64,000 nucleotides of DNA from Coleofasciculus sp. FACHB-1120 (GCF_014698845.1 NZ_JACJTV010000011.1:1-64000), one strand, 5' to 3'; counted from the first letter of the stretch, positions 1 through 64,000 are shown. The notes: generated by a model not told the origin, from the letters alone. Numbers and translations: made by a program.

Positions 1-335
1 GTCACGAGTGCGTTGCGGCACTGTTTGGGCAACTCGCAACTCGCTCAACATCGAGTCCTCTGCTTCGCTTAAGATAATCCGAATCGGAGCTGGCATAAAT
101 AATGGAAAACTCCGTTTAGAGAACCTATCCCATCTTATATTTAATTAGTCCCAGCTACTTACCAACAAAAATACAAGGGCAGGTTAACAATTCAGTATTT
201 TAGACACGTTGGCACTTTTCAATAAAAATCCACTGCTACAACGCTCATTCTATATACAGAAAAGAAAAACAGCGTGGAGCAGTGGAAGTGTCAATCTGCT
301 GGAGACTAGGATTGTTAATGTTTTTGTCTTAAAAC
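1..335. other. Intergenic, no gene recognised
   Basis: No recognisable gene. An open frame at the left edge (frame 2, ending at a TAG near position 150) matches no family I know and could be the tail of a gene outside the window. The stretch also serves as the 3' flank of the minus-strand RNA-binding protein gene. Confidence 0.4.
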
Positions 336-650
336 TTAGTAGCGTCGAGAGAATCCACCGCTACTGGGTCTGCGATTACCACCGCCACCGCCAGAGGGTC
401 CTCTATCTTCGCGAGGTTTGGCTTTGTTAACTTTCAAATCCCGACCCATCCACTCTGCTCCATCTAGAGCTTCAATGGCAGCCGTTTCTTCAGCTTCAGT
501 TTCCATTTCCACAAAACCAAAGCCACGCGGGCGACCTGTCTCGCGGTCAGTGGGTAGCTGAACCCGCTTAACAGTTCCGTATTCTGCAAAAACCTGGCTC
601 AGGTCCTCTTGGGTTACGTCGTAGGATAGGTTGCCTACATAGATTGACAT
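336..650 (-). CDS. rbp: Cyanobacterial glycine-rich RNA-binding protein (RRM)
   Basis: This is a single-RRM RNA-binding protein of 104 residues, the usual size for cyanobacterial Rbp proteins. RNP2 (IYVGNL, residues 3-8) and RNP1 (RGFGFVEM, residues 42-49) are both intact. A short Gly/Arg/Ser-rich tail (about 86-104) follows the fold. The family binds single-stranded RNA, and several members are known to be cold-induced or to act in mRNA localisation. The long leader upstream (651-1122, no gene) fits post-transcriptional control, but that is inference. Family assignment is secure; which paralogue it is cannot be told. Confidence 0.95.
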
Positions 651-1122
651 GGAAGTATCTCGCTATCTATATGCAGATGGTGTAGAGCCTTCGATTCGGA
701 GAGATGCCTGTCAACGTAGACAACCAACTTACTCAGCCGAATTAAATTCTCAGTGATTAACTTAGCACAGGATCGGTCTTCAGGCATTCCTCATCCGAGA
801 AAACGCCATGAAATTTGTCAAGAGAATGATTTCGCAATTTAAAAAGTTACAATTTTCTGCGAAGTATTGCGGTTTATACACAAGGTAAAAACAACAGTGA
901 TACAGGGGTTCCAATCGCTACGGAGGCGGAATAAAATCATGGGTTTTGCAATTTTTATAAGGCTAGATGCTGCTTAGCATTGCTTAGCATATAGAGTGGG
1001 ATAACTATCATGGCAGATGTGGCTTTTAAGAACTTTGACAAAAAGTGGCTACTCGACTGGCACAATTGACTCTCGCCAGCGCACACTAAAAGATGTACTC
1101 AAGAGGCTCCTGAACACTTCTT
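651..1122. other. Divergent intergenic region with a tandem 10-mer
   Basis: This 472-bp gap separates two divergent genes and should hold both promoters. The only structure I see is a perfect tandem 10-bp repeat, TGCTTAGCAT twice, at 971-990. A 19-codon open frame at about 1010-1069 is too short to support as a gene. Confidence 0.5.
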
Positions 1123-2379
1123 ATGTTTCCAGCTGAACCTCCGGCTTCTGGTAGCGGCTTTCGCGCTCTGATGAAGAATCGGCCCTTTCTTATCCTGTGG
1201 GTAGGGCAGATCGTGTCTCAGGTAGCAGACAAGGTCTTCTTCATTTTGTTGATTGCGTTGCTGGAAAACTATCAGACGTCGCTGATGGGGGCAAATTCTA
1301 TGCGTTCCGCCATCATGGTAGCTTTCACACTACCTGCAATCTTCTTTGGCTCAGCTGCGGGTATTTTTGTAGATCGCTTTCCGAAGAAGCAAATTATGGT
1401 GGCTTCTGATTGGATTCGCGCTTTATTGATACTATTGCTGCCGATATTGCCAAAGCAGTTTTTAATTTTGTTAGTAATTACGTTTTTGCTCTCGACGGTC
1501 ACGCAATTTTTTGCACCGGCAGAGCAGGCGGCTATGCCCCTGTTGGTAAAGCGCGAGAATTTAATGACGGCAAATGCGCTATTTACAACCACCATGATGG
1601 GTTCTATGATTGTCGGTTTCTCTGTGGGCGAGCCGCTGTTGAGTGTAGCCAGAACTTGGGGGGGAACGTATGGTCAAGAACTTTTGGTGGCGTTTTTGTA
1701 CCTGTTGGCTTCTGGTCTCAGTCAGTTAGTGAAAGTCGTAGAAGCTCCGATTCCGATTGAGTCGGTGGCAGTTCATCCTTGGCATGACCTTAAAGAAGGC
1801 TTCCGTTATTTATGGAAAAAACGCCTGGTTCGTACTGCGATGGTGCAGCTGACGATTTTATATTCGGTATTTGCGGCTTTAACCGTACTAGCAATTGAGC
1901 TGGCGAAGGATATAGGTCTCAATGAGCCGGGTCAATTTAGCTTTTTATTATCCGCTGCTGGAGTGGGTATGGTTTTTGGTGCGGGGGTGTTGGGGCATTG
2001 GGGCGATCGCTTCCACCACAAGCCTTTGCCTCTATTGGGTTTTTTGAGTATGGGCTTTGTGTTGGGTGTGTTTACGTTGACGACAAATCTTTGGATGGGT
2101 TTAGGATTAAGTGCCCTGTTGGGACTGGGTGCCTCATTTATCGGCGTACCTATGCAAACTCTGATTCAAGCCTCAACCCCAGAAAATATGCGCGGCAAAG
2201 TTTTTGGGTTTCAGAATAATGTTGTCAATATTGCACTGAGTGCGCCACTGGCGATCGCTGGCCCGCTTACGGATCAATTTGGCTTGCGAGGCGTTCTTTT
2301 AAGCATGAGCATTATCGTGAATATCGTTGGTGTCTGGGCGTGGCTCAGTACCCGTAATGTTTTGGAAGATGTCATCTAG
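1123..2379 (+). CDS. MFS transporter (permease)
   Basis: The 418-residue product is strongly hydrophobic throughout and has the layout of a 12-helix major facilitator. It has the short N-terminal cytoplasmic stretch, the helix-1 pattern around FLILWVGQIVSQVADK, and the loop 2-3 motif with DRFPKK (about residues 84-89, matching the MFS signature D-R-x-x-R/K-K/R). Its closest look is the MFS group often annotated as efflux or macrolide-type permeases. No substrate can be inferred. The gene stands alone, 330 bp before ilvB. Confidence 0.85.
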   Translation: MFPAEPPASGSGFRALMKNRPFLILWVGQIVSQVADKVFFILLIALLENYQTSLMGANSMRSAIMVAFTLPAIFFGSAAGIFVDRFPKKQIMVASDWIRALLILLLPILPKQFLILLVITFLLSTVTQFFAPAEQAAMPLLVKRENLMTANALFTTTMMGSMIVGFSVGEPLLSVARTWGGTYGQELLVAFLYLLASGLSQLVKVVEAPIPIESVAVHPWHDLKEGFRYLWKKRLVRTAMVQLTILYSVFAALTVLAIELAKDIGLNEPGQFSFLLSAAGVGMVFGAGVLGHWGDRFHHKPLPLLGFLSMGFVLGVFTLTTNLWMGLGLSALLGLGASFIGVPMQTLIQASTPENMRGKVFGFQNNVVNIALSAPLAIAGPLTDQFGLRGVLLSMSIIVNIVGVWAWLSTRNVLEDVI

Positions 2380-2722
2380 CTTGAAAGGAGGACTGAGGAG
2401 TAACATCTTGTAGCCAGTCCTTCCTAGAAACGCCTTTGCCTTTTGCTGGGTAAGGGGACGCGCTCAGCGTTACAACCCGATTGAAGGCGCGTTCATTAAG
2501 TCAGCCGCCCTTAGCCAGTATCCTTGGCGCACCTCCTTCTTGGTGGCGTGAACCGAAACAATAAACCTTAAAGTCACAGAAAATAAACACTCGCGAGTTT
2601 TTGGGGGGTTAATCCCTCGACAGGAATTGATATCAGGATTAGACTTAAGAATTAAACCCCTATTTCTAATGCTGAATTAGATAGAAATCTTAAAAAAGAA
2701 CGTAGCTATAGTGAGAGGTTTC
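2380..2722. other. Intergenic region upstream of acetolactate synthase
   Basis: No gene is seen. An imperfect inverted repeat just after the MFS stop (about 2385-2428, AGGAGGACTG paired with CAGTCCTTCCT) may act as its terminator. The rest should carry the ilvB promoter and leader; I recognise no riboswitch. Confidence 0.35.
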
Positions 2723-4585
2723 ATGGTGCGATCGCAAAGCGTCTCGGAAAAAGAATCAATACGTCAAATGAGCAGCCGCAGATCAGGTGCCTTTGCCCTG
2801 ATTGACAGTCTGAAGCGTCACGGTGTTGAGCATATTTTTGGCTATCCAGGTGGTGCAATTCTGCCGATATACGATGAACTGTATCGGGCACAAAAGGATG
2901 GCGGAATTTCTCACATTTTGGCAAGACACGAGCAAGGCGCGGCTCACGCGGCAGATGGTTATGCTCGTGCCACCGGCAAGGTGGGGGTCTGTTTTGCCAC
3001 GTCCGGCCCTGGGGCAACGAACCTAGTGACGGGCATTGCTACAGCCCACATGGACTCGATTCCAATGGTCGTGGTCACAGGGCAGGTGGCTCTTAACGCG
3101 ATTGGCAGCGATGCGTTTCAGGAAACCGATATTTTCGGAATTACGCTGCCGATTGTGAAACACTCCTATGTCGTGCGCGATCCCAAAGATATGGCGCGGA
3201 TTGTGGCAGAAGCGTTCCACATCGCCAGTACCGGGCGTCCGGGACCCGTGTTGATTGATGTGCCCAAAGATGTGGCATTAGCAGAATTTGACTATGTGCC
3301 GATGGAGCCGGATACGGTGAGATTGCCGGGATACCGTCCTACGGTGAAGGGCAATCCTCGTCAGATCAATGCCGCGTGTACTTTACTTCGGCAAGCACGG
3401 CAGCCGTTGCTCTATGTGGGTGGAGGCGCGATTACATCCGGTGCCCATGCAGAAATTCAAGAACTGGCAGAACTCTTCCAAATCCCCGTAACAACGACGT
3501 TGATGGGCATTGGTGCCTTTGACGAGAACCATCCCCTCGCACTGGGAATGTTGGGGATGCACGGCACCGCCTACGCTAACTTTTCAGTCAGCGAGTGCGA
3601 TTTGCTGATTGCGGTGGGAGCCAGATTTGATGACCGCGTGGCGGGTAAGTTGGATGAATTTGCTTCTCACGCCAAGGTCATTCATATCGACATCGACCCC
3701 GCAGAAGTCGGAAAAAATCGCGCTCCGGAAGTGCCGATTGTCGGCGATGTGCGGAATGTGTTGATTGACTTGCTGCGCCGATGCCAGGAAACCAACGCGG
3801 CTTTTGAGCCAAATCAAACGAAAGCATGGCTGGAACGCATTAATCGCTGGCGGGAAGATTATCCCCTCGTAGTGCCCCAATATCCCGATAGTCTGGCACC
3901 GCAAGAGGTGATTTCAGAACTAGGGAATCAAGCTCCCAAAGCCTACTACACGACAGATGTGGGTCAGCACCAAATGTGGGCGGCGCAATTTCTCAAGAAC
4001 GGGCCGCGTCGGTGGATCTCCAGTGCTGGTTTGGGCACGATGGGGTACGGGATGCCAGCGGCAATGGGTGCTAAAGTAGCACTGCCGAACGAACAGGTGA
4101 TTTGTATTAGCGGTGATGCTAGTTTCCAGATGAATTTACAGGAACTGGGCACGCTTGCACAATATGGCATAAATGTCAAGACCGTTATCATCAATAATGG
4201 CTGGCAGGGAATGGTGCGTCAGTGGCAGGAGGCGTTCTACGGAGAGCGTTACTCGTCCTCAAATATGGAAGTGGGGATGCCGGATTTTGTGATGCTCGCC
4301 AAAGCATTCGGGATTAAGGGAATGTCGATCCGCGATCGCTCGGAACTGAAAGGTGCGATCGCGGAAATGTTGGCTCACAATGGCCCTGTTTTACTAGAGG
4401 CCCAAGTAAAAAGGGACGAAAACTGTTACCCAATGGTGGCTCCTGGTAAAAGCAACGCTCAAATGATTGGTTTACCAGAACGTCGCAAGTTGGAAAAAGC
4501 CACAGAGCTAGTCTATTGCAGCGGTTGCGGTGCGAAAAACATCGCTAGCAATAACTTCTGTCCGGATTGCGGCACCAAAATCTAA
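2723..4585 (+). CDS. ilvB: Acetolactate synthase large subunit with C-terminal zinc ribbon
   Basis: This is the catalytic, thiamine-diphosphate-dependent subunit for the first common step of valine, leucine and isoleucine synthesis. The N-terminal pyrimidine-binding domain ([12 protein letters not shown], catalytic-Glu segment [14 protein letters not shown]), the central FAD domain and the C-terminal PP domain (SGDASFQMN about 27 residues before INN) are all present. A GTG at 2711 lies four codons further upstream; I prefer ATG 2723, which is preceded by an AGAGG. The odd part is the last ~25 residues: two CxxC pairs (CSGC and CPDC, near residues 603/606 and 617/620 counted from 2711) forming a zinc-ribbon tail not found in the classical enzyme. 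The regulatory subunit ilvN is not in this window. Confidence 0.96.
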
Positions 4586-4677
4586 GGGGAATCAGTAATT
4601 GGTGATCAGTTTTTGACCGATTGCTGATGGATTCTTAGCGTTTGGATTACTTATCCTTGACTTTGGAATATTAAACT

Positions 4678-4711
4678 GAGACTGGCTATCAATCGCCAGT
4701 CTCTTTATTTT
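4678..4711 (+). terminator. Rho-independent terminator after ilvB
   Basis: A perfect 9-bp stem, GAGACTGGC paired with GCCAGTCTC, encloses an 8-nt loop (TATCAATC) and is followed at once by TTTATTTT. It sits about 90 bp downstream of the ilvB stop and reads in the same direction. The rest of 4586-4902 holds no gene and should contain the promoter of the next gene. Confidence 0.85.
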
Positions 4712-4902
4712 CAGGCTGATGGAAAAATTTGGATGCGTATCGCCTTTACCCTTCAAAGAAGCGATCGCGCAACCTAAAAGAATTCGCAAATCACCTTTTT
4801 AAGCCTTTAGTAATCTTTTGATTACTTATCCTTTACCTTTGGGGGTTACAGTGGCATTGCCTCTCCATCCCAAATTTCTCATAGCTGGAAATAATTACAG
4901 CC

Positions 4903-5532
4903 ATGTCCCCAACTTCCAAAGCAGTTCTAGCAATAGACCAATACGATCCCAATGAAGGACGTCGTTTGCATTTTTATGCCAAGGGAGACTTAATTCCCCT
5001 CGTGCCACAGGGCATTTGGCAGATCGATCGGGGTTTGGTGCAGCTGAGTACGCTTTGCCCGAATGGTGAAGAAGTGTTGCTGGGTTGGGCAGGAACTTCG
5101 ACATTCTTTGGTCTTTGGATGACCTTGCTGCAAGCCTATCAGGCAACGGCGCTCTGTGATGTCTACTTAAGATGGTTTTCCGTCGCCGAAATTGAAGCTT
5201 CGCCACGTCTAGCTCAGATGATTTTGCCGCAAATGGGGCGACGGATGCGGCAAGCAGAGGCACTTTTAGCCATCGTCGGACAGCGACGGGTCGAAGATCG
5301 CTTGCAGCGACTGCTTTTGCTGTTAAAAAAAGAAATTGGTCAACCTGTGGCGGGTGGAACTCGTCTGGGGGCACGCCTCACCCATCAACATATTGCCAGT
5401 GCCATCGGTACCACCCGCGTGACTATCACGCGATTGCTCAGCAAGCTACAGCAGCAGGGATCGATTAGCCTGGATTGCGATCGCCACATTATCCTAAAAG
5501 ATGAGAGCTTTGCCAGCATCTCTGATTGGTGA
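4903..5532 (+). CDS. Crp/Fnr-family transcriptional regulator
   Basis: The 209-residue protein has an N-terminal cyclic-nucleotide-binding-type beta roll (about 15-125) and a C-terminal Crp-type helix-turn-helix (about 150-205, LTHQHIASAIGTTRVTITR). It is shorter than, and different from, NtcA. The beta roll lacks the clear cAMP-binding signature, so its ligand is unknown. The stop codon TGA (5530-5532) lies only about 24 bp before the proposed start of the next gene, in the same frame, suggesting co-transcription with the carboxylesterase. Confidence 0.88.
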   Translation: MSPTSKAVLAIDQYDPNEGRRLHFYAKGDLIPLVPQGIWQIDRGLVQLSTLCPNGEEVLLGWAGTSTFFGLWMTLLQAYQATALCDVYLRWFSVAEIEASPRLAQMILPQMGRRMRQAEALLAIVGQRRVEDRLQRLLLLLKKEIGQPVAGGTRLGARLTHQHIASAIGTTRVTITRLLSKLQQQGSISLDCDRHIILKDESFASISDW

Positions 5533-5544
5533 GTCGCATTTGTT

Positions 5545-5549
5545 AGGAG
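5545..5549 (+). promoter_or_regulatory. Shine-Dalgarno site deciding a CTG start
   Basis: AGGAG stands 7 nt before a CTG codon at 5557. No ATG, GTG or TTG occurs in this frame between the upstream stop (5530-5532) and TTG 5611, which lies inside the conserved first strand of the hydrolase fold. The site therefore argues for CTG initiation. Confidence 0.6.
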
Positions 5550-5556
5550 TAAGCTT

Positions 5557-6177
5557 CTGTCTCTCTCAGTTATTACGGTTCCATCGGCAACGAATCAACA
5601 GCCCTCTGGGTTGATTATCGTGTTGCATGGCTTTGGAGGGAATGCCCAACAATTGGCATCCTTAGCCCCATTTTTGAATTTACCGGAGTATCAGTTTTTG
5701 GTGCCCGATGCCCCTTTTACAAATCCCTATGTAGCCGGCGGGCGAATGTGGTACGAGTTTGGGAAACCAGGAGGTTTGGAATCTCCGGATTTAGTCAAAA
5801 GTCAGCAAATGCTAACTGAGTGGCTCAAATCCCTCGAAGGTTCTACCGGCGTCCCCCTTTCACGCACAATTTTGTGTGGCTTTTCTCAAGGCGGGGCAAT
5901 GACGCTGGATGTAGGATTGAATTTGCCTTTAGCGGGTTTAGTGGTGTTGAGTGGCTATTTGCATCCCCTCTCTCCAAAACCTGATGCTACTTATCCACCT
6001 GTATTAATTGTGCATGGGAGACAAGATTCTGTGGTGCCCCTGAGTGCTGCCCAGAAAGCGCGAGATGCTTTAACAGCACTGGGAGTATCGGTACAATACC
6101 AGGAATTCGATATGGAGCATGAGGTTCAACCGGCAGCCTTAGAAGTGGTGCGGAAGTTTGTCAAGGCAAATATTTAA
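5557..6177 (+). CDS. Phospholipase/carboxylesterase (alpha/beta hydrolase)
   Basis: This is an alpha/beta-hydrolase esterase of the phospholipase/carboxylesterase family. The oxyanion region VLHGFGGN, nucleophile elbow GFSQGG, a catalytic Asp in the GRQDSVVP segment and a His near the C-terminus (DMEHEV) form a complete Ser-Asp-His triad. I place the start at CTG 5557, giving 206 residues. That restores the short beta strand (SLSVITVP) that, as I recall, cyanobacterial homologues carry before the LIxLHG motif. The first conventional start, TTG 5611, would cut into the core. The physiological substrate is unknown. Confidence 0.85.
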   Translation: MSLSVITVPSATNQQPSGLIIVLHGFGGNAQQLASLAPFLNLPEYQFLVPDAPFTNPYVAGGRMWYEFGKPGGLESPDLVKSQQMLTEWLKSLEGSTGVPLSRTILCGFSQGGAMTLDVGLNLPLAGLVVLSGYLHPLSPKPDATYPPVLIVHGRQDSVVPLSAAQKARDALTALGVSVQYQEFDMEHEVQPAALEVVRKFVKANI

Positions 6178-6586
6178 TCGGCGCTAGCCGCTAATGATTG
6201 CTCTCGTTAGCGCAACGCTTGACTGTCTAAGGTAAAAGTCCTGTTCAGCGTTGCGGTGCGAAGCACGAATTGAATATAGCCCTTAACGCCATCAGGGCTG
6301 GAAATATGGAAATAATGACGCGAGAGTTTCTTCAGGCTGCGCCAGCAGAGAAACAATTCTTGCTTCTTATCCATAATTAAATAATGGTGCTTGAAACCCT
6401 TATTTATTCAGCCCTCAGTCCTCAGTTCTCAGCCCTATTTCGGTCAATTCTCCCGTTAAAATTTAGTAGACCCACTAACTTGACGTTTTTTATATTAAGC
6501 GATCGCCAGTAATGGCGTTAAGATAAAATGGTTTGTTGCATCTGTATAATACATGGCACAGATGCAGATTGAGGGAGGCGCGGTCA
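6178..6586. other. Intergenic region with heptanucleotide repeats
   Basis: No gene is seen in this 409-bp gap. It holds degenerate heptamer repeats (6409-6436), a HIP1-like GCGATCGC at about 6500 and presumably the promoter of the DUF2555-coaBC-speD operon. Confidence 0.45.
6409..6436. repeat. Short tandem heptanucleotide repeat (STRR)
   Basis: Four degenerate 7-bp units run in a row: CAGCCCT, CAGTCCT, CAGTTCT, CAGCCCT. The same family occurs at 25224-25251. Tandem heptamers of this kind are a known feature of filamentous cyanobacterial genomes. Confidence 0.8.
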
Positions 6587-6799
6587 ATGACAACTGTTAG
6601 CATTTCCAACCGGGATATTTCTGCTGTGACGGCAACTGAAGTGGAACAGCTGGCTGTACGGCTAGAGCAAGATAATTACACCAATCCTTTTGAAGGATTG
6701 GATGATTGGCATTTGCTCAGAGCGATCGCTTTTCAACGTCCAGATTTAGTTGAACCCTACCTCTACCTACTGGATTTTCAACCCTTCGATGAAGCTTAA
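6587..6799 (+). CDS. DUF2555 family small protein
   Basis: A 70-residue acidic soluble protein whose core (DNYTNPFEGLDDWHLLRAIA) matches the cyanobacterial DUF2555 family as I remember it. I chose ATG 6587 because GGAGG (6574-6578) stands 8 nt upstream; an in-frame ATG at 6533 has no such support. The stop TAA abuts the ATG of coaBC directly, so the two are almost certainly translationally linked. The function of the family is unknown. Confidence 0.85.
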   Translation: MTTVSISNRDISAVTATEVEQLAVRLEQDNYTNPFEGLDDWHLLRAIAFQRPDLVEPYLYLLDFQPFDEA

Positions 6800-8014
6800 A
6801 TGCAAAGTGGCAGACGAGTTCTCATAGGGATAGGCGGCGGTATCGCCGCCTATAAAGTTTGTGAGGTAATTTCGGCGCTTGCAAAGACTGGGGTGGAAGT
6901 TCGGGCGATTCTCACGGATTCGGCTCAAGCATTTATCACTCCGCTAACCGTAGCAACGCTGTCCCGTCATCCTGCTTATACAGACGAAAATTTCTGGCAG
7001 CCGACACGCGGACGCCCTTTGCATATTGAGTTGGGAGAATGGGCAGAGGTTTTTGTTATTGCTCCTCTCACTGCGAATACCTTAGGCAAGTTAGCTTATG
7101 GTTTCGCTGACAATCTGCTCACGAATACCGTCCTCGCTTCCACTTGTCCGGTGTTGTTAGCACCAGCAATGAATACGGATATGTGGGAACAGGTGGCAGT
7201 GCAACGCAATTGGCAACAGGTATTTGCAGATAAACGCTATCACAGTGTTGGACCTGGTGCTGGACTGTTAGCTTGCGATCGCGTCGGTGCTGGACGTATG
7301 GCAGAACCTGCTGAAATTTTGCCGCAAATTACATCTCTATTGCACACTAGCGGCAAGCGAGATTTAGCCGGGAAACGAGTTTTAATCAGTGCTGGAGGAA
7401 CGCGAGAGTATCTCGATCCGGTGCGCTTCATCGGCAATCCTTCTACTGGCAAAATGGGATTTGCATTGGCACAAGCTGCACTGCATCGCGGCGCATCTGT
7501 GACGCTGGTGCATGGGCCAATAGAGACGCAATTAATCTCCTCTCTACAAAAGGTGCAATCGATTGGTGTGATGAGCGCCCAGCAGATGCAGCAGGCGATG
7601 TTAGAGTATTTTCCAGATGCCGATTTAATTGTGATGTCGGCAGCGGTAGCAGATGTGAAACCAGCCGAGTATAGTTCCCAGAAATTACCGAAGCGATCGC
7701 TTCCCGCTTCCTTACCTCTAGAATCTGTACCGGATATTGTGGCAGAATTGGCGAGTCTCAAACAGCCGCATCAAACATTAATTGGGTTTGCCGCGCAGAC
7801 TGGGGATATTGTTACCCCAGCGCTGGAGAAGTTGCAGAAGAAAAATTTGGATGCCATTGTTGCCAATCCCATCGATCAACCCGATGCTGGTTTTGGCACC
7901 GACAATAACCGAGCCGTGTTTCTGGACAATCAGGGTCGCAAAGTAGCGATTGAACCCTGTAGTAAATTACAGATGGCTCACGCTTTATTTGACTTTGTTC
8001 AAGGTGCTGGCTAA
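6800..8014 (+). CDS. coaBC: Bifunctional phosphopantothenoylcysteine decarboxylase/phosphopantothenate-cysteine ligase
   Basis: The enzyme catalyses two consecutive steps of coenzyme A synthesis: joining cysteine to phosphopantothenate and decarboxylating the product. The N-terminal FMN-dependent CoaC half (about 1-185) shows the flavin loop [10 protein letters not shown], a candidate catalytic His near residue 75 and the PAMNTDMW motif (122-129). The C-terminal CoaB half (about 190-404) begins with [18 protein letters not shown] and carries the KLPK-type loop. The 404-residue length is normal. It lies between DUF2555 (zero spacing) and speD (11-bp gap) in one transcription unit. Confidence 0.97.
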
Positions 8015-8025
8015 AAGGACAAGCC

Positions 8026-8385
8026 GTGCTTAGATCCCATCATTTTTCAGCGATTCTGACAGCTTCTCAGCCTATTTTTGATTGGACAGAAGCCGATTTC
8101 TTACATTCCTTAAAAAGTGCAGCTCAAGATGCCCATTTAACTCCCGTGGGTCAGCTTTCTTTGACCTTTCAACCCCAGGGAATATCCGCTGTTCTCTTAT
8201 TGGAAGAATCTCACGTAGCCTTGCATTTTTGGCCTGAAGAAGGAAAAGTCACCGTTGATATTCATGTGTGCGATTATCAGCAAGATAATTATCAAAAAGC
8301 AAAAACTCTTGCTGAATTACTGACGATTCAAATCAGCGGAAATTTTAATCATCAAGCGTGGAACTATCTCTGCATTACGGGTTAA
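8026..8385 (+). CDS. speD: S-adenosylmethionine decarboxylase-like proenzyme
   Basis: A 119-residue prokaryotic-type AdoMet decarboxylase. The self-cleavage motif ESHVALHFWPE is intact, with the Ser that becomes the pyruvoyl group, as is the following strand VTVDIHVCD with the expected Cys. The enzyme supplies decarboxylated AdoMet, the aminopropyl donor for spermidine. Translation starts at GTG 8026, with AAGGA 6 nt upstream, 11 bp after coaBC. It ends 1 bp from the convergent DUF350 gene. The minus-strand neighbours include a spermidine-synthase-like gene, which supports a polyamine role. Confidence 0.85.
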   Translation: MLRSHHFSAILTASQPIFDWTEADFLHSLKSAAQDAHLTPVGQLSLTFQPQGISAVLLLEESHVALHFWPEEGKVTVDIHVCDYQQDNYQKAKTLAELLTIQISGNFNHQAWNYLCITG

Positions 8386-8386
8386 T

Positions 8387-9238
8387 TTAGACAGCCCAAG
8401 CGATTAAAAAAGAAGCCGCAATATAAGCAAACGCTTCAATTAATCCAGCACCCAAATTCGGGACTTGTTGACGGGCGATTTCATCGGATAACTTTACTCC
8501 TGGCACCAAAATTAAATCCGCCACCCAGCGAATTACAATCAGTGAGGCTAAGCACAATAGCAGTGTTAAACCATATTGAGTAAAACTAATTACCCAATTT
8601 TGAAACTCGGCGGCAAATGCCACGCGCACGATATTACCTGTCGCAATGAGTAAGCCTGCTAACGCCACGCCAGCCGCAGGATTATTGCGCCTTTCAATTT
8701 CTCCAAATACATCATATTTAGTGACACGGGGATAAAGAAGACTCACCAAAACGAGTACCCCTAAGCCAACGATCCAGCAGACGAACCCTACCAGCCAAGT
8801 ACCGCTTTCTCCTCCAAGTGCGGCGCTTAGAATAAGTCCATTGGCGATGTGATTGCCAAATTCTACAGCAGCAGCGCCGGTGTTGCGTTCTTCGAGAATT
8901 TCGCGTTTACAATCAAAGCAACGCAGAATTAAGCGATCGCCCACCCAAGCGCCAGCCAACATGAATATAATTACTGTTGCGCCATAGCTTATCAAATTGA
9001 CTAACTTGTCCTGCCAATTGTCTGAAGGTTGTCCTAAAACACCACCCAGTGCAATGACGATGCCGAGGTAGTATCCGACGAGAGCGATCGCTACGGCTGA
9101 ATTATCTTTAACAAAGAGTTCCAGATTCAATTCCAAGCGACGAAATAGTTTTTGATAAGCGAGTTGTCCCAGCCAGAACAACCCAAACCCTAACAATAAC
9201 TCTAGAAGAATCACTCCTAATTGATTGACTTGTTCCAC
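8387..9238 (-). CDS. DUF350 integral membrane protein (double domain)
   Basis: The 283-residue protein has about eight hydrophobic segments arranged as two repeats of roughly 135 residues. Each repeat carries the DUF350-type pattern: a small-residue-rich helix with N-x-A-x-A-x/G-x-A-L followed by a short acidic loop (VKDNSAVAIALVGYYLG and ERRNNPAAGVALAGLLIA). DUF350 (E. coli YjfL type) is known from conserved neighbourhoods with DUF4178 and polyamine or amide-ligase genes; no biochemical activity is established. It is the last gene of a minus-strand cluster and converges with speD. Confidence 0.8.
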   Translation of the reverse strand: MEQVNQLGVILLELLLGFGLFWLGQLAYQKLFRRLELNLELFVKDNSAVAIALVGYYLGIVIALGGVLGQPSDNWQDKLVNLISYGATVIIFMLAGAWVGDRLILRCFDCKREILEERNTGAAAVEFGNHIANGLILSAALGGESGTWLVGFVCWIVGLGVLVLVSLLYPRVTKYDVFGEIERRNNPAAGVALAGLLIATGNIVRVAFAAEFQNWVISFTQYGLTLLLCLASLIVIRWVADLILVPGVKLSDEIARQQVPNLGAGLIEAFAYIAASFLIAWAV

Positions 9239-9284
9239 TCTTTAACTCCTTACCAATCTTTTTTTGAATATTCCATTAAGTTGA

Positions 9285-10331
9285 TTAATTTAATCGTTGT
9301 AATAAGCCAATCATTGTATCCGCCAATTGGTCATAAAAAAAGTAATCGTGAGCGCCGATAGTTGTCACTGGTATACCACCAAACTGACTTTTAAACCGGG
9401 AAAACTTGGCATAACTATGATTGGAATCGCGAGTAAAACCGTAGAAATCATACAAACTGCAACCGCGTGATTTTGCCCGTTGCATTGCTGCCCAGTGTAA
9501 ACTGTAAGTTGCCATGACTTCCGGGTGTTCAAAACTACGTCCGCCGTAGAGATAGGTGGCGCGATCGCCCCAATAAACCACCAAGATAGCTGCTAATATT
9601 TTTTCCTGCCAAATTGCGAAACCAACTTCTGCCATATTTGCCTTAAATAAGGTTTGGCAAAGATTAATGAAAAATTTGTAGGGTTCGCCAAAAAACTGCT
9701 GACGTTTTACTGTTTCCCAAAAGATATCGTAAAATGCAGGAATTGCCTGTGAGTCTGTTCTAAATTCAGTTTCTACACCATGACGCCAACTCAAACGCAA
9801 ATTATATCGTCCTTTTGGCTTCATCATTGCTAACATTTCAGTTTCGGTTACTTCTAAATCAATTAACAGAGTTTCTGAGGGCAATAAATCAGCGGGGGCA
9901 CGCCTAAATCCGGCAATACAATCTGGTTTTTGATTCCATAAGGGTTCAATTCGGAGGGCAACTGCTGCTATTTTTTTAGCTAAAGATGCTGCTTGTTCCA
10001 GCAACATCTGCATTCCTTCTTTTTCAAACTGTGCAGGGAGCAAAGGGGCACCTGGAGCCACTAATAAATTTGCTTTATTAGGATGAGGATAGAAATAAAA
10101 AATGCATCCTCCCACTAATTTTTGCTTGTAAAATAAACCATAACGGAAGGTTTTATATCCTTCCAATTCCTTGAAATCTGCCCAAGCCCAAGACTGCATG
10201 AAGCATCCTGCGGGCATTTGTACAAGCGAGTCCCAAAGAAGGCGTTCTTCTATATTTAGCAGTCTGAGGGTTAAAGATAATTCTTCTGCTTGAACTTTTT
10301 GCCGATTATTTATATTTAAGATTTCAGTCAT
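9285..10331 (-). CDS. FemAB-like aminoacyl/peptidyl transferase
   Basis: This 348-residue protein has the double-GNAT layout of the FemAB/FemX (peptidoglycan bridge-forming) family. The first half carries FMQSWAWADFKE and the second half carries WGDRATYLYGGRS and a segment like LHWAAMQRAKSRGCSLYDFYG, both typical of the family. Classical members transfer amino acids from charged tRNA to lipid II. A conventional interpeptide bridge is not expected in cyanobacteria, so the acceptor here may differ; polyamine-linked modification is a context-based guess. Its 5' end overlaps the upstream gene's stop by 8 bp, implying an operon. Confidence 0.82.
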   Translation of the reverse strand: MTEILNINNRQKVQAEELSLTLRLLNIEERLLWDSLVQMPAGCFMQSWAWADFKELEGYKTFRYGLFYKQKLVGGCIFYFYPHPNKANLLVAPGAPLLPAQFEKEGMQMLLEQAASLAKKIAAVALRIEPLWNQKPDCIAGFRRAPADLLPSETLLIDLEVTETEMLAMMKPKGRYNLRLSWRHGVETEFRTDSQAIPAFYDIFWETVKRQQFFGEPYKFFINLCQTLFKANMAEVGFAIWQEKILAAILVVYWGDRATYLYGGRSFEHPEVMATYSLHWAAMQRAKSRGCSLYDFYGFTRDSNHSYAKFSRFKSQFGGIPVTTIGAHDYFFYDQLADTMIGLLQRLN

Positions 10332-11787
10332 TATTAGAGCGATTTGTCAATAGATTTATCAACCAAATACCACCAGCCGCTGTCAAAATAAATCCTAAGG
10401 TTTTATTAAACCAGTTCCAGTCTCCCTCGCTATAATAAGTCGTTCCTGTTGAATATCCGCTAGAGCCAGAGGAATGGCTACTTCCTGAGTAGTATCCTTT
10501 CGCAAATACAGCATCTGGAGAAGCTAAATTTGCCATTAATAACGTCACTGAGAGCATCATAATAAATTCTGTTGCTCGTGGTGATAGGGTTGAAAGTTGC
10601 TGTCCAGAGCGGACTTTATCAGACAATTGTTTTAGCTCAGCCGCAATCTGAGGCGGCAGTTCCTGAGCGCGGTCTAAGATACTATTTAATAAGCGTGATA
10701 AGTCAATTTCTGATAGTAATAGTTGAAGGTGGGTCAACCATTCTACCGTCATTTTTGGGCTGTGGTAAGGATGTTGTACCGGCAATAACTTGCTAGTATC
10801 TACGTCATTTCTCTCGACTTCTTCTAACCACATTTGGGCAGTTGATTCTAGCTGAAGGAAATCCCGCAAACCTCTCAGCCCAGTCCCGGCTTCTTCAATA
10901 TCTAAAAAATTAATGTTTTTTTCTTCTGTTGCTTCGGGAATTTGAGTTGGTTGAATATGAGGATTCAGTAAATAGTAAAATAGCTGTGGGCAATCCAGAG
11001 TGTGAATATTGACGCTGTGGCGAATATGCGCGATCGCGTTCTCAAACTCAAACACTTTTAGCCAATTTTCAAGCGCGATCGCCTGTAAATTTTCCGGTAG
11101 GGTAATGGCTTCTAGTTCAGCACGCTGAATTGCAACTGGTGATGCTAAAAAGAACCCCCAATTGCCATAATCATGGCTCTCAAAGGATGGGATTGTTAGT
11201 TGTAAAGGCTTTGCCATCAATCCAGTAGCTAACAAGGTTTGATATAAACACCAAAAACCTGTTGTACGGCTTTCTGGAGAGACGCCATTCGTGCTAATAA
11301 TCCCACCTGTATAAAGTACCCGGCTAATCGTTTTAAACCATTCTTGAGTGTATATCGCAGTATCTTCTGTACAACCAGGATAAGTGAAATCGCAAATAAT
11401 GACGTGATAAGATTTTTCTTTAATTGCAGATAAGAATCCAAAAGCTTCTTGTGTGTAAATCGTCAAGCGATTGCTTTCTAAGCTCCCCTTATTAAAATCC
11501 TTAAATACCCTTTTCCCTAGTTCTAAAACTTCTGGGCTGTAATCCACTAAATCAACGTGACTTACTTCAGGAAACCGCAACACATCCCGTGCAGCTAATC
11601 CATCTCCACCGCCACAAATCAATACTTGCAACGCTGTCTGAGGAAATCGTTTGACTGCCAGTGCTACCGATGGAATCACCAAATGCTCGTGATAAATGGC
11701 TTCATCAGCGGTATCGAACTGTAAATCACCATTGATATAAAAAGCTAACCCGTTATTATGTTCTTCAATAAATAAAGACGTAGGCAT
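10324..11787 (-). CDS. Spermidine synthase-like methyltransferase-fold protein with C-terminal membrane tail
   Basis: Residues about 1-250 form a spermidine-synthase fold: the nucleotide-binding loop LICGGGDGLAARD, the acidic LVDYSPEVLELG strand and the DFTYPG segment in the aminopropyl-acceptor region. A roughly 240-residue extension follows. It ends in a hydrophobic stretch, an Ala-Lys cleavage-like site, a Ser/Gly/Tyr-rich linker (YYSGSSHSSGSSGYSTG), a second membrane segment and NRSNND. I start at ATG 11787, next to the upstream stop; an in-frame ATG at 11823 would overlap that gene by 31 bp. With speD 2 kb away it may make spermidine or a related aminopropyl product at the membrane. Confidence 0.8.
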   Translation of the reverse strand: MPTSLFIEEHNNGLAFYINGDLQFDTADEAIYHEHLVIPSVALAVKRFPQTALQVLICGGGDGLAARDVLRFPEVSHVDLVDYSPEVLELGKRVFKDFNKGSLESNRLTIYTQEAFGFLSAIKEKSYHVIICDFTYPGCTEDTAIYTQEWFKTISRVLYTGGIISTNGVSPESRTTGFWCLYQTLLATGLMAKPLQLTIPSFESHDYGNWGFFLASPVAIQRAELEAITLPENLQAIALENWLKVFEFENAIAHIRHSVNIHTLDCPQLFYYLLNPHIQPTQIPEATEEKNINFLDIEEAGTGLRGLRDFLQLESTAQMWLEEVERNDVDTSKLLPVQHPYHSPKMTVEWLTHLQLLLSEIDLSRLLNSILDRAQELPPQIAAELKQLSDKVRSGQQLSTLSPRATEFIMMLSVTLLMANLASPDAVFAKGYYSGSSHSSGSSGYSTGTTYYSEGDWNWFNKTLGFILTAAGGIWLINLLTNRSNND

Positions 11788-11792
11788 TTTTT

Positions 11793-12422
11793 CTACCCAA
11801 AAATCATTAAAAATATTCCGCAAATCATTATAAAACTGGCTAATAATACTTGAGCAATAAAGCTGACAAAGTAGCTAGCTTTTCCCCCTCGTTCAATATT
11901 AGAAAAATCTTCTGGCTTCACTACTTTGGTAGAGTAAATATGTCGTTTCCCATTAGGCCAAGCTTCAATGGCTAAGTTCCATTGATGATCCTTGTCCCAA
12001 TAATCCCAGGTAATTCGGCATGTCTCCTCTTCGTCTCCTTCATAGTTTCCCTGAGTTGATGACTCAAAGTAATAGCGTCTACCCAAGGCTTGCAATTCTG
12101 GATAAGGCATTTTTTGCTCTTGCATATCGTGCCAAAGACGAACAGCCAAATTATTAAGTGATTCTGGCTCAAATATCTTAGGATCGGGAATTTCTTCGGC
12201 AAGATACCAATTTACCAATGATTCAGGATTTTGCGGATCGATTTCTCGTAGCAAGTAATATTCTTTTCCGGTTTGAGATTTTAGCAACCACTCTGTTGTT
12301 TCATATCCATAAGAATCGTCATAAGTGCTGTATTCTTTAATATGCCACTGAACGCCATGATACTTTACGCGATCGTTTGGACGTAACTGCTCAAGTTGAG
12401 TTCTCGTAACGACAGGATACAT
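11793..12422 (-). CDS. DUF4178 domain protein
   Basis: The product contains a DUF4178-type beta-rich domain beginning near LRPNDRVKYHGVQWHIKEY and ends in a single hydrophobic helix (about the last 25 residues), so it is probably tail-anchored. A longer frame opens at GTG 12557. I prefer ATG 12422 because 12446-12520 between the two is occupied by a large inverted repeat and the extra residues resemble no domain. DUF4178, DUF350 and polyamine genes recur together in bacteria. It is the first gene of the minus-strand cluster. Confidence 0.78.
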   Translation of the reverse strand: MYPVVTRTQLEQLRPNDRVKYHGVQWHIKEYSTYDDSYGYETTEWLLKSQTGKEYYLLREIDPQNPESLVNWYLAEEIPDPKIFEPESLNNLAVRLWHDMQEQKMPYPELQALGRRYYFESSTQGNYEGDEEETCRITWDYWDKDHQWNLAIEAWPNGKRHIYSTKVVKPEDFSNIERGGKASYFVSFIAQVLLASFIMICGIFLMIFG

Positions 12423-12471
12423 AAAAGTTTGCAGAGAGTGGCTAAATTTTTTAGCAGACAGGAAAAAATAG

Positions 12472-12507
12472 AATACATTTAACTCTTCTAGAAGAATTGA
12501 ATGTATT
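12472..12507. promoter_or_regulatory. 36-bp near-perfect dyad upstream of the DUF4178 operon
   Basis: Two 18-bp arms meet without a loop at CTTCTAGAAG and match at 16 of 18 positions. A second, outer inverted repeat flanks it: ATTTTTTAGCA at 12446-12456 and TGCTAAAAAAT at 12510-12520. The position, 50-85 bp before the preferred start, suggests an operator or a structured leader; this is inference. Confidence 0.55.
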
Positions 12508-12621
12508 TTTGCTAAAAAATACAGTGAGTTATGGTAGGCAGCATTTATTATATTCACAACCCCACTTAACCAATAAAATAATCAATAATACTTCATAAAA
12601 ATATGATTTTTTTATAACTCG

Positions 12622-14004
12622 CTACTCAAGACGATAGAAGAGGTTCAATAACCCTACCCACCAACCAACTTCACAAAAAACATATCCACTGGGCAAATGA
12701 CCGGCGGGAGCGCGATCGCAATCAAAGATAAATTCTTCATAAGGAACCCAAGCACCATCAATCCGCCATCCTACGCGATCGCCTAAGATACACAAAATTT
12801 CATAATTTGCGCTTCTCGTTCCTCCAATCCTTTCCCAAATATATTTTTGGACGCTAAAACCAAAGCGTCCTTTACTGTGTTTGATCCAAAGTTGGTTAAT
12901 AATCCGAAGGTCTGAAATTGGGAAATTTTTGATATCTTCTACTCTCAGCCAGCCTTCGTTTTCTCGACCGGAAATTCTCAGCATAACCGTCGTAGTTTCT
13001 TCATCCGCCTCTTGCCACTTTCCTAACGCTAAGAAAGTCTGTAGTTGCCGGTAATCTATTTTTGACGCTGAACTTTGCCGATTTGTTAAAAAATTCTGAC
13101 TTGTAGTGATTGAACTGGCATTATAAGTTTTTGAAACCAGGATATTGCTGGATGCTGGCTGCTTAAAAGTGTAATTAGACTTATTGAGATTAAGCAATTC
13201 TAGCCACTCTTGCACCGATTGAGGGCGTGCCTCTGCTTGAAATTCCATCCCTTTAAGAATTGCCTGATTGGCTAAATTACTAATACTGGAATTGAGGCGT
13301 TGCGGTGAGTTTAACCGAATCCCCGCCGCTCTCGCAGGTGCAGGTAGCGGAACTTCTCCAGTCAGCAAATAGTAGAGTGTCGCCGCAAGTGCATAAACAT
13401 CCGTATACTCGCCCCGTCTCGCTTGCTGAGCATACTGTTCAATCGGAGCAAAGCCTGGAGTAAAGGTTTGCGTGTGAGTCTGCGTCAAATCGGGGATAAA
13501 TTCCCTAGCAATGCCAAAATCAATCAGTACCGCCTCAAATTTTTCGGCACGCACCATGATATTTGACGGCTTCACATCCCGATGCAAAAATCCCCTATCG
13601 TGGATGAAAGTCAGTGCATTACCAATCTGGCGGATATAGTGTAATGCTTCTGTTTCTGACAAAATACCCAGATGAAGTACGCGCTGTTCCAGGTTTTCTC
13701 CTTCAACATACTCCATCGCCATGCAAGGTAACTGTCCTTCAGAGAAGGCATTGTCAATCTGCACAATATGAGGGTGTCGGCACACAGCGAGTCGCAGCGC
13801 TTCTTTCTGGAAATCTCGATTAAATTTGTCTCGGTACGCTGTAAATTCGCGTTTAGTTAATACCCGTTCGTTCAGCGTTTTGATGACAACAAAATTTCCT
13901 TTTTTGTCCCTAGCTAGATAAGTGATGCCATAGCCACCTTCTCCCAGCACCCTTTCAATGATGTATCTTCCACCATGCAACATCTGCCCAGCGGCCCAAA
14001 CCAT
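12622..14004 (-). CDS. Serine/threonine protein kinase with one GUN4 domain
   Basis: Residues 1-270 are a complete Hanks-type kinase: the Gly loop GEGGYG (21-26), Lys42 in VIKT, catalytic HRDVKPSN, DFG in LIDFGIARE and an APE-like APIEQ. A linker of about 50 residues leads to a GUN4 domain (about 322-460) with GKWQEADEETTTVML, the WLRVEDI segment and INQLWIKHSKGRFGFSVQK. GUN4 binds porphyrins and stimulates Mg-chelatase in chlorophyll synthesis; in kinase fusions it may act as a tetrapyrrole sensor, which is inference. No membrane segment is evident. A close paralogue lies at 14467-16419. Confidence 0.93.
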   Translation of the reverse strand: MVWAAGQMLHGGRYIIERVLGEGGYGITYLARDKKGNFVVIKTLNERVLTKREFTAYRDKFNRDFQKEALRLAVCRHPHIVQIDNAFSEGQLPCMAMEYVEGENLEQRVLHLGILSETEALHYIRQIGNALTFIHDRGFLHRDVKPSNIMVRAEKFEAVLIDFGIAREFIPDLTQTHTQTFTPGFAPIEQYAQQARRGEYTDVYALAATLYYLLTGEVPLPAPARAAGIRLNSPQRLNSSISNLANQAILKGMEFQAEARPQSVQEWLELLNLNKSNYTFKQPASSNILVSKTYNASSITTSQNFLTNRQSSASKIDYRQLQTFLALGKWQEADEETTTVMLRISGRENEGWLRVEDIKNFPISDLRIINQLWIKHSKGRFGFSVQKYIWERIGGTRSANYEILCILGDRVGWRIDGAWVPYEEFIFDCDRAPAGHLPSGYVFCEVGWWVGLLNLFYRLE

Positions 14005-14190
14005 TCCTCACACTTTCCCCTGAGACTTAGGCTAATTTTGCCATACCCTTGGTATCAGATTTGTTAAGTATTTGACCTATTCTAGAAGGCTCCATAAGGG
14101 AAGGGAACAAAGGTGACATGAACCAGAGCGCTCACTCTTATTTTTGAGTGATGTATTCAGCGTGGAACCGCCTAGATGAAGGCAATTGTT

Positions 14191-14413
14191 ATGACTCAGG
14201 AACTCATGGATTTACGAAATAGCATCATTGAGAGAGGCTCAAAGAAACTTTGACGATTTTAGGGTGGCTGGATTGGATGAAAAAATGGTGGATAAAAATT
14301 AGAAAATCCTAGCAGCTCAACAATTACTTGCTTTGACGTATGCTCATTCAGCAAGTATTTTACCTGACATGATTGATGAGTATTTAACTCAGTTACCGGG
14401 CGGGCAAGATTAG
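14191..14413 (+). pseudogene. Decayed small cyanobacterial gene (DUF29-like remnant)
   Basis: The fragment opens with MTQELMDLRNSIIE and, after stops and a frame change, closes with QQLLALTYAHSASILPDMID and LTQLPGGQD. From memory these are the two ends of a family of about 150-170 residues common in filamentous cyanobacteria that I associate with DUF29; the middle is missing. The rest of the 462-bp gap between the two kinase genes has no gene. The family name is recalled, not verified. Confidence 0.45.
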
Positions 14414-14466
14414 TTTGAAGACAGGCGCGAATAGAGAATGCGATCGCACGAAACACGATCCCTTCG

Positions 14467-16419
14467 CTACTGGATATTACACTCCGCCAGTCTCGACGCG
14501 AGTAACGAAACTCCTAGTCTCCACACCACCTGAAACCCCTCTCCAATCAGTACAGGTAAATGTCCTTGGGGAGCATTGATAGAGAAAGAAAGGTCATGGT
14601 AGTAAAGCCACTGGTTCTGCACGCACCATCCGACGCGATCGCCAAAGTTTATCCAAATATTCTCATCGTAATTGCGGGTTCCTCCCAGACTTTCATAGAT
14701 GCGTTTTTGCACGCTAAAGCCAAAGCATCCGTTGCTGTACTTTACCCAAAGTTGGTCAATTGTGCGAAAGTCTTCACAAACAAAGTTGTCAATATCTTCG
14801 ACTCGCAGCCAACCTTCTTTTTCCCGACCGCATACCTTAAGAATGATAGCTCCAGTTTCCCGATCTGCCTCTTGCCACTTCCCATTTGCAAGTAAATCCC
14901 GCAGCTTGCTGTAATCTATCCCCACCGCTGAAGTTAGATCGTCAAGCGGGAGAAATTGGGGAGTACAGGTTTCGAGTCTCCAGGCGATAGAAGAAATGAC
15001 CTGATACCATCCATCACCTACACCCGCAAACACCCAACCCGCCACCCAACCCGAATAAAGAGCCGGAAGGTGCCCAACCGGAGCATTTAAGGTGAACTGG
15101 AGATCAGCCCAAAAAAGCCAGTCGCCTCGTAAGTTTCCTCGCACGCGCCAGCCGACGCAATCACCAAACAGGCAAAAGTTTTGATAATTTGCCTTAGCGT
15201 TTCCCCCAATACTTTGCCAGATACGCTTCTGTACGCTAAAGCCGAAGCGTCCGTTGCTGTACTTTATCCAGAGTTGGTCGATAGTGCCAAGGTCATTACA
15301 GGGAAAGTTTTCGATATCTTCTACCCTGAGCTTACCTTCTTGTTGTCGATCGGCTACTTTCAGCATGAGCGCCGCAGTTTCTCGATCTGCCTGTTGCCAT
15401 TTTCCGGCTGCAAGTAAATCCCGCAGTTTACTGTAATCGATTCCGACCTCTGAACTCAAATCATTTGGGGGAGGTAGAGCAGGGAGAGATGTTGTCAGCA
15501 TTTCCACCGGAGGATCTATCGGCAGTGTTGTCGCCTCTGGTTGTTCTTGAAGATGTGCAGACGCAAGATTTTGTGTCTGTACAAGATTGTCAAAGCTGTC
15601 CGATTCAAATAATGCCAACCAGTCTGGTACTGACTTCGGGCGATCCTCTGGAGTAAATGCCATCCCGCCCAGAATCGCTTGATTAACGCGATCGCTAATA
15701 TTGGGATTGAGCTGCTGGGGTGGATCGAGCGCAATTCCAGCCGCTCTCAAAAAGGCAGCAGTGGGTACAGTTGCGGTCAGCAGATAGTAAAGTGTCGCGG
15801 CTAGGGCGTAGACATCGCTATACTCTCCCCGCCTGGTTCGTTCAGCGTACTGCTCAATTGGCGCAAAACCATTTGACATCGCCTGAGTATGAGTCAGCGT
15901 GACATCGGGGATAAACTCCCGTGCAATGCCAAAATCTATTAGCACCGCTTCCGCCCGATCGGAACGCACCATAATATTTTTCGGCTTCACATCCCGATGC
16001 AGCAAGCCTTTATCGTGAATGACACTCAGCGCCGAGCCAATTTGCCGGATATAGTGCAGCGCTTCGGCTTCTGACAGAACACCTTGCCGTTTCACGCACT
16101 GCCAGAGGTCTTCCCCCTGAATGTACTCCATGACAATGCAAGGCAGCCGCCCCTCATGGAAAGAGTTTTCCATCTGCACGATATGAGGGTGTCGGCAGAG
16201 AGAAAGCCTTAGCGCTTCATCTCGAAAGTCTTGCCGATACTTGGTTAGGAACGCACCCCGCTCTGGATCGCTGAGTACCTCTTCTTTCAGCGTCTTGATG
16301 ACAACGCTGCGACCCTTTTTATTCCAAGCAAGATAGGCGATCCCAAAGCCACCTTTACCCAACTGCTTTTCAATAATGTATCGTCCGCCCTGCAACTTTT
16401 GCCCAGGATGCCAAACCAT
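14467..16419 (-). CDS. Serine/threonine protein kinase with two GUN4 domains
   Basis: The 650-residue protein pairs a Hanks kinase (1-275; GKGGFG, Lys42, HRDVKPKN, IDFGIARE) with two tandem GUN4 domains, starting near residues 330 and 500. Both have the core I/VGIDYSKLRDLLA, GKWQ-ADRET and IDQLW-KYSNG-FGFSVQKRI. The domains are similar to each other and to the one in the neighbouring kinase, pointing to internal duplication. The kinase parts of the two proteins are also close, so the pair arose by gene duplication. No membrane anchor is visible. The link to tetrapyrrole sensing is inferred from the GUN4 family. Confidence 0.93.
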   Translation of the reverse strand: MVWHPGQKLQGGRYIIEKQLGKGGFGIAYLAWNKKGRSVVIKTLKEEVLSDPERGAFLTKYRQDFRDEALRLSLCRHPHIVQMENSFHEGRLPCIVMEYIQGEDLWQCVKRQGVLSEAEALHYIRQIGSALSVIHDKGLLHRDVKPKNIMVRSDRAEAVLIDFGIAREFIPDVTLTHTQAMSNGFAPIEQYAERTRRGEYSDVYALAATLYYLLTATVPTAAFLRAAGIALDPPQQLNPNISDRVNQAILGGMAFTPEDRPKSVPDWLALFESDSFDNLVQTQNLASAHLQEQPEATTLPIDPPVEMLTTSLPALPPPNDLSSEVGIDYSKLRDLLAAGKWQQADRETAALMLKVADRQQEGKLRVEDIENFPCNDLGTIDQLWIKYSNGRFGFSVQKRIWQSIGGNAKANYQNFCLFGDCVGWRVRGNLRGDWLFWADLQFTLNAPVGHLPALYSGWVAGWVFAGVGDGWYQVISSIAWRLETCTPQFLPLDDLTSAVGIDYSKLRDLLANGKWQEADRETGAIILKVCGREKEGWLRVEDIDNFVCEDFRTIDQLWVKYSNGCFGFSVQKRIYESLGGTRNYDENIWINFGDRVGWCVQNQWLYYHDLSFSINAPQGHLPVLIGEGFQVVWRLGVSLLASRLAECNIQ

Positions 16420-16574
16420 TGCTAAAGCCGCCTCGACACTAGGGTTAATTTTGGCATAAGGGTAGCCGTTCGCTTACACTGACTTCTGGCACCCTCGCTA
16501 CACCCCATTTCCAGCATGGGTCGCTTCTAGCGTAGGTTTGTATGCCAGTCAAAATGAGGAGAGCCAAGTCAGGG

Positions 16575-17489
16575 ATGAAAAAAATATTGTTGTCCGGTTT
16601 GTTGTTGTTGCTACCGCTAGCAGCGTGTTCGCCCAACCCCTCCGGGACTTCAGCGACGAACGGTGGAACTGAGGCAAAGCCTCTGACAATCGGTGCCATT
16701 CCCGATCAAGATCCGCAAAAGTTACAGCGTCAGTATGACAAGCTAGCTGCCTATCTGGAAAAGGAACTGGGTGTGCCGGTGGAGTATAAGCCGGTTACTG
16801 ACTATACGGCGGCCGTTACTGTGTTCAAAGTAGGGGATTTGGATTTGGTTTGGTTTGGGGGATTGACGGGGGTGCAGGCACGGTTGCAGGTGCCCGGTGC
16901 AGAAGCGATCGCTCAACGCGACATAGACGCCCAATTTCACAGTCTCTTCATCGCCAACAAAAAGGCTGGACTGAAGCCATTTAAAGATATTTCTGGTTTA
17001 CAACAACTGAAAGCACATTCCTTCACTTTTGGCAGCGAATCCTCTACCTCCGGGCGTTTAATGCCGCAATACTTCTTGCAACAAGCTGGACTGAAGCTTG
17101 AAGATTTGAAAGGTCAAGCCGGTTTTTCTGGCGATCACGATAAGACGATTAAATTGGTGGAAGCAGGCACCTACGATGTCGGTGCTGTCAACGAAAGCGT
17201 CTGGAAAAAGCGAGTCGAAGCCAAAGAAGTAGACTTGAACAAAGTAGAAGTCCTTTGGGAGACACCCGCCTACTACGACTATCACTGGGTAATGCACCCC
17301 GATGTCAAACAGCGCTACGGTGAAGATTTTGTTAAAAAAGTACAAAATGCCTTTTTGAAACTAGATCCCAAGGTACCAGAGCAAAAAGAAATTCTCGACC
17401 TTTTACAAGCAACTAAATTTATTCCTACCCAAAATTCCAACTATGCTCAAATTGAGGAGATTGGTCGGAAAATTGGCAAAATAAAGTGA
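16575..17489 (+). CDS. Phosphonate/selenate-type ABC transporter substrate-binding lipoprotein
   Basis: A PhnD-like periplasmic binding protein with a lipoprotein signal (MKKILLSGLLLLLPLAAC, lipobox LAAC). The mature part shows the family pattern: IGAIPDQDPQKLQRQYDKLA, the DLDLVWFGG loop and the GSESSTSGRLMP ligand loop. I recall this subgroup being annotated as a putative selenate-binding protein; phosphonate or phosphite are alternatives the sequence cannot exclude. In-frame ATGs at 16542 and 16554 would add residues before the signal peptide. It begins an operon with a GNAT gene, an ATPase and a permease. Confidence 0.88.
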   Translation: MKKILLSGLLLLLPLAACSPNPSGTSATNGGTEAKPLTIGAIPDQDPQKLQRQYDKLAAYLEKELGVPVEYKPVTDYTAAVTVFKVGDLDLVWFGGLTGVQARLQVPGAEAIAQRDIDAQFHSLFIANKKAGLKPFKDISGLQQLKAHSFTFGSESSTSGRLMPQYFLQQAGLKLEDLKGQAGFSGDHDKTIKLVEAGTYDVGAVNESVWKKRVEAKEVDLNKVEVLWETPAYYDYHWVMHPDVKQRYGEDFVKKVQNAFLKLDPKVPEQKEILDLLQATKFIPTQNSNYAQIEEIGRKIGKIK

Positions 17490-17494
17490 TGTAA

Positions 17495-17950
17495 ATGACA
17501 GAAGCTAACTTTAAAATTGCAGAAACATCCGATACTGAAACCCTGGTGGAGTTTATCCGGGAGTTCTACGAGTTTGAACACCTAAATTTTGATGAATCCC
17601 TTGTTCGCACGACGTTAGCAAAAATTTTGCATGATGATTCTCTAGGACGAGTGTGGCTGATCCAGCATGACGATAAAGCGATTGGCTACGTCGTCCTTAC
17701 CTTTGGCTACAGTTTGGAATTTCGAGGACGTGATGCATTTATTGATGAACTCTACATCCGAGAGAGTTATCGGGGGCAAGGGGTAGGCATGAGCGTAATT
17801 CAGTTTATAGAAAGTGTTTGCCCTTCTCTAGGAATTCAAGCGCTTCATTTAGAAGTCGAGCAGAAAAATACACCAGCACAAAACTTATATCGGAAGGTTG
17901 GTTTTAAAGATCACGACCGCTATCTCATGACTAAATGGATAGCAAACTAA
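17495..17950 (+). CDS. GNAT-family N-acetyltransferase
   Basis: The 151-residue protein is a single GNAT domain; the acetyl-CoA-binding motif A reads YRGQGVGMSVIQF (about residues 91-103), followed by the LEVEQKNTPAQNLYRKVGF motif B. It starts 5 bp after the binding-protein stop and overlaps the ATPase gene by 16 bp, so it is translationally embedded in the transporter operon. A GNAT enzyme acting on an imported phosphonate, in the manner of PhnO, is a possibility, but the acceptor is unknown. Confidence 0.9.
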   Translation: MTEANFKIAETSDTETLVEFIREFYEFEHLNFDESLVRTTLAKILHDDSLGRVWLIQHDDKAIGYVVLTFGYSLEFRGRDAFIDELYIRESYRGQGVGMSVIQFIESVCPSLGIQALHLEVEQKNTPAQNLYRKVGFKDHDRYLMTKWIAN

Positions 17951-18714
17951 GCAGAGACATAACCTCATCTGCGCCAGTATTTGAACTGAAAAACGTTTCT
18001 AAGCAATTTGGACGTTTTGAATCTCTCGCTGATATTAACTTGCAGATTTGGGCAGGCGATCGCGTGGCGCTGGTTGGTTCCAGTGGTGCGGGGAAAAGTA
18101 CGCTGATTAATTTACTCAACGGTACGCTGCTACCCAGTCAAGGAGAAGTCTGGGTACTGGGTCGCAACCTTGCCCATCTTCGTCCCAAGTTGCTGCGCCA
18201 AGTTCAGCGCCAGATTGGTACGATTTACCAACAATTTCACTTAGTTGATAATTTGCAGGTGATTCACAATGTCAATGCTGGACATTTGGGGCGGTGGTCG
18301 TTTTTTAAAGCAGCAGTTTCACTAATTTATCCTTTGGAAGTTGAAACGGCTCATAAAGCTTTGGCAGAGGTGGGGATTCCGGAAAAACTTTACGAACGCA
18401 CTGATAGTCTTTCTGGCGGTCAACAGCAACGGGTAGCGATCGCTCGCGTCCTCGTGCAAAATCCCACCGCTATCCTTGCCGATGAACCGATTTCCAGCCT
18501 CGATCCCGAACGCAGTCGCGAGATTATGGACTTATTGCGCCAGCTCAGTCAAGAAACGGGCAAAACTTTAGTCACCAGTGTCCACGCGATAGAATTTGCT
18601 CGCAGTCATTATCAGCGAATTATTGGTCTGCAACATGGGCGTATTTTGTTTGATACCCCCGCTCAAGACCTCTCTGATGCAATGATTGAAGCTCTCTATA
18701 AAACCAAAGAGTAA
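17935..18714 (+). CDS. PhnC-type ABC transporter ATP-binding protein
   Basis: The 259-residue ATPase has Walker [10 protein letters not shown], a Q-loop (IYQQFHLV), signature LSGGQQQR and Walker B ILADEP followed by the His switch (SVHAIEF). Its closest pattern is PhnC, the ATPase of phosphonate-type importers. The start ATG 17935 lies within the GNAT gene. The fused permease gene follows 65 bp downstream, completing the importer. Confidence 0.93.
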
Positions 18715-18779
18715 TCCTAAATATTTCTATTCAAATTCCTCTGCGTTTTTTGCATCTGTAACGGTTTGATATCTAAAGC

Positions 18780-20651
18780 GTGCCCCAAACAAGCGATCTC
18801 AAACTAACAAACCTTCCTCAGCGCCCCTCCCCGCTTAACTGGCGTACTGCATGGGGATTGCTGTTTGTCGCGTCCCTCATTTGGTCGTTGCACGTAGCAG
18901 GCGTATTCCAAGGGAATTTAATCAACGAAGGCGGCTGGAACCTCGTTTGGCGCTTTATCATAGCTGCATTTTCACCCGATCTCAGCCTGGAATTTCTCCA
19001 ACTCACTCTAGATTCCACCCTGAAAACCCTCGCTTATGCCGTGTGTGGCACTTTCTTCAGCGTGCTGATTGGGTTGGTGGGGGGTGTTTTTTCTTCTGAG
19101 ATATGGTGGCAATCTGTTTCAAATTCAAAACTCAAAACTCAGACGCGATCGCTGGCGTTTCTAAAACTCAAAATTCAGCCGCCTTGGGTGGTGGTACGAG
19201 GAGTTTTAGCAATCCCCAGAGCAATTCACGAGTTAATTTGGGGGTTATTTTTCCTCAATATTTTTGGACTCGATCCGCTAGTAGCCGTGTTAGCGATCGC
19301 AATTCCTTTTGGTGCGATTACTGCCAAAGTCTTCTCCGAGATTCTAGACGAAACCCCCCGCCAGCCACTTATGGCACTCCTCAATAGCGGCGTTCTCCCT
19401 CTGAATGCTTTTGCCTATAGCTTGATTCCCCAAGCCTTTCTAAATCTGCTGTCTTACGCTTTCTATCGGTTTGAGTGTTCGATTCGTTCCGCCGCCGTAC
19501 TGGGAATTATCGGTGCAGGTGGACTGGGGTATCAAATTCTCCTCAGCCTCCAATCTCTGCGCTATGAGCAGATGTGGACGTTTTTGATTGCCCTAATTGG
19601 ATTAAATGGTGCTACGGATTTTTGGAGTGCTTTGTTACGCAACCGTTTAGGTGCGCCGAGTCGCCTGGATTTGAATGTCCTAAATCTCCAAGGGCGCAAA
19701 CAGCGGTTTTATCAAAAAGCTCCAGTCGTGCAGGTGTCATTTCTGGGCGGCATTGTTTTAGTCATTTTCTCCTTTTGGTACGTCCAAGCTGATTTCTCAA
19801 AACTTTGGGCACCGCGAACCGCACAGCTATTGGCAGGAGTGTTTCAGGATGTCTTCCCACCGGATGGAAGTCAGCTGAGTCAACTTTTTACCCTTTCGGC
19901 TCAAACCCTTGCTATGTCTATCCTGGCAATGGCTGGGGCTGGATTAGGAGGCATTTTATTATCTTTCCCAGCCGCAAATAATTTCCTGTTGCCAGGAGGG
20001 ATTGGGGAAAGCCGATCCCCCCAACCCCCCTTAAAAAGGGGGGCAGGAGAAAATCTAACATCTTCCTTAAAAATGGGTGCGGGAGAAAATCTAACGTTCC
20101 CCTTTTTAAGGAGGGTGAGAGAAAATCTAATACCCCCCTTTTTAAGGGGGGCTAGGGGGGATCTACGAGCAACTGCTGTACTAATTTTTAGCCGCTTCCT
20201 ACTGCTATTTGCTCGTGCCGTTCCCGAACCCATTTGGGCATTAATCTTTCTATTTGTATTGTTTCCAGGGATCTTACCGGGAGCGATCGCCCTCGGTTTA
20301 CACAACTTAGGTATCCTAGGGCGTCTGATGGCGGAAGTGACGGAAAATCTAGATGAACGTCCTTTGCGATCGCTCAAAGCTTTGGGCGCGAGTAGTTCTC
20401 AAGTCTTCCTCTACGGCGTCTTACCCCGCACTTTGCCCCGCTTTATCGCTTATATCCTCTACCGTTGGGAAGTTTGCATCCGCGCCACCGTGATTGTTGG
20501 GTTGGTGGGTGCGGGTGGATTAGGTCGCTTGCTCACGGAACAACTGAGTAGCTTTGACTACAAAGCTCTCCTTACAACGTTGATAGCCTTTCTCGCCCTC
20601 ACTTTTATCGTAGACCTGATTAGTGTCTCAGTCCGACGAGCAATCAGGTAA
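18780..20651 (+). CDS. Fused double PhnE-type ABC permease
   Basis: Two PhnE-like permease domains lie in one 623-residue chain (about 1-290 and 310-623). Each has the cytoplasmic coupling (EAA-type) region: SIRSAAVLGIIGAGGLGYQI in the first, RATVIVGLVGAGGLGRLL in the second. Translation starts at GTG 18780; no strong ribosome site is seen. The notable oddity is residues ~411-461, a low-complexity charged insert within the second domain, encoded by a GC-rich hairpin repeat that keeps the frame. The insert sits in a loop between membrane helices, so the protein may tolerate it. Confidence 0.9.
   Translation: MPQTSDLKLTNLPQRPSPLNWRTAWGLLFVASLIWSLHVAGVFQGNLINEGGWNLVWRFIIAAFSPDLSLEFLQLTLDSTLKTLAYAVCGTFFSVLIGLVGGVFSSEIWWQSVSNSKLKTQTRSLAFLKLKIQPPWVVVRGVLAIPRAIHELIWGLFFLNIFGLDPLVAVLAIAIPFGAITAKVFSEILDETPRQPLMALLNSGVLPLNAFAYSLIPQAFLNLLSYAFYRFECSIRSAAVLGIIGAGGLGYQILLSLQSLRYEQMWTFLIALIGLNGATDFWSALLRNRLGAPSRLDLNVLNLQGRKQRFYQKAPVVQVSFLGGIVLVIFSFWYVQADFSKLWAPRTAQLLAGVFQDVFPPDGSQLSQLFTLSAQTLAMSILAMAGAGLGGILLSFPAANNFLLPGGIGESRSPQPPLKRGAGENLTSSLKMGAGENLTFPFLRRVRENLIPPFLRGARGDLRATAVLIFSRFLLLFARAVPEPIWALIFLFVLFPGILPGAIALGLHNLGILGRLMAEVTENLDERPLRSLKALGASSSQVFLYGVLPRTLPRFIAYILYRWEVCIRATVIVGLVGAGGLGRLLTEQLSSFDYKALLTTLIAFLALTFIVDLISVSVRRAIR
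20014..20163. repeat. GC-rich dispersed hairpin repeat inserted in frame in a permease gene
   Basis: About 150 bp made of alternating hairpin arms (CCCCCC-TTAAAAA-GGGGGG type) and a spacer repeated three times (G-rich start followed by GAGAAAATCTAA). It ends with GGGGGGCTAGGGGGGATC. The array has no stop in the permease frame. The same hairpin core recurs inside smc at 50137-50163. Confidence 0.8.
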
Positions 20652-20717
20652 TGCAGGTTTCACCGCATCTGAGACGGATCGATTCTCAGCTACTTCGACC
20701 AACCACTTCTGAAGGCG

Positions 20718-20750
20718 AGATCCCCGACTTCTTAGAGAAGTCGGGGATCT
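20718..20750. terminator. Perfect 15-bp hairpin downstream of the ABC permease
   Basis: AGATCCCCGACTTCT and its exact complement enclose a TAG loop. It lies between the convergent permease and glycosidase genes, so it could terminate both. A diverged relative occurs at about 52920-52952, so it is also a dispersed palindrome. Confidence 0.6.
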
Positions 20751-20796
20751 GAAGCGTTGGCATCTTACAACTAAAATAGCATTTCTCTCTAAATTG

Positions 20797-21741
20797 TCAT
20801 TCTGTTTTGTAAATCAAAAATACCGATCCAATTGGATTGAAATTTTCTACATAGATTTTGTTGTTATAGTAAAAAGCTGTCGAAAAACCACCATCAAATA
20901 ACATCGCTTCTTGAATACCTCCTAAACAGTTGTTTTTAGAAATTCCTTCCAGGACATCATCAAACTTGTCTGGATACAATGGCCCATCCGTTTCGACGTT
21001 ATTCACTAGAAAAATTACATAGCCTTTGGAAGTAATTGCTGCCATTGAGCGACTGGTTTCGTGTTTGCAGGCATATTCTCCCAGGTCATTACAAATATCC
21101 TTAAATATTCCATCTTTATAAAATCTCCCATTCCCGCCTACTAAGTTATAATTTAAAATTTTCTCGTTTCTTTTACCAATCTGAATGGTCGCCTTTCGCT
21201 CTTCTGTACCTCCTGAAATTCCAAAGGAAGACCGCTTATCTTTAAATAAACCCGAATATTCTATACCCCGTGAAATGTTCAAGCCTTGGGGTTTATTCTC
21301 AGGATCTATATAATCCGCATTAATGGCTGCAATTGGTCTTTTGCCATTTAGTTTTGCATTCTCGTCCGCTATGATTTCATGAAACTGTTTTGGAATATAT
21401 TCTTTACGAAATCTCCCTTTAGCATCTTTAGCATAAATTTCATGGGCTAAAGCCAAACTGACTTTAAAATCTAGTTTTGGAGATTTGGGGTCAAAAATAA
21501 GAACATAATTTGCTCCTTTAACCTTAGCATTCCCTTGATGATCTGTTCTGATAAATTCTATGCTGAACTGACATTCTTGGCTTTGGCAATCGCATAAACT
21601 CTTAACGGTATTTTCTATGTTTACTATTTTTTTTACTTGAACTTGAGGAATCGTTAAATTATTTTTCAAATAAATATGAATGCTAAATACAGCTATAAAT
21701 GTTACTAATAATATGCTTAAAAATTTTGTTTTGGTAAACAT
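20797..21741 (-). CDS. Phosphodiester glycosidase family protein (NAGPA/DUF2233-like)
   Basis: A 314-residue protein with one N-terminal membrane helix (about 7-24), probably an uncleaved signal anchor. The rest matches the phosphodiester glycosidase fold: AAINADYIDPENKPQGLNIS, a SRSMAAITSKGYVIFLV strand and the closing AMLFDGGFSTAFYYN. The family includes the enzyme that uncovers mannose-6-phosphate tags and bacterial wall-sugar enzymes; the substrate here is unknown. The gene is AT-richer than its neighbours, which may indicate transfer. Six Cys residues may form disulphides. Confidence 0.8.
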   Translation of the reverse strand: MFTKTKFLSILLVTFIAVFSIHIYLKNNLTIPQVQVKKIVNIENTVKSLCDCQSQECQFSIEFIRTDHQGNAKVKGANYVLIFDPKSPKLDFKVSLALAHEIYAKDAKGRFRKEYIPKQFHEIIADENAKLNGKRPIAAINADYIDPENKPQGLNISRGIEYSGLFKDKRSSFGISGGTEERKATIQIGKRNEKILNYNLVGGNGRFYKDGIFKDICNDLGEYACKHETSRSMAAITSKGYVIFLVNNVETDGPLYPDKFDDVLEGISKNNCLGGIQEAMLFDGGFSTAFYYNNKIYVENFNPIGSVFLIYKTE

Positions 21742-21929
21742 ACACTAAGGAATTGACAAAAAATGTATGTTTACATTTTAAGCCTAACAATCCCTAGGAT
21801 GAGGGTGAAGATTAACCATCCTATAGGTATTTTAATAAATAATAAGTATTGAAGAATTGCCAGTTGTCATGAGTTTTTGGTTTTTTGGTCAGAGATTCTT
21901 AGCAAAAACCAATCACCAATGACGAACGA

Positions 21930-22544
21930 TCAATTACCGCTAACTAAGCGAACTGTAGTGACTGAGGAAACCCAGTGGCGCTGTTGTAACTGATACATAT
22001 GGTTAAACAGTTGCCAACAATACTGTTCTGGAAGCCCGCAGGTTAAGGCACCGCGCAGGACAACGTTGAAGTACCAGTCGTTGGGGGCAAGTTCTTCTGC
22101 TAATTTGTTAACGACAACGTAGGTACGAACGCTGGTATATGTCTGCTCTTGGCAGGAAACGTTGACCATTTCCTGGCGATAACCGCCTTGAGGAACTTCT
22201 TCGCGTTCATCCAAGCGATCGCTCAATCTCCACGGTAATCGATACAGAACTCCTTCGACTGAGGATGATGGATCTTTCACCATATCTAAAACACCACAGT
22301 TGCGAAGCGCTGAGCGACGATAAAATCCTAGTCGATATCCTTTCAGTGTGGCAGCACCAATCACGTAAGAATGGGTGTTCTCGCCGAATGTACGCTTTAA
22401 ATCAACCGGGCACATACAAGAACCGTAAGCAAAATAGTAAAACATCGGCTCTTTTTGTTGCTGTTGTGGCAATCTCAAACCTAGATGTGAAGGATGATGA
22501 GATTGTACCCAGGTGTGTTTCAAGTGTCCAATGCGATCGCTCAT
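21930..22544 (-). CDS. Gamma-glutamylcyclotransferase-like protein
   Basis: The fold is recognised from FYYFAYGSCM (glycine/Tyr substrate loop, equivalent to YGSN), the GYRLGFYRRS strand and EGVLYRLPW with downstream LDEREEVPQGGY, where a Glu provides the catalytic acid. Full length from ATG 22544 is 204 residues. Homologues usually begin at the equivalent of ATG 22445, so the first 33 residues are uncertain. Such enzymes cleave gamma-glutamylamines or glutathione; the substrate here is not known. Confidence 0.82.
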   Translation of the reverse strand: MSDRIGHLKHTWVQSHHPSHLGLRLPQQQQKEPMFYYFAYGSCMCPVDLKRTFGENTHSYVIGAATLKGYRLGFYRRSALRNCGVLDMVKDPSSSVEGVLYRLPWRLSDRLDEREEVPQGGYRQEMVNVSCQEQTYTSVRTYVVVNKLAEELAPNDWYFNVVLRGALTCGLPEQYCWQLFNHMYQLQQRHWVSSVTTVRLVSGN

Positions 22545-22746
22545 CTATCTATAGGAATATTTTTACTATGGACATGATTTTAGCGGAATGTTTTTATTAT
22601 ATACCTACATATCCCGATAGGTAAACCGTAGATTAGAATTTGGTTTCTTCCTTCGGAAACTTCCGGAAGAATTAGTCGCTGGAGATTTTTAGCGATCGCT
22701 AAAAAGCAATCCCTGTATTATTCAGTTGTTTCACTTGCAAAGTATC

Positions 22747-22794
22747 AGCAAATAGGAAAGCAGCTCCAATCTGGGGCTGCTTTCCCTATTTGCT
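22747..22794 (-). terminator. Long hairpin downstream of the triple-repeat protein gene
   Basis: Arms of 18-19 bp (AGCAAATAGGAAAGCAGC against its complement, one bulge) enclose about 10 nt. It lies 32 bp beyond the stop of the minus-strand gene. There is no long T run, so it may be a processed 3' stem rather than a classical intrinsic terminator. Confidence 0.55.
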
Positions 22795-22825
22795 AAGAAT
22801 GAGAGTATCCAGATTCTGCCCGATT

Positions 22826-24286
22826 TTATCTTTGGGCGCTGCTGGCAAGCCGATTCCAGTCTTGGATCACCTTCTCTAAAGGTGCAGGCAAACTCTCTTG
22901 ATTAATATCGGTGTAGCGAACTGTACCTTTGCGGCTGCTAAGGGTGTAGGTGATGTGATCGGCAGCACCGCTAGGCGCTGGGTAGCTTAGGTTCTTAAAT
23001 TGGGCAAATTGCTGCCGTTCTAGCATTTGCTGAAACTGTCGGACCTGTTGCACAGGAATGCGGAGAACGCTACGCTCGGAGTCATTGGCATCACCGATGC
23101 GAACCCGCATCAAGCTTCCATCATTCAGTAAAACAGTTTCGTAGGTTCTGCCAGTAAAACCACCACTTTCGATCGCTCGAAACACGACATTTTTATCTAA
23201 GGATGGCGGTAGTTCGCTAGTCGGGATTGGCGTCGGCTTGAGGATGCCAGCATCGCTTAGTTTACTTGCTGCTTGATTGAACTTAACAATGGAACCATCG
23301 CTGTTAGTGTGATAAACCAACAGTTGTAGCTTGTTTTGTACAGTCACCTGCCAACCAGGTATTGCATTAGTAAGACAACTCTCGTTAATACCGCCCAAAC
23401 CGAGACAGCTATCCCAATTGTACTGTTGAGCCTGAATGATGCTGAGTTCGGTAGTGGGCAGTTTGAACTGCCCGGAAGCTTCCCTTAAGACTGCATCCCT
23501 AACGGAGTTCGGCAAACTCGCTAGTTGATCCACCTTCACTACAGAACCAGTTGCATTCGTGCGATAGACCAAGCGTTTTCCACTTCCTTCTACCGTCACC
23601 TGCCAGCCGTCTACAGTCGCTGGCGCACACAAAATATCAGGTGCGTAAATACCTAAACAAGCATCAGGCCAAGTTTTCTTTTCCGCCTGCACGAGGCGAA
23701 TCTTGTCAGGTGTCACCTCTAACTGCTCTGCGGCAATCGGTAAAATGGCACTGGTAACGGCTTTGGGAAGGTCTTTTGGGATGCTACTGACAGGAGTATC
23801 CGAATTTTGTAAGCGTACAACTTGCCCTGTAGAATTGGTACGATAAACCCAAGTTTTGCGACCGTTAGACACAACAACGCGCCAACCGGGAACTAATGCT
23901 TGGGTACAAAATTCACCCGATTTCGGAAGTCCCAAACAGCCATCTTTCCAAGTTTCCTGACTAAATTCAGTAATTTTGAGCTTTCCCGGAGCGATGCCAG
24001 TTTGACGCGACAAATCTTGACGAACAGTGTTAGCAATCCGAGGCGGTAAGCGATTAGCTTGTTTACGGTCAAGATTTTGCCCAACTTTCTGGTCTTTAAG
24101 TCTAACCAGTCTGGTGATAGACTCAGAAAGTGTAGCTGGGGCAGCAAATGCGGTTTGTAATAGTGTCAGACCTGCGCCCAAAGACAAGATACCAGTTAGA
24201 ACTAGAGCGGCAAAAATCCGCTCAGATTGGTGAACTGTTTCACTGGGATTTACGGGTTTGGAGTGATTTTTGAAAATCCGTCTCAT
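22826..24286 (-). CDS. Exported protein with three Trp/Cys repeats
   Basis: The 486-residue protein has an N-terminal membrane segment (about 24-48, ending FAAPA), so it is exported or anchored. Three repeats of about 80 residues follow (roughly 85-160, 165-245, 250-330). Each shows a helix, then W-(x)D-x-CLG, a second Cys about 8 residues on, GW-V-V and a hairpin ending YRTN or YHTN-G. Two Cys per repeat suggest a disulphide each. The C-terminal part (about 360-486) is a separate domain without recognised family. Such proteins occur in cyanobacteria, but I know of no function. Confidence 0.8.
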   Translation of the reverse strand: MRRIFKNHSKPVNPSETVHQSERIFAALVLTGILSLGAGLTLLQTAFAAPATLSESITRLVRLKDQKVGQNLDRKQANRLPPRIANTVRQDLSRQTGIAPGKLKITEFSQETWKDGCLGLPKSGEFCTQALVPGWRVVVSNGRKTWVYRTNSTGQVVRLQNSDTPVSSIPKDLPKAVTSAILPIAAEQLEVTPDKIRLVQAEKKTWPDACLGIYAPDILCAPATVDGWQVTVEGSGKRLVYRTNATGSVVKVDQLASLPNSVRDAVLREASGQFKLPTTELSIIQAQQYNWDSCLGLGGINESCLTNAIPGWQVTVQNKLQLLVYHTNSDGSIVKFNQAASKLSDAGILKPTPIPTSELPPSLDKNVVFRAIESGGFTGRTYETVLLNDGSLMRVRIGDANDSERSVLRIPVQQVRQFQQMLERQQFAQFKNLSYPAPSGAADHITYTLSSRKGTVRYTDINQESLPAPLEKVIQDWNRLASSAQR

Positions 24287-24546
24287 AGAAACCTCAATAG
24301 ATTTGTTTTTGTAAGTGGAGAGCGTGTTTGTTCAGACGAGCGGCACTCCAATGCTCGTCCAATGCGAATCGCACATAAGAAGCTTGACGCTGCTATCGGG
24401 CGAGTTGGTTCCGCTGTTTAGCTCACCTGAATGGGTGATTTTTTACAAGTTTCAGAAGGCGATCGCAAACTAACCTCTTCACTTGTGCAAAAACAGGTTT
24501 CTATGATCGTGTATACGTGTATTTATTTCAGCAAGGAGCGATCGCC

Positions 24547-25128
24547 ATGACTGTGTTGGTAGTAGCTACAGGAAATCCAGGCAAGCTGCGAGAGATGCAG
24601 ACCTATTTAAGTGGATTTGGCTGGGAATTGACCCTGAAGCCAGCGGAACTGGAAATTGAGGAGTCAGGTGACACCTTCATGGCTAACGCTTGTCTGAAGG
24701 CATCCCAGGTGGCACAGGCGACTGGAGAGTGGGCGATCGCAGATGATTCTGGATTGGAAGTAGACGCCTTAGAGGGGGCACCCGGTATTTATTCCGCGCG
24801 TTACGGCAAAACCGACCCCGATCGAATTGAACGCCTGTTGAATGAACTTGGCAACGAACTGAATCGGGAAGCCCAATTTGTGTGCGCGATCGCGATCGCA
24901 CGTCCCGATGGTGCGATCGCCCTGCAAGCCGAAGGAGTTTGTCGCGGCGAAATTCTCCACTCCCCTCGCGGTACAGGTGGATTCGGCTACGATCCGATTT
25001 TTTACGTTCCTAAAGAGCAAATGACCTTTGCGGAAATGACTCCTGAGTTGAAGCGCCAGTGGAGCCATCGAGGTCAAGCCTTCAAAATTCTTTTACCCCA
25101 GCTACAGACATTAAAGACTGAGGATTGA
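24547..25128 (+). CDS. rdgB: Non-canonical purine NTP pyrophosphatase (RdgB/HAM1)
   Basis: It hydrolyses dITP and XTP to keep deaminated purines out of nucleic acids. The signature VVATGNPGKLREM, the SGxTFxxNA-like segment GDTFMANACLKA, the catalytic DDSGLEVDALEGAPGIYSAR core and GFGYDPIFYVP are all present. I use ATG 24547 because AAGGAG stands 8 nt upstream; the in-frame GTG at 24517 would add ten residues. At 193 residues the length is typical. Confidence 0.96.
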   Translation: MTVLVVATGNPGKLREMQTYLSGFGWELTLKPAELEIEESGDTFMANACLKASQVAQATGEWAIADDSGLEVDALEGAPGIYSARYGKTDPDRIERLLNELGNELNREAQFVCAIAIARPDGAIALQAEGVCRGEILHSPRGTGGFGYDPIFYVPKEQMTFAEMTPELKRQWSHRGQAFKILLPQLQTLKTED

Positions 25129-25154
25129 GTGCAGAAGTTAGAAATCCAGTGACC

Positions 25155-25194
25155 AGAAATCAGAATTTTGCGATCGCCAAAAATTCTGATTTCT
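25155..25194. terminator. Hairpin with HIP1 octamer in the loop between rdgB and glnB
   Basis: Arms AGAAATCAGAATTTT and AAAATTCTGATTTCT (15 bp, perfect) enclose a 10-nt loop starting with GCGATCGC. It lies between convergent rdgB and glnB, and the A/T-rich inner arms could serve either strand. Confidence 0.55.
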
Positions 25195-25223
25195 GAATTT
25201 CTAATTACTCGTAACTTCTAACC

Positions 25224-25251
25224 CAGTCCTCAGACCTCAGTTCTCAGTCCT
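25224..25251. repeat. Short tandem heptanucleotide repeat (STRR)
   Basis: Four units, CAGTCCT, CAGACCT, CAGTTCT and CAGTCCT, run directly up to the glnB stop codon. This is the same family as at 6409-6436. Confidence 0.8.
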
Positions 25252-25254
25252 GAC

Positions 25255-25605
<351 letters not shown>

Positions 25606-25704
25606 TCAGTTCGTTCTGGATTTGATCTGTACAATCAATTTGTACAACCAAAGGTACTCGTAAAGCGGCGGCTATGTTTTATCACTGCTTAAACAAAGAT
25701 TTTT

Positions 25705-25718
25705 GTATTATATGATAC
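25705..25718 (-). promoter_or_regulatory. NtcA-type binding site upstream of glnB
   Basis: GTA-N8-TAC is present exactly (GTATTATATGATAC on the plus strand). Read on the minus strand, 23 nt separate it from TAAAAC (complement of 25676-25681), close to the TAN3T -10 box. This is the layout of a class II NtcA-activated promoter and fits the known nitrogen control of glnB. It lies about 110 bp from the start codon. Confidence 0.75.
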
Positions 25719-25986
25719 ATACTTCTTCACTCCCACCACAGGCATGAATTGTACCAACCCTAGCCAACCCTAACGAAGGGGTTTATCGTGGATATCGCTG
25801 ACTCGTCAACCTGACAGACGTGACTAGCCAGTTGAAGATGTAGGGGTTTGGAAATAATCTCCCCCATCTGTATCAAGGCAGTCGTTCCAGGCGAATGCAC
25901 CCGGTTCTTACGATTTCCCGCTCCGATTCCTAGCAGAGTCTAATCCTTCAGCCGTTAACTGACAAGACAACTGGCTTAACGACTAC

Positions 25987-26565
25987 TCAACGACTATTAT
26001 TCAACAGCGGACGCACAATCAAAAAGCCAGTGCCAAACGCTGTCGCCACAATTAAAGAGATGACAACGATTAACCACCAGCCACTCACATCTGGGGAACG
26101 CTCTGGCTGAGTTGGGCGACGATACCGACCCTCTTCCTGTTCGATTACTAAGCTTTCTGAAAATTCGGTTAGGAGTGCTGGTTCACCTTTGAGAGGAGGA
26201 GGCTGCGGAGGACGCCGCTTGGGTGTTGAGGCGCTTGGTGCAGTCCGTATTTCCGGTTCAATGGCGGGAGGGGGAGCTTCAACTCGACCCCCAGAGGAAA
26301 ATGAAGTAACCAGCTGTTGGGCGTGCAAAGCTGACTGAACAACTTTTTCAATTTCCTGTCGCAGCTGTTGATTTTCTTTGGCTAACTGCTGATTTTGGGA
26401 ATTCAAAGAGTCCAGCATCGCTTGTGCTGCTTGTAGCTCTGCCGAGAGTTCTTTGTAAACCGAAATTGGTACCGAAGGACGGTAGGTATTCATCGGGCTT
26501 TGGGGAGTCTGCTCGGAAATATAAGCATTTTGCATCGGGGAGCGGGTCGAAGGATTAGACATCAT
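25987..26565 (-). CDS. Coiled-coil protein with C-terminal membrane anchor
   Basis: No family recognised. The 192-residue protein has a polar N-terminus, a coiled coil (about 38-85, rich in Gln/Leu with NQQLAKENQQLRQEIEKV), a Pro-rich linker (about 105-125) and one membrane helix (about 166-186, WWLIVVISLIVATAFGTGFLIV) near the C-terminus. The layout suggests a tail-anchored scaffold on the cytoplasmic side. Between it and glnB (25594-25986) there is only the glnB promoter. Confidence 0.75.
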   Translation of the reverse strand: MMSNPSTRSPMQNAYISEQTPQSPMNTYRPSVPISVYKELSAELQAAQAMLDSLNSQNQQLAKENQQLRQEIEKVVQSALHAQQLVTSFSSGGRVEAPPPAIEPEIRTAPSASTPKRRPPQPPPLKGEPALLTEFSESLVIEQEEGRYRRPTQPERSPDVSGWWLIVVISLIVATAFGTGFLIVRPLLNNSR

Positions 26566-26718
26566 GGATTTAGTTTAAGTTCTGTACGGCAACAATAATG
26601 GAAAGTGAGGCGGCTTTGACAGCCATTTTTTAACAAATTTACTATTTAATCAACTAGCAATGTGCCCCAATCGATCTTTATGATGTCAATGCTACAACCT
26701 TTTAATTCTCCGATTGTT

Positions 26719-27546
26719 TTAATTCTCCGATTGTAGGAGAGGAAAAAAGTGTCCCACGGGTCCCTGACCCTGACCAATGGCTAAAGCGTATTTTAGAGCA
26801 GTGGTGACATAATCTTTTGCTTTTTGAACCGCAGACCACCGATCTTTGCCCAAGGCTAGATTAGCAGCGATCGCGCTACTGAGCGTACACCCTGTACCGT
26901 GAGTGTTTGTCGTCTCTACGGTAGCGGTTTTTAAGGTTTCCAGATGCTGCCCATCAAACCAGATATCGATGCCGCGTAGATTTCCCTCCATCCCGCCTCC
27001 TTTCACTAATACCGCTGCACCACCTCCCAAACGATAAATCCGTTGGGCAGCAGCCCGCATATCATCCAATGTATGAATTGCTAACCCGCTCAATAATTGA
27101 GCTTCGTAGCGGTTGGGGGTCACAATTGCTGCTTTGGGGATTAAGACATCCCGCAATGTTGCCACGGCGTCATTGTCAATCAGTTGGGCACCCGTGCGCG
27201 ATACCATGACCGGATCGACGACTAAGTTCTCCAGTTTGAAAGCTTCCACAGCTTGCGCGACAGCCGTAATAATCTCCCGATTCAGCAACATCCCCGTTTT
27301 AGCTGCTTGGACACCAATATCTGTCACCACAGCCTCAATCTGGGCGACAATTGCTGCTGTCGGTAAAGCATCCACCCGTGTGACTCCCAGCGTATTTTGC
27401 GCTGTCACGCAGGTAATGGCACTGGTGCCATGAACGCAGTGAAAGGAGAATGTCCTTAAATCAGCTTGAATGCCAGCACCGCCGCCGCTATCAGAACCGG
27501 CAATCGTTAGAGCAACAGGTACGCTTGATGGGTTTACAACGGTCAT
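26719..27546 (-). CDS. thiD: Hydroxymethylpyrimidine/phosphomethylpyrimidine kinase
   Basis: A ribokinase-like enzyme that phosphorylates the pyrimidine moiety of thiamine twice. The N-terminal AGSDSGGGAGIQADLRTF, the VDPVMVSRTGAQLI segment, TPNRYEAQLLSG and the C-terminal THGTGCTLSSAIAANLA with its catalytic Asp/Gly anion hole are intact. The 275-residue length is normal. No TPP riboswitch is recognisable upstream, and no other thiamine gene lies nearby. Confidence 0.96.
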   Translation of the reverse strand: MTVVNPSSVPVALTIAGSDSGGGAGIQADLRTFSFHCVHGTSAITCVTAQNTLGVTRVDALPTAAIVAQIEAVVTDIGVQAAKTGMLLNREIITAVAQAVEAFKLENLVVDPVMVSRTGAQLIDNDAVATLRDVLIPKAAIVTPNRYEAQLLSGLAIHTLDDMRAAAQRIYRLGGGAAVLVKGGGMEGNLRGIDIWFDGQHLETLKTATVETTNTHGTGCTLSSAIAANLALGKDRWSAVQKAKDYVTTALKYALAIGQGQGPVGHFFPLLQSEN

Positions 27547-27855
27547 AAGATAAGGTTAATTGGGAATTAGTTTATACCAGCAAGCTAAGGACGACTAACA
27601 ATTATGATTACTCTAAATTTTCGATAAAACTAAGCTGAATTGACTTAAATAATTAGATTTTACAAATCATTGCACTTTGGGTGCCGATCGATTTCCCATG
27701 AGCCGATTCAGTGGCAAATGATGGCGGTGCTGCCCTTCAGGAGCGGGTAGAACCGGGTGATGTACCCAAAGACAATAGATGATCAATCAATCAGGGGACA
27801 ATATACGATGAGCCGCGATGAGCCGCACTGATTTCCAGTTTAGGAGGGGAAATTA

Positions 27856-28059
27856 GTGCGGCATGAGAGCGTAGATGTAGCGATCGCTCCCGTAATCAGT
27901 CAAGTCTTCCCACTGCTGGGACAGGTAATCATTGGCTTCGGGACTTCTACCGAAGCCGATCCGCTTTCTGGAAGTTTAGAAGAATTTTGCACCCTGCGAA
28001 CCAATGCGAAGTTGCCCAGGTATCCATTAAAAATTAAAAAGGAGGCATTCCATTTTTAA
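27856..28059 (+). CDS. Possible small unrecognised ORF with strong ribosome site
   Basis: A 67-codon frame starts at GTG 27856, 8 nt after a full AGGAGG (27842-27847). It opens plausibly (VDVAIAPVISQVFPLLGQVII) but ends in a low-complexity AT-rich tail just short of the ftsZ stop. I recognise no family. It could be a truncated gene or chance. The rest of 27547-27855 has no gene and holds a short imperfect duplication of ATGAGCCGC. Confidence 0.3.
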   Translation: MRHESVDVAIAPVISQVFPLLGQVIIGFGTSTEADPLSGSLEEFCTLRTNAKLPRYPLKIKKEAFHF

Positions 28060-28071
28060 TTTTTAATTCTT

Positions 28072-29346
28072 CTAGCGTTGCGGACGCCGTCTTTGGAGAA
28101 ATTCCGGAATATCCAATCCTCCACCTTGTTGCGGTCTAGGCTCAAACGTGGGGGTAGAAGGCGGAACGGGTGACGGTGCGGGTCGCGGTGGCTGTTTGGT
28201 GGTGCGCGTTTCTCTCGCCGCCGGTGTGGACTGAGTTTCTCCGCTAAATCCAGTCGCAATGACGGTAATTCTTACCTCACCTTGCATCCGATCGTCAATC
28301 ACTGCCCCGAAAATGATGTTCGCATTCGGATCAACCACTTCATAGATTGTTTCGGCTGCGGCATTCACCTCGTGCAGCGTCAGGTCGCTACCGCCGGTAA
28401 TGTTAAAGACGACACCTCTGGCTCCTTCAATCGAAGACTCTAGCAAAGGTGAGGAAATTGCGGCGACGGCGGCTTCTCTAGCTCTCGATTTCCCAGAACC
28501 CACGCCAATCCCCATCATTGCCGATCCCGCATCTGCCATCACGGCTCGGACATCGGCAAAGTCCACATTGACCAGTCCGGGAATCGTAATAATATCCGAT
28601 ATCCCTTGAACACCTTGACGCAGGATATCATCGGCGACACGAAAGGCATCTTGAACTGGCATGGTTTCTGGAATCACTGCCAGTAGCTTATCGTTGGGGA
28701 TGACGATCAGCGTATCTACCCGACCCTGCAAAGCGGCAATGCCTTCATCTGCTTGAGAAGTGCGACGGCGTCCCTCAAAGGTAAACGGACGGGTGACAAC
28801 GCCTACTGTTAAAGCTCCCATTTCTTTGGCAACTTCTGCCACAATCGGTGCTGCACCCGTACCCGTCCCGCCTCCCATCCCAGCGGTAATGAATACGAGG
28901 TCAGTGTTTTCTAAGGCATGAGCGATCTCGTCACGCGATTCTTCCGCTGCCTTTTGACCAATGGCAGGATTGCCCCCAGCACCTAACCCTCGCGTTAACT
29001 TCTGTCCCATTTGCAAGCGTTTAGCAGCCGAGGAGTGAGACAAAGACTGGGCATCGGTATTGATTGACCAAAACTCTACGCCACTGACATCACTGGCAAT
29101 CATGCGGTTCACCGCATTGCCCCCGCCCCCACCAACACCAATCACTTTAATTTTGGCGACGCTACCTAGCACGATGTTGTCACTCCTAGATTCTTCCCTG
29201 GGTGTTCCGTTAGCATCGTGATTATGGCCTAAATGTAACACGGTGTTATTAAAAGGATTCGCACCGTCCACTGCGGGTGAACGACCTGCGTTCCCTGAGG
29301 TATTTGAGTTTTGGTGGGCAAGCCCTGGTTTACTATTGAGCGTCAT
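28072..29346 (-). CDS. ftsZ: Cell division protein FtsZ
   Basis: The tubulin-like GTPase that forms the division ring. After a non-conserved N-terminal extension of about 60 residues come [14 protein letters not shown], the tubulin signature [14 protein letters not shown], the T7-loop region [15 protein letters not shown], a Pro-rich linker and the C-terminal peptide [10 protein letters not shown] that binds FtsA/SepF/ZipN-type partners. I start at ATG 29346; a TTG at 29364 is in frame six codons earlier. ftsQ lies upstream on the same strand, giving the order ftsQ-ftsZ. Confidence 0.97.
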
Positions 29347-29606
29347 TGCAATAGAAAGGGTCAATAAACAACTTTTTAGTTTAGGTAGCGATATGAGTCA
29401 ACTATAGGGTAAGTTGACCCTTAAAACCAATGAGAGTCATAGTGCATTGACGTTCTTGAAGCGGTCTGGAGTCAACTGTCTGAAGACTGATCCTGCTAAA
29501 AGATAAAAGATGTTAGCCAAGTGAAGCTCTGTTTGCAGGATGTGAGGATGAATTGAGTCGAGAAGACGCTTTCTGCCTGAAGCCAGAGCTAGCATTCTTT
29601 CTAAGC

Positions 29607-30479
29607 TTATAAAGGTTTGGTTTTTTGGGGAGGGTTGCCTTTTTTCATTTGAATTGCTGGGGCATCGGGGTTTTTGAGATCAATATAGGCAATCTCGCTG
29701 CTGGAAAAATGGGCTGGCAAATCTCTCATTCGATCGAGGACGGTGAGCTGATAGGTAAACCGAGAAGTGTAAGCCCCAAAATGTACCCATCCTTGCTCGG
29801 TTTTTAGAATTAAATTGGCTGGATTTTGCCAATCAATCTCAAACACTTTGACTGGACTACGGCTGACGGCTTGGTAAAGTGCCGACCAGTAGGGGCGATA
29901 TTCATCCCGGTAGCCAATGATTTTTAAGGTCGGCAAGGGGCTGGTGCGCTCCAGATCGGTGTAGCTGTCTAAAGGCATCCAGACGCCTTGTTCGTCTAAC
30001 AACCCCATCAAGATAGGCTGCGATCGCGTTTTACTATTTGAGGGTTTTTGGCGGGAAGTAGCAGTCTGGCGCGTCTGCGTGCGGAGGGCGATCGCAACTG
30101 GCTGTCGTTCCTTGACTTGTACGGTTAGTCCTGGGGGCAACATTTGCCGGGTAACGATGGCTTCCTTGATCGCAGGTTGTAATTCCAACTCTTCGGCGAT
30201 GAGTTGCGGCTGGAGCCGCAGCAAATACTGAGGGTAAGAGAGGGGCAGCAGTGACCGAATCGCTGTGATTGATAGCGTTTTATTACCTTCAATGGCAATT
30301 TGCTCGGGCTTGCGGATCACCCAGGCGGGTAAAGTCGTTACCCAAACTAACCCACCTGCTAAACCAGTGGCGAACACCACTCGCCACATTGCTTGAAAAG
30401 ATTTTACCCGTCGCTGGCGACGTAATTTTTGACGCCGTTGGCTCAATTCGGTTTGTGATACTGATGCGATGCTTGTCAT
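29607..30479 (-). CDS. ftsQ: Cell division protein FtsQ
   Basis: The 290-residue bitopic protein has a basic cytoplasmic N-terminus (RRQKLRRQRRVK), one membrane helix (about 33-52) and a POTRA domain beginning IAIEGNKTLSITAIRSLLP. The FtsQ domain follows with VQVKERQPVAIAL and LLDEQGVWMPLD. It links early and late divisome proteins. The gene is followed by ftsZ after a 260-bp gap that has no gene and probably holds an ftsZ promoter. Confidence 0.92.
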   Translation of the reverse strand: MTSIASVSQTELSQRRQKLRRQRRVKSFQAMWRVVFATGLAGGLVWVTTLPAWVIRKPEQIAIEGNKTLSITAIRSLLPLSYPQYLLRLQPQLIAEELELQPAIKEAIVTRQMLPPGLTVQVKERQPVAIALRTQTRQTATSRQKPSNSKTRSQPILMGLLDEQGVWMPLDSYTDLERTSPLPTLKIIGYRDEYRPYWSALYQAVSRSPVKVFEIDWQNPANLILKTEQGWVHFGAYTSRFTYQLTVLDRMRDLPAHFSSSEIAYIDLKNPDAPAIQMKKGNPPQKTKPL

Positions 30480-31174
30480 CCTAACTTCTCAATCGGGAGT
30501 TTTTGGTGCTTGAGATAGGCTGCACTCAACACAACTTGATGTTGGTTCGCCGTAAGTTTAGGCGCGTCCCTCTTTCACTTAAACGTCACTTAAAGGGAGT
30601 GCTTGGGAGTTCCTACTATCCTTGCCTGACGGGGATATCACACCACGCTTACCAATCCGCTGACCGGGGGGAAAGTCATCATTGGTTCGCTCGGCTGGTT
30701 CGCTCGGCAATTTCATCTAACAAGGCGTTGACAGAATTTTTTTCGCTTTTGAGTACGGCTCATCAGGAACTGTAGCGGGAAATTCTAACGTCTAAATATT
30801 AACGTGACCAGACCATGATGAACTCTGTTTAGACTACAGAAAAAGAAATTAAAATCGGGGATCGCTCTTCGCCGCCAAAATCTTGGCTTTTTCCATCGCT
30901 TTGCGGCTTGAAAGTCACCACGATACGACCTAAATCGAAGAGCATCTAAGACTCAAGCTGAGGGCGATCGCGTTTTAGCTGCAAACCAAGTAGCCGGTGG
31001 TTAGACGACTCAGGGCGAAGCATTCCTCTCAAGTTCCCTCAACTCTACCAGGATGGATCTATCTGAGTGCAAGAGGGGTGCGCCCCTCCAGCCCGACCAG
31101 GGTCGCTATAGCGGAAGCTGTCTAGCAGTACAAAAATCAGTACAGGGATTGATCTGCATACTCAAGAGGTCGGC
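30480..31174. other. Long divergent intergenic region
   Basis: No supported gene in 695 bp. It contains a direct repeat pair around 30580-30600 (CACTTAAA twice, spaced by CGT), a small GC hairpin at 31073-31088 (GAGGGG-TGCG-CCCCTC) and the promoters for ftsQ and the ATPase gene. A plus-strand frame at 30503-30775 has no family resemblance. Confidence 0.45.
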
Positions 31175-32512
31175 ATGAAATTGGATTTGGAGAGATTCTA
31201 TAAGGCTTGTAACCCTGCGAAGACCCTAATCTTCTCTAGGGCGGAAGATCGTCCCTACTATATCGATTTCTCATCGGTGCGAGGTGGCAAAATCATTGAG
31301 GCAGTAGGGCGAACCATTGCCCGGATTTCACCCGACGATCCCACCAGCCAGCTATTTACCGGACACATCGGCTGTGGGAAATCTACAGAGCTATTTCGCT
31401 TGAAAGCTGAGTTAGAACGGCAGCAATTTCATGTGGTTTATTTCGAGTCCAGTCAAGAATTAGACATGGCGAATATCGATATCAGCGATATTTTGCTTGC
31501 GATCGCGCGTCAAGTCAGTGAAAGCCTGGAAGAAATTCAGATTCGACTCAAACCGAGTTACTTTTCTAATCTTTTCAACGAGATCAAAGACATCTTGCAG
31601 ACTCCGATTGATGTCTCCGCTGAAGCCCAATTGTCGGTCGGGATTGGCAAAATTACTGCCAAAACCAAAGATAGTCCTAAGCTTCGGGATCAGTTGCGGC
31701 AGTACCTAGAACCCCGCACCGAAGGCTTTTTAAAAGCGATCAATGAAGAAATCCTGAAACGGGCGAACGAAGAACTCAAGCGACGCGGTCAAAAAGGCTT
31801 GGTGGTGATTATCGATAACCTGGATCGGGTCGATCCTCGAACCATGCCTTCGGGAGGCACTCTGCCAGAATACCTGTTTATCGACCGGGGCGCACAGTTA
31901 CGTCGCTTGAGTTGCCATGTCGTTTACACGATCCCCTTATCCTTAATTTTCTCCAACGATTACGAAGCTTTGAAGAATCGTTTGGGGGGTGGGGTTGCTC
32001 CCAAAGTGTTGCCAATGGTGCCGGTGCGAAACCGAGATGGTCGGGATTGCGAGGCAGGAATGACGTTGCTGCGAAAGATGGTGATGGTACGAGCCTTCCC
32101 AGAAGCGAACGAACAGCAGCACCTGGAGCTAATGACCAAGGTTTTTGATGCGTCTGAAACGCTGGATCGGTTGTGCCGGGTCAGTGGTGGTCATGTGCGG
32201 AACTTACTGGGATTGCTTTACAGCTGTCTTCAGCAAGAAGATCCACCGTTCTCCCGTGCTTGTTTGGAGAATGTGATCAAAGAATACCGCGATGATTTGG
32301 CGCTGGCGATTGACGAAGAGGAGTGGGATTTGTTGTTTCGGGTGGTGCAGCAGCAAAATGTGAAGGGCGATAAAGAATATCAGACGCTGCTCAGAAGTAT
32401 GTTTGTCTTTGAATATCGGGATGAGAATGGGCGCTGGTTTGGGCTGAATCCGGCTTTGATGGAGACGCCAAAATTCAAGTCTTTAGTGGCTCTTCACCCC
32501 TTAGAAGCGTGA
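31175..32512 (+). CDS. P-loop ATPase of AAA/STAND type
   Basis: The 445-residue protein has Walker A GHIGCGKST (63-71), an acidic Walker B VVIIDNLDRVD (about 210-220) and a downstream arginine-rich sensor region, typical of AAA/STAND or KAP-like ATPases. Between them lies a helical segment with EEILKRANEELKRRGQ. No effector domain or membrane helix is evident. AGAGG precedes the ATG by about 6 nt. It is monocistronic, separated from glyS by a repeat-bearing gap. The function is unknown; a role in signalling or defence is only a guess. Confidence 0.75.
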   Translation: MKLDLERFYKACNPAKTLIFSRAEDRPYYIDFSSVRGGKIIEAVGRTIARISPDDPTSQLFTGHIGCGKSTELFRLKAELERQQFHVVYFESSQELDMANIDISDILLAIARQVSESLEEIQIRLKPSYFSNLFNEIKDILQTPIDVSAEAQLSVGIGKITAKTKDSPKLRDQLRQYLEPRTEGFLKAINEEILKRANEELKRRGQKGLVVIIDNLDRVDPRTMPSGGTLPEYLFIDRGAQLRRLSCHVVYTIPLSLIFSNDYEALKNRLGGGVAPKVLPMVPVRNRDGRDCEAGMTLLRKMVMVRAFPEANEQQHLELMTKVFDASETLDRLCRVSGGHVRNLLGLLYSCLQQEDPPFSRACLENVIKEYRDDLALAIDEEEWDLLFRVVQQQNVKGDKEYQTLLRSMFVFEYRDENGRWFGLNPALMETPKFKSLVALHPLEA

Positions 32513-32854
32513 TGCATCTTGGATTTGGTCAGGATCGCGCTCCGATTGTTTTGCGTAGGAGCATGGCAGGGGCATCGCAATGCCATGCCCCTACAGAATG
32601 TGAATGAGTGAATGAGTGTAAGTTGATTTAATCCACGTTCCTTATCGGAGAGATCGACTTAATCTGGGTATGGAGGAGGCGATCGCTTCCGATCCTTGAT
32701 TTCCAGTAGGGGCTTTTCGATTGCCGTGCCCCTACTCGGCATCGTTTGACATGGAGGTTTGACATGGAGCCTGTCTGGATTCGCAGCGCGGTAAACTGTT
32801 TAAACTAACTGGTAACAGTCCGTCCAGCCCCTGAATAATTAAAGACAGTGCGCT
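32513..32854. other. Intergenic region with two GTAGGGGC-type hairpins
   Basis: No gene. Two palindromes share the ends GTAGG..CCTAC: 32555-32594 (GTAGGAGCATGGCA against TGCCATGCCCCTAC) and 32706-32735 (GTAGGGGC against GCCCCTAC). They are a dispersed repeat family and may terminate the ATPase transcript. A short direct repeat, TTTGACATGGAG, occurs twice near 32745-32770. Confidence 0.6.
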
Positions 32855-35005
32855 ATGAGTACATTTTTATTAGAAGTCGGTACAGAAGAATTACCTGCAA
32901 GCTTTGTGAATGATGCGATCGCGCAATGGCGATCGCGCATTCCTGCCAGTCTCGCCGAAAATAGCTTGGCTCATGAGGCGATTGAAGTTTATGCCACACC
33001 CAGACGCCTCGCAGTGCTGATAAAAGGGTTGCCCACTCAGCAACCGGATCGAGAAGAAGAAGTCAAAGGGCCACCCGCACAGGCGGCGTTTAAAGATGGG
33101 CAACCAACAAAAGCGGCAGAAGGGTTTGCGCGGAAGCTCGGTGTAGAACTCAAAGCTTTAGAAATTCGCCCCACCGATAAAGGTGATTTTGTCTTTGTCC
33201 GCCAAACTATCCCCGGACGCCCAACGGCTGAAATTCTCACTCAGTTGGTTTCCCAGTGGATTTTTGGATTAGAAGGCAAGCGGTTGATGCGCTGGGGGGA
33301 TGGGGACATCAAGTTTCCGCGACCGATTGAGTGGTTGGTGGCTTTATTAAATGATGCCGTACTGCCGATAGAGTTAGTCAATGGTTCCGAGACGATTAAG
33401 AGCGATCGCATTACACGCGCTCATCGGGTTTTGCATCCCGAATCTGTGACGATTTCTCAGGCAGATGATTATGTCGATTCTCTGCGTTCTGCTTCGGTGG
33501 AAGTGAATCCAGAATCGCGTCAAACCAAAATTCAAGAGCAAGTCCAGGCTGCGGCTCAAAAGATGGATGGTTACACCGAAATCTATCCAGATTTGCTGCA
33601 AGAAGTCACTCATTTAGTGGAGTTTCCCACAGCAGTTGTCGGAAAATTTGATTCTGAGTTCTTGAGCCTCCCGACTGAAGTGATTACCACGGTCATGGTA
33701 ACTCACCAGCGTTATTTTCCGGTTTTTAAAGCTGAACAATATAAAGAGTTACTTCCCTATTTCATCACAATATCTAATGGCGATCCGGCGAAGTCAGATA
33801 TCATTGCCGAAGGGAATGCACGAGTGATTCGGGCACGATTAGCGGATGGTCAGTATTTTTATAAAGCTGACTTGTCTCAATCTTTAGAGAACTATTTACC
33901 CCAACTGGAAAAAGTAACCTTTCAAGAATCTTTAGGGTCAGTTCGTGAAAAAGTTGAGCGGTTGGTTAAAATTGCTGGTCACATTAACGAGCAACTGCAA
34001 TTAGGCGGAGATGAAAGGGACAATATCGAACGAGCTACCTTGTTATGTAAAGCGGATCTCGTGACTCAAATGGTGGGAGAATTCCCGGAATTGCAAGGCA
34101 TCATGGGACAGAAATATGCCTTGGCAAGTGGCGAACCGGAGGCTGTGGCAACCGCAATTATTGAGCATTATTTGCCGCGAGGTGCAGGAGATTCTTTACC
34201 CCAAACGATAACGGGGCAAGTTGTCGCTTTAGCAGATAGGTTGGATACTTTGGTCAGTATCTTTGGGTTGGGAATGCTGCCTACAGGTTCTTCCGATCCC
34301 TTTGCGTTACGACGCGCGGCAAATGCAGTGATTAATATCACTTGGGCAGCAGATTTACCGATTAATTTGCATCAATTGCTGCAAAAAATTGTTGCTGATT
34401 TTGTTGCTAAGTATCCTAAGACAAAATCGGAGGAATTAGTGCGGCAATTGCAGGAATTCTTCTTGCAACGCATCCGCAATCTACTCCAAGATGAGCGAAA
34501 TACTGATTATGACTTGGTGAATGCAGTTCTAGGAGAAAACGATCCGGAGTATACAGAACGAGCGTTAAAAGATTTATTGGATGTACGCGATCGCGCTTTA
34601 TTCCTCCAGACAATTCGCAATAATGGCAAGCTGAATGAAATCTACGAAACGGTCAACCGTTCGACTCGTTTAGCTGCCCAAGGCGATTTAGATAAAGCTC
34701 AGTTGGAACCAGAGACGGTGGTGAGTCCAGAACTATTTCAGAAAGCATCAGAGCAAGCTTTTTATGATGCTTTAGTGCAAATAGTTCCGCAAACTCAAGC
34801 ATCTCAAGAACAGAGAAATTATCAACTATTAGTGGATGGTTTGGCGCAGATTGCTCCGACTGTTAGCACTTTCTTTGATGGTGCTGAAAGTGTTTTGGTA
34901 ATGGATGCCGATCCCAATATCAAGCGCAATCGGTTGAATATCCTGGGTTTGCTCCGGAATCATGCCCGTGTGTTGGCTGATTTTGGCGCGATTGTGAAGA
35001 GTTAG
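32855..35005 (+). CDS. glyS: Glycyl-tRNA synthetase beta subunit
   Basis: The 716-residue tRNA-binding subunit of the bacterial alpha2beta2 glycyl-tRNA synthetase. It opens with [15 protein letters not shown] and continues with [33 protein letters not shown] and the HD-like [20 protein letters not shown] segment, ending in the anticodon-binding helical domain ([15 protein letters not shown]). Length is as expected. The alpha subunit gene glyQ is not in the window, which is usual in cyanobacteria. Confidence 0.97.
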
Positions 35006-35218
35006 TCGGAAGTTAAGGGGTTTAATTCGGGGGAGTAAGTAGAAATTAGGAAGAAAAAAACCGCGAAGGCGCACTAGCGGAGCCATGCGCGTTAGCGCTA
35101 TAGGGCGCGAAGGAAGAATCAGGAAGGAGGCTATTGGTGGGAAATGAGTTTTTAAATACCGTTATCGCGATATGATACAGGATTGCTAAACTAGGGACTT
35201 TGCACTGCCATTGAGTTT

Positions 35219-36586
35219 ATGCCCATCGCTCATATTATCGGTTTAGGAAAATCGGGAATTGCCGCTGCACGGTTGTTAAAACGGGACGGTTGGGCGGTGA
35301 CGATTAGCGATCGCAACTCGTCGGAAAATCTCCGCCAAGAACAACAACAGCTTGCCACTGAAGGCATTGACGTGAAGTTGGGCTATTCCTTGGAACTCAA
35401 CGGTTCCGATTTACCCCAGATGATTGTCGTCAGTCCCGGCGTTCCTTGGGATGCACCGATATTAATAGAAGCGAGGAAGCTGGGTATCGAGACAATTGGA
35501 GAAATAGAACTCGCGTGGCGACATCTCCAATCTTGTCCTTGGCTAGGCATTACTGGCACTAACGGCAAAACTACCACGACAGCTTTAGTTGCTGCGATTT
35601 TTCAAGCGGCTGGTTTCCATGCTCCCGCCTGCGGCAATATCGGCTATGCTGCTGGGGAACTGGCGTTGGCGGAAAAGCCCCCAGATTGGGTAATTGCAGA
35701 ACTTAGCAGCTATCAAATCGAGTCCTCTGCTACAGTTGCTCCGAAAATCGGGGTTTGGACAACCTTCACTCCGGATCACCTCAGCCGTCATAAAACCCTA
35801 GAAAATTACTACAACATTAAGGCACAGCTACTGAGTCAGTCTCAGCAGCAAGTGTTGAATGGAGACGATCCCGAACTGCGAAAGACTGCACGCGATCGCT
35901 TTCCCAATGCTTACTGGACAAGTGTGAGGAAAGCCAATCTGATTGGCGAGAAGGGTTTTTACATCGAAGATGGTTGGGTTGTCGAGACGCAAAATTCGGC
36001 ATCTCTACAAGGTGAAAAGATTGTCCAAGCATCGGTGTTGCGGATGGTAGGAGAACACAATCTGCAAAATCTGCTGATGGCGGTAGCAGCGGCGAGACTG
36101 GCGGGAATTGAGAAAGAGGCGATCCAAGAAGCGATCGCGAACTTCCCCGGCGTTCCCCATCGATTGGAACACATCCGCACGCTGGTGGGAATTGACTTCA
36201 TCAACGACAGCAAAGCCACCAACTACGACGCCGCCCAAGTTGGTTTAGCTTCCGTCACAAGTCCGGCAATTTTAATTGCCGGTGGTGAAGCCAAAGCGGG
36301 GGATGACACCAGTTGGTTAGAGACGATTCAAGCCAAAGCCGCCGCTGTATTACTCATCGGTGACTCCGCATCTGCTTTTGCCCAGCGACTCGAACACGTT
36401 GGCTATTCCAGTTACGAAATTGTGGAAACAATGGAGAAAGCTGTTCCCAGAGCGGCTGAATTAGCTCAAGCTCATGGCGCTAAAGTTGTCTTACTTTCCC
36501 CTGCCTGTGCCAGTTTTGATCAATACCAAAACTTTGAGCAACGGGGCGATGATTTCCGACAACTTTGCCTAGCGTTGCGGCAATGA
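35219..36586 (+). CDS. murD: UDP-N-acetylmuramoylalanine-D-glutamate ligase
   Basis: This Mur ligase adds D-glutamate to UDP-MurNAc-L-Ala in peptidoglycan synthesis. The N-terminal Rossmann part ([15 protein letters not shown]), ATP loop [15 protein letters not shown], the central ELSSYQIE and [14 protein letters not shown] motifs, VPHRLEHI and the C-terminal FINDSKATN and [10 protein letters not shown] motifs are all present. The 455-residue length is normal. The gap before it (35006-35218) contains a GCGCGAAGG-rich dispersed repeat and no gene. Confidence 0.97.
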
Positions 36587-36606
36587 TCCGGAAACATCCT
36601 ACTTCT

Positions 36607-36681
36607 GTAGAGCCGAAGCATTGGCATAAATAAATTATCTTTTGTGAGGAATAATTTCACGCCCGAATGCTTCGCCACTAC
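36607..36681. terminator. Long-arm inverted repeat between murD and DUF1830 gene
   Basis: GTAGAGCCGAAGCATT at the left pairs with AATGCTTCGCCACTAC at the right across about 43 nt. The element lies between convergent genes. The GAAGCATT arms look like a dispersed cyanobacterial repeat; termination is inference. Confidence 0.5.
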
Positions 36682-36739
36682 AATTAAATTTACAAAACAA
36701 AGTGTTTTTGGGTCACGCTTTGATAAATTCCTGTACTGC

Positions 36740-37015
36740 TTAGATCAGTTGAGGTGCCAATTCTTTAACGCGCAGATGATCGCAGGGGATTTTATCCAAT
36801 AGAATTGTTGCGCTCATCATGCCTGTATGAATTTCTAACTGAGCATAGGGCAAGGCTTCAAACAAAAGACGTTCTTTTGGAAAAACAACGCGCTCAAAGT
36901 ACCAATCTGAGATATTTATAATCCTTGCAATCTGAATTTGGTTAGTGGAATTAATATAACAGCAGAGAATTCTATCGGAACAATTAGGAGGGAGAGAATC
37001 AAGTATCTGAGTCAT
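36740..37015 (-). CDS. DUF1830 protein, copy A
   Basis: A 91-residue soluble protein of the cyanobacterial DUF1830 family, with ILCCYINSTNQIQIARI, WYFERVVFPKERLLFEAL and AQLEIHTGMM as its conserved core. Function unknown. It is the distal gene of duplicated unit A. Its paralogue at 40319-40594 is about three-quarters identical by eye, with the N-terminus MTQILDSLP conserved in both. Confidence 0.85.
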   Translation of the reverse strand: MTQILDSLPPNCSDRILCCYINSTNQIQIARIINISDWYFERVVFPKERLLFEALPYAQLEIHTGMMSATILLDKIPCDHLRVKELAPQLI

Positions 37016-37058
37016 AACTGTACTGCTTCCAATCTTAGAAGAATCAATTCGGATTTGT

Positions 37059-37466
37059 CTAGGTAAAACTTAAGAAATCAAGTTTTGAGTTAATTAGGTA
37101 AAAACTCTCATCAGGCATTTTTACCCCAGCTAAATTTGCGCCGTTCAGGTCTACACTATTTAAAATGGCTCCCTGCAAATTAGCTCCAGTCAAGTTAGCT
37201 CGATTTAGTTTCGCCCCCCTTAAATTGGCATTACAGAGATTAGCTTGATTCAAATGTGCCCGACTCAAATCTGAGAAAGTTAAGTCAGCCCCACTTAGGT
37301 TTGCCTCACTTAAGTTCGCCCCCATTAAGTTAGCTCCAATCAGGATAGCTTCACTCAAATCTGCCGCACGCAGGTTAACTCCTTTCAGGTTTACCCCGAT
37401 CAACTTAGCTCGGTAAAAATTCCTTTTTCCGGCTGAATATTGCCTGAGAAGCTCATCAACATACAT
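37059..37466 (-). CDS. Pentapeptide-repeat protein
   Basis: After a short start (ELLRQYSAGKRNFYRAKL) the protein consists of about 17 pentapeptide repeats of the A(D/N)LxX form (for example LSEANLSGADLTFSDLS), predicting a right-handed quadrilateral beta helix. I start at ATG 37466; an in-frame ATG at 37499 adds 11 residues. It has no counterpart in unit B, so it was inserted into unit A or lost from B. Role unknown; relatives include gyrase-protecting and carbon-uptake-associated proteins. Confidence 0.85.
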   Translation of the reverse strand: MYVDELLRQYSAGKRNFYRAKLIGVNLKGVNLRAADLSEAILIGANLMGANLSEANLSGADLTFSDLSRAHLNQANLCNANLRGAKLNRANLTGANLQGAILNSVDLNGANLAGVKMPDESFYLINSKLDFLSFT

Positions 37467-37672
37467 AATACTTAACCCACTTATAAATTGCGCCAACAAA
37501 GATACTTGGAAAACACAACACTACTCAGTTTGTCGTTTAAAATCGCAGCAAAACCAGCTCTGATTTTTCCAACTTTCAGTAGGCAGTTATGATTTACTGC
37601 TCTAGCAATTTATTTACAGGAAACGGGTTAAAAAAGGAGTTCATAGAGTAAAATCTTGGCTTAGGTGAACCC

Positions 37673-37963
37673 TTATTTTTTATCAAGATTAAACTGATAA
37701 ATAGTCATTTTGTTGTATTCATCTTGCATGAATTCATGCAGTATCCAAAACCATTTATCCTGAGATGACCTTCCTCCACAACATTCTGAAACAAGTTTAA
37801 ATGCATCTCTCATTGATACCAGAAACCCATAGTAGTCGATGTTTCCTTCTTTTAGACAATTTTCTCGCCAATAGCCCGTAAGAGCATTTAAAGTGGCTTC
37901 ATCAAGCAGATAAATGTCTTGTTTTTGACTTACATTATATTTCTCGACAGTATCTTTTATCAT
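37673..37963 (-). CDS. Unknown small protein of duplicated unit, copy A
   Basis: No family recognised. The 96-residue protein shares its core with the paralogue at 40710-41027: LLDEATLNALTGYW, YGFLVSMRDA, WFWILHEFMQDEYNKM and QFNLD. It is probably all-helical and cytosolic. Conservation of aromatic and acidic positions in both copies indicates selection on the protein. Confidence 0.75.
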   Translation of the reverse strand: MIKDTVEKYNVSQKQDIYLLDEATLNALTGYWRENCLKEGNIDYYGFLVSMRDAFKLVSECCGGRSSQDKWFWILHEFMQDEYNKMTIYQFNLDKK

Positions 37964-38091
37964 AAATAAACCTCTTTGAAGAATCTCCGAATATTAACCG
38001 ATGAAAATAACCTGAAGAAGCAGCAACGCAGGTAATTTTTGAGTTGTAGCTTGTTCGTTCAACCTTAGTTGCCTGACCTACTTTCGCTCTG

Positions 38092-38232
38092 TCATAGTTG
38101 TAACTTTCGCTTAACTTTGACAAGGATGTTTAGATTTGGCATTTCTTGGTAGCAATAGCTACAAAACCAGTAAATTTTTCCCAAACCGGCATGGCGAACT
38201 AAGGGCTGGGAACAGCAAGGACACGAAGGCAT
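38092..38232 (-). CDS. Tiny zinc-ribbon protein, copy A
   Basis: A 46-residue protein with CPCC near the N-terminus and CSYC about 20 residues later (WFCSYCYQEMPNL), forming a four-Cys zinc ribbon. RHAGLGKIYWF lies between. Its paralogue at 41150-41326 keeps the same core but has Ser in place of the first Cys. The gene lies between the coiled-coil regulator and the 96-residue unknown, on the same strand, about 100 bp from the former. The core resembles small cyanobacterial proteins found near response regulators, from memory. Confidence 0.7.
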   Translation of the reverse strand: MPSCPCCSQPLVRHAGLGKIYWFCSYCYQEMPNLNILVKVKRKLQL

Positions 38233-38334
38233 ATTTCTTTTTTATTCAAACGCTTGATCTGCAACTTAACGTCTAATAGTGAAGAAGTCGGGAAGAAGCT
38301 AAGTTAGATTTAATCAGCGTCATAATTCTTCATT

Positions 38335-38913
38335 TCAGGGGAGGTTTTCTTGGAGGCGATAACCCACGCCATAAACGGTTTCAATCAAATCAGCGGGTGC
38401 GCCTACTGCTTGTAGTTTCCGCCGTAAATGCTTAATGTGAGCCTTGATGGTCTCTTCATGAGGCATTTCTTCAGGCTGCCAAAGGCGTTGAAGAATCTCA
38501 TCTCGCCTCAATATGCAGCGACCCTGTTTCAGGAATAGTTCTAGTAAGCAATACTCTTTCGCAGTTAAATTTAGAGGTTGAGCGGCATAGGTAGCTTCAA
38601 AGGTAGCTGGATTGAAGTGTAAGTCTCCCCAGCTCAACACCGGCTGCAAAGCCGAACCCTCTGAGCACATTAATGTCTTGGCAGAAGCCAATAGCCTTGT
38701 CAGTTTTTCTCGCTCTTGCCTTAGTTTGCTTAGGCTATTTTGTTGAGTTTTCAGGAGCTTGGTTTGCTCAGTTAGCGCTTTTTGTTGTTTTTCATACTTC
38801 TGTTGAGATGAAAGCCGGTTTTTTTGGCTCCTTATCCTGGCTTTTTGTTGTCTTTCACTGTTTTTTGATTGATTAAGAGAGTTATCTGTATCGCTAGTAT
38901 GTGTGAAATTCAT
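38335..38913 (-). CDS. OmpR-type winged-helix regulator with coiled-coil N-terminus, copy A
   Basis: The C-terminal ~100 residues are an OmpR/PhoB DNA-binding domain: LTAKEYCLLELFLKQGR, RRDEILQRLW, EETIKAHIKHLRRKL and LIETVYGVGYRL. There is no receiver domain; residues about 15-70 are instead a Gln/Lys-rich coiled coil. The regulator cannot be controlled by phosphotransfer and probably dimerises through the coil. Its DNA-binding domain is closely similar to those at 39124-39807 and 41429-42034, so all three derive from one ancestor. Confidence 0.88.
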   Translation of the reverse strand: MNFTHTSDTDNSLNQSKNSERQQKARIRSQKNRLSSQQKYEKQQKALTEQTKLLKTQQNSLSKLRQEREKLTRLLASAKTLMCSEGSALQPVLSWGDLHFNPATFEATYAAQPLNLTAKEYCLLELFLKQGRCILRRDEILQRLWQPEEMPHEETIKAHIKHLRRKLQAVGAPADLIETVYGVGYRLQENLP

Positions 38914-39123
38914 TTGTTTTAGGTGTAAACAAAAGCTACACGAGCAGAGTAAAAATTGCGTTACAGGTAGAAGATTTATAGCTGTAACGAGCTTCGATTT
39001 TTAAACCTATCTTTGACGTTAGAGCCAAAAAGTGAACATCTGGGGTTGGGGTGAGACTCAATGGATGGTCTGGAGGACTTGCCTATCCGATGAAGCGATC
39101 GCCCTCGTTTCACTGAACGCTAC

Positions 39124-39807
39124 TTAAACCGAAGACTCTTGTTTCAAGCGATAGCCCAAACCATAAACAGTTTCAATCAAATCAGTCGGGGCACCAATCG
39201 CTTGCAGTTTCTGCCGTAGACGCTTGATGTGGGTTTTGATTGTCTCTTCTTGTGGGATTTCTTCAGCCGGCCAAAGGCGGTCGAGAATCGCACTCCGACT
39301 CCACACCCGGCGACCATTTCGCACGAATAGCTCGATTAAGCGATACTCTTTTGCCGTCAACTCCAGAACATGACCGCCATAGGTGACTTCACAGGTAATC
39401 GTGTTACAGCACAAGCCTTCCCAGTTAAGGATGGGCGGTACCGTCAAACTACCCCGGCGCAGTAAAGCACGGATGCGAGCGAGTAACTCTTGCTGATCAT
39501 AGGGGTAAACAACATAATCATCTGCGCCTGCATCTAATACCATTACCTTCTGAGCAGCGCTATCCTGAGTCGCCACGATGAGGACAGGGGTGCGATCGCC
39601 CATGCACCGCAATTGTCGGCAAAAGTCGATACCGTTCAACTTCGGCAAGCACAAATTCAAGATAATCAAGTCGTAGGGAAAGGTTTGCGATTGCTCCCAT
39701 CCGACTTGACCCTCAGGATAAAAATCAACGACATAATTTTGGTCAACAAGCGCTTGGTATAGGGTTGTAGCAAGGTATTGCTCATCTTCCACTAGCAGAA
39801 TTCTCAT
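39124..39807 (-). CDS. OmpR-family response regulator with degenerate receiver
   Basis: The 227-residue protein has a receiver (1-115) and an OmpR winged helix (130-225). The receiver keeps the N-terminal acidic pair (EDE, 7-9), but the phospho-acceptor position in LIILNLCLPKLNG is Asn51 rather than Asp, and the invariant Lys in DDYVVYPYD is Tyr101. It should not be phosphorylated in the normal way, though the fold looks intact. No histidine kinase is nearby. The start sequence MRILLVEDEQ is mirrored by a stub in unit B (42087-42146). Confidence 0.9.
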   Translation of the reverse strand: MRILLVEDEQYLATTLYQALVDQNYVVDFYPEGQVGWEQSQTFPYDLIILNLCLPKLNGIDFCRQLRCMGDRTPVLIVATQDSAAQKVMVLDAGADDYVVYPYDQQELLARIRALLRRGSLTVPPILNWEGLCCNTITCEVTYGGHVLELTAKEYRLIELFVRNGRRVWSRSAILDRLWPAEEIPQEETIKTHIKRLRQKLQAIGAPTDLIETVYGLGYRLKQESSV

Positions 39808-39943
39808 AGGAGCTTCACTGAAAAAGTGAAAAACTAGGGAAAAGTTGGGTGTTTTCCTAGAGTACCACCAAGAAGCTTAATAAAGCATTGCCCTTTAGCA
39901 TAGGATACAGAAAACGTCAACTATTTTGGGGCAATGCCAGCCG

Positions 39944-40279
39944 TTATTGCCCGAAATTGCTGCCAGCAGATTGTGAGGAGGTGGATGGCTCAGATTCTAG
40001 GCGATCGCTCTCCAATAGTCGAGTTGTCGCGTTCGCAAGCGCATGGTTGCTACGCAACACATCGGGGGTCATGAGACCTTTTAAAGGGACGGGTACGGTG
40101 AAAAGCAGGGGTAAGCCGGGTTGAGCGGATTTTTTAAAAGCGTCTAGCAGTGGCAAGTGTTCGGTGTCCCCAACGACCGCTAGAAAGTCGCCTTTATCGG
40201 TGGGTGGAGTGATGGGCAAACTAGGGGGAAGTTTCTGGCAGCCTGAAGTGTAGCAACCATAGCCCACCATTTCCGCCAA
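39944..40279 (-). pseudogene. Truncated M28 peptidase copy
   Basis: The frame matches the C-terminal third of the intact peptidase at 42279-43349, sharing GDFLAVVGDTEHLPLLDAFK, LMTPDVLRS and SEPSTSS. It has lost the N-terminal catalytic region and carries an internal deletion of about 45 residues just after the SDH-equivalent (here SNH). All but one of the expected metal-binding and catalytic motifs are gone, so it cannot be an active peptidase. Confidence 0.88.
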
Positions 40280-40318
40280 CTTTGCCTTGAGTTACTTTAG
40301 CAATTAGAACTGTAGCAA

Positions 40319-40594
40319 TTAGACAAGCTCAGCCGCCAATTCTTTAATAGATAGCTGATTGCAAGGGATTGTATCCGATAGACTTGCATCAAATATCATG
40401 CCCGTATGAATTTCTAGCTGAGCATTCGGTAACGCTTCAAAGAAAAAACGTTCTTTTGGAAAAACAATCCGTTCAAAGTACCAATTTGGGATATTCGCAA
40501 TCCGAGCAATCTGAATTTGGCTGGTGGAATTGATATAACAACAGAGAATTCTATCAGAAGAATTTGAAGGAAGAGAATCAAGTATCTGAGTCAT
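40319..40594 (-). CDS. DUF1830 protein, copy B
   Basis: The 91-residue paralogue of 36740-37015, with the same DUF1830 core (ILCCYINSTSQIQIARI, WYFERIVFPKERFFFEAL, AQLEIHTGM). Differences are spread along the protein and mostly conservative, consistent with two functional copies after an old duplication. It ends unit B, about 40 bp from the broken peptidase of unit A. Confidence 0.85.
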   Translation of the reverse strand: MTQILDSLPSNSSDRILCCYINSTSQIQIARIANIPNWYFERIVFPKERFFFEALPNAQLEIHTGMIFDASLSDTIPCNQLSIKELAAELV

Positions 40595-40709
40595 AACTAT
40601 CCTACTTTTTTAAGCTGATGATTCATAAATCTGGTTTTGCCGAAAACTCATACCAATTAAGTTGCTAATTTATAAAGCAGGTAATCGGTAATCGGTAATG
40701 TTTTTTTCT

Positions 40710-41027
40710 TTACAGGATAGGGGTAATGCGAAAAGGCTGTCGGCTGTAATCCTTCCTTAACTGGGTGCTTATCCCATCAAGATTAAACTGCTCAACAATC
40801 ATTTTGTTGTACTCATCTTGCATAAATTCATGCAGCATCCAAAACCATCTATCCCGATATGGCGTTCCTTCAGTACATTTTGAACTCAGTTTGTAGGCAT
40901 CTCTCATGGATACAAGGAACCCATATTTATCCATGTTTTCTTCTTTTATACATTTTCTCTTCCAATAGCTTGTAAGAGCATTTAAAGTAGCTTCGTCAAG
41001 CAAAAAAACTTCTTCTCTTCGACTCAT
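40710..41027 (-). CDS. Unknown small protein of duplicated unit, copy B
   Basis: The 105-residue paralogue of 37673-37963. The core LLDEATLNALTSYW, YGFLVSMRDAYKL and WFWMLHEFMQDEYNKM is retained. The C-terminus is longer by about 15 residues (after QFNLDG) than copy A, through loss of the equivalent stop. Function unknown. Confidence 0.75.
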   Translation of the reverse strand: MSRREEVFLLDEATLNALTSYWKRKCIKEENMDKYGFLVSMRDAYKLSSKCTEGTPYRDRWFWMLHEFMQDEYNKMIVEQFNLDGISTQLRKDYSRQPFRITPIL

Positions 41028-41149
41028 ATTTTATTTTCCAACATAATTTGTTGACCTGAATAAACTGCTTTGTCAAACCTTTGAAGATTAACCAAATAGA
41101 TAAATGAAGAAGTACCACCGCAGATAATTTCTTGCTTCTAATTGTTCTC

Positions 41150-41326
41150 TCAACGTGGGTTGCTTAAACTTCTTCGCCTCTGACGGTCTAGTTGTAACCC
41201 AGGCTTAGCTTTGACTAGGGTTATTAAATTTGACATTTCCTGGTAGCAATAACTACAAAACCAGTAAATTTTACCTAACCCGGCATGGCGGACTAAGGAG
41301 CGGGAACAGCAAGGAGAAAAAGGCAT
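41150..41326 (-). CDS. Tiny zinc-ribbon-like protein, copy B
   Basis: A 58-residue paralogue of 38092-38232. RHAGLGKIYWFCSYCYQEM is identical in both copies. The first Cys of the N-terminal pair is Ser here (MPFSPCC), and the C-terminus runs on for about 12 basic residues beyond the copy A stop. The missing Cys may weaken zinc binding, since only CC and CSYC remain. Confidence 0.65.
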   Translation of the reverse strand: MPFSPCCSRSLVRHAGLGKIYWFCSYCYQEMSNLITLVKAKPGLQLDRQRRRSLSNPR

Positions 41327-41428
41327 CTTTATTTCCTCTTCTAAGTCTTGAGCTGCAACTTAACGCCCAAAAGTGAAAAAGTCGGGAAGAATTAAAGTTA
41401 AATTTAATTAGCGCAATAACTCTTAATC

Positions 41429-42034
41429 TCAGGATGGATTATTTTTGAGGCGATAACCTACGCCATAAACGGTTTCAATCAAATCAACGGGAGCGCCTGA
41501 TGCTTGCAGTTTCCAGCGTAAATGCTTGATGTGAGCCTTGACTGTCTCTTCTTGAGGCGTCTCTTCAGGCTGCCAAAGGCGTTCGAGAATTTCATCTCGC
41601 GTCAATATGCAGCGACCCTTTTGCAGGAACAGTTCTAATAAGCGACACTCTTTGGCGGTTAAATCCAGAGGTTGAGAGGCATAGGTGGCTTCAAAGGTAG
41701 CCGGATTAAAGCACAAGGAACCCCACTCTAATACCGATAGCCAGGTTGAAGTTGTTTGATACATTAACGGCTGGGTACGAGGTGCTAGGTGAGGTGCTGG
41801 GTTTTGCCGTTTTTGTAGCTCTTGTTGTCGTGCTATTCGGTAATTTTGTTGGATTTTTCTTAAATCTTCTCGCATTGATGCGGTTCTTAACCGCATTCTC
41901 AGAGATTCTTGGCGCATAGCTACGGCTTTTTGTCTCATTTCCAGAGCTTGTTGCTGTATTTCGCTGTAATATAATTCCGGCGGAAAAGGCTTTTTCTTGC
42001 TCAATTTCTTAGCGTTCATTTGTTTTAGATACAA
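41429..42034 (-). CDS. OmpR-type winged-helix regulator with coiled-coil N-terminus, copy B
   Basis: The 201-residue paralogue of 38335-38913. Residues about 25-75 are a coiled coil rich in Arg, Met and Gln (ALEMRQKAVAMRQESLRMR); the C-terminal OmpR domain (about 100-199) has LTAKECRLLELFLQKGR and the VYGVGYRL end. Like copy A it has no receiver. The coil sequences of the two copies have diverged much more than the DNA-binding domains. Confidence 0.87.
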   Translation of the reverse strand: MYLKQMNAKKLSKKKPFPPELYYSEIQQQALEMRQKAVAMRQESLRMRLRTASMREDLRKIQQNYRIARQQELQKRQNPAPHLAPRTQPLMYQTTSTWLSVLEWGSLCFNPATFEATYASQPLDLTAKECRLLELFLQKGRCILTRDEILERLWQPEETPQEETVKAHIKHLRWKLQASGAPVDLIETVYGVGYRLKNNPS

Positions 42035-42086
42035 ATCAAACTTTGACTAGCTGAGGGTAGAGCTGGATTAGATTTAGAAGATTTAT

Positions 42087-42146
42087 GATCGATTGGGTAA
42101 GGGTTTTCGCAAGACATTGCTCTTCTTGCACTCGCCGAATTCTCAC
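42087..42146 (-). pseudogene. 5' stub of a deleted response regulator gene
   Basis: About 20 codons align with the start of the response regulator at 39807: GTGAGAATTC versus ATGAGAATTC, a shared GAGCAA at codons 9-10 and a common ACCCT at codons 15-16. The translated stub (VRIRRVQEEQCLAKTL) parallels MRILLVEDEQYLATTL. The rest of the gene is gone. The upstream flank with GTGAAAAACTAGGG is also shared (about 42165-42181 and 39827-39841). Confidence 0.75.
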
Positions 42147-42278
42147 CAGGAGCTTGACTTGAAAAGTGAAAAACTAGGGAAAAAGTTGGGTATTCCCCTA
42201 GAGTACCACTTGCAAGTCATTAAAATATTGCTTCTTGCATAAAATCCAAGAAATGTCAATATCAGGCAATATCAGCCG

Positions 42279-43349
42279 TTATTGCCCGAAATTGCTGCCA
42301 GACGATGGAGAAGAGGTGGATGGTTCAGATTCCAGGCGATCGCGTCCCTCTAACAGTCGAGTTGTCGCGATCGCAACGATCCGGGCGGCTCCTTGGAAGA
42401 ACGGTCGATCCAGATTCGTCGGTGTATCGCTGGGCTGATGATAGTGGGGAGTCCGCAGATTCGCTGTATCGGTCAACAGCACTGCACCTACTCCCCGATA
42501 CCAGAACGGCGCATGATCGCTACGCAACACATCGGGGGTCATGAGACCTTTTAAAGGGACGGGTAGGGTAAGAACCAGGGGTAAGCCGGGTTGAGTGGAC
42601 TTTTTAAAAGCGTCTAGCAGCGGCAAGTGTTCGGTGTCCCCGACGACCGCCAGAAAGTCGCCTTTATCGCTGGGTGGAGTGATGGGCAAACCAGGGGGAA
42701 CTTTCTGGCAACCTGGGGTGTAGCAAGCATAGCCCACCATATCCATGACGATGACGCCGCGCAGGTTACTTAAATTCGTCTGCTTTGCGGCAAAGGCAAG
42801 ACTGCCCCGCAGTCCCAATTCCTCTTGGTCAAAGAATGCCAATTGTAACGTCCGGGGAGTGGGGCGGGAACCGAAAAGACGGGCCATTTCCAGAATTACG
42901 GCAACGCCACTGGCATTGTCATCAGCACCAGGAGAACCCGGAACGGTGTCGTAATGGGCGGCGATGAGAACGGTTCCGGCGTTCTTGTCTGTGCCTTTGC
43001 GAGTCGCAACGACGTTGACGCCGCCCTCGAAAGGTTGTAGTTTGGGCGACCAGCCTGATTTTTTGAGGGATTGGGTGAGATATTTGCGAGTGCGATCGCG
43101 TTCTATCTGGGTGTAGCGCTGAAAGTTTAAGGCGTTGACGTGCCCCATCAGCCGCTTTGGGTCTACATTCGGTGCGTTGAGAGGTTTTTCAGACGCCGCT
43201 GCTACGTCAAAATGCTGTACTGGAGGTGCTGGAGTGCTTTCGACCCGGCTTTCGATGACTGGCTGCGATCGCTGCTGAAAGAATTCATGGCTGCTGACGA
43301 CGACTGCGATCGCGACCAGTGCTAACACCGAGACTATCCATTTCCTCAT
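42279..43349 (-). CDS. M28-family zinc aminopeptidase, membrane-anchored
   Basis: The 356-residue protein begins with one hydrophobic segment (MRKWIVSVLALVAIAVVVSS), a signal anchor. The M28 metal and catalytic motifs follow in order: AAHYDTVPGSPGADDNASG (His and bridging Asp), FDQEELGLRGS (catalytic and ligand Glu), VMDMVGY (Asp ligand) and, near the end, TPHYHQPSD (final His). The frame continues upstream to 43475, but that extension would run into the divergent promoter, so I prefer ATG 43349. Substrate unknown; a broken copy lies at 39944-40279. Confidence 0.92.
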   Translation of the reverse strand: MRKWIVSVLALVAIAVVVSSHEFFQQRSQPVIESRVESTPAPPVQHFDVAAASEKPLNAPNVDPKRLMGHVNALNFQRYTQIERDRTRKYLTQSLKKSGWSPKLQPFEGGVNVVATRKGTDKNAGTVLIAAHYDTVPGSPGADDNASGVAVILEMARLFGSRPTPRTLQLAFFDQEELGLRGSLAFAAKQTNLSNLRGVIVMDMVGYACYTPGCQKVPPGLPITPPSDKGDFLAVVGDTEHLPLLDAFKKSTQPGLPLVLTLPVPLKGLMTPDVLRSDHAPFWYRGVGAVLLTDTANLRTPHYHQPSDTPTNLDRPFFQGAARIVAIATTRLLEGRDRLESEPSTSSPSSGSNFGQ

Positions 43350-43480
43350 GTTTCTACCTAAAATTACCGTTTGTTTATCGCCGCCCCCTTCCAGACCTAG
43401 AATAACGACTGAGGGAGTTGGGTCTATATCCAGCTTTCGACCGAACAAGCCCCTGGAGAGGTTCCTAAGAAACAAACATA

Positions 43481-44752
43481 ATGTTGGATTTGTTGCTAGT
43501 CATGGCTTTGGGATTTTTGGGGAGTTTTGGTCACTGTGTGGGAATGTGTGGCCCTCTCACCGTAGCGTTTTCCCTTTCCCATCAGCAAAATACTGCTTCC
43601 CGCTGGCAGCAGCAACTGTATTTTCACGGTCTATTAAATTTGGGGCGGATTGTCAGTTATACCCTCACGGGGATTGGCCTTGGGGCGCTGGGTTCTCTAT
43701 TAATTGCCGGAGGGCAACTGGCTGGGATCGGCAGTGACTTGCGTCGCGCGATCGCCATTTTCACGGGACTGATGCTGATCTGGTTTGGCTTGGCGCAGAT
43801 TAAACCAGATTTCCTGCCTCGGCTGCCGATTTTTCATCCCCTCAAGGAAGGCATTTGGCACAATCGTCTGAATGCGGCAATGGTCAATCTGTCGCTGAAA
43901 TCGAGCCAGCCGCCCAGAGAGGTATCTGCAAGCGATCGCCAAAATCGCCCCGACTTAACACCGGCTTTATTGGGACTGGTTTGGGGGTTAATTCCCTGCG
44001 GATTCTTGTATGCGGCTCAACTCAAGGCAGCGGAAACGGGCAGTCTCTGGAAGGGAGCTGCAACCATGCTGGCTTTTGGGCTAGGAACGCTCCCGATGAT
44101 GCTGGGCGTCGGAGTGTCGGCATCTAAATTAAGTGCTGACAAACGCAGCCAGTTGTTTCAATTGGGCGGTTGGGTGACGCTGACCATTGGTATCCTCACC
44201 CTGATGCGAACCGGCGACACAATGGTCGATTACACGGGACACGCAGCGTTACTTTGTTTAATGCTGGCGCTGATTGCCCGTCCGGTTAGCCGCTTCTGGG
44301 CACAATTGTTACATTACCGCCGCGCCTTGGGAGTGGGAGCTTATGTGCTGTCCCTAGCCCACATTTTTCACATGGTAGAGCATACACTAAACTGGAATTT
44401 CAACGCGGTGTTCTTTATGCTGCCAGTGCATCAATGGGGGATGGGCGCGGGAGCGATCGCTTTGGTGTTGATGACTCCAGCTGCACTGACCAGTTTTGAC
44501 CGGATACAGAAATCCTTAGGCAAACGCTGGCGACAGATTCATCTGCTGGGCATTCCCGCGTTTCTCCTATGTGTAATTCATGCGGTGCTAATCGGTTCCC
44601 ATTACCTTGGTACTTTAGGGGGAACTTGGGTGAATCAGCTGCGGGTAGTCCTACTGGGAATGGTGGCGTTGGGTGTATTGCTGGTGAGAGTTCGCTGGAT
44701 TTGGTCACTTTTCTCAATTGAAAAATTATATGCCCCTCCCCAGTCTCGGTAA
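43481..44752 (+). CDS. TauE/UreH-like transporter fused to a ferric-reductase-like membrane domain
   Basis: The first half (about 1-240) is a six-helix UreH/TauE-SafE-type domain that opens with GFLGSFGHCVGMCGPLTVAF and contains GLVWGLIPCGFLYAA, motifs of the metal/thiol (cytochrome biogenesis-like) subgroup. The second half (about 265-423) has several helices with paired His residues (LAHIFHMVEH, HLLGIPAFLLCVIHAV), like a ferric-reductase-type haem-binding membrane domain. A copper- or haem-linked role is plausible. It is followed by an exported protein gene on the same strand. It diverges from the M28 gene. Confidence 0.8.
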   Translation: MLDLLLVMALGFLGSFGHCVGMCGPLTVAFSLSHQQNTASRWQQQLYFHGLLNLGRIVSYTLTGIGLGALGSLLIAGGQLAGIGSDLRRAIAIFTGLMLIWFGLAQIKPDFLPRLPIFHPLKEGIWHNRLNAAMVNLSLKSSQPPREVSASDRQNRPDLTPALLGLVWGLIPCGFLYAAQLKAAETGSLWKGAATMLAFGLGTLPMMLGVGVSASKLSADKRSQLFQLGGWVTLTIGILTLMRTGDTMVDYTGHAALLCLMLALIARPVSRFWAQLLHYRRALGVGAYVLSLAHIFHMVEHTLNWNFNAVFFMLPVHQWGMGAGAIALVLMTPAALTSFDRIQKSLGKRWRQIHLLGIPAFLLCVIHAVLIGSHYLGTLGGTWVNQLRVVLLGMVALGVLLVRVRWIWSLFSIEKLYAPPQSR

Positions 44753-44803
44753 AAGTATCAGAAGATCCCCCGTGGATCGGATACACTTGGCGGATTTTAA
44801 AAA

Positions 44804-44888
44804 CCTAACCCCCCAACCCCCTTCCCTGCAAGGGAAGGGAGAGAATTGCTCCCCTCCCCTACCAGGGGAGGGGTTGGGGGAGAGGTTC
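44804..44888. repeat. GC-rich dispersed repeat (CCCCTCCC hairpin family)
   Basis: Two hairpins in tandem: CTTCCCT-GCA-AGGGAAG and CCCCTCCCCT-ACC-AGGGGAGGGG, with CCCCCCAACCCC and GGTTGGGGGAGAGGTTCC at the ends. The family recurs at 45634-45754, 60022-60235 and 62259-62300. It lies directly upstream of the synthetase relic. Confidence 0.8.
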
Positions 44889-44960
44889 CGCCTCTACAAA
44901 ACTGGAGATTTAGTTCGTTATCTGTCTGACGGCAATCTGGAGTTTTTATGTCGAATTGAC
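44889..44960 (+). pseudogene. Relic of a non-ribosomal peptide synthetase adenylation domain
   Basis: Twenty-four codons read RLYKTGDLVRYLSDGNLEFL followed by CRID. This is the A7/A8 core of NRPS adenylation domains (Y-K-T-G-D-L..R..DG..E-F-L-G-R-x-D), with Cys where Gly is usual. Downstream the match stops after a few residues (an isolated RG). Nothing else of a synthetase is found, so this is an orphan fragment, in frame with the following exported-protein gene. Confidence 0.7.
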
Positions 44961-45014
44961 CAACCGTATCCTAATCAGAGGGGTTGGAATAATCGCAAGT
45001 ATTTGTTGCAGACA

Positions 45015-45599
45015 ATGGGTGAAACGGTGTTATTTCTGACACTAATAGTTACACCCGCTGCTGCCCATAAGGTGCAGATTGCAGAAGATGTCGGCGGCAC
45101 CCTGCACATCGAACCCAATGACAACCCCAAAGCTGGAGAATCTTCTCTTACCTGGTTTGCACTCACTCGCAAAGGGGGGCAAGTCATCCCCTTACAGCAG
45201 TGTAATTGCCAGTTAACCGTCTACTCTGAACCCCGCACGCCAAATGCCTCGCCCATCTTGTCACCCCCACTGAAAGCCATTTCAGCGGAGGGATATCAAG
45301 GCATTCCAGGTGCCGAGATTGTTTTCCCCAAGCCGGGGGCTTATCAGGTGCAACTCAGTGGCACACCCGCATCGGGAGCGGATTTCCAGCCGTTTGAGCT
45401 AAAATTTCCCGTCACCGTAGCAGCCGGGACGGCGGTGCCAAAAGCCAGTCAATCTAGCCAGCCATCTAGTCAGGAGCCAGTTCCCGCCAATCGCTCGGCT
45501 TCGGCTAGCGCCAATCGCTTGGCATTCCCTAGCGCGATCGCTTTATTCGTTATTTTCGGACTGGGAATCGCTTGGCTTGTCTGGCGGCGAAGAAAATAA
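45015..45599 (+). CDS. Exported protein with C-terminal membrane anchor, partner of the TauE-like gene
   Basis: No named family recognised. From ATG 45015 the 194-residue product has a hydrophobic leader (VLFLTLIVTPAAAHK, likely cleavage after AAA), an immunoglobulin-like beta-rich domain (about 20-140), a Ser/Pro-rich linker and a membrane helix with basic end (IALFVIFGLGIAWLVWRRRK). The leader lacks N-terminal charge, so initiation at TTG 45003 or 45006 is possible. The frame stays open upstream to 44718 through the repeat and the synthetase relic. Neighbourhood suggests a role with the membrane protein upstream. Confidence 0.7.
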   Translation: MGETVLFLTLIVTPAAAHKVQIAEDVGGTLHIEPNDNPKAGESSLTWFALTRKGGQVIPLQQCNCQLTVYSEPRTPNASPILSPPLKAISAEGYQGIPGAEIVFPKPGAYQVQLSGTPASGADFQPFELKFPVTVAAGTAVPKASQSSQPSSQEPVPANRSASASANRLAFPSAIALFVIFGLGIAWLVWRRRK

Positions 45600-45633
45600 A
45601 GATGCTGGGAGACATGGCGATAAGATGTGCATC

Positions 45634-45754
45634 GGAACCTCACCCCCAACCCCTCTCCGTTCACGGAGAGGGGCAAATATTAAACCCCTCCTCGTGAACG
45701 GGGAGGGGCAGGGGTGGGGTTCAACGTTCACCGGAAGGGGCAGGGGTGGGGTTC
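45634..45754. repeat. GC-rich dispersed repeat (GGAACCTCACCCCC family)
   Basis: It starts GGAACCTCACCCCCAACCCC and includes two hairpins (CCCTCTCCGT-TCACGGAGAGGGG and CCCCTCCTCGTGAACGGGGAGGGG-like). It ends with a repeated CAGGGGTGGGGTTC. It lies between the convergent exported-protein and PRC-barrel genes and may act as their terminator. Confidence 0.8.
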
Positions 45755-45757
45755 GCC

Positions 45758-46747
45758 TTAATAGGTGCCGTCTTCGTACTCTGGCGCTTTGGTTTTTTCA
45801 GGAATGTTTAGGCGGGGCGCTTTGTAAGGCTCTGGCTCCTCAGCATCTTCCCAAACATCTTTCTCTTCGTATGCGTCTTCTTCGTAGTCCTCTTCGTCAT
45901 CGTATGGCTCAGAGTCCGCATAGGGTCGATCTTCATAGCGAACGCCCCGTGTTTCGGTAGTTGCCTCGCTCCAGTTATCCTCTTCCTCGTCTTCTTCGTA
46001 ATAAATGGATTCGGCTTGGCGCTTCCGAATTGGTTCTGGTTCGGGTTCGTCCCACTCGTCCTCATCCCAGCGGTTGTCAACGACTGGGGTAGACGTGCGA
46101 AGTGGCGTGACGGTCGGAGTGCGAATGGGGATGCCCGTTCCCAGTTGCTTGTCCGATGCAACCGTCGGTTGGAAGTACGCTTCCTCGTCTTCCCGTTCCC
46201 AAGGCGCTCTGCCAATGCCCAGACGCTCTAAAACGCCCACCGTTAGCTGAACGAGACGCTCTTCGGAGCCTTCAAATACAATTAATCGATTCGGGCCACT
46301 GCTGACAATTTCCTCAATCGGCAGCTCATAGGTGCTGATCATCTGGTCGGGAATTTGCGGCAGCCCCAAAGATGCAACGATCAATGAGTAAACTTTGCCA
46401 CTGTCAGGATCGAATTTGAAACTCCGGACTCTCCCCAGAAGTTCGCCCGTTTCCGTAATCACTTCGCTGTTGATCAGGGTGCTGTAGGCATCAACGTCGA
46501 TATCTTCAATAACGTTGTCATCTTCAACCAAGATCACATCGCCCATCTGACGGATGCTATCGAGGAGCATATACCGGGGCATTCCCGCAATCGAGAGCAG
46601 GTTGTCTCGCAAACCGAGCGCTACAACTTTGCGCTGATCGATGTCTACCAATAGCTCCTTGACAACACCCACGCGCTTACCAGTGTCGCGGGTGATGACT
46701 TGGGTATTTAAAATGTCGGAGCGTTGACGGATTTGTTCAGATGTCAT
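45758..46747 (-). CDS. PRC-barrel domain protein with acidic C-terminal tail
   Basis: Two PRC-barrel domains lie in the first ~180 residues (VITRDTGKRVGVVKELLVD and VITETGELLGRVRSFKFD). The remainder is a disordered, very acidic tail (many Glu/Asp with Tyr). PRC barrels are protein-interaction or RNA-processing modules; the cyanobacterial type next to smc has no known job. The gene lies 52 bp downstream of smc on the same strand and is probably co-transcribed, hinting at a chromosome-maintenance link. Confidence 0.88.
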   Translation of the reverse strand: MTSEQIRQRSDILNTQVITRDTGKRVGVVKELLVDIDQRKVVALGLRDNLLSIAGMPRYMLLDSIRQMGDVILVEDDNVIEDIDVDAYSTLINSEVITETGELLGRVRSFKFDPDSGKVYSLIVASLGLPQIPDQMISTYELPIEEIVSSGPNRLIVFEGSEERLVQLTVGVLERLGIGRAPWEREDEEAYFQPTVASDKQLGTGIPIRTPTVTPLRTSTPVVDNRWDEDEWDEPEPEPIRKRQAESIYYEEDEEEDNWSEATTETRGVRYEDRPYADSEPYDDEEDYEEDAYEEKDVWEDAEEPEPYKAPRLNIPEKTKAPEYEDGTY

Positions 46748-46799
46748 TGGAGGCCGAATCCCGATCTCGAATCCTATTAGTTACTAATACTAATTCAAA

Positions 46800-49700
46800 T
46801 CATACAGACTCTTTTTGAGACTGCAATTTTAGTCCCAAAACTTGGGTGTAAGCTCCTCGCGCCTGAGTGACGCCGATCGTGCGTTCAGATGACTCAATCA
46901 TAGGGCGTCGGAGACTCACAACAATAAACTGCGCCTGCATCGCTTGTTGTTTAATCATTCTAGCTAATCGCTCTACGTTTGCCCCATCCAAAAACATATC
47001 GACTTCATCAAAAGCATAGAATGGCGAGGGACGGTAGCGTTGCAGGGCAAAGATGAAACTCAGAGCGGTGAGGGATTTTTCGCCACCGGACATGGAAGCA
47101 AGCCGCTGTACTGGTTTGCCTTTGGGGTGTGCAACGAGGTTTAAACCTCCGACGAAAGGATCTTCAGAATCGTCGAGTTGTAAGTAGCCATCGCCATCGG
47201 AAAGTTCGGCAAAGATTGACTGAAAGTTTTGATTGACTGCGTCGAAGGCTTCTTGGAAGGCGCGGCGTCGGAGGGTGGTGAAATTTTCAATTCGCAATAA
47301 CAATTCGGTGCGTTCTGCTTCTAATGTTGCTAATTTCTGAGTGAGTTCCTCTAATCGGGTGGTGGTACGTTCGTATTCTTCTAACGCCAGCATATTGACG
47401 GGTTCCATTGCTTGCAGGCGTTTGGCGATCGCGCGCATTTCTTTTTGCAATTGTTCGAGTTGAGCGGTTAAGGAGTCAAAGGCGATCGCTTCTGTCTCGG
47501 TAGAACCCGGATTGACGAGCATGGGCACTTCTGGCAGCGGATCGGGTAATTCTGCCTGTTGTGCTTCTAGTTGCGGTTGCACGGTGGCTAAGGCTTCCCG
47601 ATGCTGTTGTTGAGTTTCTTGGAGTTTTTGCAGTTGCCATTCCAGCTGCTGTTGGGAAAGATGACGCGATCGCAATTCTTGTTCGGCGCGATCGCGTTGT
47701 TGTTTAATTTCCCCTAATTTCTCCTCTTGCTGTTTCAATCCAGCTTGGGTTTGGGAAATTTGAGTGCTGAGTGCTGAGTGCTGAGTGCTGAGTGCGGTTA
47801 ACTGATTTTGTTGCTCTATCTGTTGTGTACGATATTCTTGCAAGCGCTGGTGACATTCTTGGATTTTTTCTTGCGATCGCTGTTGCTGATTTTCCAAATC
47901 TTTTAATCTTTGCTCGGCAGCCCGAAGCGCTTTTTCCCGTTCTTGCAGATGTTGTTCGCCGGTTTTAATCGTCGCCTGAATTTGTTGCCATTCGCTAGAA
48001 GTTTGAGATTGTTCTAATTCTGCTAAAGCTTGCCGCAATTGTTGCAGTTGCGCTTCCTGCGCGGGTAATTCCGCATCCAGAGAGGCTAAGCGAGACTCAG
48101 CGGTGTGGAATTCTTGGGTATTTTTAGAAAGAAGCGATCGCGCTTGTTCCGCTTGGACAATTAAATTCTTAATTTCTTTTTGCAACTGTTCGCATTGCAG
48201 TTCCTGTTCCCGCCGCTTCGCCTTCGCCTCTGTCAATTCTTGACTTAGATGCTTTGTTTTTGCAGTTAGAGAATTGATAACCTCACCACAGCGATCTAAA
48301 ATTCGCTCAATCTCTTGCAAGCGATTTCTCAACGCCGCTGCTTCTGCTGATTCTGTCGCGTCAGCCGTCCCAAAATGCAGCCCAGCACGTTGATTGCTAC
48401 TGCCACCTGTCATCGCCCCGCTGCTTTCCAACAGTTCCCCATCGACGGTAACAATCCGGTGCTGCCCCAAGTAACGACGCGCATCATTGAGGTTTTCAAA
48501 GACAACCGTGCTGCCGAAGACGTAGGCGAAGATATCCCGATACCGCGCCTCACAGTCAATCAAATTCACCGCATAGTCAATAAATCCATTGGCATAACTC
48601 AGCGCCGCCGTTTGGGAAAATCGCGGCGGTTGAATCTTATTCAGGGGTAAGAACGTGATCCGCCCTGCCCGTTTTTGTTTCAGCAGTTCGATCCCCGCCG
48701 CTGCCACGCCGTCATCTTCTACCACCAGATTTCCCAGACGCCCACCGGCTGCGGTTTCCAGTGCCAGCTGATAGCGGGGTTCCACGCGCCCTAGCTGGGC
48801 GACTAAGCCACAAACACCGGGTAATCCAGATTGCAAAATCACTTTGGTGGCGAAAGTTCCTTGGGCTTCTTGCTCCGCTTGGGCTTGCGCTTCGAGTTTA
48901 TCGAGTTGGCGCTGTTTGTCCCGTTGCTCTTGTAGCAGTCGCTTCTGAGTCTCTTGCTGGATTTGCAGTTCGTGTTCGGCGGCTGCGAGAGATTGGGCTA
49001 AAGATTGGATTTCTTGGGCATAATCATTGATTTGGATTTCAAAATCAGCCAAACGGGACTGTTTTGTCGTAATTTCTGGCTCAATTGTTTGTAAAAGCTG
49101 GCTTTGCTCCTCGATTTGCCGCTCCAAGTTGGCATAACGCTCTCCCAGTTGCGCTTTCTCTGTGCGTTGCGGTTCGACCGTTTGCAGTAAAGTTTCAATT
49201 TGGCGATTCAGGGCGGTTTGTTGCTGCACCCAAGCTTCCGAGGCGGCAGCGATCGCACTGGCGGCTTCCCGTCTTTGCTCTAAAATTTGCTGCGCTTCAT
49301 CCCGTGCGGCACGTAGAGAAAAGAGCGATCGCGTCTCTACATCGTGTTTCTCCTCAGTCAGCTGTTGCAGCGTTTGCTGGTGTTGTTGAAGACTTCGCTC
49401 TTCGTGTTCTATATTCGCTGTCGTCGTCCCAAGTGCTGTTTCTAACTCGCGCTGCTGGCGTTGAGCCGCACGCCGTTCCGCTTCCTGAGTGGCGAGAACC
49501 GATTGCAAAGCCAGGAGTTCTTCTTCCCCCAGCGCTTTCACTTGGGTATTCAGTTGGTCGAGTTCTGCCGTTGCTTGCTGGATTTGAGCGTAGAGGGCAG
49601 TTAGTTGGGTGGTTAACTCAACGGAAGTGCGATCGCCTGCCGCGATTTGCTCTTTGAGGCGTTGCTCTTGTTGTTGAAGACTGCGCCATTTTAGAACGAC

Positions 49701-50513
49701 TTCCCACTGTTCTTTCTGCTGAAGTTCGGCGCGAAGCTTTTGGTATTTTTCAGCTTTGATGCGATCTTGAGATAAGCGATCGCGTTGGGCAACTAGTTCC
49801 GCCTCGACGATGCGACAGCTATCTTCCCGCTCTTTAACAGAATCTAGCGTGTTCTTCGCCTGCACGATTTTTCGGTCAAAGGTCGCCACTCCAGCCAATT
49901 CATCAATAATTTCCCGCCGTTCTCGCGGGTTCATCGAAATAATCCCGGTGACATCCCCTTGCAGCACGACATTGTAGCCTTCTGGATAAATCCGCAGGCG
50001 GTTCATTTGTTCGTGGAGTTCGGTGAGGTTGCAGGATGCACCGTTGATGTAGTAATTCGACGTGTACGTGCCTTGCTGAGTGACTCGCAGTTTCCGCGTC
50101 ACACTCCATTCTGAGTTATCAATTCTCTCCCTCTTTTTAAGGGGGGGTAGGGGGGGATCGTCACCCACTTTTTCCAGGGTGGGATCGTCAGGATTTTCTC
50201 CTTGCCCATTGTGCGTTTCCTCCTCCTCATCTGCGAAAGCATCCGGTACATCAGACAAATCAAACGTCACTGTCACGCTGGTTTCTACCGTGCCGCGATG
50301 GGTTTGGTTGTGATTCACCAAATCCGGCAAGCGTTCCGCCCGCATTCCCTTGGAACTGGCAAGTCCGAGGCAAAACAGCAGTGCATCCAGGATATTCGAC
50401 TTCCCCGAACCATTAGGGCCAGAAACCACGGTAAACCCCGGCAGCAACGGAATTGAGGTGGTGCCACCGAAGGATTTGAAGTTACTGAGTTCCACTCGCT
50501 TGACATAGACCAT
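46800..50513 (-). CDS. smc: Chromosome segregation protein SMC
   Basis: The 1237-residue condensin ATPase contains Walker A GPNGSGKS (32-39), two long coiled coils, a hinge around the GVCGLVAQLGRVEPRYQLAL region, the signature LASMSGGEKSLTALS and Walker B FYAFDEVDMFLD. Two anomalies stand out. About residues 115-132 (DDPPLPPLKKRERIDN) are encoded by the same GC-rich hairpin repeat as in the ABC permease. About residues 906-917 (HSALSTQHSALSTQ) come from a heptanucleotide tandem repeat in the second coiled coil. Both keep the frame. The head-domain insert lies in a loop after FDLSDVPDAF. Confidence 0.97.
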   Translation of the reverse strand: MVYVKRVELSNFKSFGGTTSIPLLPGFTVVSGPNGSGKSNILDALLFCLGLASSKGMRAERLPDLVNHNQTHRGTVETSVTVTFDLSDVPDAFADEEEETHNGQGENPDDPTLEKVGDDPPLPPLKKRERIDNSEWSVTRKLRVTQQGTYTSNYYINGASCNLTELHEQMNRLRIYPEGYNVVLQGDVTGIISMNPRERREIIDELAGVATFDRKIVQAKNTLDSVKEREDSCRIVEAELVAQRDRLSQDRIKAEKYQKLRAELQQKEQWEVVLKWRSLQQQEQRLKEQIAAGDRTSVELTTQLTALYAQIQQATAELDQLNTQVKALGEEELLALQSVLATQEAERRAAQRQQRELETALGTTTANIEHEERSLQQHQQTLQQLTEEKHDVETRSLFSLRAARDEAQQILEQRREAASAIAAASEAWVQQQTALNRQIETLLQTVEPQRTEKAQLGERYANLERQIEEQSQLLQTIEPEITTKQSRLADFEIQINDYAQEIQSLAQSLAAAEHELQIQQETQKRLLQEQRDKQRQLDKLEAQAQAEQEAQGTFATKVILQSGLPGVCGLVAQLGRVEPRYQLALETAAGGRLGNLVVEDDGVAAAGIELLKQKRAGRITFLPLNKIQPPRFSQTAALSYANGFIDYAVNLIDCEARYRDIFAYVFGSTVVFENLNDARRYLGQHRIVTVDGELLESSGAMTGGSSNQRAGLHFGTADATESAEAAALRNRLQEIERILDRCGEVINSLTAKTKHLSQELTEAKAKRREQELQCEQLQKEIKNLIVQAEQARSLLSKNTQEFHTAESRLASLDAELPAQEAQLQQLRQALAELEQSQTSSEWQQIQATIKTGEQHLQEREKALRAAEQRLKDLENQQQRSQEKIQECHQRLQEYRTQQIEQQNQLTALSTQHSALSTQISQTQAGLKQQEEKLGEIKQQRDRAEQELRSRHLSQQQLEWQLQKLQETQQQHREALATVQPQLEAQQAELPDPLPEVPMLVNPGSTETEAIAFDSLTAQLEQLQKEMRAIAKRLQAMEPVNMLALEEYERTTTRLEELTQKLATLEAERTELLLRIENFTTLRRRAFQEAFDAVNQNFQSIFAELSDGDGYLQLDDSEDPFVGGLNLVAHPKGKPVQRLASMSGGEKSLTALSFIFALQRYRPSPFYAFDEVDMFLDGANVERLARMIKQQAMQAQFIVVSLRRPMIESSERTIGVTQARGAYTQVLGLKLQSQKESV
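47761..47795. repeat. In-frame heptanucleotide tandem repeat inside smc
   Basis: Five exact copies of TGAGTGC (plus strand) occupy 35 bp. Translated on the minus strand they give the HSALSTQ period. It belongs to the STRR class seen elsewhere here, but with a different unit from 6409 and 25224. Confidence 0.9.
50137..50163. repeat. GC-rich hairpin repeat core inside smc
   Basis: The sequence CTTTTTAAGGGGGGGTAGGGGGGGATC matches the end of the 20014-20163 repeat (CTTTTTAAGGGGGGCTAGGGGGGATC) almost exactly. It is translated within SMC without disrupting the frame. Confidence 0.85.
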
Positions 50514-50736
50514 AGGTGCTGGTCAATTAGGCTGTTCGGGTAGGTACAAGTGTATCAGCGTCATGATTCTCAACAGGTTAGCACGGGGAATCAGGTCGAT
50601 GAAAGATGATCGAACCGCTCCAGGGTACAGAGGAGGAGAGGGATAGAATAGCGACGAATTTATTTGTGTGAGTATAGTGCGATTATGCCCAGATTGAGGT
50701 TGCGATCGCACTATATCTGTATCTGTATCTGCAAAT

Positions 50737-52875
50737 ATGCCAACACTTAACCTGCTTCATCTGCTGCTTTTGTTAATTTGTGTATTGCTTAGTACGATTG
50801 TGGCGCTTCTACCAAGTGCATTTGACAAACAAAAATCATTACCTGGAAGGTGCTTTATTTTTGGGCTATTGGCAGTCTGTGGATTCCTAGCTTTCAGCGG
50901 CACAGGGCTAATCACTACAGAACAGGCAAAGCAAAACGCCGACTGGATTCAGAAGCTTCGCTGGACTTTGGGGATTGGGTACGCCGTTGCGCTGCCAACA
51001 ATGGTCTATTTGCTTGCCAACAGGCAAAGTAAAAACGACAAGACATCCAGCGACACGCCAGACGTAAATTCACAGCGATGGCGGCAGGAATTGTTGGCAA
51101 TTATGCTAACTGATGTAACAGTACGGATGGAAGACTCCCTGCATGATGATGAGTTGATTCCGCTGCTGATGGAAGACCAACGGGAAGAGGTGGGACGACC
51201 TCCAGAAGTAACAGTAAATGCTAAACCGTCTCCTAGTTGGTGGGAGAAGCTACCGAAATTTATACGAGTAACCGCTGAGTCTGAACCGGGCAAAAAAATT
51301 ATAGATGTCTTTGAGCGAAAAGATATTGCTGGCAGATTGCTGATTTTAGGTGCGCCCGGATCTGGCAAAACTACGATGCTGCTGGAACTAGCGCAAGACT
51401 TAATTTTAGCTGCCCAACAACAGCCAGAAAAGCCAATCCCGGTAATCTTTGAACTTTCTAGCTGGAAAGATGATAAGCAAGCGATCGCTGACTGGCTGGT
51501 AGCTGACTTGAAGTTTCGCAATAATATCCCAGAGGCAATTTCTCGTGAGTGGTTGGAAACAGGTAAATTATTGCCGCTGTTGGATGGTTTGGATGAATTG
51601 AAAACTCGTCAGGGAAAGTGTATTGACAGAATTAATAAATTTCTGCAAACCACCTGTGGCCTATCTCAAATTGTCGTCTGCTGTCGTGAGGAAGAGTACA
51701 AAGCAGGGGAGGAAATCTTAACGCTACGGGGAGCAGTTTGTCTGAAGCCATTGGAAGAAAAGCAGATTCAAGGCTATCTGCAACGGTTGAACTGCGGACA
51801 TCTCTGGCAAGGTATCCAGAACGATCCAGATGGTTTGCTGAAGTTGGCAAAGATGCCGCTGTTTTTACATCTCATTCCGGTAGCTTATCCAAGTGGTTTG
51901 GAAAGCAAAGCCAAACACTTCGATTCTTCGACTGAACTCGAAGCATACCAGGAGAAATGCCGGAAAGACTTGTTTGATGCTTATATCAAACGCTGCTTGA
52001 AACTGCCTCATGACTGTCAAAAATATGAATCGAAGGATAGTAAACGTTGGTTGATTTGGCTAGCGAAAACTCTGAGAAAGCAGAAGCACACTGAGTTTAT
52101 TATTGAAAAAATGCAGCCAAGTTTTTTAGACACCACTCAAGAAAAATTACTTTATAAGCTAACTTTCGGGCTAATTTTCGGGCTAATTTTTGGGCTGATT
52201 GGTGGGCTAATTATTGGGCTGATTGGTGGACTAATTATTGGGCTGATTTTTGGGCTAATTTTCGGGCTAATTTTTGGGCTGATTGGTGGGCTAATTATTG
52301 GGCTGTTTGATATTGAGATCAAGCTTAGTGACGAATTAAGCATTACTTGGAAAAAAGCTCGAAAAGGGCTGATTGTTTGGCTGATTGGTGGACTAATTTA
52401 TGGGCTGATTGGTGGGCTGATTTTTGGCCTGATTGGTGGGCTAATTTATGGGCTGATTGGTGGGCTAATTTTTGGGCTGATTTTTGGGCTGATTGGTGAA
52501 GACATTAAAAATCGAAATAAACCCAATCAAGGAATTAAAAATTCAGCCAAAAATACTGTAATTTTTACTTGGATTATCTTGCCTGCGGGGATGCTACTTT
52601 ACGCAGCCCCGTTTGTAGGTAGAGGGCAGTCTGTTGAGCCTATCAGTACGGTAATTCCTGGGTTGGGTCTAGCACTAATGTTTGGCATCCTCTCTGCTGG
52701 TTTACCTGTGATTCAACACTTTGCATTACGCTTAATCTTGTGGAAGAGTGGGGTGATTCCCTGGAACTATGCGCGTTTTCTCAGCTACGCTAATGAGCGT
52801 AGGTTGATTAAACAAGTCGGTGGACGCTATCGCTTCATTCACGACTTGCTAAGAGAACACTTTGCAAAAATGTAA
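50737..52875 (+). CDS. NACHT-type ATPase with glycine-zipper-like membrane repeat domain
   Basis: The 712-residue protein has three N-terminal hydrophobic segments (about 4-26, 36-55, 72-92), then a NACHT NTPase: Walker A GAPGSGKT (about 205-212), FELSSWKDD and Walker B LLDGLDEL (about 281-288). Its C-terminal third is a run of about 23 tetrads of the form GLI[F/G/I/Y] in two blocks, then further helices and a conserved end (PWNYARFLSYANERR through FIHDLLREHF). NACHT proteins of bacteria include antiphage sensors; the membrane repeat could be a pore-type effector, which is inference. The last ~50 residues match the end of the kinase-NACHT at 53805-56546. Confidence 0.88.
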   Translation: MPTLNLLHLLLLLICVLLSTIVALLPSAFDKQKSLPGRCFIFGLLAVCGFLAFSGTGLITTEQAKQNADWIQKLRWTLGIGYAVALPTMVYLLANRQSKNDKTSSDTPDVNSQRWRQELLAIMLTDVTVRMEDSLHDDELIPLLMEDQREEVGRPPEVTVNAKPSPSWWEKLPKFIRVTAESEPGKKIIDVFERKDIAGRLLILGAPGSGKTTMLLELAQDLILAAQQQPEKPIPVIFELSSWKDDKQAIADWLVADLKFRNNIPEAISREWLETGKLLPLLDGLDELKTRQGKCIDRINKFLQTTCGLSQIVVCCREEEYKAGEEILTLRGAVCLKPLEEKQIQGYLQRLNCGHLWQGIQNDPDGLLKLAKMPLFLHLIPVAYPSGLESKAKHFDSSTELEAYQEKCRKDLFDAYIKRCLKLPHDCQKYESKDSKRWLIWLAKTLRKQKHTEFIIEKMQPSFLDTTQEKLLYKLTFGLIFGLIFGLIGGLIIGLIGGLIIGLIFGLIFGLIFGLIGGLIIGLFDIEIKLSDELSITWKKARKGLIVWLIGGLIYGLIGGLIFGLIGGLIYGLIGGLIFGLIFGLIGEDIKNRNKPNQGIKNSAKNTVIFTWIILPAGMLLYAAPFVGRGQSVEPISTVIPGLGLALMFGILSAGLPVIQHFALRLILWKSGVIPWNYARFLSYANERRLIKQVGGRYRFIHDLLREHFAKM
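52168..52497 (+). repeat. 12-bp tandem coding repeat (GLI tetrads)
   Basis: Two blocks (about 52168-52306 and 52367-52497) consist of degenerate 12-bp units, GGGCTAATTTTT or GGGCTGATTGGT, each encoding Gly-Leu-Ile plus Phe, Gly, Ile or Tyr. Variation falls mainly at the fourth residue and at third codon positions. Confidence 0.9.
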
Positions 52876-53024
52876 CTCCATATAGCAATTTTATTTGAGT
52901 AGAAAGATGCCAGCAGTTTAGCTCCCCAACTTCTTAAAGAAGTCGAGTATCTCGCCTTCACCAGTTATTTCGGATTGCTATAAAATAAGAGTTATAAGTT
53001 GTATTAGAAAATAGCAATAAATCG

Positions 53025-53696
53025 ATGACTGTTAATCTAGACGCAAAAAGCCTAACCTTGAGAGATGTTCATCGTCTTTTAAAAATTGAAGAGCATTTCA
53101 ATGCTTCAATTCCATCATTACTAATGCTGGAACCTTTAACAGAATTTGAACAGCAGGAGCTTCTGGGAATCCGCAATTTATTTCGCGATTACTACGCAGA
53201 GGGTAAAATTTCCGAGGGGCAAGTTAAATTTTTATTCGTTGCCCAGTTGATGTGGTTGGCTGGATTTTATCAGCCAAGCATTAAGATAACGTTAGAAGAG
53301 GGAATTGCTGATATTTCCATCGAAGATGAAGAAACCATCATCAAAGGACGGATGGATATCTTGGCAGTCAATAAAACTCAAGCAAGAACAACAGATACAC
53401 TTTTCTGGATTTTGGTGATTGAAGCTAAAAACAGTAGTGTTAACGCATTGGAAGGTTTACCTCAATTGCTCGCTTATGCCTATAAAAGTCTAGAACATCA
53501 ACAATCAGTTTGGGGATTGACAACAAATGGAATGGATTATCGGTTTGTCTATCTCCAGCAAGGGACTCCCCCAACTTATCAACTATTGCCAGCGCTGAAC
53601 TTAATCGACTCTGAACCTTCAATCAAGTTGCTGCAAGTTCTGAAAGCAATCTGCAAGTTACAAAACATTGCTTCCCCCGTTCCAGCAGTATCTTGA
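53025..53696 (+). CDS. PD-(D/E)XK-like restriction endonuclease-fold protein
   Basis: The 223-residue protein resembles the cyanobacterial proteins annotated as type I restriction subunit R-like. After a helical N-terminus, the nuclease core shows GRMDILAV (Asp, about residues 109-116), LVIEAKNSS (E-x-K, about 129-137) and LPQLLAYAY with a conserved Gln. All three catalytic positions are thus present. No helicase or specificity subunit is nearby. It lies between the two NACHT genes on the same strand, 149 bp and 108 bp from them; a HIP1-like GCGATCGC pair lies in the latter gap. Confidence 0.78.
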   Translation: MTVNLDAKSLTLRDVHRLLKIEEHFNASIPSLLMLEPLTEFEQQELLGIRNLFRDYYAEGKISEGQVKFLFVAQLMWLAGFYQPSIKITLEEGIADISIEDEETIIKGRMDILAVNKTQARTTDTLFWILVIEAKNSSVNALEGLPQLLAYAYKSLEHQQSVWGLTTNGMDYRFVYLQQGTPPTYQLLPALNLIDSEPSIKLLQVLKAICKLQNIASPVPAVS

Positions 53697-53804
53697 ACGA
53701 TGGTGGATGCGATCGCATCTTTGCACCTCAACAATTCAACGCGATCGCTCCCAGCTATGATGCTTGTATAGAATCACCAGCAACCAGTAACAGCGTGAAC
53801 TGAG

Positions 53805-56546
53805 ATGACACCGACGCTCTTAAATAACCGCTATCGCATCATTCGGGCGTTGGGGACGGGTGGGTTTGGCGAAACCTTTTTGGCGGAAGACACCTATATG
53901 CCCTCCCGTCGTATTTGTGTCATCAAGCAACTGAAACCTGTAGCCAATAACCCCCAAGTTTATCAACTCGTTCAAGAGCGATTTCAGCGGGAAGCAGCCA
54001 TTTTAGAGCAACTGGGTGAAGGGAACGAACAAATTCCTCGGTTGTACGCTTATTTTGAAGAAAAAGGTCAGTTTTACTTAGTTCAGGAATGGATTGAAGG
54101 ATTCACCCTGAGTCAAAAATTGCAACAGCAGGGACTTCTGGGCGAAGATTTAGTCAAGGAAATGCTAGCAAGTCTCTTGCCAGTTTTGGATTATATCCAC
54201 GTCAAAGGAATTATCCACCGAGATATTAAACCGAGCAATATTATTCTGCGACAACAGGATGACAAACCTGTTTTAATCGATTTTGGCATCGCCAAGGAAA
54301 TCATCGATAGGGTGGTGGATGCCCAAGGCGACATCAGTCAATCAATTGCTGTCGGGACGCTGGGTTATATGCCCCCAGAACAGGCGGCGGGTAAACCTGT
54401 CTACGCAAGCGATATTTATAGTCTAGGATTGACAGCAATTTATCTGCTGACGGGCAAACGTCCCCAAGACTTCCAAATTAACCCTCAGACGGGCGAGATG
54501 ATGTGGGATGCAGACGCCTTAGGATTCAGCCCCAATTTAGTAGAAGTTTTAGATAAAGCAGTGCGATGTCATTCGAGTGATCGCTATCCAGATGCCAAAA
54601 CCATGCTATCAGCTTTGCAACCTCACGACCAATCCTTGCCATACGCCAAAAAGCTTCCAATATCTGATGTAGATACGATTACCTTCGCAGAGATACCAAG
54701 CTTACCCCTTCCATCTGTTAGCCAAGAGAAATCAGAACCTAGAATTCCCCACAATCGTCAGGAGTATCGCCATCGCCAGATATTGATCAATAAAGTCAAA
54801 AATTACTGGATAAAAGGCGTCCTTGAAACTTCCTTACATGGCAAAGCGCTGATAGAACTCGGCTTAGAACAACGCTTGGATGCCATCGATCGACCTTGGG
54901 GGATTGTCTGGGAAACTGCTGACCAGCCTAGACAAACTTTATCTAAAAATACTAGAGTCATCGACCTTTTTAATCAGATGGGAGAAGGACGGACTTTACT
55001 AATTTTAGGCGAACCGGGTGCAGGGAAAACAACAACCCTTCTAGAACTCGCACGGGATCTGATTAATCTTGCCGAAAAAGATGTCAATCAGCCAATTTCA
55101 GTAGTATTTAATCTTTCTGCCTGGACAAATGCTAAAGAAAAAATTGTTGACTGGCTGATTCGGGAACTCAATACTAAATATCAAGTTTCTAAAGAAATTG
55201 GCAAGAATTGGATTAAGGAGCAACAACTACTGCTGTTACTAGATGGCTTAGATGAAGTCAGTGCAGAACGGCGGGAGAATTGTGTTGAAGCAATTAATCA
55301 ATTTAGTCAGGAGTACGGGGAAACTGAAATTATTGTTTGTAGCCGCATCAAAGATTATGAATTATTATCAAACCGCCTCCGATTTCAAGGTGCCGTCTTC
55401 ATTCAACCGCTTACTTTAGAACAAATTTATCAATATCTAAAAAGTACAGGAACAGAACTAGCAGCGCTCAACACTGCATTACAAGCAGATACGACACTGC
55501 AAGACTTAGCCAAATCTCCGCTAATCCTCAGTATTATGACCCTCGCTTACCAAGGAATGTCAATTACTGACTTACCAGGTCTAAATTTAGAAGAACGCCG
55601 CCAACATTTATTTGATAAATATATTCAAAGAATGTTTGAGCGCAAAAGTGCAAATAGTCAGTATTCAAAAGAACAAGCAATGCACTGGCTCAGTTGGCTG
55701 GCACAAAGGCTAGTTGAGAAGTCACAAACAGTATTCTTAATTGAACGAATTCAACCTAGTTGGTTGCTAACAAACGGGCAAAGAAGAATGTATGCAATTA
55801 TGATTGGTTTGCTGATTGGGCTGAGTGCGGCATTGGGTGCTGGAATAATTTCTGGGCACGCTGCGGGACTGCAAATTGGACTAATTGTTGGACTCATTAG
55901 TGGGCTATGTGGTTTTTTAGGCGCAGGGTTAATTTTTGGAGTGATTAGTAATCAAATTAACCCAGTTGAAACGCTGAAGTGGTCTAGCGCGAAAGCAAAA
56001 GATAACCTGAAATCCGGAATAGTTGTTGGGCTGATTGCTGGGCTAATTTTGGGGCTAAGTAGTGGGCTAGTTTCTGGATTAGTGGTTAATCTCCAGTCAG
56101 GGTTGACTGATAGTTTGATTTCTGGGCTACGAGGCGGTCTGGGTGCGTGGCTAATTTTTATATTGATGCGTGGGTTGATGGGGCCAGGAATTGAAACCAG
56201 TACAGTTCCGAATCAAGGGATTTGGCAGTCAGCAAGAAATGCAATGTTCTTTGCAATTTTAGGAATCCTGGGTTTAGAAATCATTGCTGGAGTGATGGGT
56301 ATTCCCCTATTTTGGGGACTAATTATCGGGTTATTTTTTGGAATGTTTGCAGCGGGTGAAGCTTGCGTAAAACACTTCGCTTTACGGGTCATTCTTTACT
56401 GCAATGGTTACACACCTTGGAACTATGCGCGTTTTCTAGACTGGGCGACTGAGCGAATTTTGCTACAAAAAGTTGGGGGCGGTTATATCTTTGTTCACCG
56501 ACTGTTGTTAGAGCATTTTGCCCAGAAATATAGCATTCCTAAATGA
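53805..56546 (+). CDS. Ser/Thr kinase-NACHT-membrane fusion protein
   Basis: Residues 1-275 are a Hanks kinase (GTGGFGETFLAED, ICVIKQ, HRDIKPSN, LIDFGIAKE, GTLGYMPPEQ). A NACHT module follows: GEPGAGKTTT (about 402-411), NLSAWTNAKEKIVDWL and LLLDGLDEVSAERR. The C-terminal ~250 residues are a Gly-rich membrane region with several helices, less regular than in the neighbour. The final segment HFALRVILYCNGYTPWNYAR through FVHRLLLEHF matches the end of the 50737 gene. Architecture suggests a sensor coupling phosphorylation, NTP-driven assembly and a membrane effector; this is inference. Confidence 0.9.
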   Translation: MTPTLLNNRYRIIRALGTGGFGETFLAEDTYMPSRRICVIKQLKPVANNPQVYQLVQERFQREAAILEQLGEGNEQIPRLYAYFEEKGQFYLVQEWIEGFTLSQKLQQQGLLGEDLVKEMLASLLPVLDYIHVKGIIHRDIKPSNIILRQQDDKPVLIDFGIAKEIIDRVVDAQGDISQSIAVGTLGYMPPEQAAGKPVYASDIYSLGLTAIYLLTGKRPQDFQINPQTGEMMWDADALGFSPNLVEVLDKAVRCHSSDRYPDAKTMLSALQPHDQSLPYAKKLPISDVDTITFAEIPSLPLPSVSQEKSEPRIPHNRQEYRHRQILINKVKNYWIKGVLETSLHGKALIELGLEQRLDAIDRPWGIVWETADQPRQTLSKNTRVIDLFNQMGEGRTLLILGEPGAGKTTTLLELARDLINLAEKDVNQPISVVFNLSAWTNAKEKIVDWLIRELNTKYQVSKEIGKNWIKEQQLLLLLDGLDEVSAERRENCVEAINQFSQEYGETEIIVCSRIKDYELLSNRLRFQGAVFIQPLTLEQIYQYLKSTGTELAALNTALQADTTLQDLAKSPLILSIMTLAYQGMSITDLPGLNLEERRQHLFDKYIQRMFERKSANSQYSKEQAMHWLSWLAQRLVEKSQTVFLIERIQPSWLLTNGQRRMYAIMIGLLIGLSAALGAGIISGHAAGLQIGLIVGLISGLCGFLGAGLIFGVISNQINPVETLKWSSAKAKDNLKSGIVVGLIAGLILGLSSGLVSGLVVNLQSGLTDSLISGLRGGLGAWLIFILMRGLMGPGIETSTVPNQGIWQSARNAMFFAILGILGLEIIAGVMGIPLFWGLIIGLFFGMFAAGEACVKHFALRVILYCNGYTPWNYARFLDWATERILLQKVGGGYIFVHRLLLEHFAQKYSIPK

Positions 56547-56648
56547 TTCGTAAAGGGTTTAAACGGGTTTTAACTTTTAGCCCAAACTTTAGTTTAGAGT
56601 TAAAACTTTGTGGTTAATTTAGTGATAAAAAGATTGATTTTTAAGGAT

Positions 56649-58103
56649 TTATAGCTTGACTTCGTAAATAGCGATCGCTTCGTCTTTCCCCTTCACCTTG
56701 ACCGACTTATCTACCAATCCCAAATAGAACGATTCTGGATGGTACAAACTATTTACCACTGACTCTGTCACCAAAATATTACAGTTATATTGCTTCGTTA
56801 AACCCTCAAGGCGAGAAGCTAAATTCACTGCATCGCCAACTACTGTAGAGTCAATACGGGAAGTAAATCCTACGGTACCCATCACCACCTCACCGCGATG
56901 GATACCAATACCGACAGCGATCGCTGGTAAACCTTTTTGCATCCGCGCTTCATTGAACCGGGAAAGCGTCTGCTGCATCAGAATTGCCCCGCGCACAGCG
57001 GAATCAGTTCCTTCATCATCGAACAATGCCATGATTGCATCGCCAATATACTTGTCAATAAATCCACCACTTTCTTCAATCGGCAACCCCATACATTCCA
57101 AAAAATCATTCAAAAATGAAAATGTTTGCTGTGGCGTCATTTGTTCTGCCATTGAGCTGTAACCTCGGATATCGCAAAACAAAATCGTCATTGTTCGCGT
57201 CGCTGATACACCCACCTGAATGTTTTCAATTCCCTCTGGTGCAATAACTGCAAGAAATTTGTCCGGTACGAAATGTTCAAACGATTTCAAAGTTTTCTGT
57301 AACTTACTAAACGATGTCTGCAATGCGACTGACATCTCGTTAAAAGACTTTGCTAAAGCACCAATTTCATCTGACAAGTTAATTTCCGCACGATGATGCA
57401 AATCTCCAGCGGCAATTCTGGCAGCACTCACCTGCAAACGCTGCACTGGATCGCTCAACCGCTTTGCCAAAATATATGCATACACTAAACCAACGAAAAG
57501 TCCCACCGTCCCCACCAGCAACGCCTGATTTACCGCATAGACAACAGCGCGGTTAATTTGTCGTAGCGACATCCCAATCCGCAACGTGCCGATTTTTTCA
57601 CCAGATACCATTTGGACATCCGAACTTACCTCTATAATTCGTTCGCCACGCTTCGCGCGTATGCTCTCCAAAAACTTGATATCCCGTAAAGCAAATGTTT
57701 CTACAGCAGTAGACTTTTGCGATAAATCTAGGGCGGCATTCGTCACTTTTACTGGCACAATATCTGGAATGTACTGGTTTTGGAAATCGCTGGGAGACGC
57801 TGCAAGGATCTGATTTTTTTTCCGAACGTCAGAGACGAGAATATATAGAAAATCCTGATTTTCTTTCATCAGTAAATCCAGATCCACGCGAATTTGGCTC
57901 CAGTTCTCTTCAGAGAGTTCGTTCGCTAAGGCATAAGCTGATAACTTGACTAACGACTTTGCTTGACTCTGCTGCTGCTGGCGGTAGAGGTTACTCTCGG
58001 TATCTGCCCAAACCCAGACGATTGAGCCAACTAGCGTGACGATCAACAGCGTTGTCGCAGTCATAATCTGGGTGCGGATTGAGTGGAAAGCAAACACTTT
58101 CAT
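56649..58103 (-). CDS. Membrane adenylate/guanylate cyclase with HAMP domain
   Basis: Two membrane helices (about 14-30 and 186-210) bracket an extracytoplasmic sensor region of about 150 residues. A HAMP domain (KRLSDPVQRLQVSAARIAAG) and a class III cyclase domain (about 300-484) follow. Metal-binding Asp residues are in LFCDIRGYS and KYIGDAIMALF; VVGDAVNLASRLEGL carries the transition-state region. The preceding Lys in FIDKYIGDA favours adenylate cyclase. The Crp-type regulator at 4903 is far away, and no link is shown. Confidence 0.92.
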   Translation of the reverse strand: MKVFAFHSIRTQIMTATTLLIVTLVGSIVWVWADTESNLYRQQQQSQAKSLVKLSAYALANELSEENWSQIRVDLDLLMKENQDFLYILVSDVRKKNQILAASPSDFQNQYIPDIVPVKVTNAALDLSQKSTAVETFALRDIKFLESIRAKRGERIIEVSSDVQMVSGEKIGTLRIGMSLRQINRAVVYAVNQALLVGTVGLFVGLVYAYILAKRLSDPVQRLQVSAARIAAGDLHHRAEINLSDEIGALAKSFNEMSVALQTSFSKLQKTLKSFEHFVPDKFLAVIAPEGIENIQVGVSATRTMTILFCDIRGYSSMAEQMTPQQTFSFLNDFLECMGLPIEESGGFIDKYIGDAIMALFDDEGTDSAVRGAILMQQTLSRFNEARMQKGLPAIAVGIGIHRGEVVMGTVGFTSRIDSTVVGDAVNLASRLEGLTKQYNCNILVTESVVNSLYHPESFYLGLVDKSVKVKGKDEAIAIYEVKL

Positions 58104-58252
58104 GATGCTTTAGCGATTGCGATTCTCATTTTGATTAAATCCAACTAGCGTCATCTAGCACCCGGTTTAAGTTTTGAAATTTTTAGGTTAGGATGAGACC
58201 TTAATAGTCTTGGTATCTCCCTGTAACTGTTAATCATTCATACTTTCTAGGC

Positions 58253-58735
58253 TTAAGTAGGTTCGCTCTCTAAGTTAGTCTTCTTTTTGGGTTTATTCAA
58301 CTCTTTGCATTTAGCTTGAGCCTCGTTATATGCTTCCGAATAGTTTTTCCCGCCCATCATCACATTGCCGTAATACTCATGCGGTAGAGCATCATAAACA
58401 GGTAGTGCGTCATCTTCTGGATAATCTTCCTGAGCTTCTTCTACTGCTGCAATCAGTTTTTTTATGGTTAAACGTTGCGCTGGAAAATAGTAAAGTTCTT
58501 GGGGGTTTTTATTGAAATGTGGCAGGGTTGGATCGACAATACAAGTATCCAGCTCTAGCCAACCATGCTCAATCGGTTTGTATGGCTGGTCATCCCAAAC
58601 TAAAAAGCCTTGAACATACATACAACCTTCAGTTAACAAGGCTGCTTTGTAGGCATTGTCAAAGGGATTTTTCGCTTTACTTTTAATGCGTTGAGACAGT
58701 TCTGTTGAAAGAGCTTCATCTAATGGTTTATTCAT
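58253..58735 (-). CDS. Conserved hypothetical protein
   Basis: No family recognised. The 160-residue protein is soluble and acidic, with a compact core (YVQGFLVWDDQPYKPIEHGWLE, then DTCIVDPTLP) and a basic tail (KPKKKT). The Trp/His-rich strand pattern recalls proteins that share a context-free GCMYVQGF start. It lies alone between the cyclase and the lipoprotein gene. The gaps on either side (58104-58252, 58736-58802) hold nothing recognisable. Confidence 0.65.
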   Translation of the reverse strand: MNKPLDEALSTELSQRIKSKAKNPFDNAYKAALLTEGCMYVQGFLVWDDQPYKPIEHGWLELDTCIVDPTLPHFNKNPQELYYFPAQRLTIKKLIAAVEEAQEDYPEDDALPVYDALPHEYYGNVMMGGKNYSEAYNEAQAKCKELNKPKKKTNLESEPT

Positions 58736-58802
58736 CTAAAATCCTGAAAATTGTTTAATATTTTGAGGGAATGAGTTTGTGATAGTTGTGTATTAATTTC
58801 TA

Positions 58803-59852
58803 TCAAAGATTGGACAGAATTTCAACTACGAACGTCACCCATCGCTGTTTGCTCAAAGAGAAAGGTTGCCCTTCCCTATCTTGACATTTAGAACCAAAAG
58901 CTAGTGTCAATGGACCACCCATTTTTGCCGGGATGGATTCTTGGTTATTGCCCCATCTAGTTGCCAGCAAAATGTCGCAGTCGCGCAGGTCGGCGGCTGC
59001 CAAGCGGACTGGATTAGAGGCGTCACGATAAATGGGTGCCTTCCCTTGCACCACAATTTCGCCATTAACGGGCAACTGAACACCCGCGAAGGCTAAAACA
59101 TCGCGCACGCGCACTCCGTGAAGTTTGACTTTGCCAGTAGGCCAGCCCATTCTATACCCAACATTGTCCGAAATTGTGACTTGGGGCAGTTTGTCAAGAG
59201 TCGCTAAATCTAGTTCGCGCTTTCCTACACGTAATCTTACGGGTTCAGTACCAATTATCATGTGGCTAACGTAAAATGCCCAAGATAATTCGTTATACTT
59301 CTGTTTCAATTCTGGGTATCGTCTATACGGAAATATTAAATAAATTGGGCCGCCTTGAGCGCGAGGAATTGGTTTGCCATTTCTGGCGATCGCTAATGTA
59401 ATCGGGTAGGTAAGCAAATCCTTGACGGCAACTGTCACTTGGTAGCCGTCAAAGCAGACAAAAGTAACATTCCTGACATCGGGGGCGATCGCTAACTGTT
59501 TTAAGAGGGTAGAGACACGAATGCCGTGAAAGTCAAAAATCTCTTCTGGATTGAGTACGAAATTCGGATCTGTGGTTTTTACACGCTCGGTTGCCAATGC
59601 TTGTAGCTGTTGCCAATTCAATTGCACAGATTCCCTCTGAGCAATTTGCCCCCCAATCGCTAGATTCCATTCAGTTTCCTGTGGCTCTTGAGAATTGGCT
59701 TTTACCTTCTGCGCGTTGAGAGCGATCGCTTCCGTTCGCCATGTGTCCAATTGCTTGTTTGTTGGCTGATCTGTACAAGCTCCACAAAAGATACTCGCGA
59801 TCGCTAGCGGCACTAAAGCCAAATTTTTTCCTAGGATTGGATTCAACCGCAT
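58803..59852 (-). CDS. Lipoprotein with molybdopterin-binding oxidoreductase fold
   Basis: The 349-residue protein starts with a lipoprotein-like signal (ALVPLAIASIFCGAC). The body matches the sulfite-oxidase-type molybdopterin-binding fold: EIFDFHGIRVSTLLKQL, VTFVCFDGYQVTVAVKDLL, ARNGKPIPRAQGGPIYLIFP. A second, degenerate copy of the fold follows (VTISDNVGYRM.. and GVRVRDVLAFAGVQLP). The Cys in VCFDGY is at a plausible Mo-ligand position, but cofactor binding is unproven. No haem or partner subunit is nearby. Confidence 0.75.
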   Translation of the reverse strand: MRLNPILGKNLALVPLAIASIFCGACTDQPTNKQLDTWRTEAIALNAQKVKANSQEPQETEWNLAIGGQIAQRESVQLNWQQLQALATERVKTTDPNFVLNPEEIFDFHGIRVSTLLKQLAIAPDVRNVTFVCFDGYQVTVAVKDLLTYPITLAIARNGKPIPRAQGGPIYLIFPYRRYPELKQKYNELSWAFYVSHMIIGTEPVRLRVGKRELDLATLDKLPQVTISDNVGYRMGWPTGKVKLHGVRVRDVLAFAGVQLPVNGEIVVQGKAPIYRDASNPVRLAAADLRDCDILLATRWGNNQESIPAKMGGPLTLAFGSKCQDREGQPFSLSKQRWVTFVVEILSNL

Positions 59853-60021
59853 TTAAAAGAATACTTCTTTCGGTGGTTGGCTGATTAGCGATCGCTCTTA
59901 TAAATGCAACGACTTAATTCTTTTTAACACAGTTAGATCCCTTCATCCGGGAAAATATTAGGCCGGGAAAATATCTAAAACTTATACGGGGGTTCTCACT
60001 CTTAGTGAAATATATACACTT

Positions 60022-60235
60022 GGAACCTCACCCCCAGCCCCTCTCCGTGAACGGAGAGGGGAGAATATTGACGGGAGAGAGTATTGAACCTTGGGATGCG
60101 GTATGACCGGAAGCATCACTTCCAACCCCTGCTTGCTCTTTAGGAAGGCGAGGCAATAGCACCATATATCTACCCAACAAGCCAAGAAAATAGCCCCCTC
60201 TCCGCAGGCGGAGAGGGGGTAGGGGGTGAGGTTCC
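60022..60235. repeat. Element with 14-bp inverted ends, MITE-like
   Basis: The ends are exact inverted repeats, GGAACCTCACCCCC and GGGGGTGAGGTTCC, 214 bp apart. Each is followed inward by a hairpin (CCCCTCTCCGTGAACGGAGAGGGG and CCCCTCTCCGCAGGCGGAGAGGGG). No target-site duplication is obvious. The interior has no gene. The rest of 59853-60245 is also non-coding. Confidence 0.6.
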
Positions 60236-60245
60236 TATTCCCTAC

Positions 60246-61265
60246 TTAAAACTGCCGCAAAAAGCGCAAATCGCTGCTGTACATCCGGCGCACATCATCA
60301 ATTTGATGCAGTACCATCGCAAAGCGCTCAGCACCAAAGCCAGCGGCAAAGCCACTATAAACTTCTGGGTCGTAACCGACTTTCTTGAGAACATTGGGAT
60401 CGACCATTCCGCAGCCCATCACTTCTAGCCAGCGCCCTTGCCACTGCACATCCACTTCCGCAGAAGGCTCAGTGAAGGGAAAATAACTTGTCCGAAAGCG
60501 AATTGGCAACTCTGCGCCAAACATTTCCTCCAAAAACACTTTAATGGTGCCCTTGAGGTCGGTGAAAGTCAGTCCTTCATCTATTGCCAAAATTTCGATC
60601 TGATGGAAGACTGCCGAATGGGTCGCATCGACGGTATCCCGACGGTAACAGCGTCCGGGTGCGACAATCCGAATCGGTGGCTCATTTTCTTCCATGTAAC
60701 GAATCTGCACCGAAGAAGTATGAGTCCGCAGGAGATTACCATCCGGCAGGTAGAAAGTATCCTGCATATCGCGGGCGGGGTGGTCGGCGGGAGTGTTCAG
60801 CGCCTCAAAGTTGTAGTAGTCAGTCTCCATTTCCGGACCGTTGGCGACCGTGTAGCCGAGTCCGACGAAGATATCTACAACCCGGTCGATCGTGCTGTTG
60901 AGGGGGTGCTTGCGACCGAGGGGACGGTAAACTCCCGGCATCGTGACATCCAGGGTTTCTGACTCCAGCTTTGCCTGGATTTGTGCTTCCTGTAAGTTTG
61001 TCCGCTTGCGATCCAAGTCTTGTTGTAGCGCTTCTTTGACTTCGTTTGCTAAAGCGCCAATGCGGGGGCGATCGCTTGCGTCTAATTTGCCCAAACCCCC
61101 TAGTACCTTCGAGAGCTGCCCTTTCTTGCCCAGATAGCCGACTCTGAGTTCCTCTAGGCGTTCCAGGGTATCGGCGGCAGCGATCGCTTGAGTTGCTTCC
61201 TGTTTGAGCGCGGCTAATTGAGCCTCAAGCTCGTTGAGCATCGTGGTCATTTTAGAGAGGGTCAT
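60246..61265 (-). CDS. pheS: Phenylalanyl-tRNA synthetase alpha subunit
   Basis: The 339-residue class II synthetase subunit has an N-terminal coiled coil (about 8-85), then motif 2 ([20 protein letters not shown]), the [12 protein letters not shown] segment, a GCGMVDP motif and motif 3 ([10 protein letters not shown]). It pairs with PheT to charge tRNA-Phe; pheT is not in this window. ATG 61265 and an in-frame ATG eight codons later are both possible starts. Confidence 0.97.
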
Positions 61266-61393
61266 TTCTAGTGGCAGTAAGCTTGAGTTTAGCGCGATTT
61301 TGACTCATTCATCTGCTACAAGCTGCTACAGGCTGCGATGCAAATTCATCCACAATAGAGTGAACTCCTTGATACACCCCCTTGATTGAATTG

Positions 61394-62194
61394 ATGAAAT
61401 TGCTAATCAGCAACGATGATGGCATCTTCGCTCTGGGCATTCGCGCCCTCGCGAATGCTCTTGCAGAAGCCGGTCACGATGTCACCGTAGTTTGTCCCGA
61501 CCGAGAACGGTCCGCCACTGGTCACGGTCTTACCCTCCACGACCCCATTCGCGCCGAAGTCGTTGACTCGATTTTTCATCCCACAGTTAAAGCTTGGTCT
61601 TGTTCGGGAACCCCCTCCGACTGCGTGAAACTGGCACTAGGTGCGTTGCTCGACGCCCCCCCGGATTTTGTCCTTTCTGGTATTAACCACGGCTCCAATC
61701 TCGGCACCGACATTCTTTACTCTGGTACAGTTTCAGCAGCAATGGAAGGCGTAATTGAAGGAATTCCCAGCATTGCTTTTAGCCTGACCAGTTACACTTT
61801 AAGGGAATTTCAACCCGCTGCCCGGTTTGCCACAATTCTGCTTTCTCACTTATCGAAGCAGCCGCTACCAGAGGCAATGTTACTCAATGTCAATGTACCG
61901 CCTGTGAAGTGGGAAGAAATTGCTGGTGTTGCTCTGACTCGCCAAGGAATTCGTCGCTATTTTGATATCTTTCAAAAGCGAGTAGATCCTCGTGGCAAAA
62001 CTTATTATTGGTTAGCGGGTGAGGCTTTGGAGGAAGTAGAACAACCAGAAAATCCCCTATTACCCAGCCATATAGAAACGGATGTTCAGGCGATTCGCAA
62101 AAATTACATCACTGTGACACCTTTGCAATACAACCTTACCTATGCCGCAGGGATAAATAGCTTGCAGGAGTGGGGCTTAAATTTCAATTTATAG
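61394..62194 (+). CDS. surE: 5'/3'-nucleotidase SurE
   Basis: A metal-dependent nucleoside monophosphate phosphatase. [11 protein letters not shown] holds the metal-binding Asp8-Asp9, [17 protein letters not shown] the conserved Ser, and [25 protein letters not shown] the third ligand region. I start at ATG 61394, where homologues begin; a TTG at 61382 adds four residues. The length of 266 residues is normal. It diverges from pheS with a gap of 128 bp. Confidence 0.96.
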
Positions 62195-62258
62195 CAGTTC
62201 TCTAGTACGGTTTAACCCCGCCTAGGCTCCTCCCCATTCGTGCAAACCGGTTCAATAT

Positions 62259-62300
62259 TTCCCCTCTCCGTGAACGGAGAGGGGTTAGGGGTGAGGTTCC
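62259..62300. repeat. GC-rich dispersed repeat (CCCCTCTCCG hairpin family)
   Basis: CCCCTCTCCG and CGGAGAGGGG pair around TGAA and are followed by TTAGGGGTGAGGTTCC. It matches one end of the 60022-60235 element and may terminate surE. The remainder of 62195-62520 has no gene; another stem is at 62374-62400 (GCTTCCTT against AAGGAAGC). Confidence 0.8.
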
Positions 62301-62417
62301 AATTTTATCTTGCACGCAAGCAAGAAACGCTATATAAGCTTTGTCCTTGCCCACCTTCTTAATTTTCATTTTAGCTTCCTTGGCAATTCGCTAAGGAAGC
62401 GATTTCTCGGCTGTATT

Positions 62418-62464
62418 TAAACCCTAGTTGCCGTCACATTTCTTGTAACGGCAACCAGGGTTTA
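62418..62464 (-). terminator. Hairpin downstream of the PEP-CTERM gene
   Basis: TAAACCCTGGTTGCCGT pairs with ACGGCAACTAGGGTTTA (one mismatch) around a 13-nt loop, read on the minus strand. It lies 57 bp past the stop codon and is followed by A/T-rich sequence without a long T run. Confidence 0.6.
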
Positions 62465-62520
62465 GCGGATGAAAGGAAAGATTAAAAGCTCGGCAACTTT
62501 TAACAAAAAGCTAATTAAGG

Positions 62521-63369
62521 TTACACTACATTCTTTCGCTTTAACGCTCTAGCAGCACCAGCAGCAACGAAGCCTAAAGCTAATGCTGTAGCAGGCTCAG
62601 GTACTGGTTTTGGTAAGTTGGATAGAGGCTTGCCAGCCAGCTCGTAACTACCATTTTCAGTTTGAAACTTGATGGGAAAAGACCCTAAACTAGCAGCGGA
62701 ATCCACCCCAAAATTGCCTGTAATGTTAAGCTTAAAGGTGTCTGATGTATCGCCCGATTGCAAGCCCTGCTTAACGTTACCACCACTGCAATTATTGGCT
62801 GCATAGATACAAACATCAATACCTTTGAAGCCACCCGGATAATTTTGCTGAGGGCCGTTACCTGCCCTAACCTTATCAAATACTTTTCCTGTGCCCATTG
62901 TGGCAAACGAGCCACTTCCATTGGGAGTTACGCTTAAGCCGGTACTGAGTATCGCTGCCTGGAAATTAGCAGAAGTTGTATTTGTAATGTTGACTTCCAA
63001 AGATAGGAGATTTTGAGTGAAGTCAAGCACCTTAAAGATACTTGTGGCACTTAAATCTACAGGGGTGCTTTCACCATCTGTGTTTTGAGTACCGCTGGCG
63101 AGAAACCAATCAACTAAAAAGGAATTACCAATGTCATCCTTAGTAATACCAACATCGTACAGTTGTTGACCGCCTGGATTTCCCGCTGTACTATTAGCTC
63201 CTGTTTTTGTGGTGATTGTGAAAGCCTTGGCAGGGGAGAATGCAGAAGATGCAGTGGCTATTCCTGCGGCAACTACAACAGATGCAAAAATCGAAACGGA
63301 ACGGCTACCGATGGCAGATAAAACAGGTAATCCGATATTTAGTTTTGAGAGGGCTTGTACCATTATCAT
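62521..63369 (-). CDS. PEP-CTERM sorting-domain exported protein
   Basis: The 282-residue protein has an N-terminal signal peptide (about 26-49, ending PAKAF) and a C-terminal sorting signal: VPEPATALALGFVAAGAARA followed by LKRKNVV. The middle is a beta-rich, low-charge secreted domain with one Cys pair (CIYAANNC). PEP-CTERM proteins are processed by an exosortase and are often part of extracellular matrix; no exosortase gene is in view. A hairpin follows the gene. Confidence 0.9.
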   Translation of the reverse strand: MIMVQALSKLNIGLPVLSAIGSRSVSIFASVVVAAGIATASSAFSPAKAFTITTKTGANSTAGNPGGQQLYDVGITKDDIGNSFLVDWFLASGTQNTDGESTPVDLSATSIFKVLDFTQNLLSLEVNITNTTSANFQAAILSTGLSVTPNGSGSFATMGTGKVFDKVRAGNGPQQNYPGGFKGIDVCIYAANNCSGGNVKQGLQSGDTSDTFKLNITGNFGVDSAASLGSFPIKFQTENGSYELAGKPLSNLPKPVPEPATALALGFVAAGAARALKRKNVV

Positions 63370-63530
63370 TGAGTTCCTGTATTTTTGCCCGGTTTATCCA
63401 ACTAGGGTAAGTATTTTTACGCAGAGTTAATCTAGATGTAGATGATTCCAATAGACAGTGTCTAGGGTGAAGTAAGGATTTTTACTGAATCTTTAAGAAT
63501 AACGGGGCTTGCTTTACTAGAACTTCACAA

Positions 63531-63588
63531 AGAACCTACGTGATTGTACGCTAGACAAAGAGAGCTAACGGACAATCACCTAGGTTCT
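63531..63588 (-). terminator. Inverted repeat downstream of hflX
   Basis: AGAACCTACGTGATTGT pairs with ACAATCACCTAGGTTCT (one mismatch in 17) across a 24-nt loop. It lies 30 bp past the hflX stop. The large loop is unusual for an intrinsic terminator. Confidence 0.55.
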
Positions 63589-63617
63589 CACCTTTCGGAG
63601 AAGTTATTTTTGAGGCT

Positions 63618-64000
63618 TTACTCTTGCGCGATCGCATACTGAACCAGTTGGCTCATGCGCTGACGCAAAGTTTCTAAGCCAAGGCGCTGACTAGCGGAAA
63701 TAAACACTGCTTGCGGAAATTCTTCCTGTGCCAGAACCAACGTATCGCCATCAACTTCGTCGATTTTATTAAACACAACCATTACTGGGCCGGGTGTTAT
63801 GGGCATTTCCGACAAGATAGCCATTACAGAACGAATCTGACTTTGCCACGCCGGATGGGATAAATCCACCACATGAAGCAGCGCGTCAGCTTCCGTCACT
63901 TCCTCCAAGGTGGCGCGAAAAGCATCCATTAAAGAAGGCGGCAACTCGTGAATAAATCCCACTGTGTCTGTCAGCACAATCTGGAGGGGTTGAGCCATCA
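63618..64000 (-). CDS. hflX: GTPase HflX, C-terminal part (truncated by window edge)
   Basis: The visible ~127 residues are the end of an HflX-type ribosome-associated GTPase. G3 is in TDTVGFIHELPPSLMDAF, a switch region distinctive of HflX. G4 is VFNKIDE and G5 is ISASQRLG. The N-terminal domain and Walker A lie beyond the window; the methionine near 63998 is internal. The family rescues or splits ribosomes under stress. Confidence 0.93.
   Translation of the reverse strand, partial: MAQPLQIVLTDTVGFIHELPPSLMDAFRATLEEVTEADALLHVVDLSHPAWQSQIRSVMAILSEMPITPGPVMVVFNKIDEVDGDTLVLAQEEFPQAVFISASQRLGLETLRQRMSQLVQYAIAQE

Follow-up and report, generated by a model that had tools for sequence, protein, structure and literature searches.

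The window, a 64,000-nucleotide stretch of DNA from Coleofasciculus sp. FACHB-1120, carries on its minus strand, running from 43349 to 36740, two collinear units of one gene cassette, unit B followed by unit A. Unit B encodes an M28 peptidase, the stub of a response regulator (RR), a coiled-coil regulator (CC_B), a zinc-ribbon protein, a small helical protein and a DUF1830 protein. Unit A begins with an M28 fragment and continues with a complete RR, a second coiled-coil regulator (CC_A), a zinc-ribbon protein, a small protein, a pentapeptide-repeat protein and a DUF1830 protein. The features, in window coordinates, are as follows.

42279-43349, minus strand: unit B M28-family peptidase, full length (open reading frame, 93% amino acid identity to the congener G001)
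42090-42145, minus strand: unit B response-regulator stub of about 19 codons (direct repeat D7, alignment)
41429-42034, minus strand: unit B CC_B, receiver-less coiled-coil/winged-helix regulator (Pfam Trans_reg_C, coil comparison)
41150-41326, minus strand: unit B zinc-ribbon small protein without the invariant Cys4 and Pro32
40710-41027, minus strand: unit B small helical protein of a genus-restricted family
40319-40594, minus strand: unit B DUF1830 (PirC-like) protein, sharing 93% identity with that of G001
40266-40300, plus strand: remnant of the murD 3′ end (last codons and stop) at the end of unit B
40266-40270, no strand: tandem junction with the 5-nt microhomology ATGGT
39944-40279, minus strand: unit A M28 fragment, 5′-truncated and with an internal deletion at 40008/40039 (D5, D6)
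39124-39807, minus strand: unit A RppA-like response regulator with a pseudo-receiver
38335-38913, minus strand: unit A CC_A, receiver-less coiled-coil/winged-helix regulator
38092-38232, minus strand: unit A zinc-ribbon small protein, five of five Cys present
37673-37963, minus strand: unit A small helical protein, family unassigned
37059-37466/37499, minus strand: pentapeptide-repeat protein, unit A only
36740-37015, minus strand: unit A DUF1830 (PirC-like) protein
35219-36586, plus strand: resident murD, a conserved flank of the site

Homology places the start of the M28 gene at 43349, within an open frame that reaches 43475, and M28 is a conserved neighbour of the cassette site within the family. 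Repeat families of 236-300 nt with 78-92% identity, together with shorter ones, link the units; with the open reading frames they bear out the tandem arrangement described in an earlier note on this DNA. The broken M28 gene of unit A and the RR stub of unit B were found as described there, and the proposal that the intact parts of the two units are complementary is supported. All genes on its list are present, but the list overlooked the pentapeptide gene of unit A. Alignment confirmed that similarity extends outside the coding regions, with intergenic identity of about 69-81% where the units can be aligned, and no third copy of the units was found elsewhere in the genome. Promoter-like sites were no commoner than expected by chance and a scan of the coding strand returned no terminator-like site, so these scans are uninformative on operon structure. 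Between the unit A DUF1830 gene and murD (36587-36739) lies an imperfect inverted repeat, GTGGCGAAGCATTCGG ... CCAATGCTTCGGCTC, which resembles a small interspersed repeat.

Among protein families, the cassette RR matched RppA (NF041734) best, at 194.6 bits, below the cut-off of 250. In its receiver the phosphoacceptor Asp is replaced by Asn and the Lys by Tyr, both in the window and in G001; in the RR of Kastovskya adunca the same positions hold Asn and Glu. These replacements indicate a pseudo-receiver that has lost the residues for phosphotransfer. In the second regulator a 76-residue helix is predicted to replace the receiver. The DNA-binding domains of CC_A and CC_B are 80% identical, whereas their coiled-coil parts share only 27% identity. 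The idea that the coiled-coil regulator arose by recent local duplication of the adjacent RR was rejected, as the winged-helix tree lacks that pairing. In a distant relative, L204 (G051:C6, 7099-9173) brings together a zinc ribbon, a DUF1830 gene and an RppA-like regulator whose Asp and Lys are both normal; this cluster may be a phospho-competent equivalent of the cassette.

PirC/CfrA and PirN, which regulate how carbon and nitrogen are used, share the DUF1830 domain (PMC13205821, PMC6603209), and PirC/CfrA (Sll0944) is a PII-interacting inhibitor of iPGAM (PMC12077085, PMC6603209). The two cassette proteins scored 117.1 and 114.4 bits for this domain (PF08865), whose cut-off is 25 bits; no solved structure for DUF1830 was matched by sequence. 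They are about 69-74% identical over 85 amino acids to the genome's own PirC-type protein and fall outside the 36-row PirC group (support 84/85, on a short alignment), forming a separate PirC-like group. Divergent DUF1830 genes of the PirN-like kind occur in the family, and their products share only about 46-52% identity with the cassette protein. The genome of the window shows one PirC-type copy and the two cassette copies only; in G001, a PirN-like DUF1830 gene lies beside an nrt-type ABC transporter at L242 (G001:C53, 6589-6870).

The zinc-ribbon family (CxCC...YWFCxxC.QEMP) was found in 80 of 100 related genomes and scored above the cut-off of no Pfam or NCBIfam model. It occurs near RppA-like regulators in G051 and G064, in the former also with a DUF1830 gene. 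In unit B, Ser replaces both Cys4 and Pro32, which are invariant in 37/37 homologues. Thus the claim that the small genes are intact in both units fails for this gene, and decay may be under way in at least one small gene. The small helical protein occurs twice, as had been claimed, but its C-terminus differs between the units. Its convincing homologues are confined to the genus (five other matches had E values of 0.003-0.009, several with stop codons), and it therefore appears to be genus-specific; a structure model had a mean pLDDT of 63 and no significant match in the PDB.

Single-copy versions of the cassette occur in G001, in G004 and in Kastovskya. In G001, which belongs to the same genus, a single unit lies between M28 and murD. 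In G004, from another genus of the same family, the cassette is degraded: murD and DUF1830 are followed by a 77-codon open reading frame, the pentapeptide and zinc-ribbon genes, an RR in decay and M28. Here, at L195 (G004:C57, 7355-7559), the cassette RR has degenerated independently in a single-copy relative. In G002 and G005, the pentapeptide gene is the sole cassette gene after M28. Kastovskya adunca, from another family (L004 and G018 are one contig), has RR, coiled-coil regulator, pentapeptide and DUF1830 genes at an unrelated site. The pentapeptide gene, found in unit A, G004, G002, G005 and Kastovskya, is ancestral to the M28-murD site; G001 and unit B have its absence in common. No pure single-copy B allele was found, the genus being sampled by two genomes, and a literature search found no paper describing this gene set as a system.

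The full-length coiled-coil regulator was detected in 3 of 391 genomes of the order. Such a patchy distribution, like the unrelated site of the Kastovskya cassette, could be read as the mark of a mobile or defence-like island that accumulates copies and whose regulators and small proteins have no metabolic role. Yet the genes of both units include no recombinase or transposase open reading frame, no inverted repeats of at least 40 nt surround the units, the M28-murD site is partly common to relatives in the family, and DUF1830 is a known domain of metabolic regulators; we consider an island of this kind very improbable.

The relative ages of the parts were estimated from synonymous differences. 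Units A and B differ by 0.354, compared with 0.190 for the flanking genes between the two species; against G001, the matching halves of the units differ by 0.151 and the non-matching halves by 0.383 (non-matching halves versus flanks, p=5e-8). For the M28 fragment against the full-length gene the value is 0.137, which comes from 77 codons only and gives a rough age; it departs from the divergence between the units (p=0.001). The divergence of the fragment is like the distance between the species and unlike that of the units. These values indicate that units A and B diverged before the two species split. As the units lie above the flank divergence and the fragment below it, the join seems to postdate the divergence of the units, whose adjacency is thus probably the later event.

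The structure of the junction bears on how it formed. Past the unit B DUF1830 gene follow 18 nt, the end of murD in reverse (its stop and final codons), and then the middle of an M28 gene. The remnant comprises the last 35 nt of murD and encodes HFRQLCLELL-stop, whereas the C-terminus of the resident MurD differs. Compared with murD of G001 it has 0 mismatches in the first 29 nt and 2 in 35; compared with the resident murD it has six in the same 29 nt. The ATGGT at the join is present in both parents, at the end of murD and in the middle of the M28 gene. Because the end of murD is fused into mid-M28, the joining itself truncated unit A's M28 copy, and the fragment is a scar of the join and not a later loss.

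The earlier note had proposed that single-dose parts were pruned while selection kept the small proteins in two copies. A plain tandem duplication in this lineage, with complementary decay and small genes held at two doses by selection, would be expected to give a collinear order and a microhomology junction, and comparing the units gave dN/dS values of 0.25-0.39 for DUF1830, the small protein and the zinc ribbon. These ratios indicate constraint on the three genes for most of their history, but it mostly accrued before the units adjoined, so that dN/dS cannot show selection for two copies. In a simple duplication all parts would have diverged since the same event, yet pS is 0.137 for the M28 fragment and 0.354 for the units, which places the units but not the fragment before the species split. 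The ancestral pentapeptide gene of unit A is missing from both G001 and unit B, the murD remnant matches G001 and not the resident gene, and the unit B zinc ribbon has lost an invariant Cys. With M28 accounted for by the join, and with the RR also lost independently in single-copy G004, so that its loss is no evidence for dosage pruning, neither the pruning nor the two-copy selection is supported, and a plain duplication is distinctly unlikely.

G001 itself proved to be a mosaic. It is closest to unit A from the M28 C-terminus through RR and CC to the start of the zinc ribbon, and to unit B from the zinc ribbon onward to the end of murD. Informative sites left of the breakpoint number 225 A-matching versus 46 B-matching, and those to the right 50 versus 190; the breakpoint lies within the zinc-ribbon gene (L084, 6924-6936; maximum chi2 198, 0/1000 permutations). 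In trees, the unit B DUF1830 protein (DUF_B) groups with G001 (support 100/99), as does CC_A in the winged-helix tree (93/80), with CC_B outside. The coil of CC_B resembles the Kastovskya coil (z 6.8) whereas that of CC_A does not. Each unit thus retains ancestral traits absent from the other: unit A the RR, the pentapeptide gene and an intact zinc ribbon, and unit B the older coil type.

A tandem duplication before the species split, later collapsed to a hybrid unit in G001 and with gene conversion keeping its M28 copies similar, would explain both the hybrid and a divergence between units above that of the species. A single deletion in a B-A array, however, gives B-5′/A-3′, the opposite of G001, and the native DUF1830-murD join of G001 carries B-type sequence. 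Moreover, the M28 fragment differs by 5.6% from the M28 gene of G001 and by 7.8% from its full-length neighbour; as it is not closer to the neighbour, it bears no sign of conversion toward it, and gene conversion is no explanation. We consider this history unlikely.

Taken together, the data suggest that the tandem pair probably arose by the additive joining of two long-diverged cassette alleles and not by a duplication trimmed for dosage, most likely with a foreign version placed next to the resident cassette; an older duplication followed by exchange between units is a less likely alternative. The gap between M28 and murD would be a variable site holding one copy of a regulator cassette, made up of the pseudo-receiver RppA-like RR, the receiver-less coiled-coil regulator, the zinc ribbon, the pentapeptide protein and the PirC-like DUF1830 protein, with the small helical protein as a genus-specific addition. 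DNA with allele B, ending in a G001-like murD 3′ end, would have been added beside resident allele A, and both the divergence of the units and the murD remnant hint at a different chromosome as its possible source. One side may have joined by homology and the other by the 5-nt microhomology inside M28, cutting one M28 copy. The ATGGT at one end of the added DNA is the microhomology expected of homology-facilitated illegitimate recombination, and this, or an equivalent unequal exchange between chromosomes, is the putative route. The allele that became unit B most likely already lacked a complete RR before the join. By our count, one joining of two alleles takes fewer steps than a duplication with two imports.

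What the cassette does can be proposed only tentatively from homology and domain content. Both winged-helix proteins may set DUF1830 expression without phosphotransfer, if the genes of a unit are co-regulated; the DUF1830 proteins, as relatives of PirC, would probably tune the partitioning of carbon and nitrogen by binding partners; and two coil types could stop the regulators mixing while their DNA-recognition domains stay alike. A bolder version, which we think rather doubtful, has alleles of a PirC-like metabolic switch competing for the M28-murD gap as a swap-in site; phosphorylation-blind regulators with exchanged coils would pair in an allele-specific way, and one cell could carry two versions that share DNA targets without mixing. 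PirC acts as a control point in cyanobacterial carbon storage and is a target of metabolic engineering, and a separate PirC-like group in a regulator cassette, present as two diverged alleles, would offer a natural test of the roles of DUF1830 paralogues beyond PirC and PirN. More generally, what looks like 'tandem duplication with reciprocal losses' in a bacterium can be two alleles joined, which alters the inference of dosage selection.

Several parts of the cassette have counterparts in known systems. RppA is the best family match of the RR, but the cassette protein is below its cut-off and has neither the phosphoacceptor Asp nor the conserved Lys, and the cassette has no kinase. NblR and ChxR exemplify pseudo-receiver or atypical OmpR-family regulators (PMC12632262, PMC3960148); like this class, the cassette RR is of OmpR type without the phosphotransfer residues, and unlike it, the RR is paired with a regulator whose long helix replaces the whole receiver. 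The DUF1830 domain is shared with PirC/CfrA, but the cassette protein lies outside the PirC clade, lacks the C-terminal tail and has another neighbourhood, beside orphan regulators. PirN shares the domain too, but is encoded beside nitrate-uptake genes and binds PsbO, whereas the cassette neighbours are M28 and murD. The arrangement as a whole resembles the orphan immunity-gene arrays of the Vibrio cholerae T6SS, for which growth by homology-facilitated illegitimate recombination has been proposed (PMC5361080). In both, an incoming diverged module would lie beside the resident one, with part of a resident gene displaced at the join. The present case differs in that the module is a metabolic-regulator cassette, that one addition is seen, and that the proposed mechanism is drawn from a 5-nt junction.
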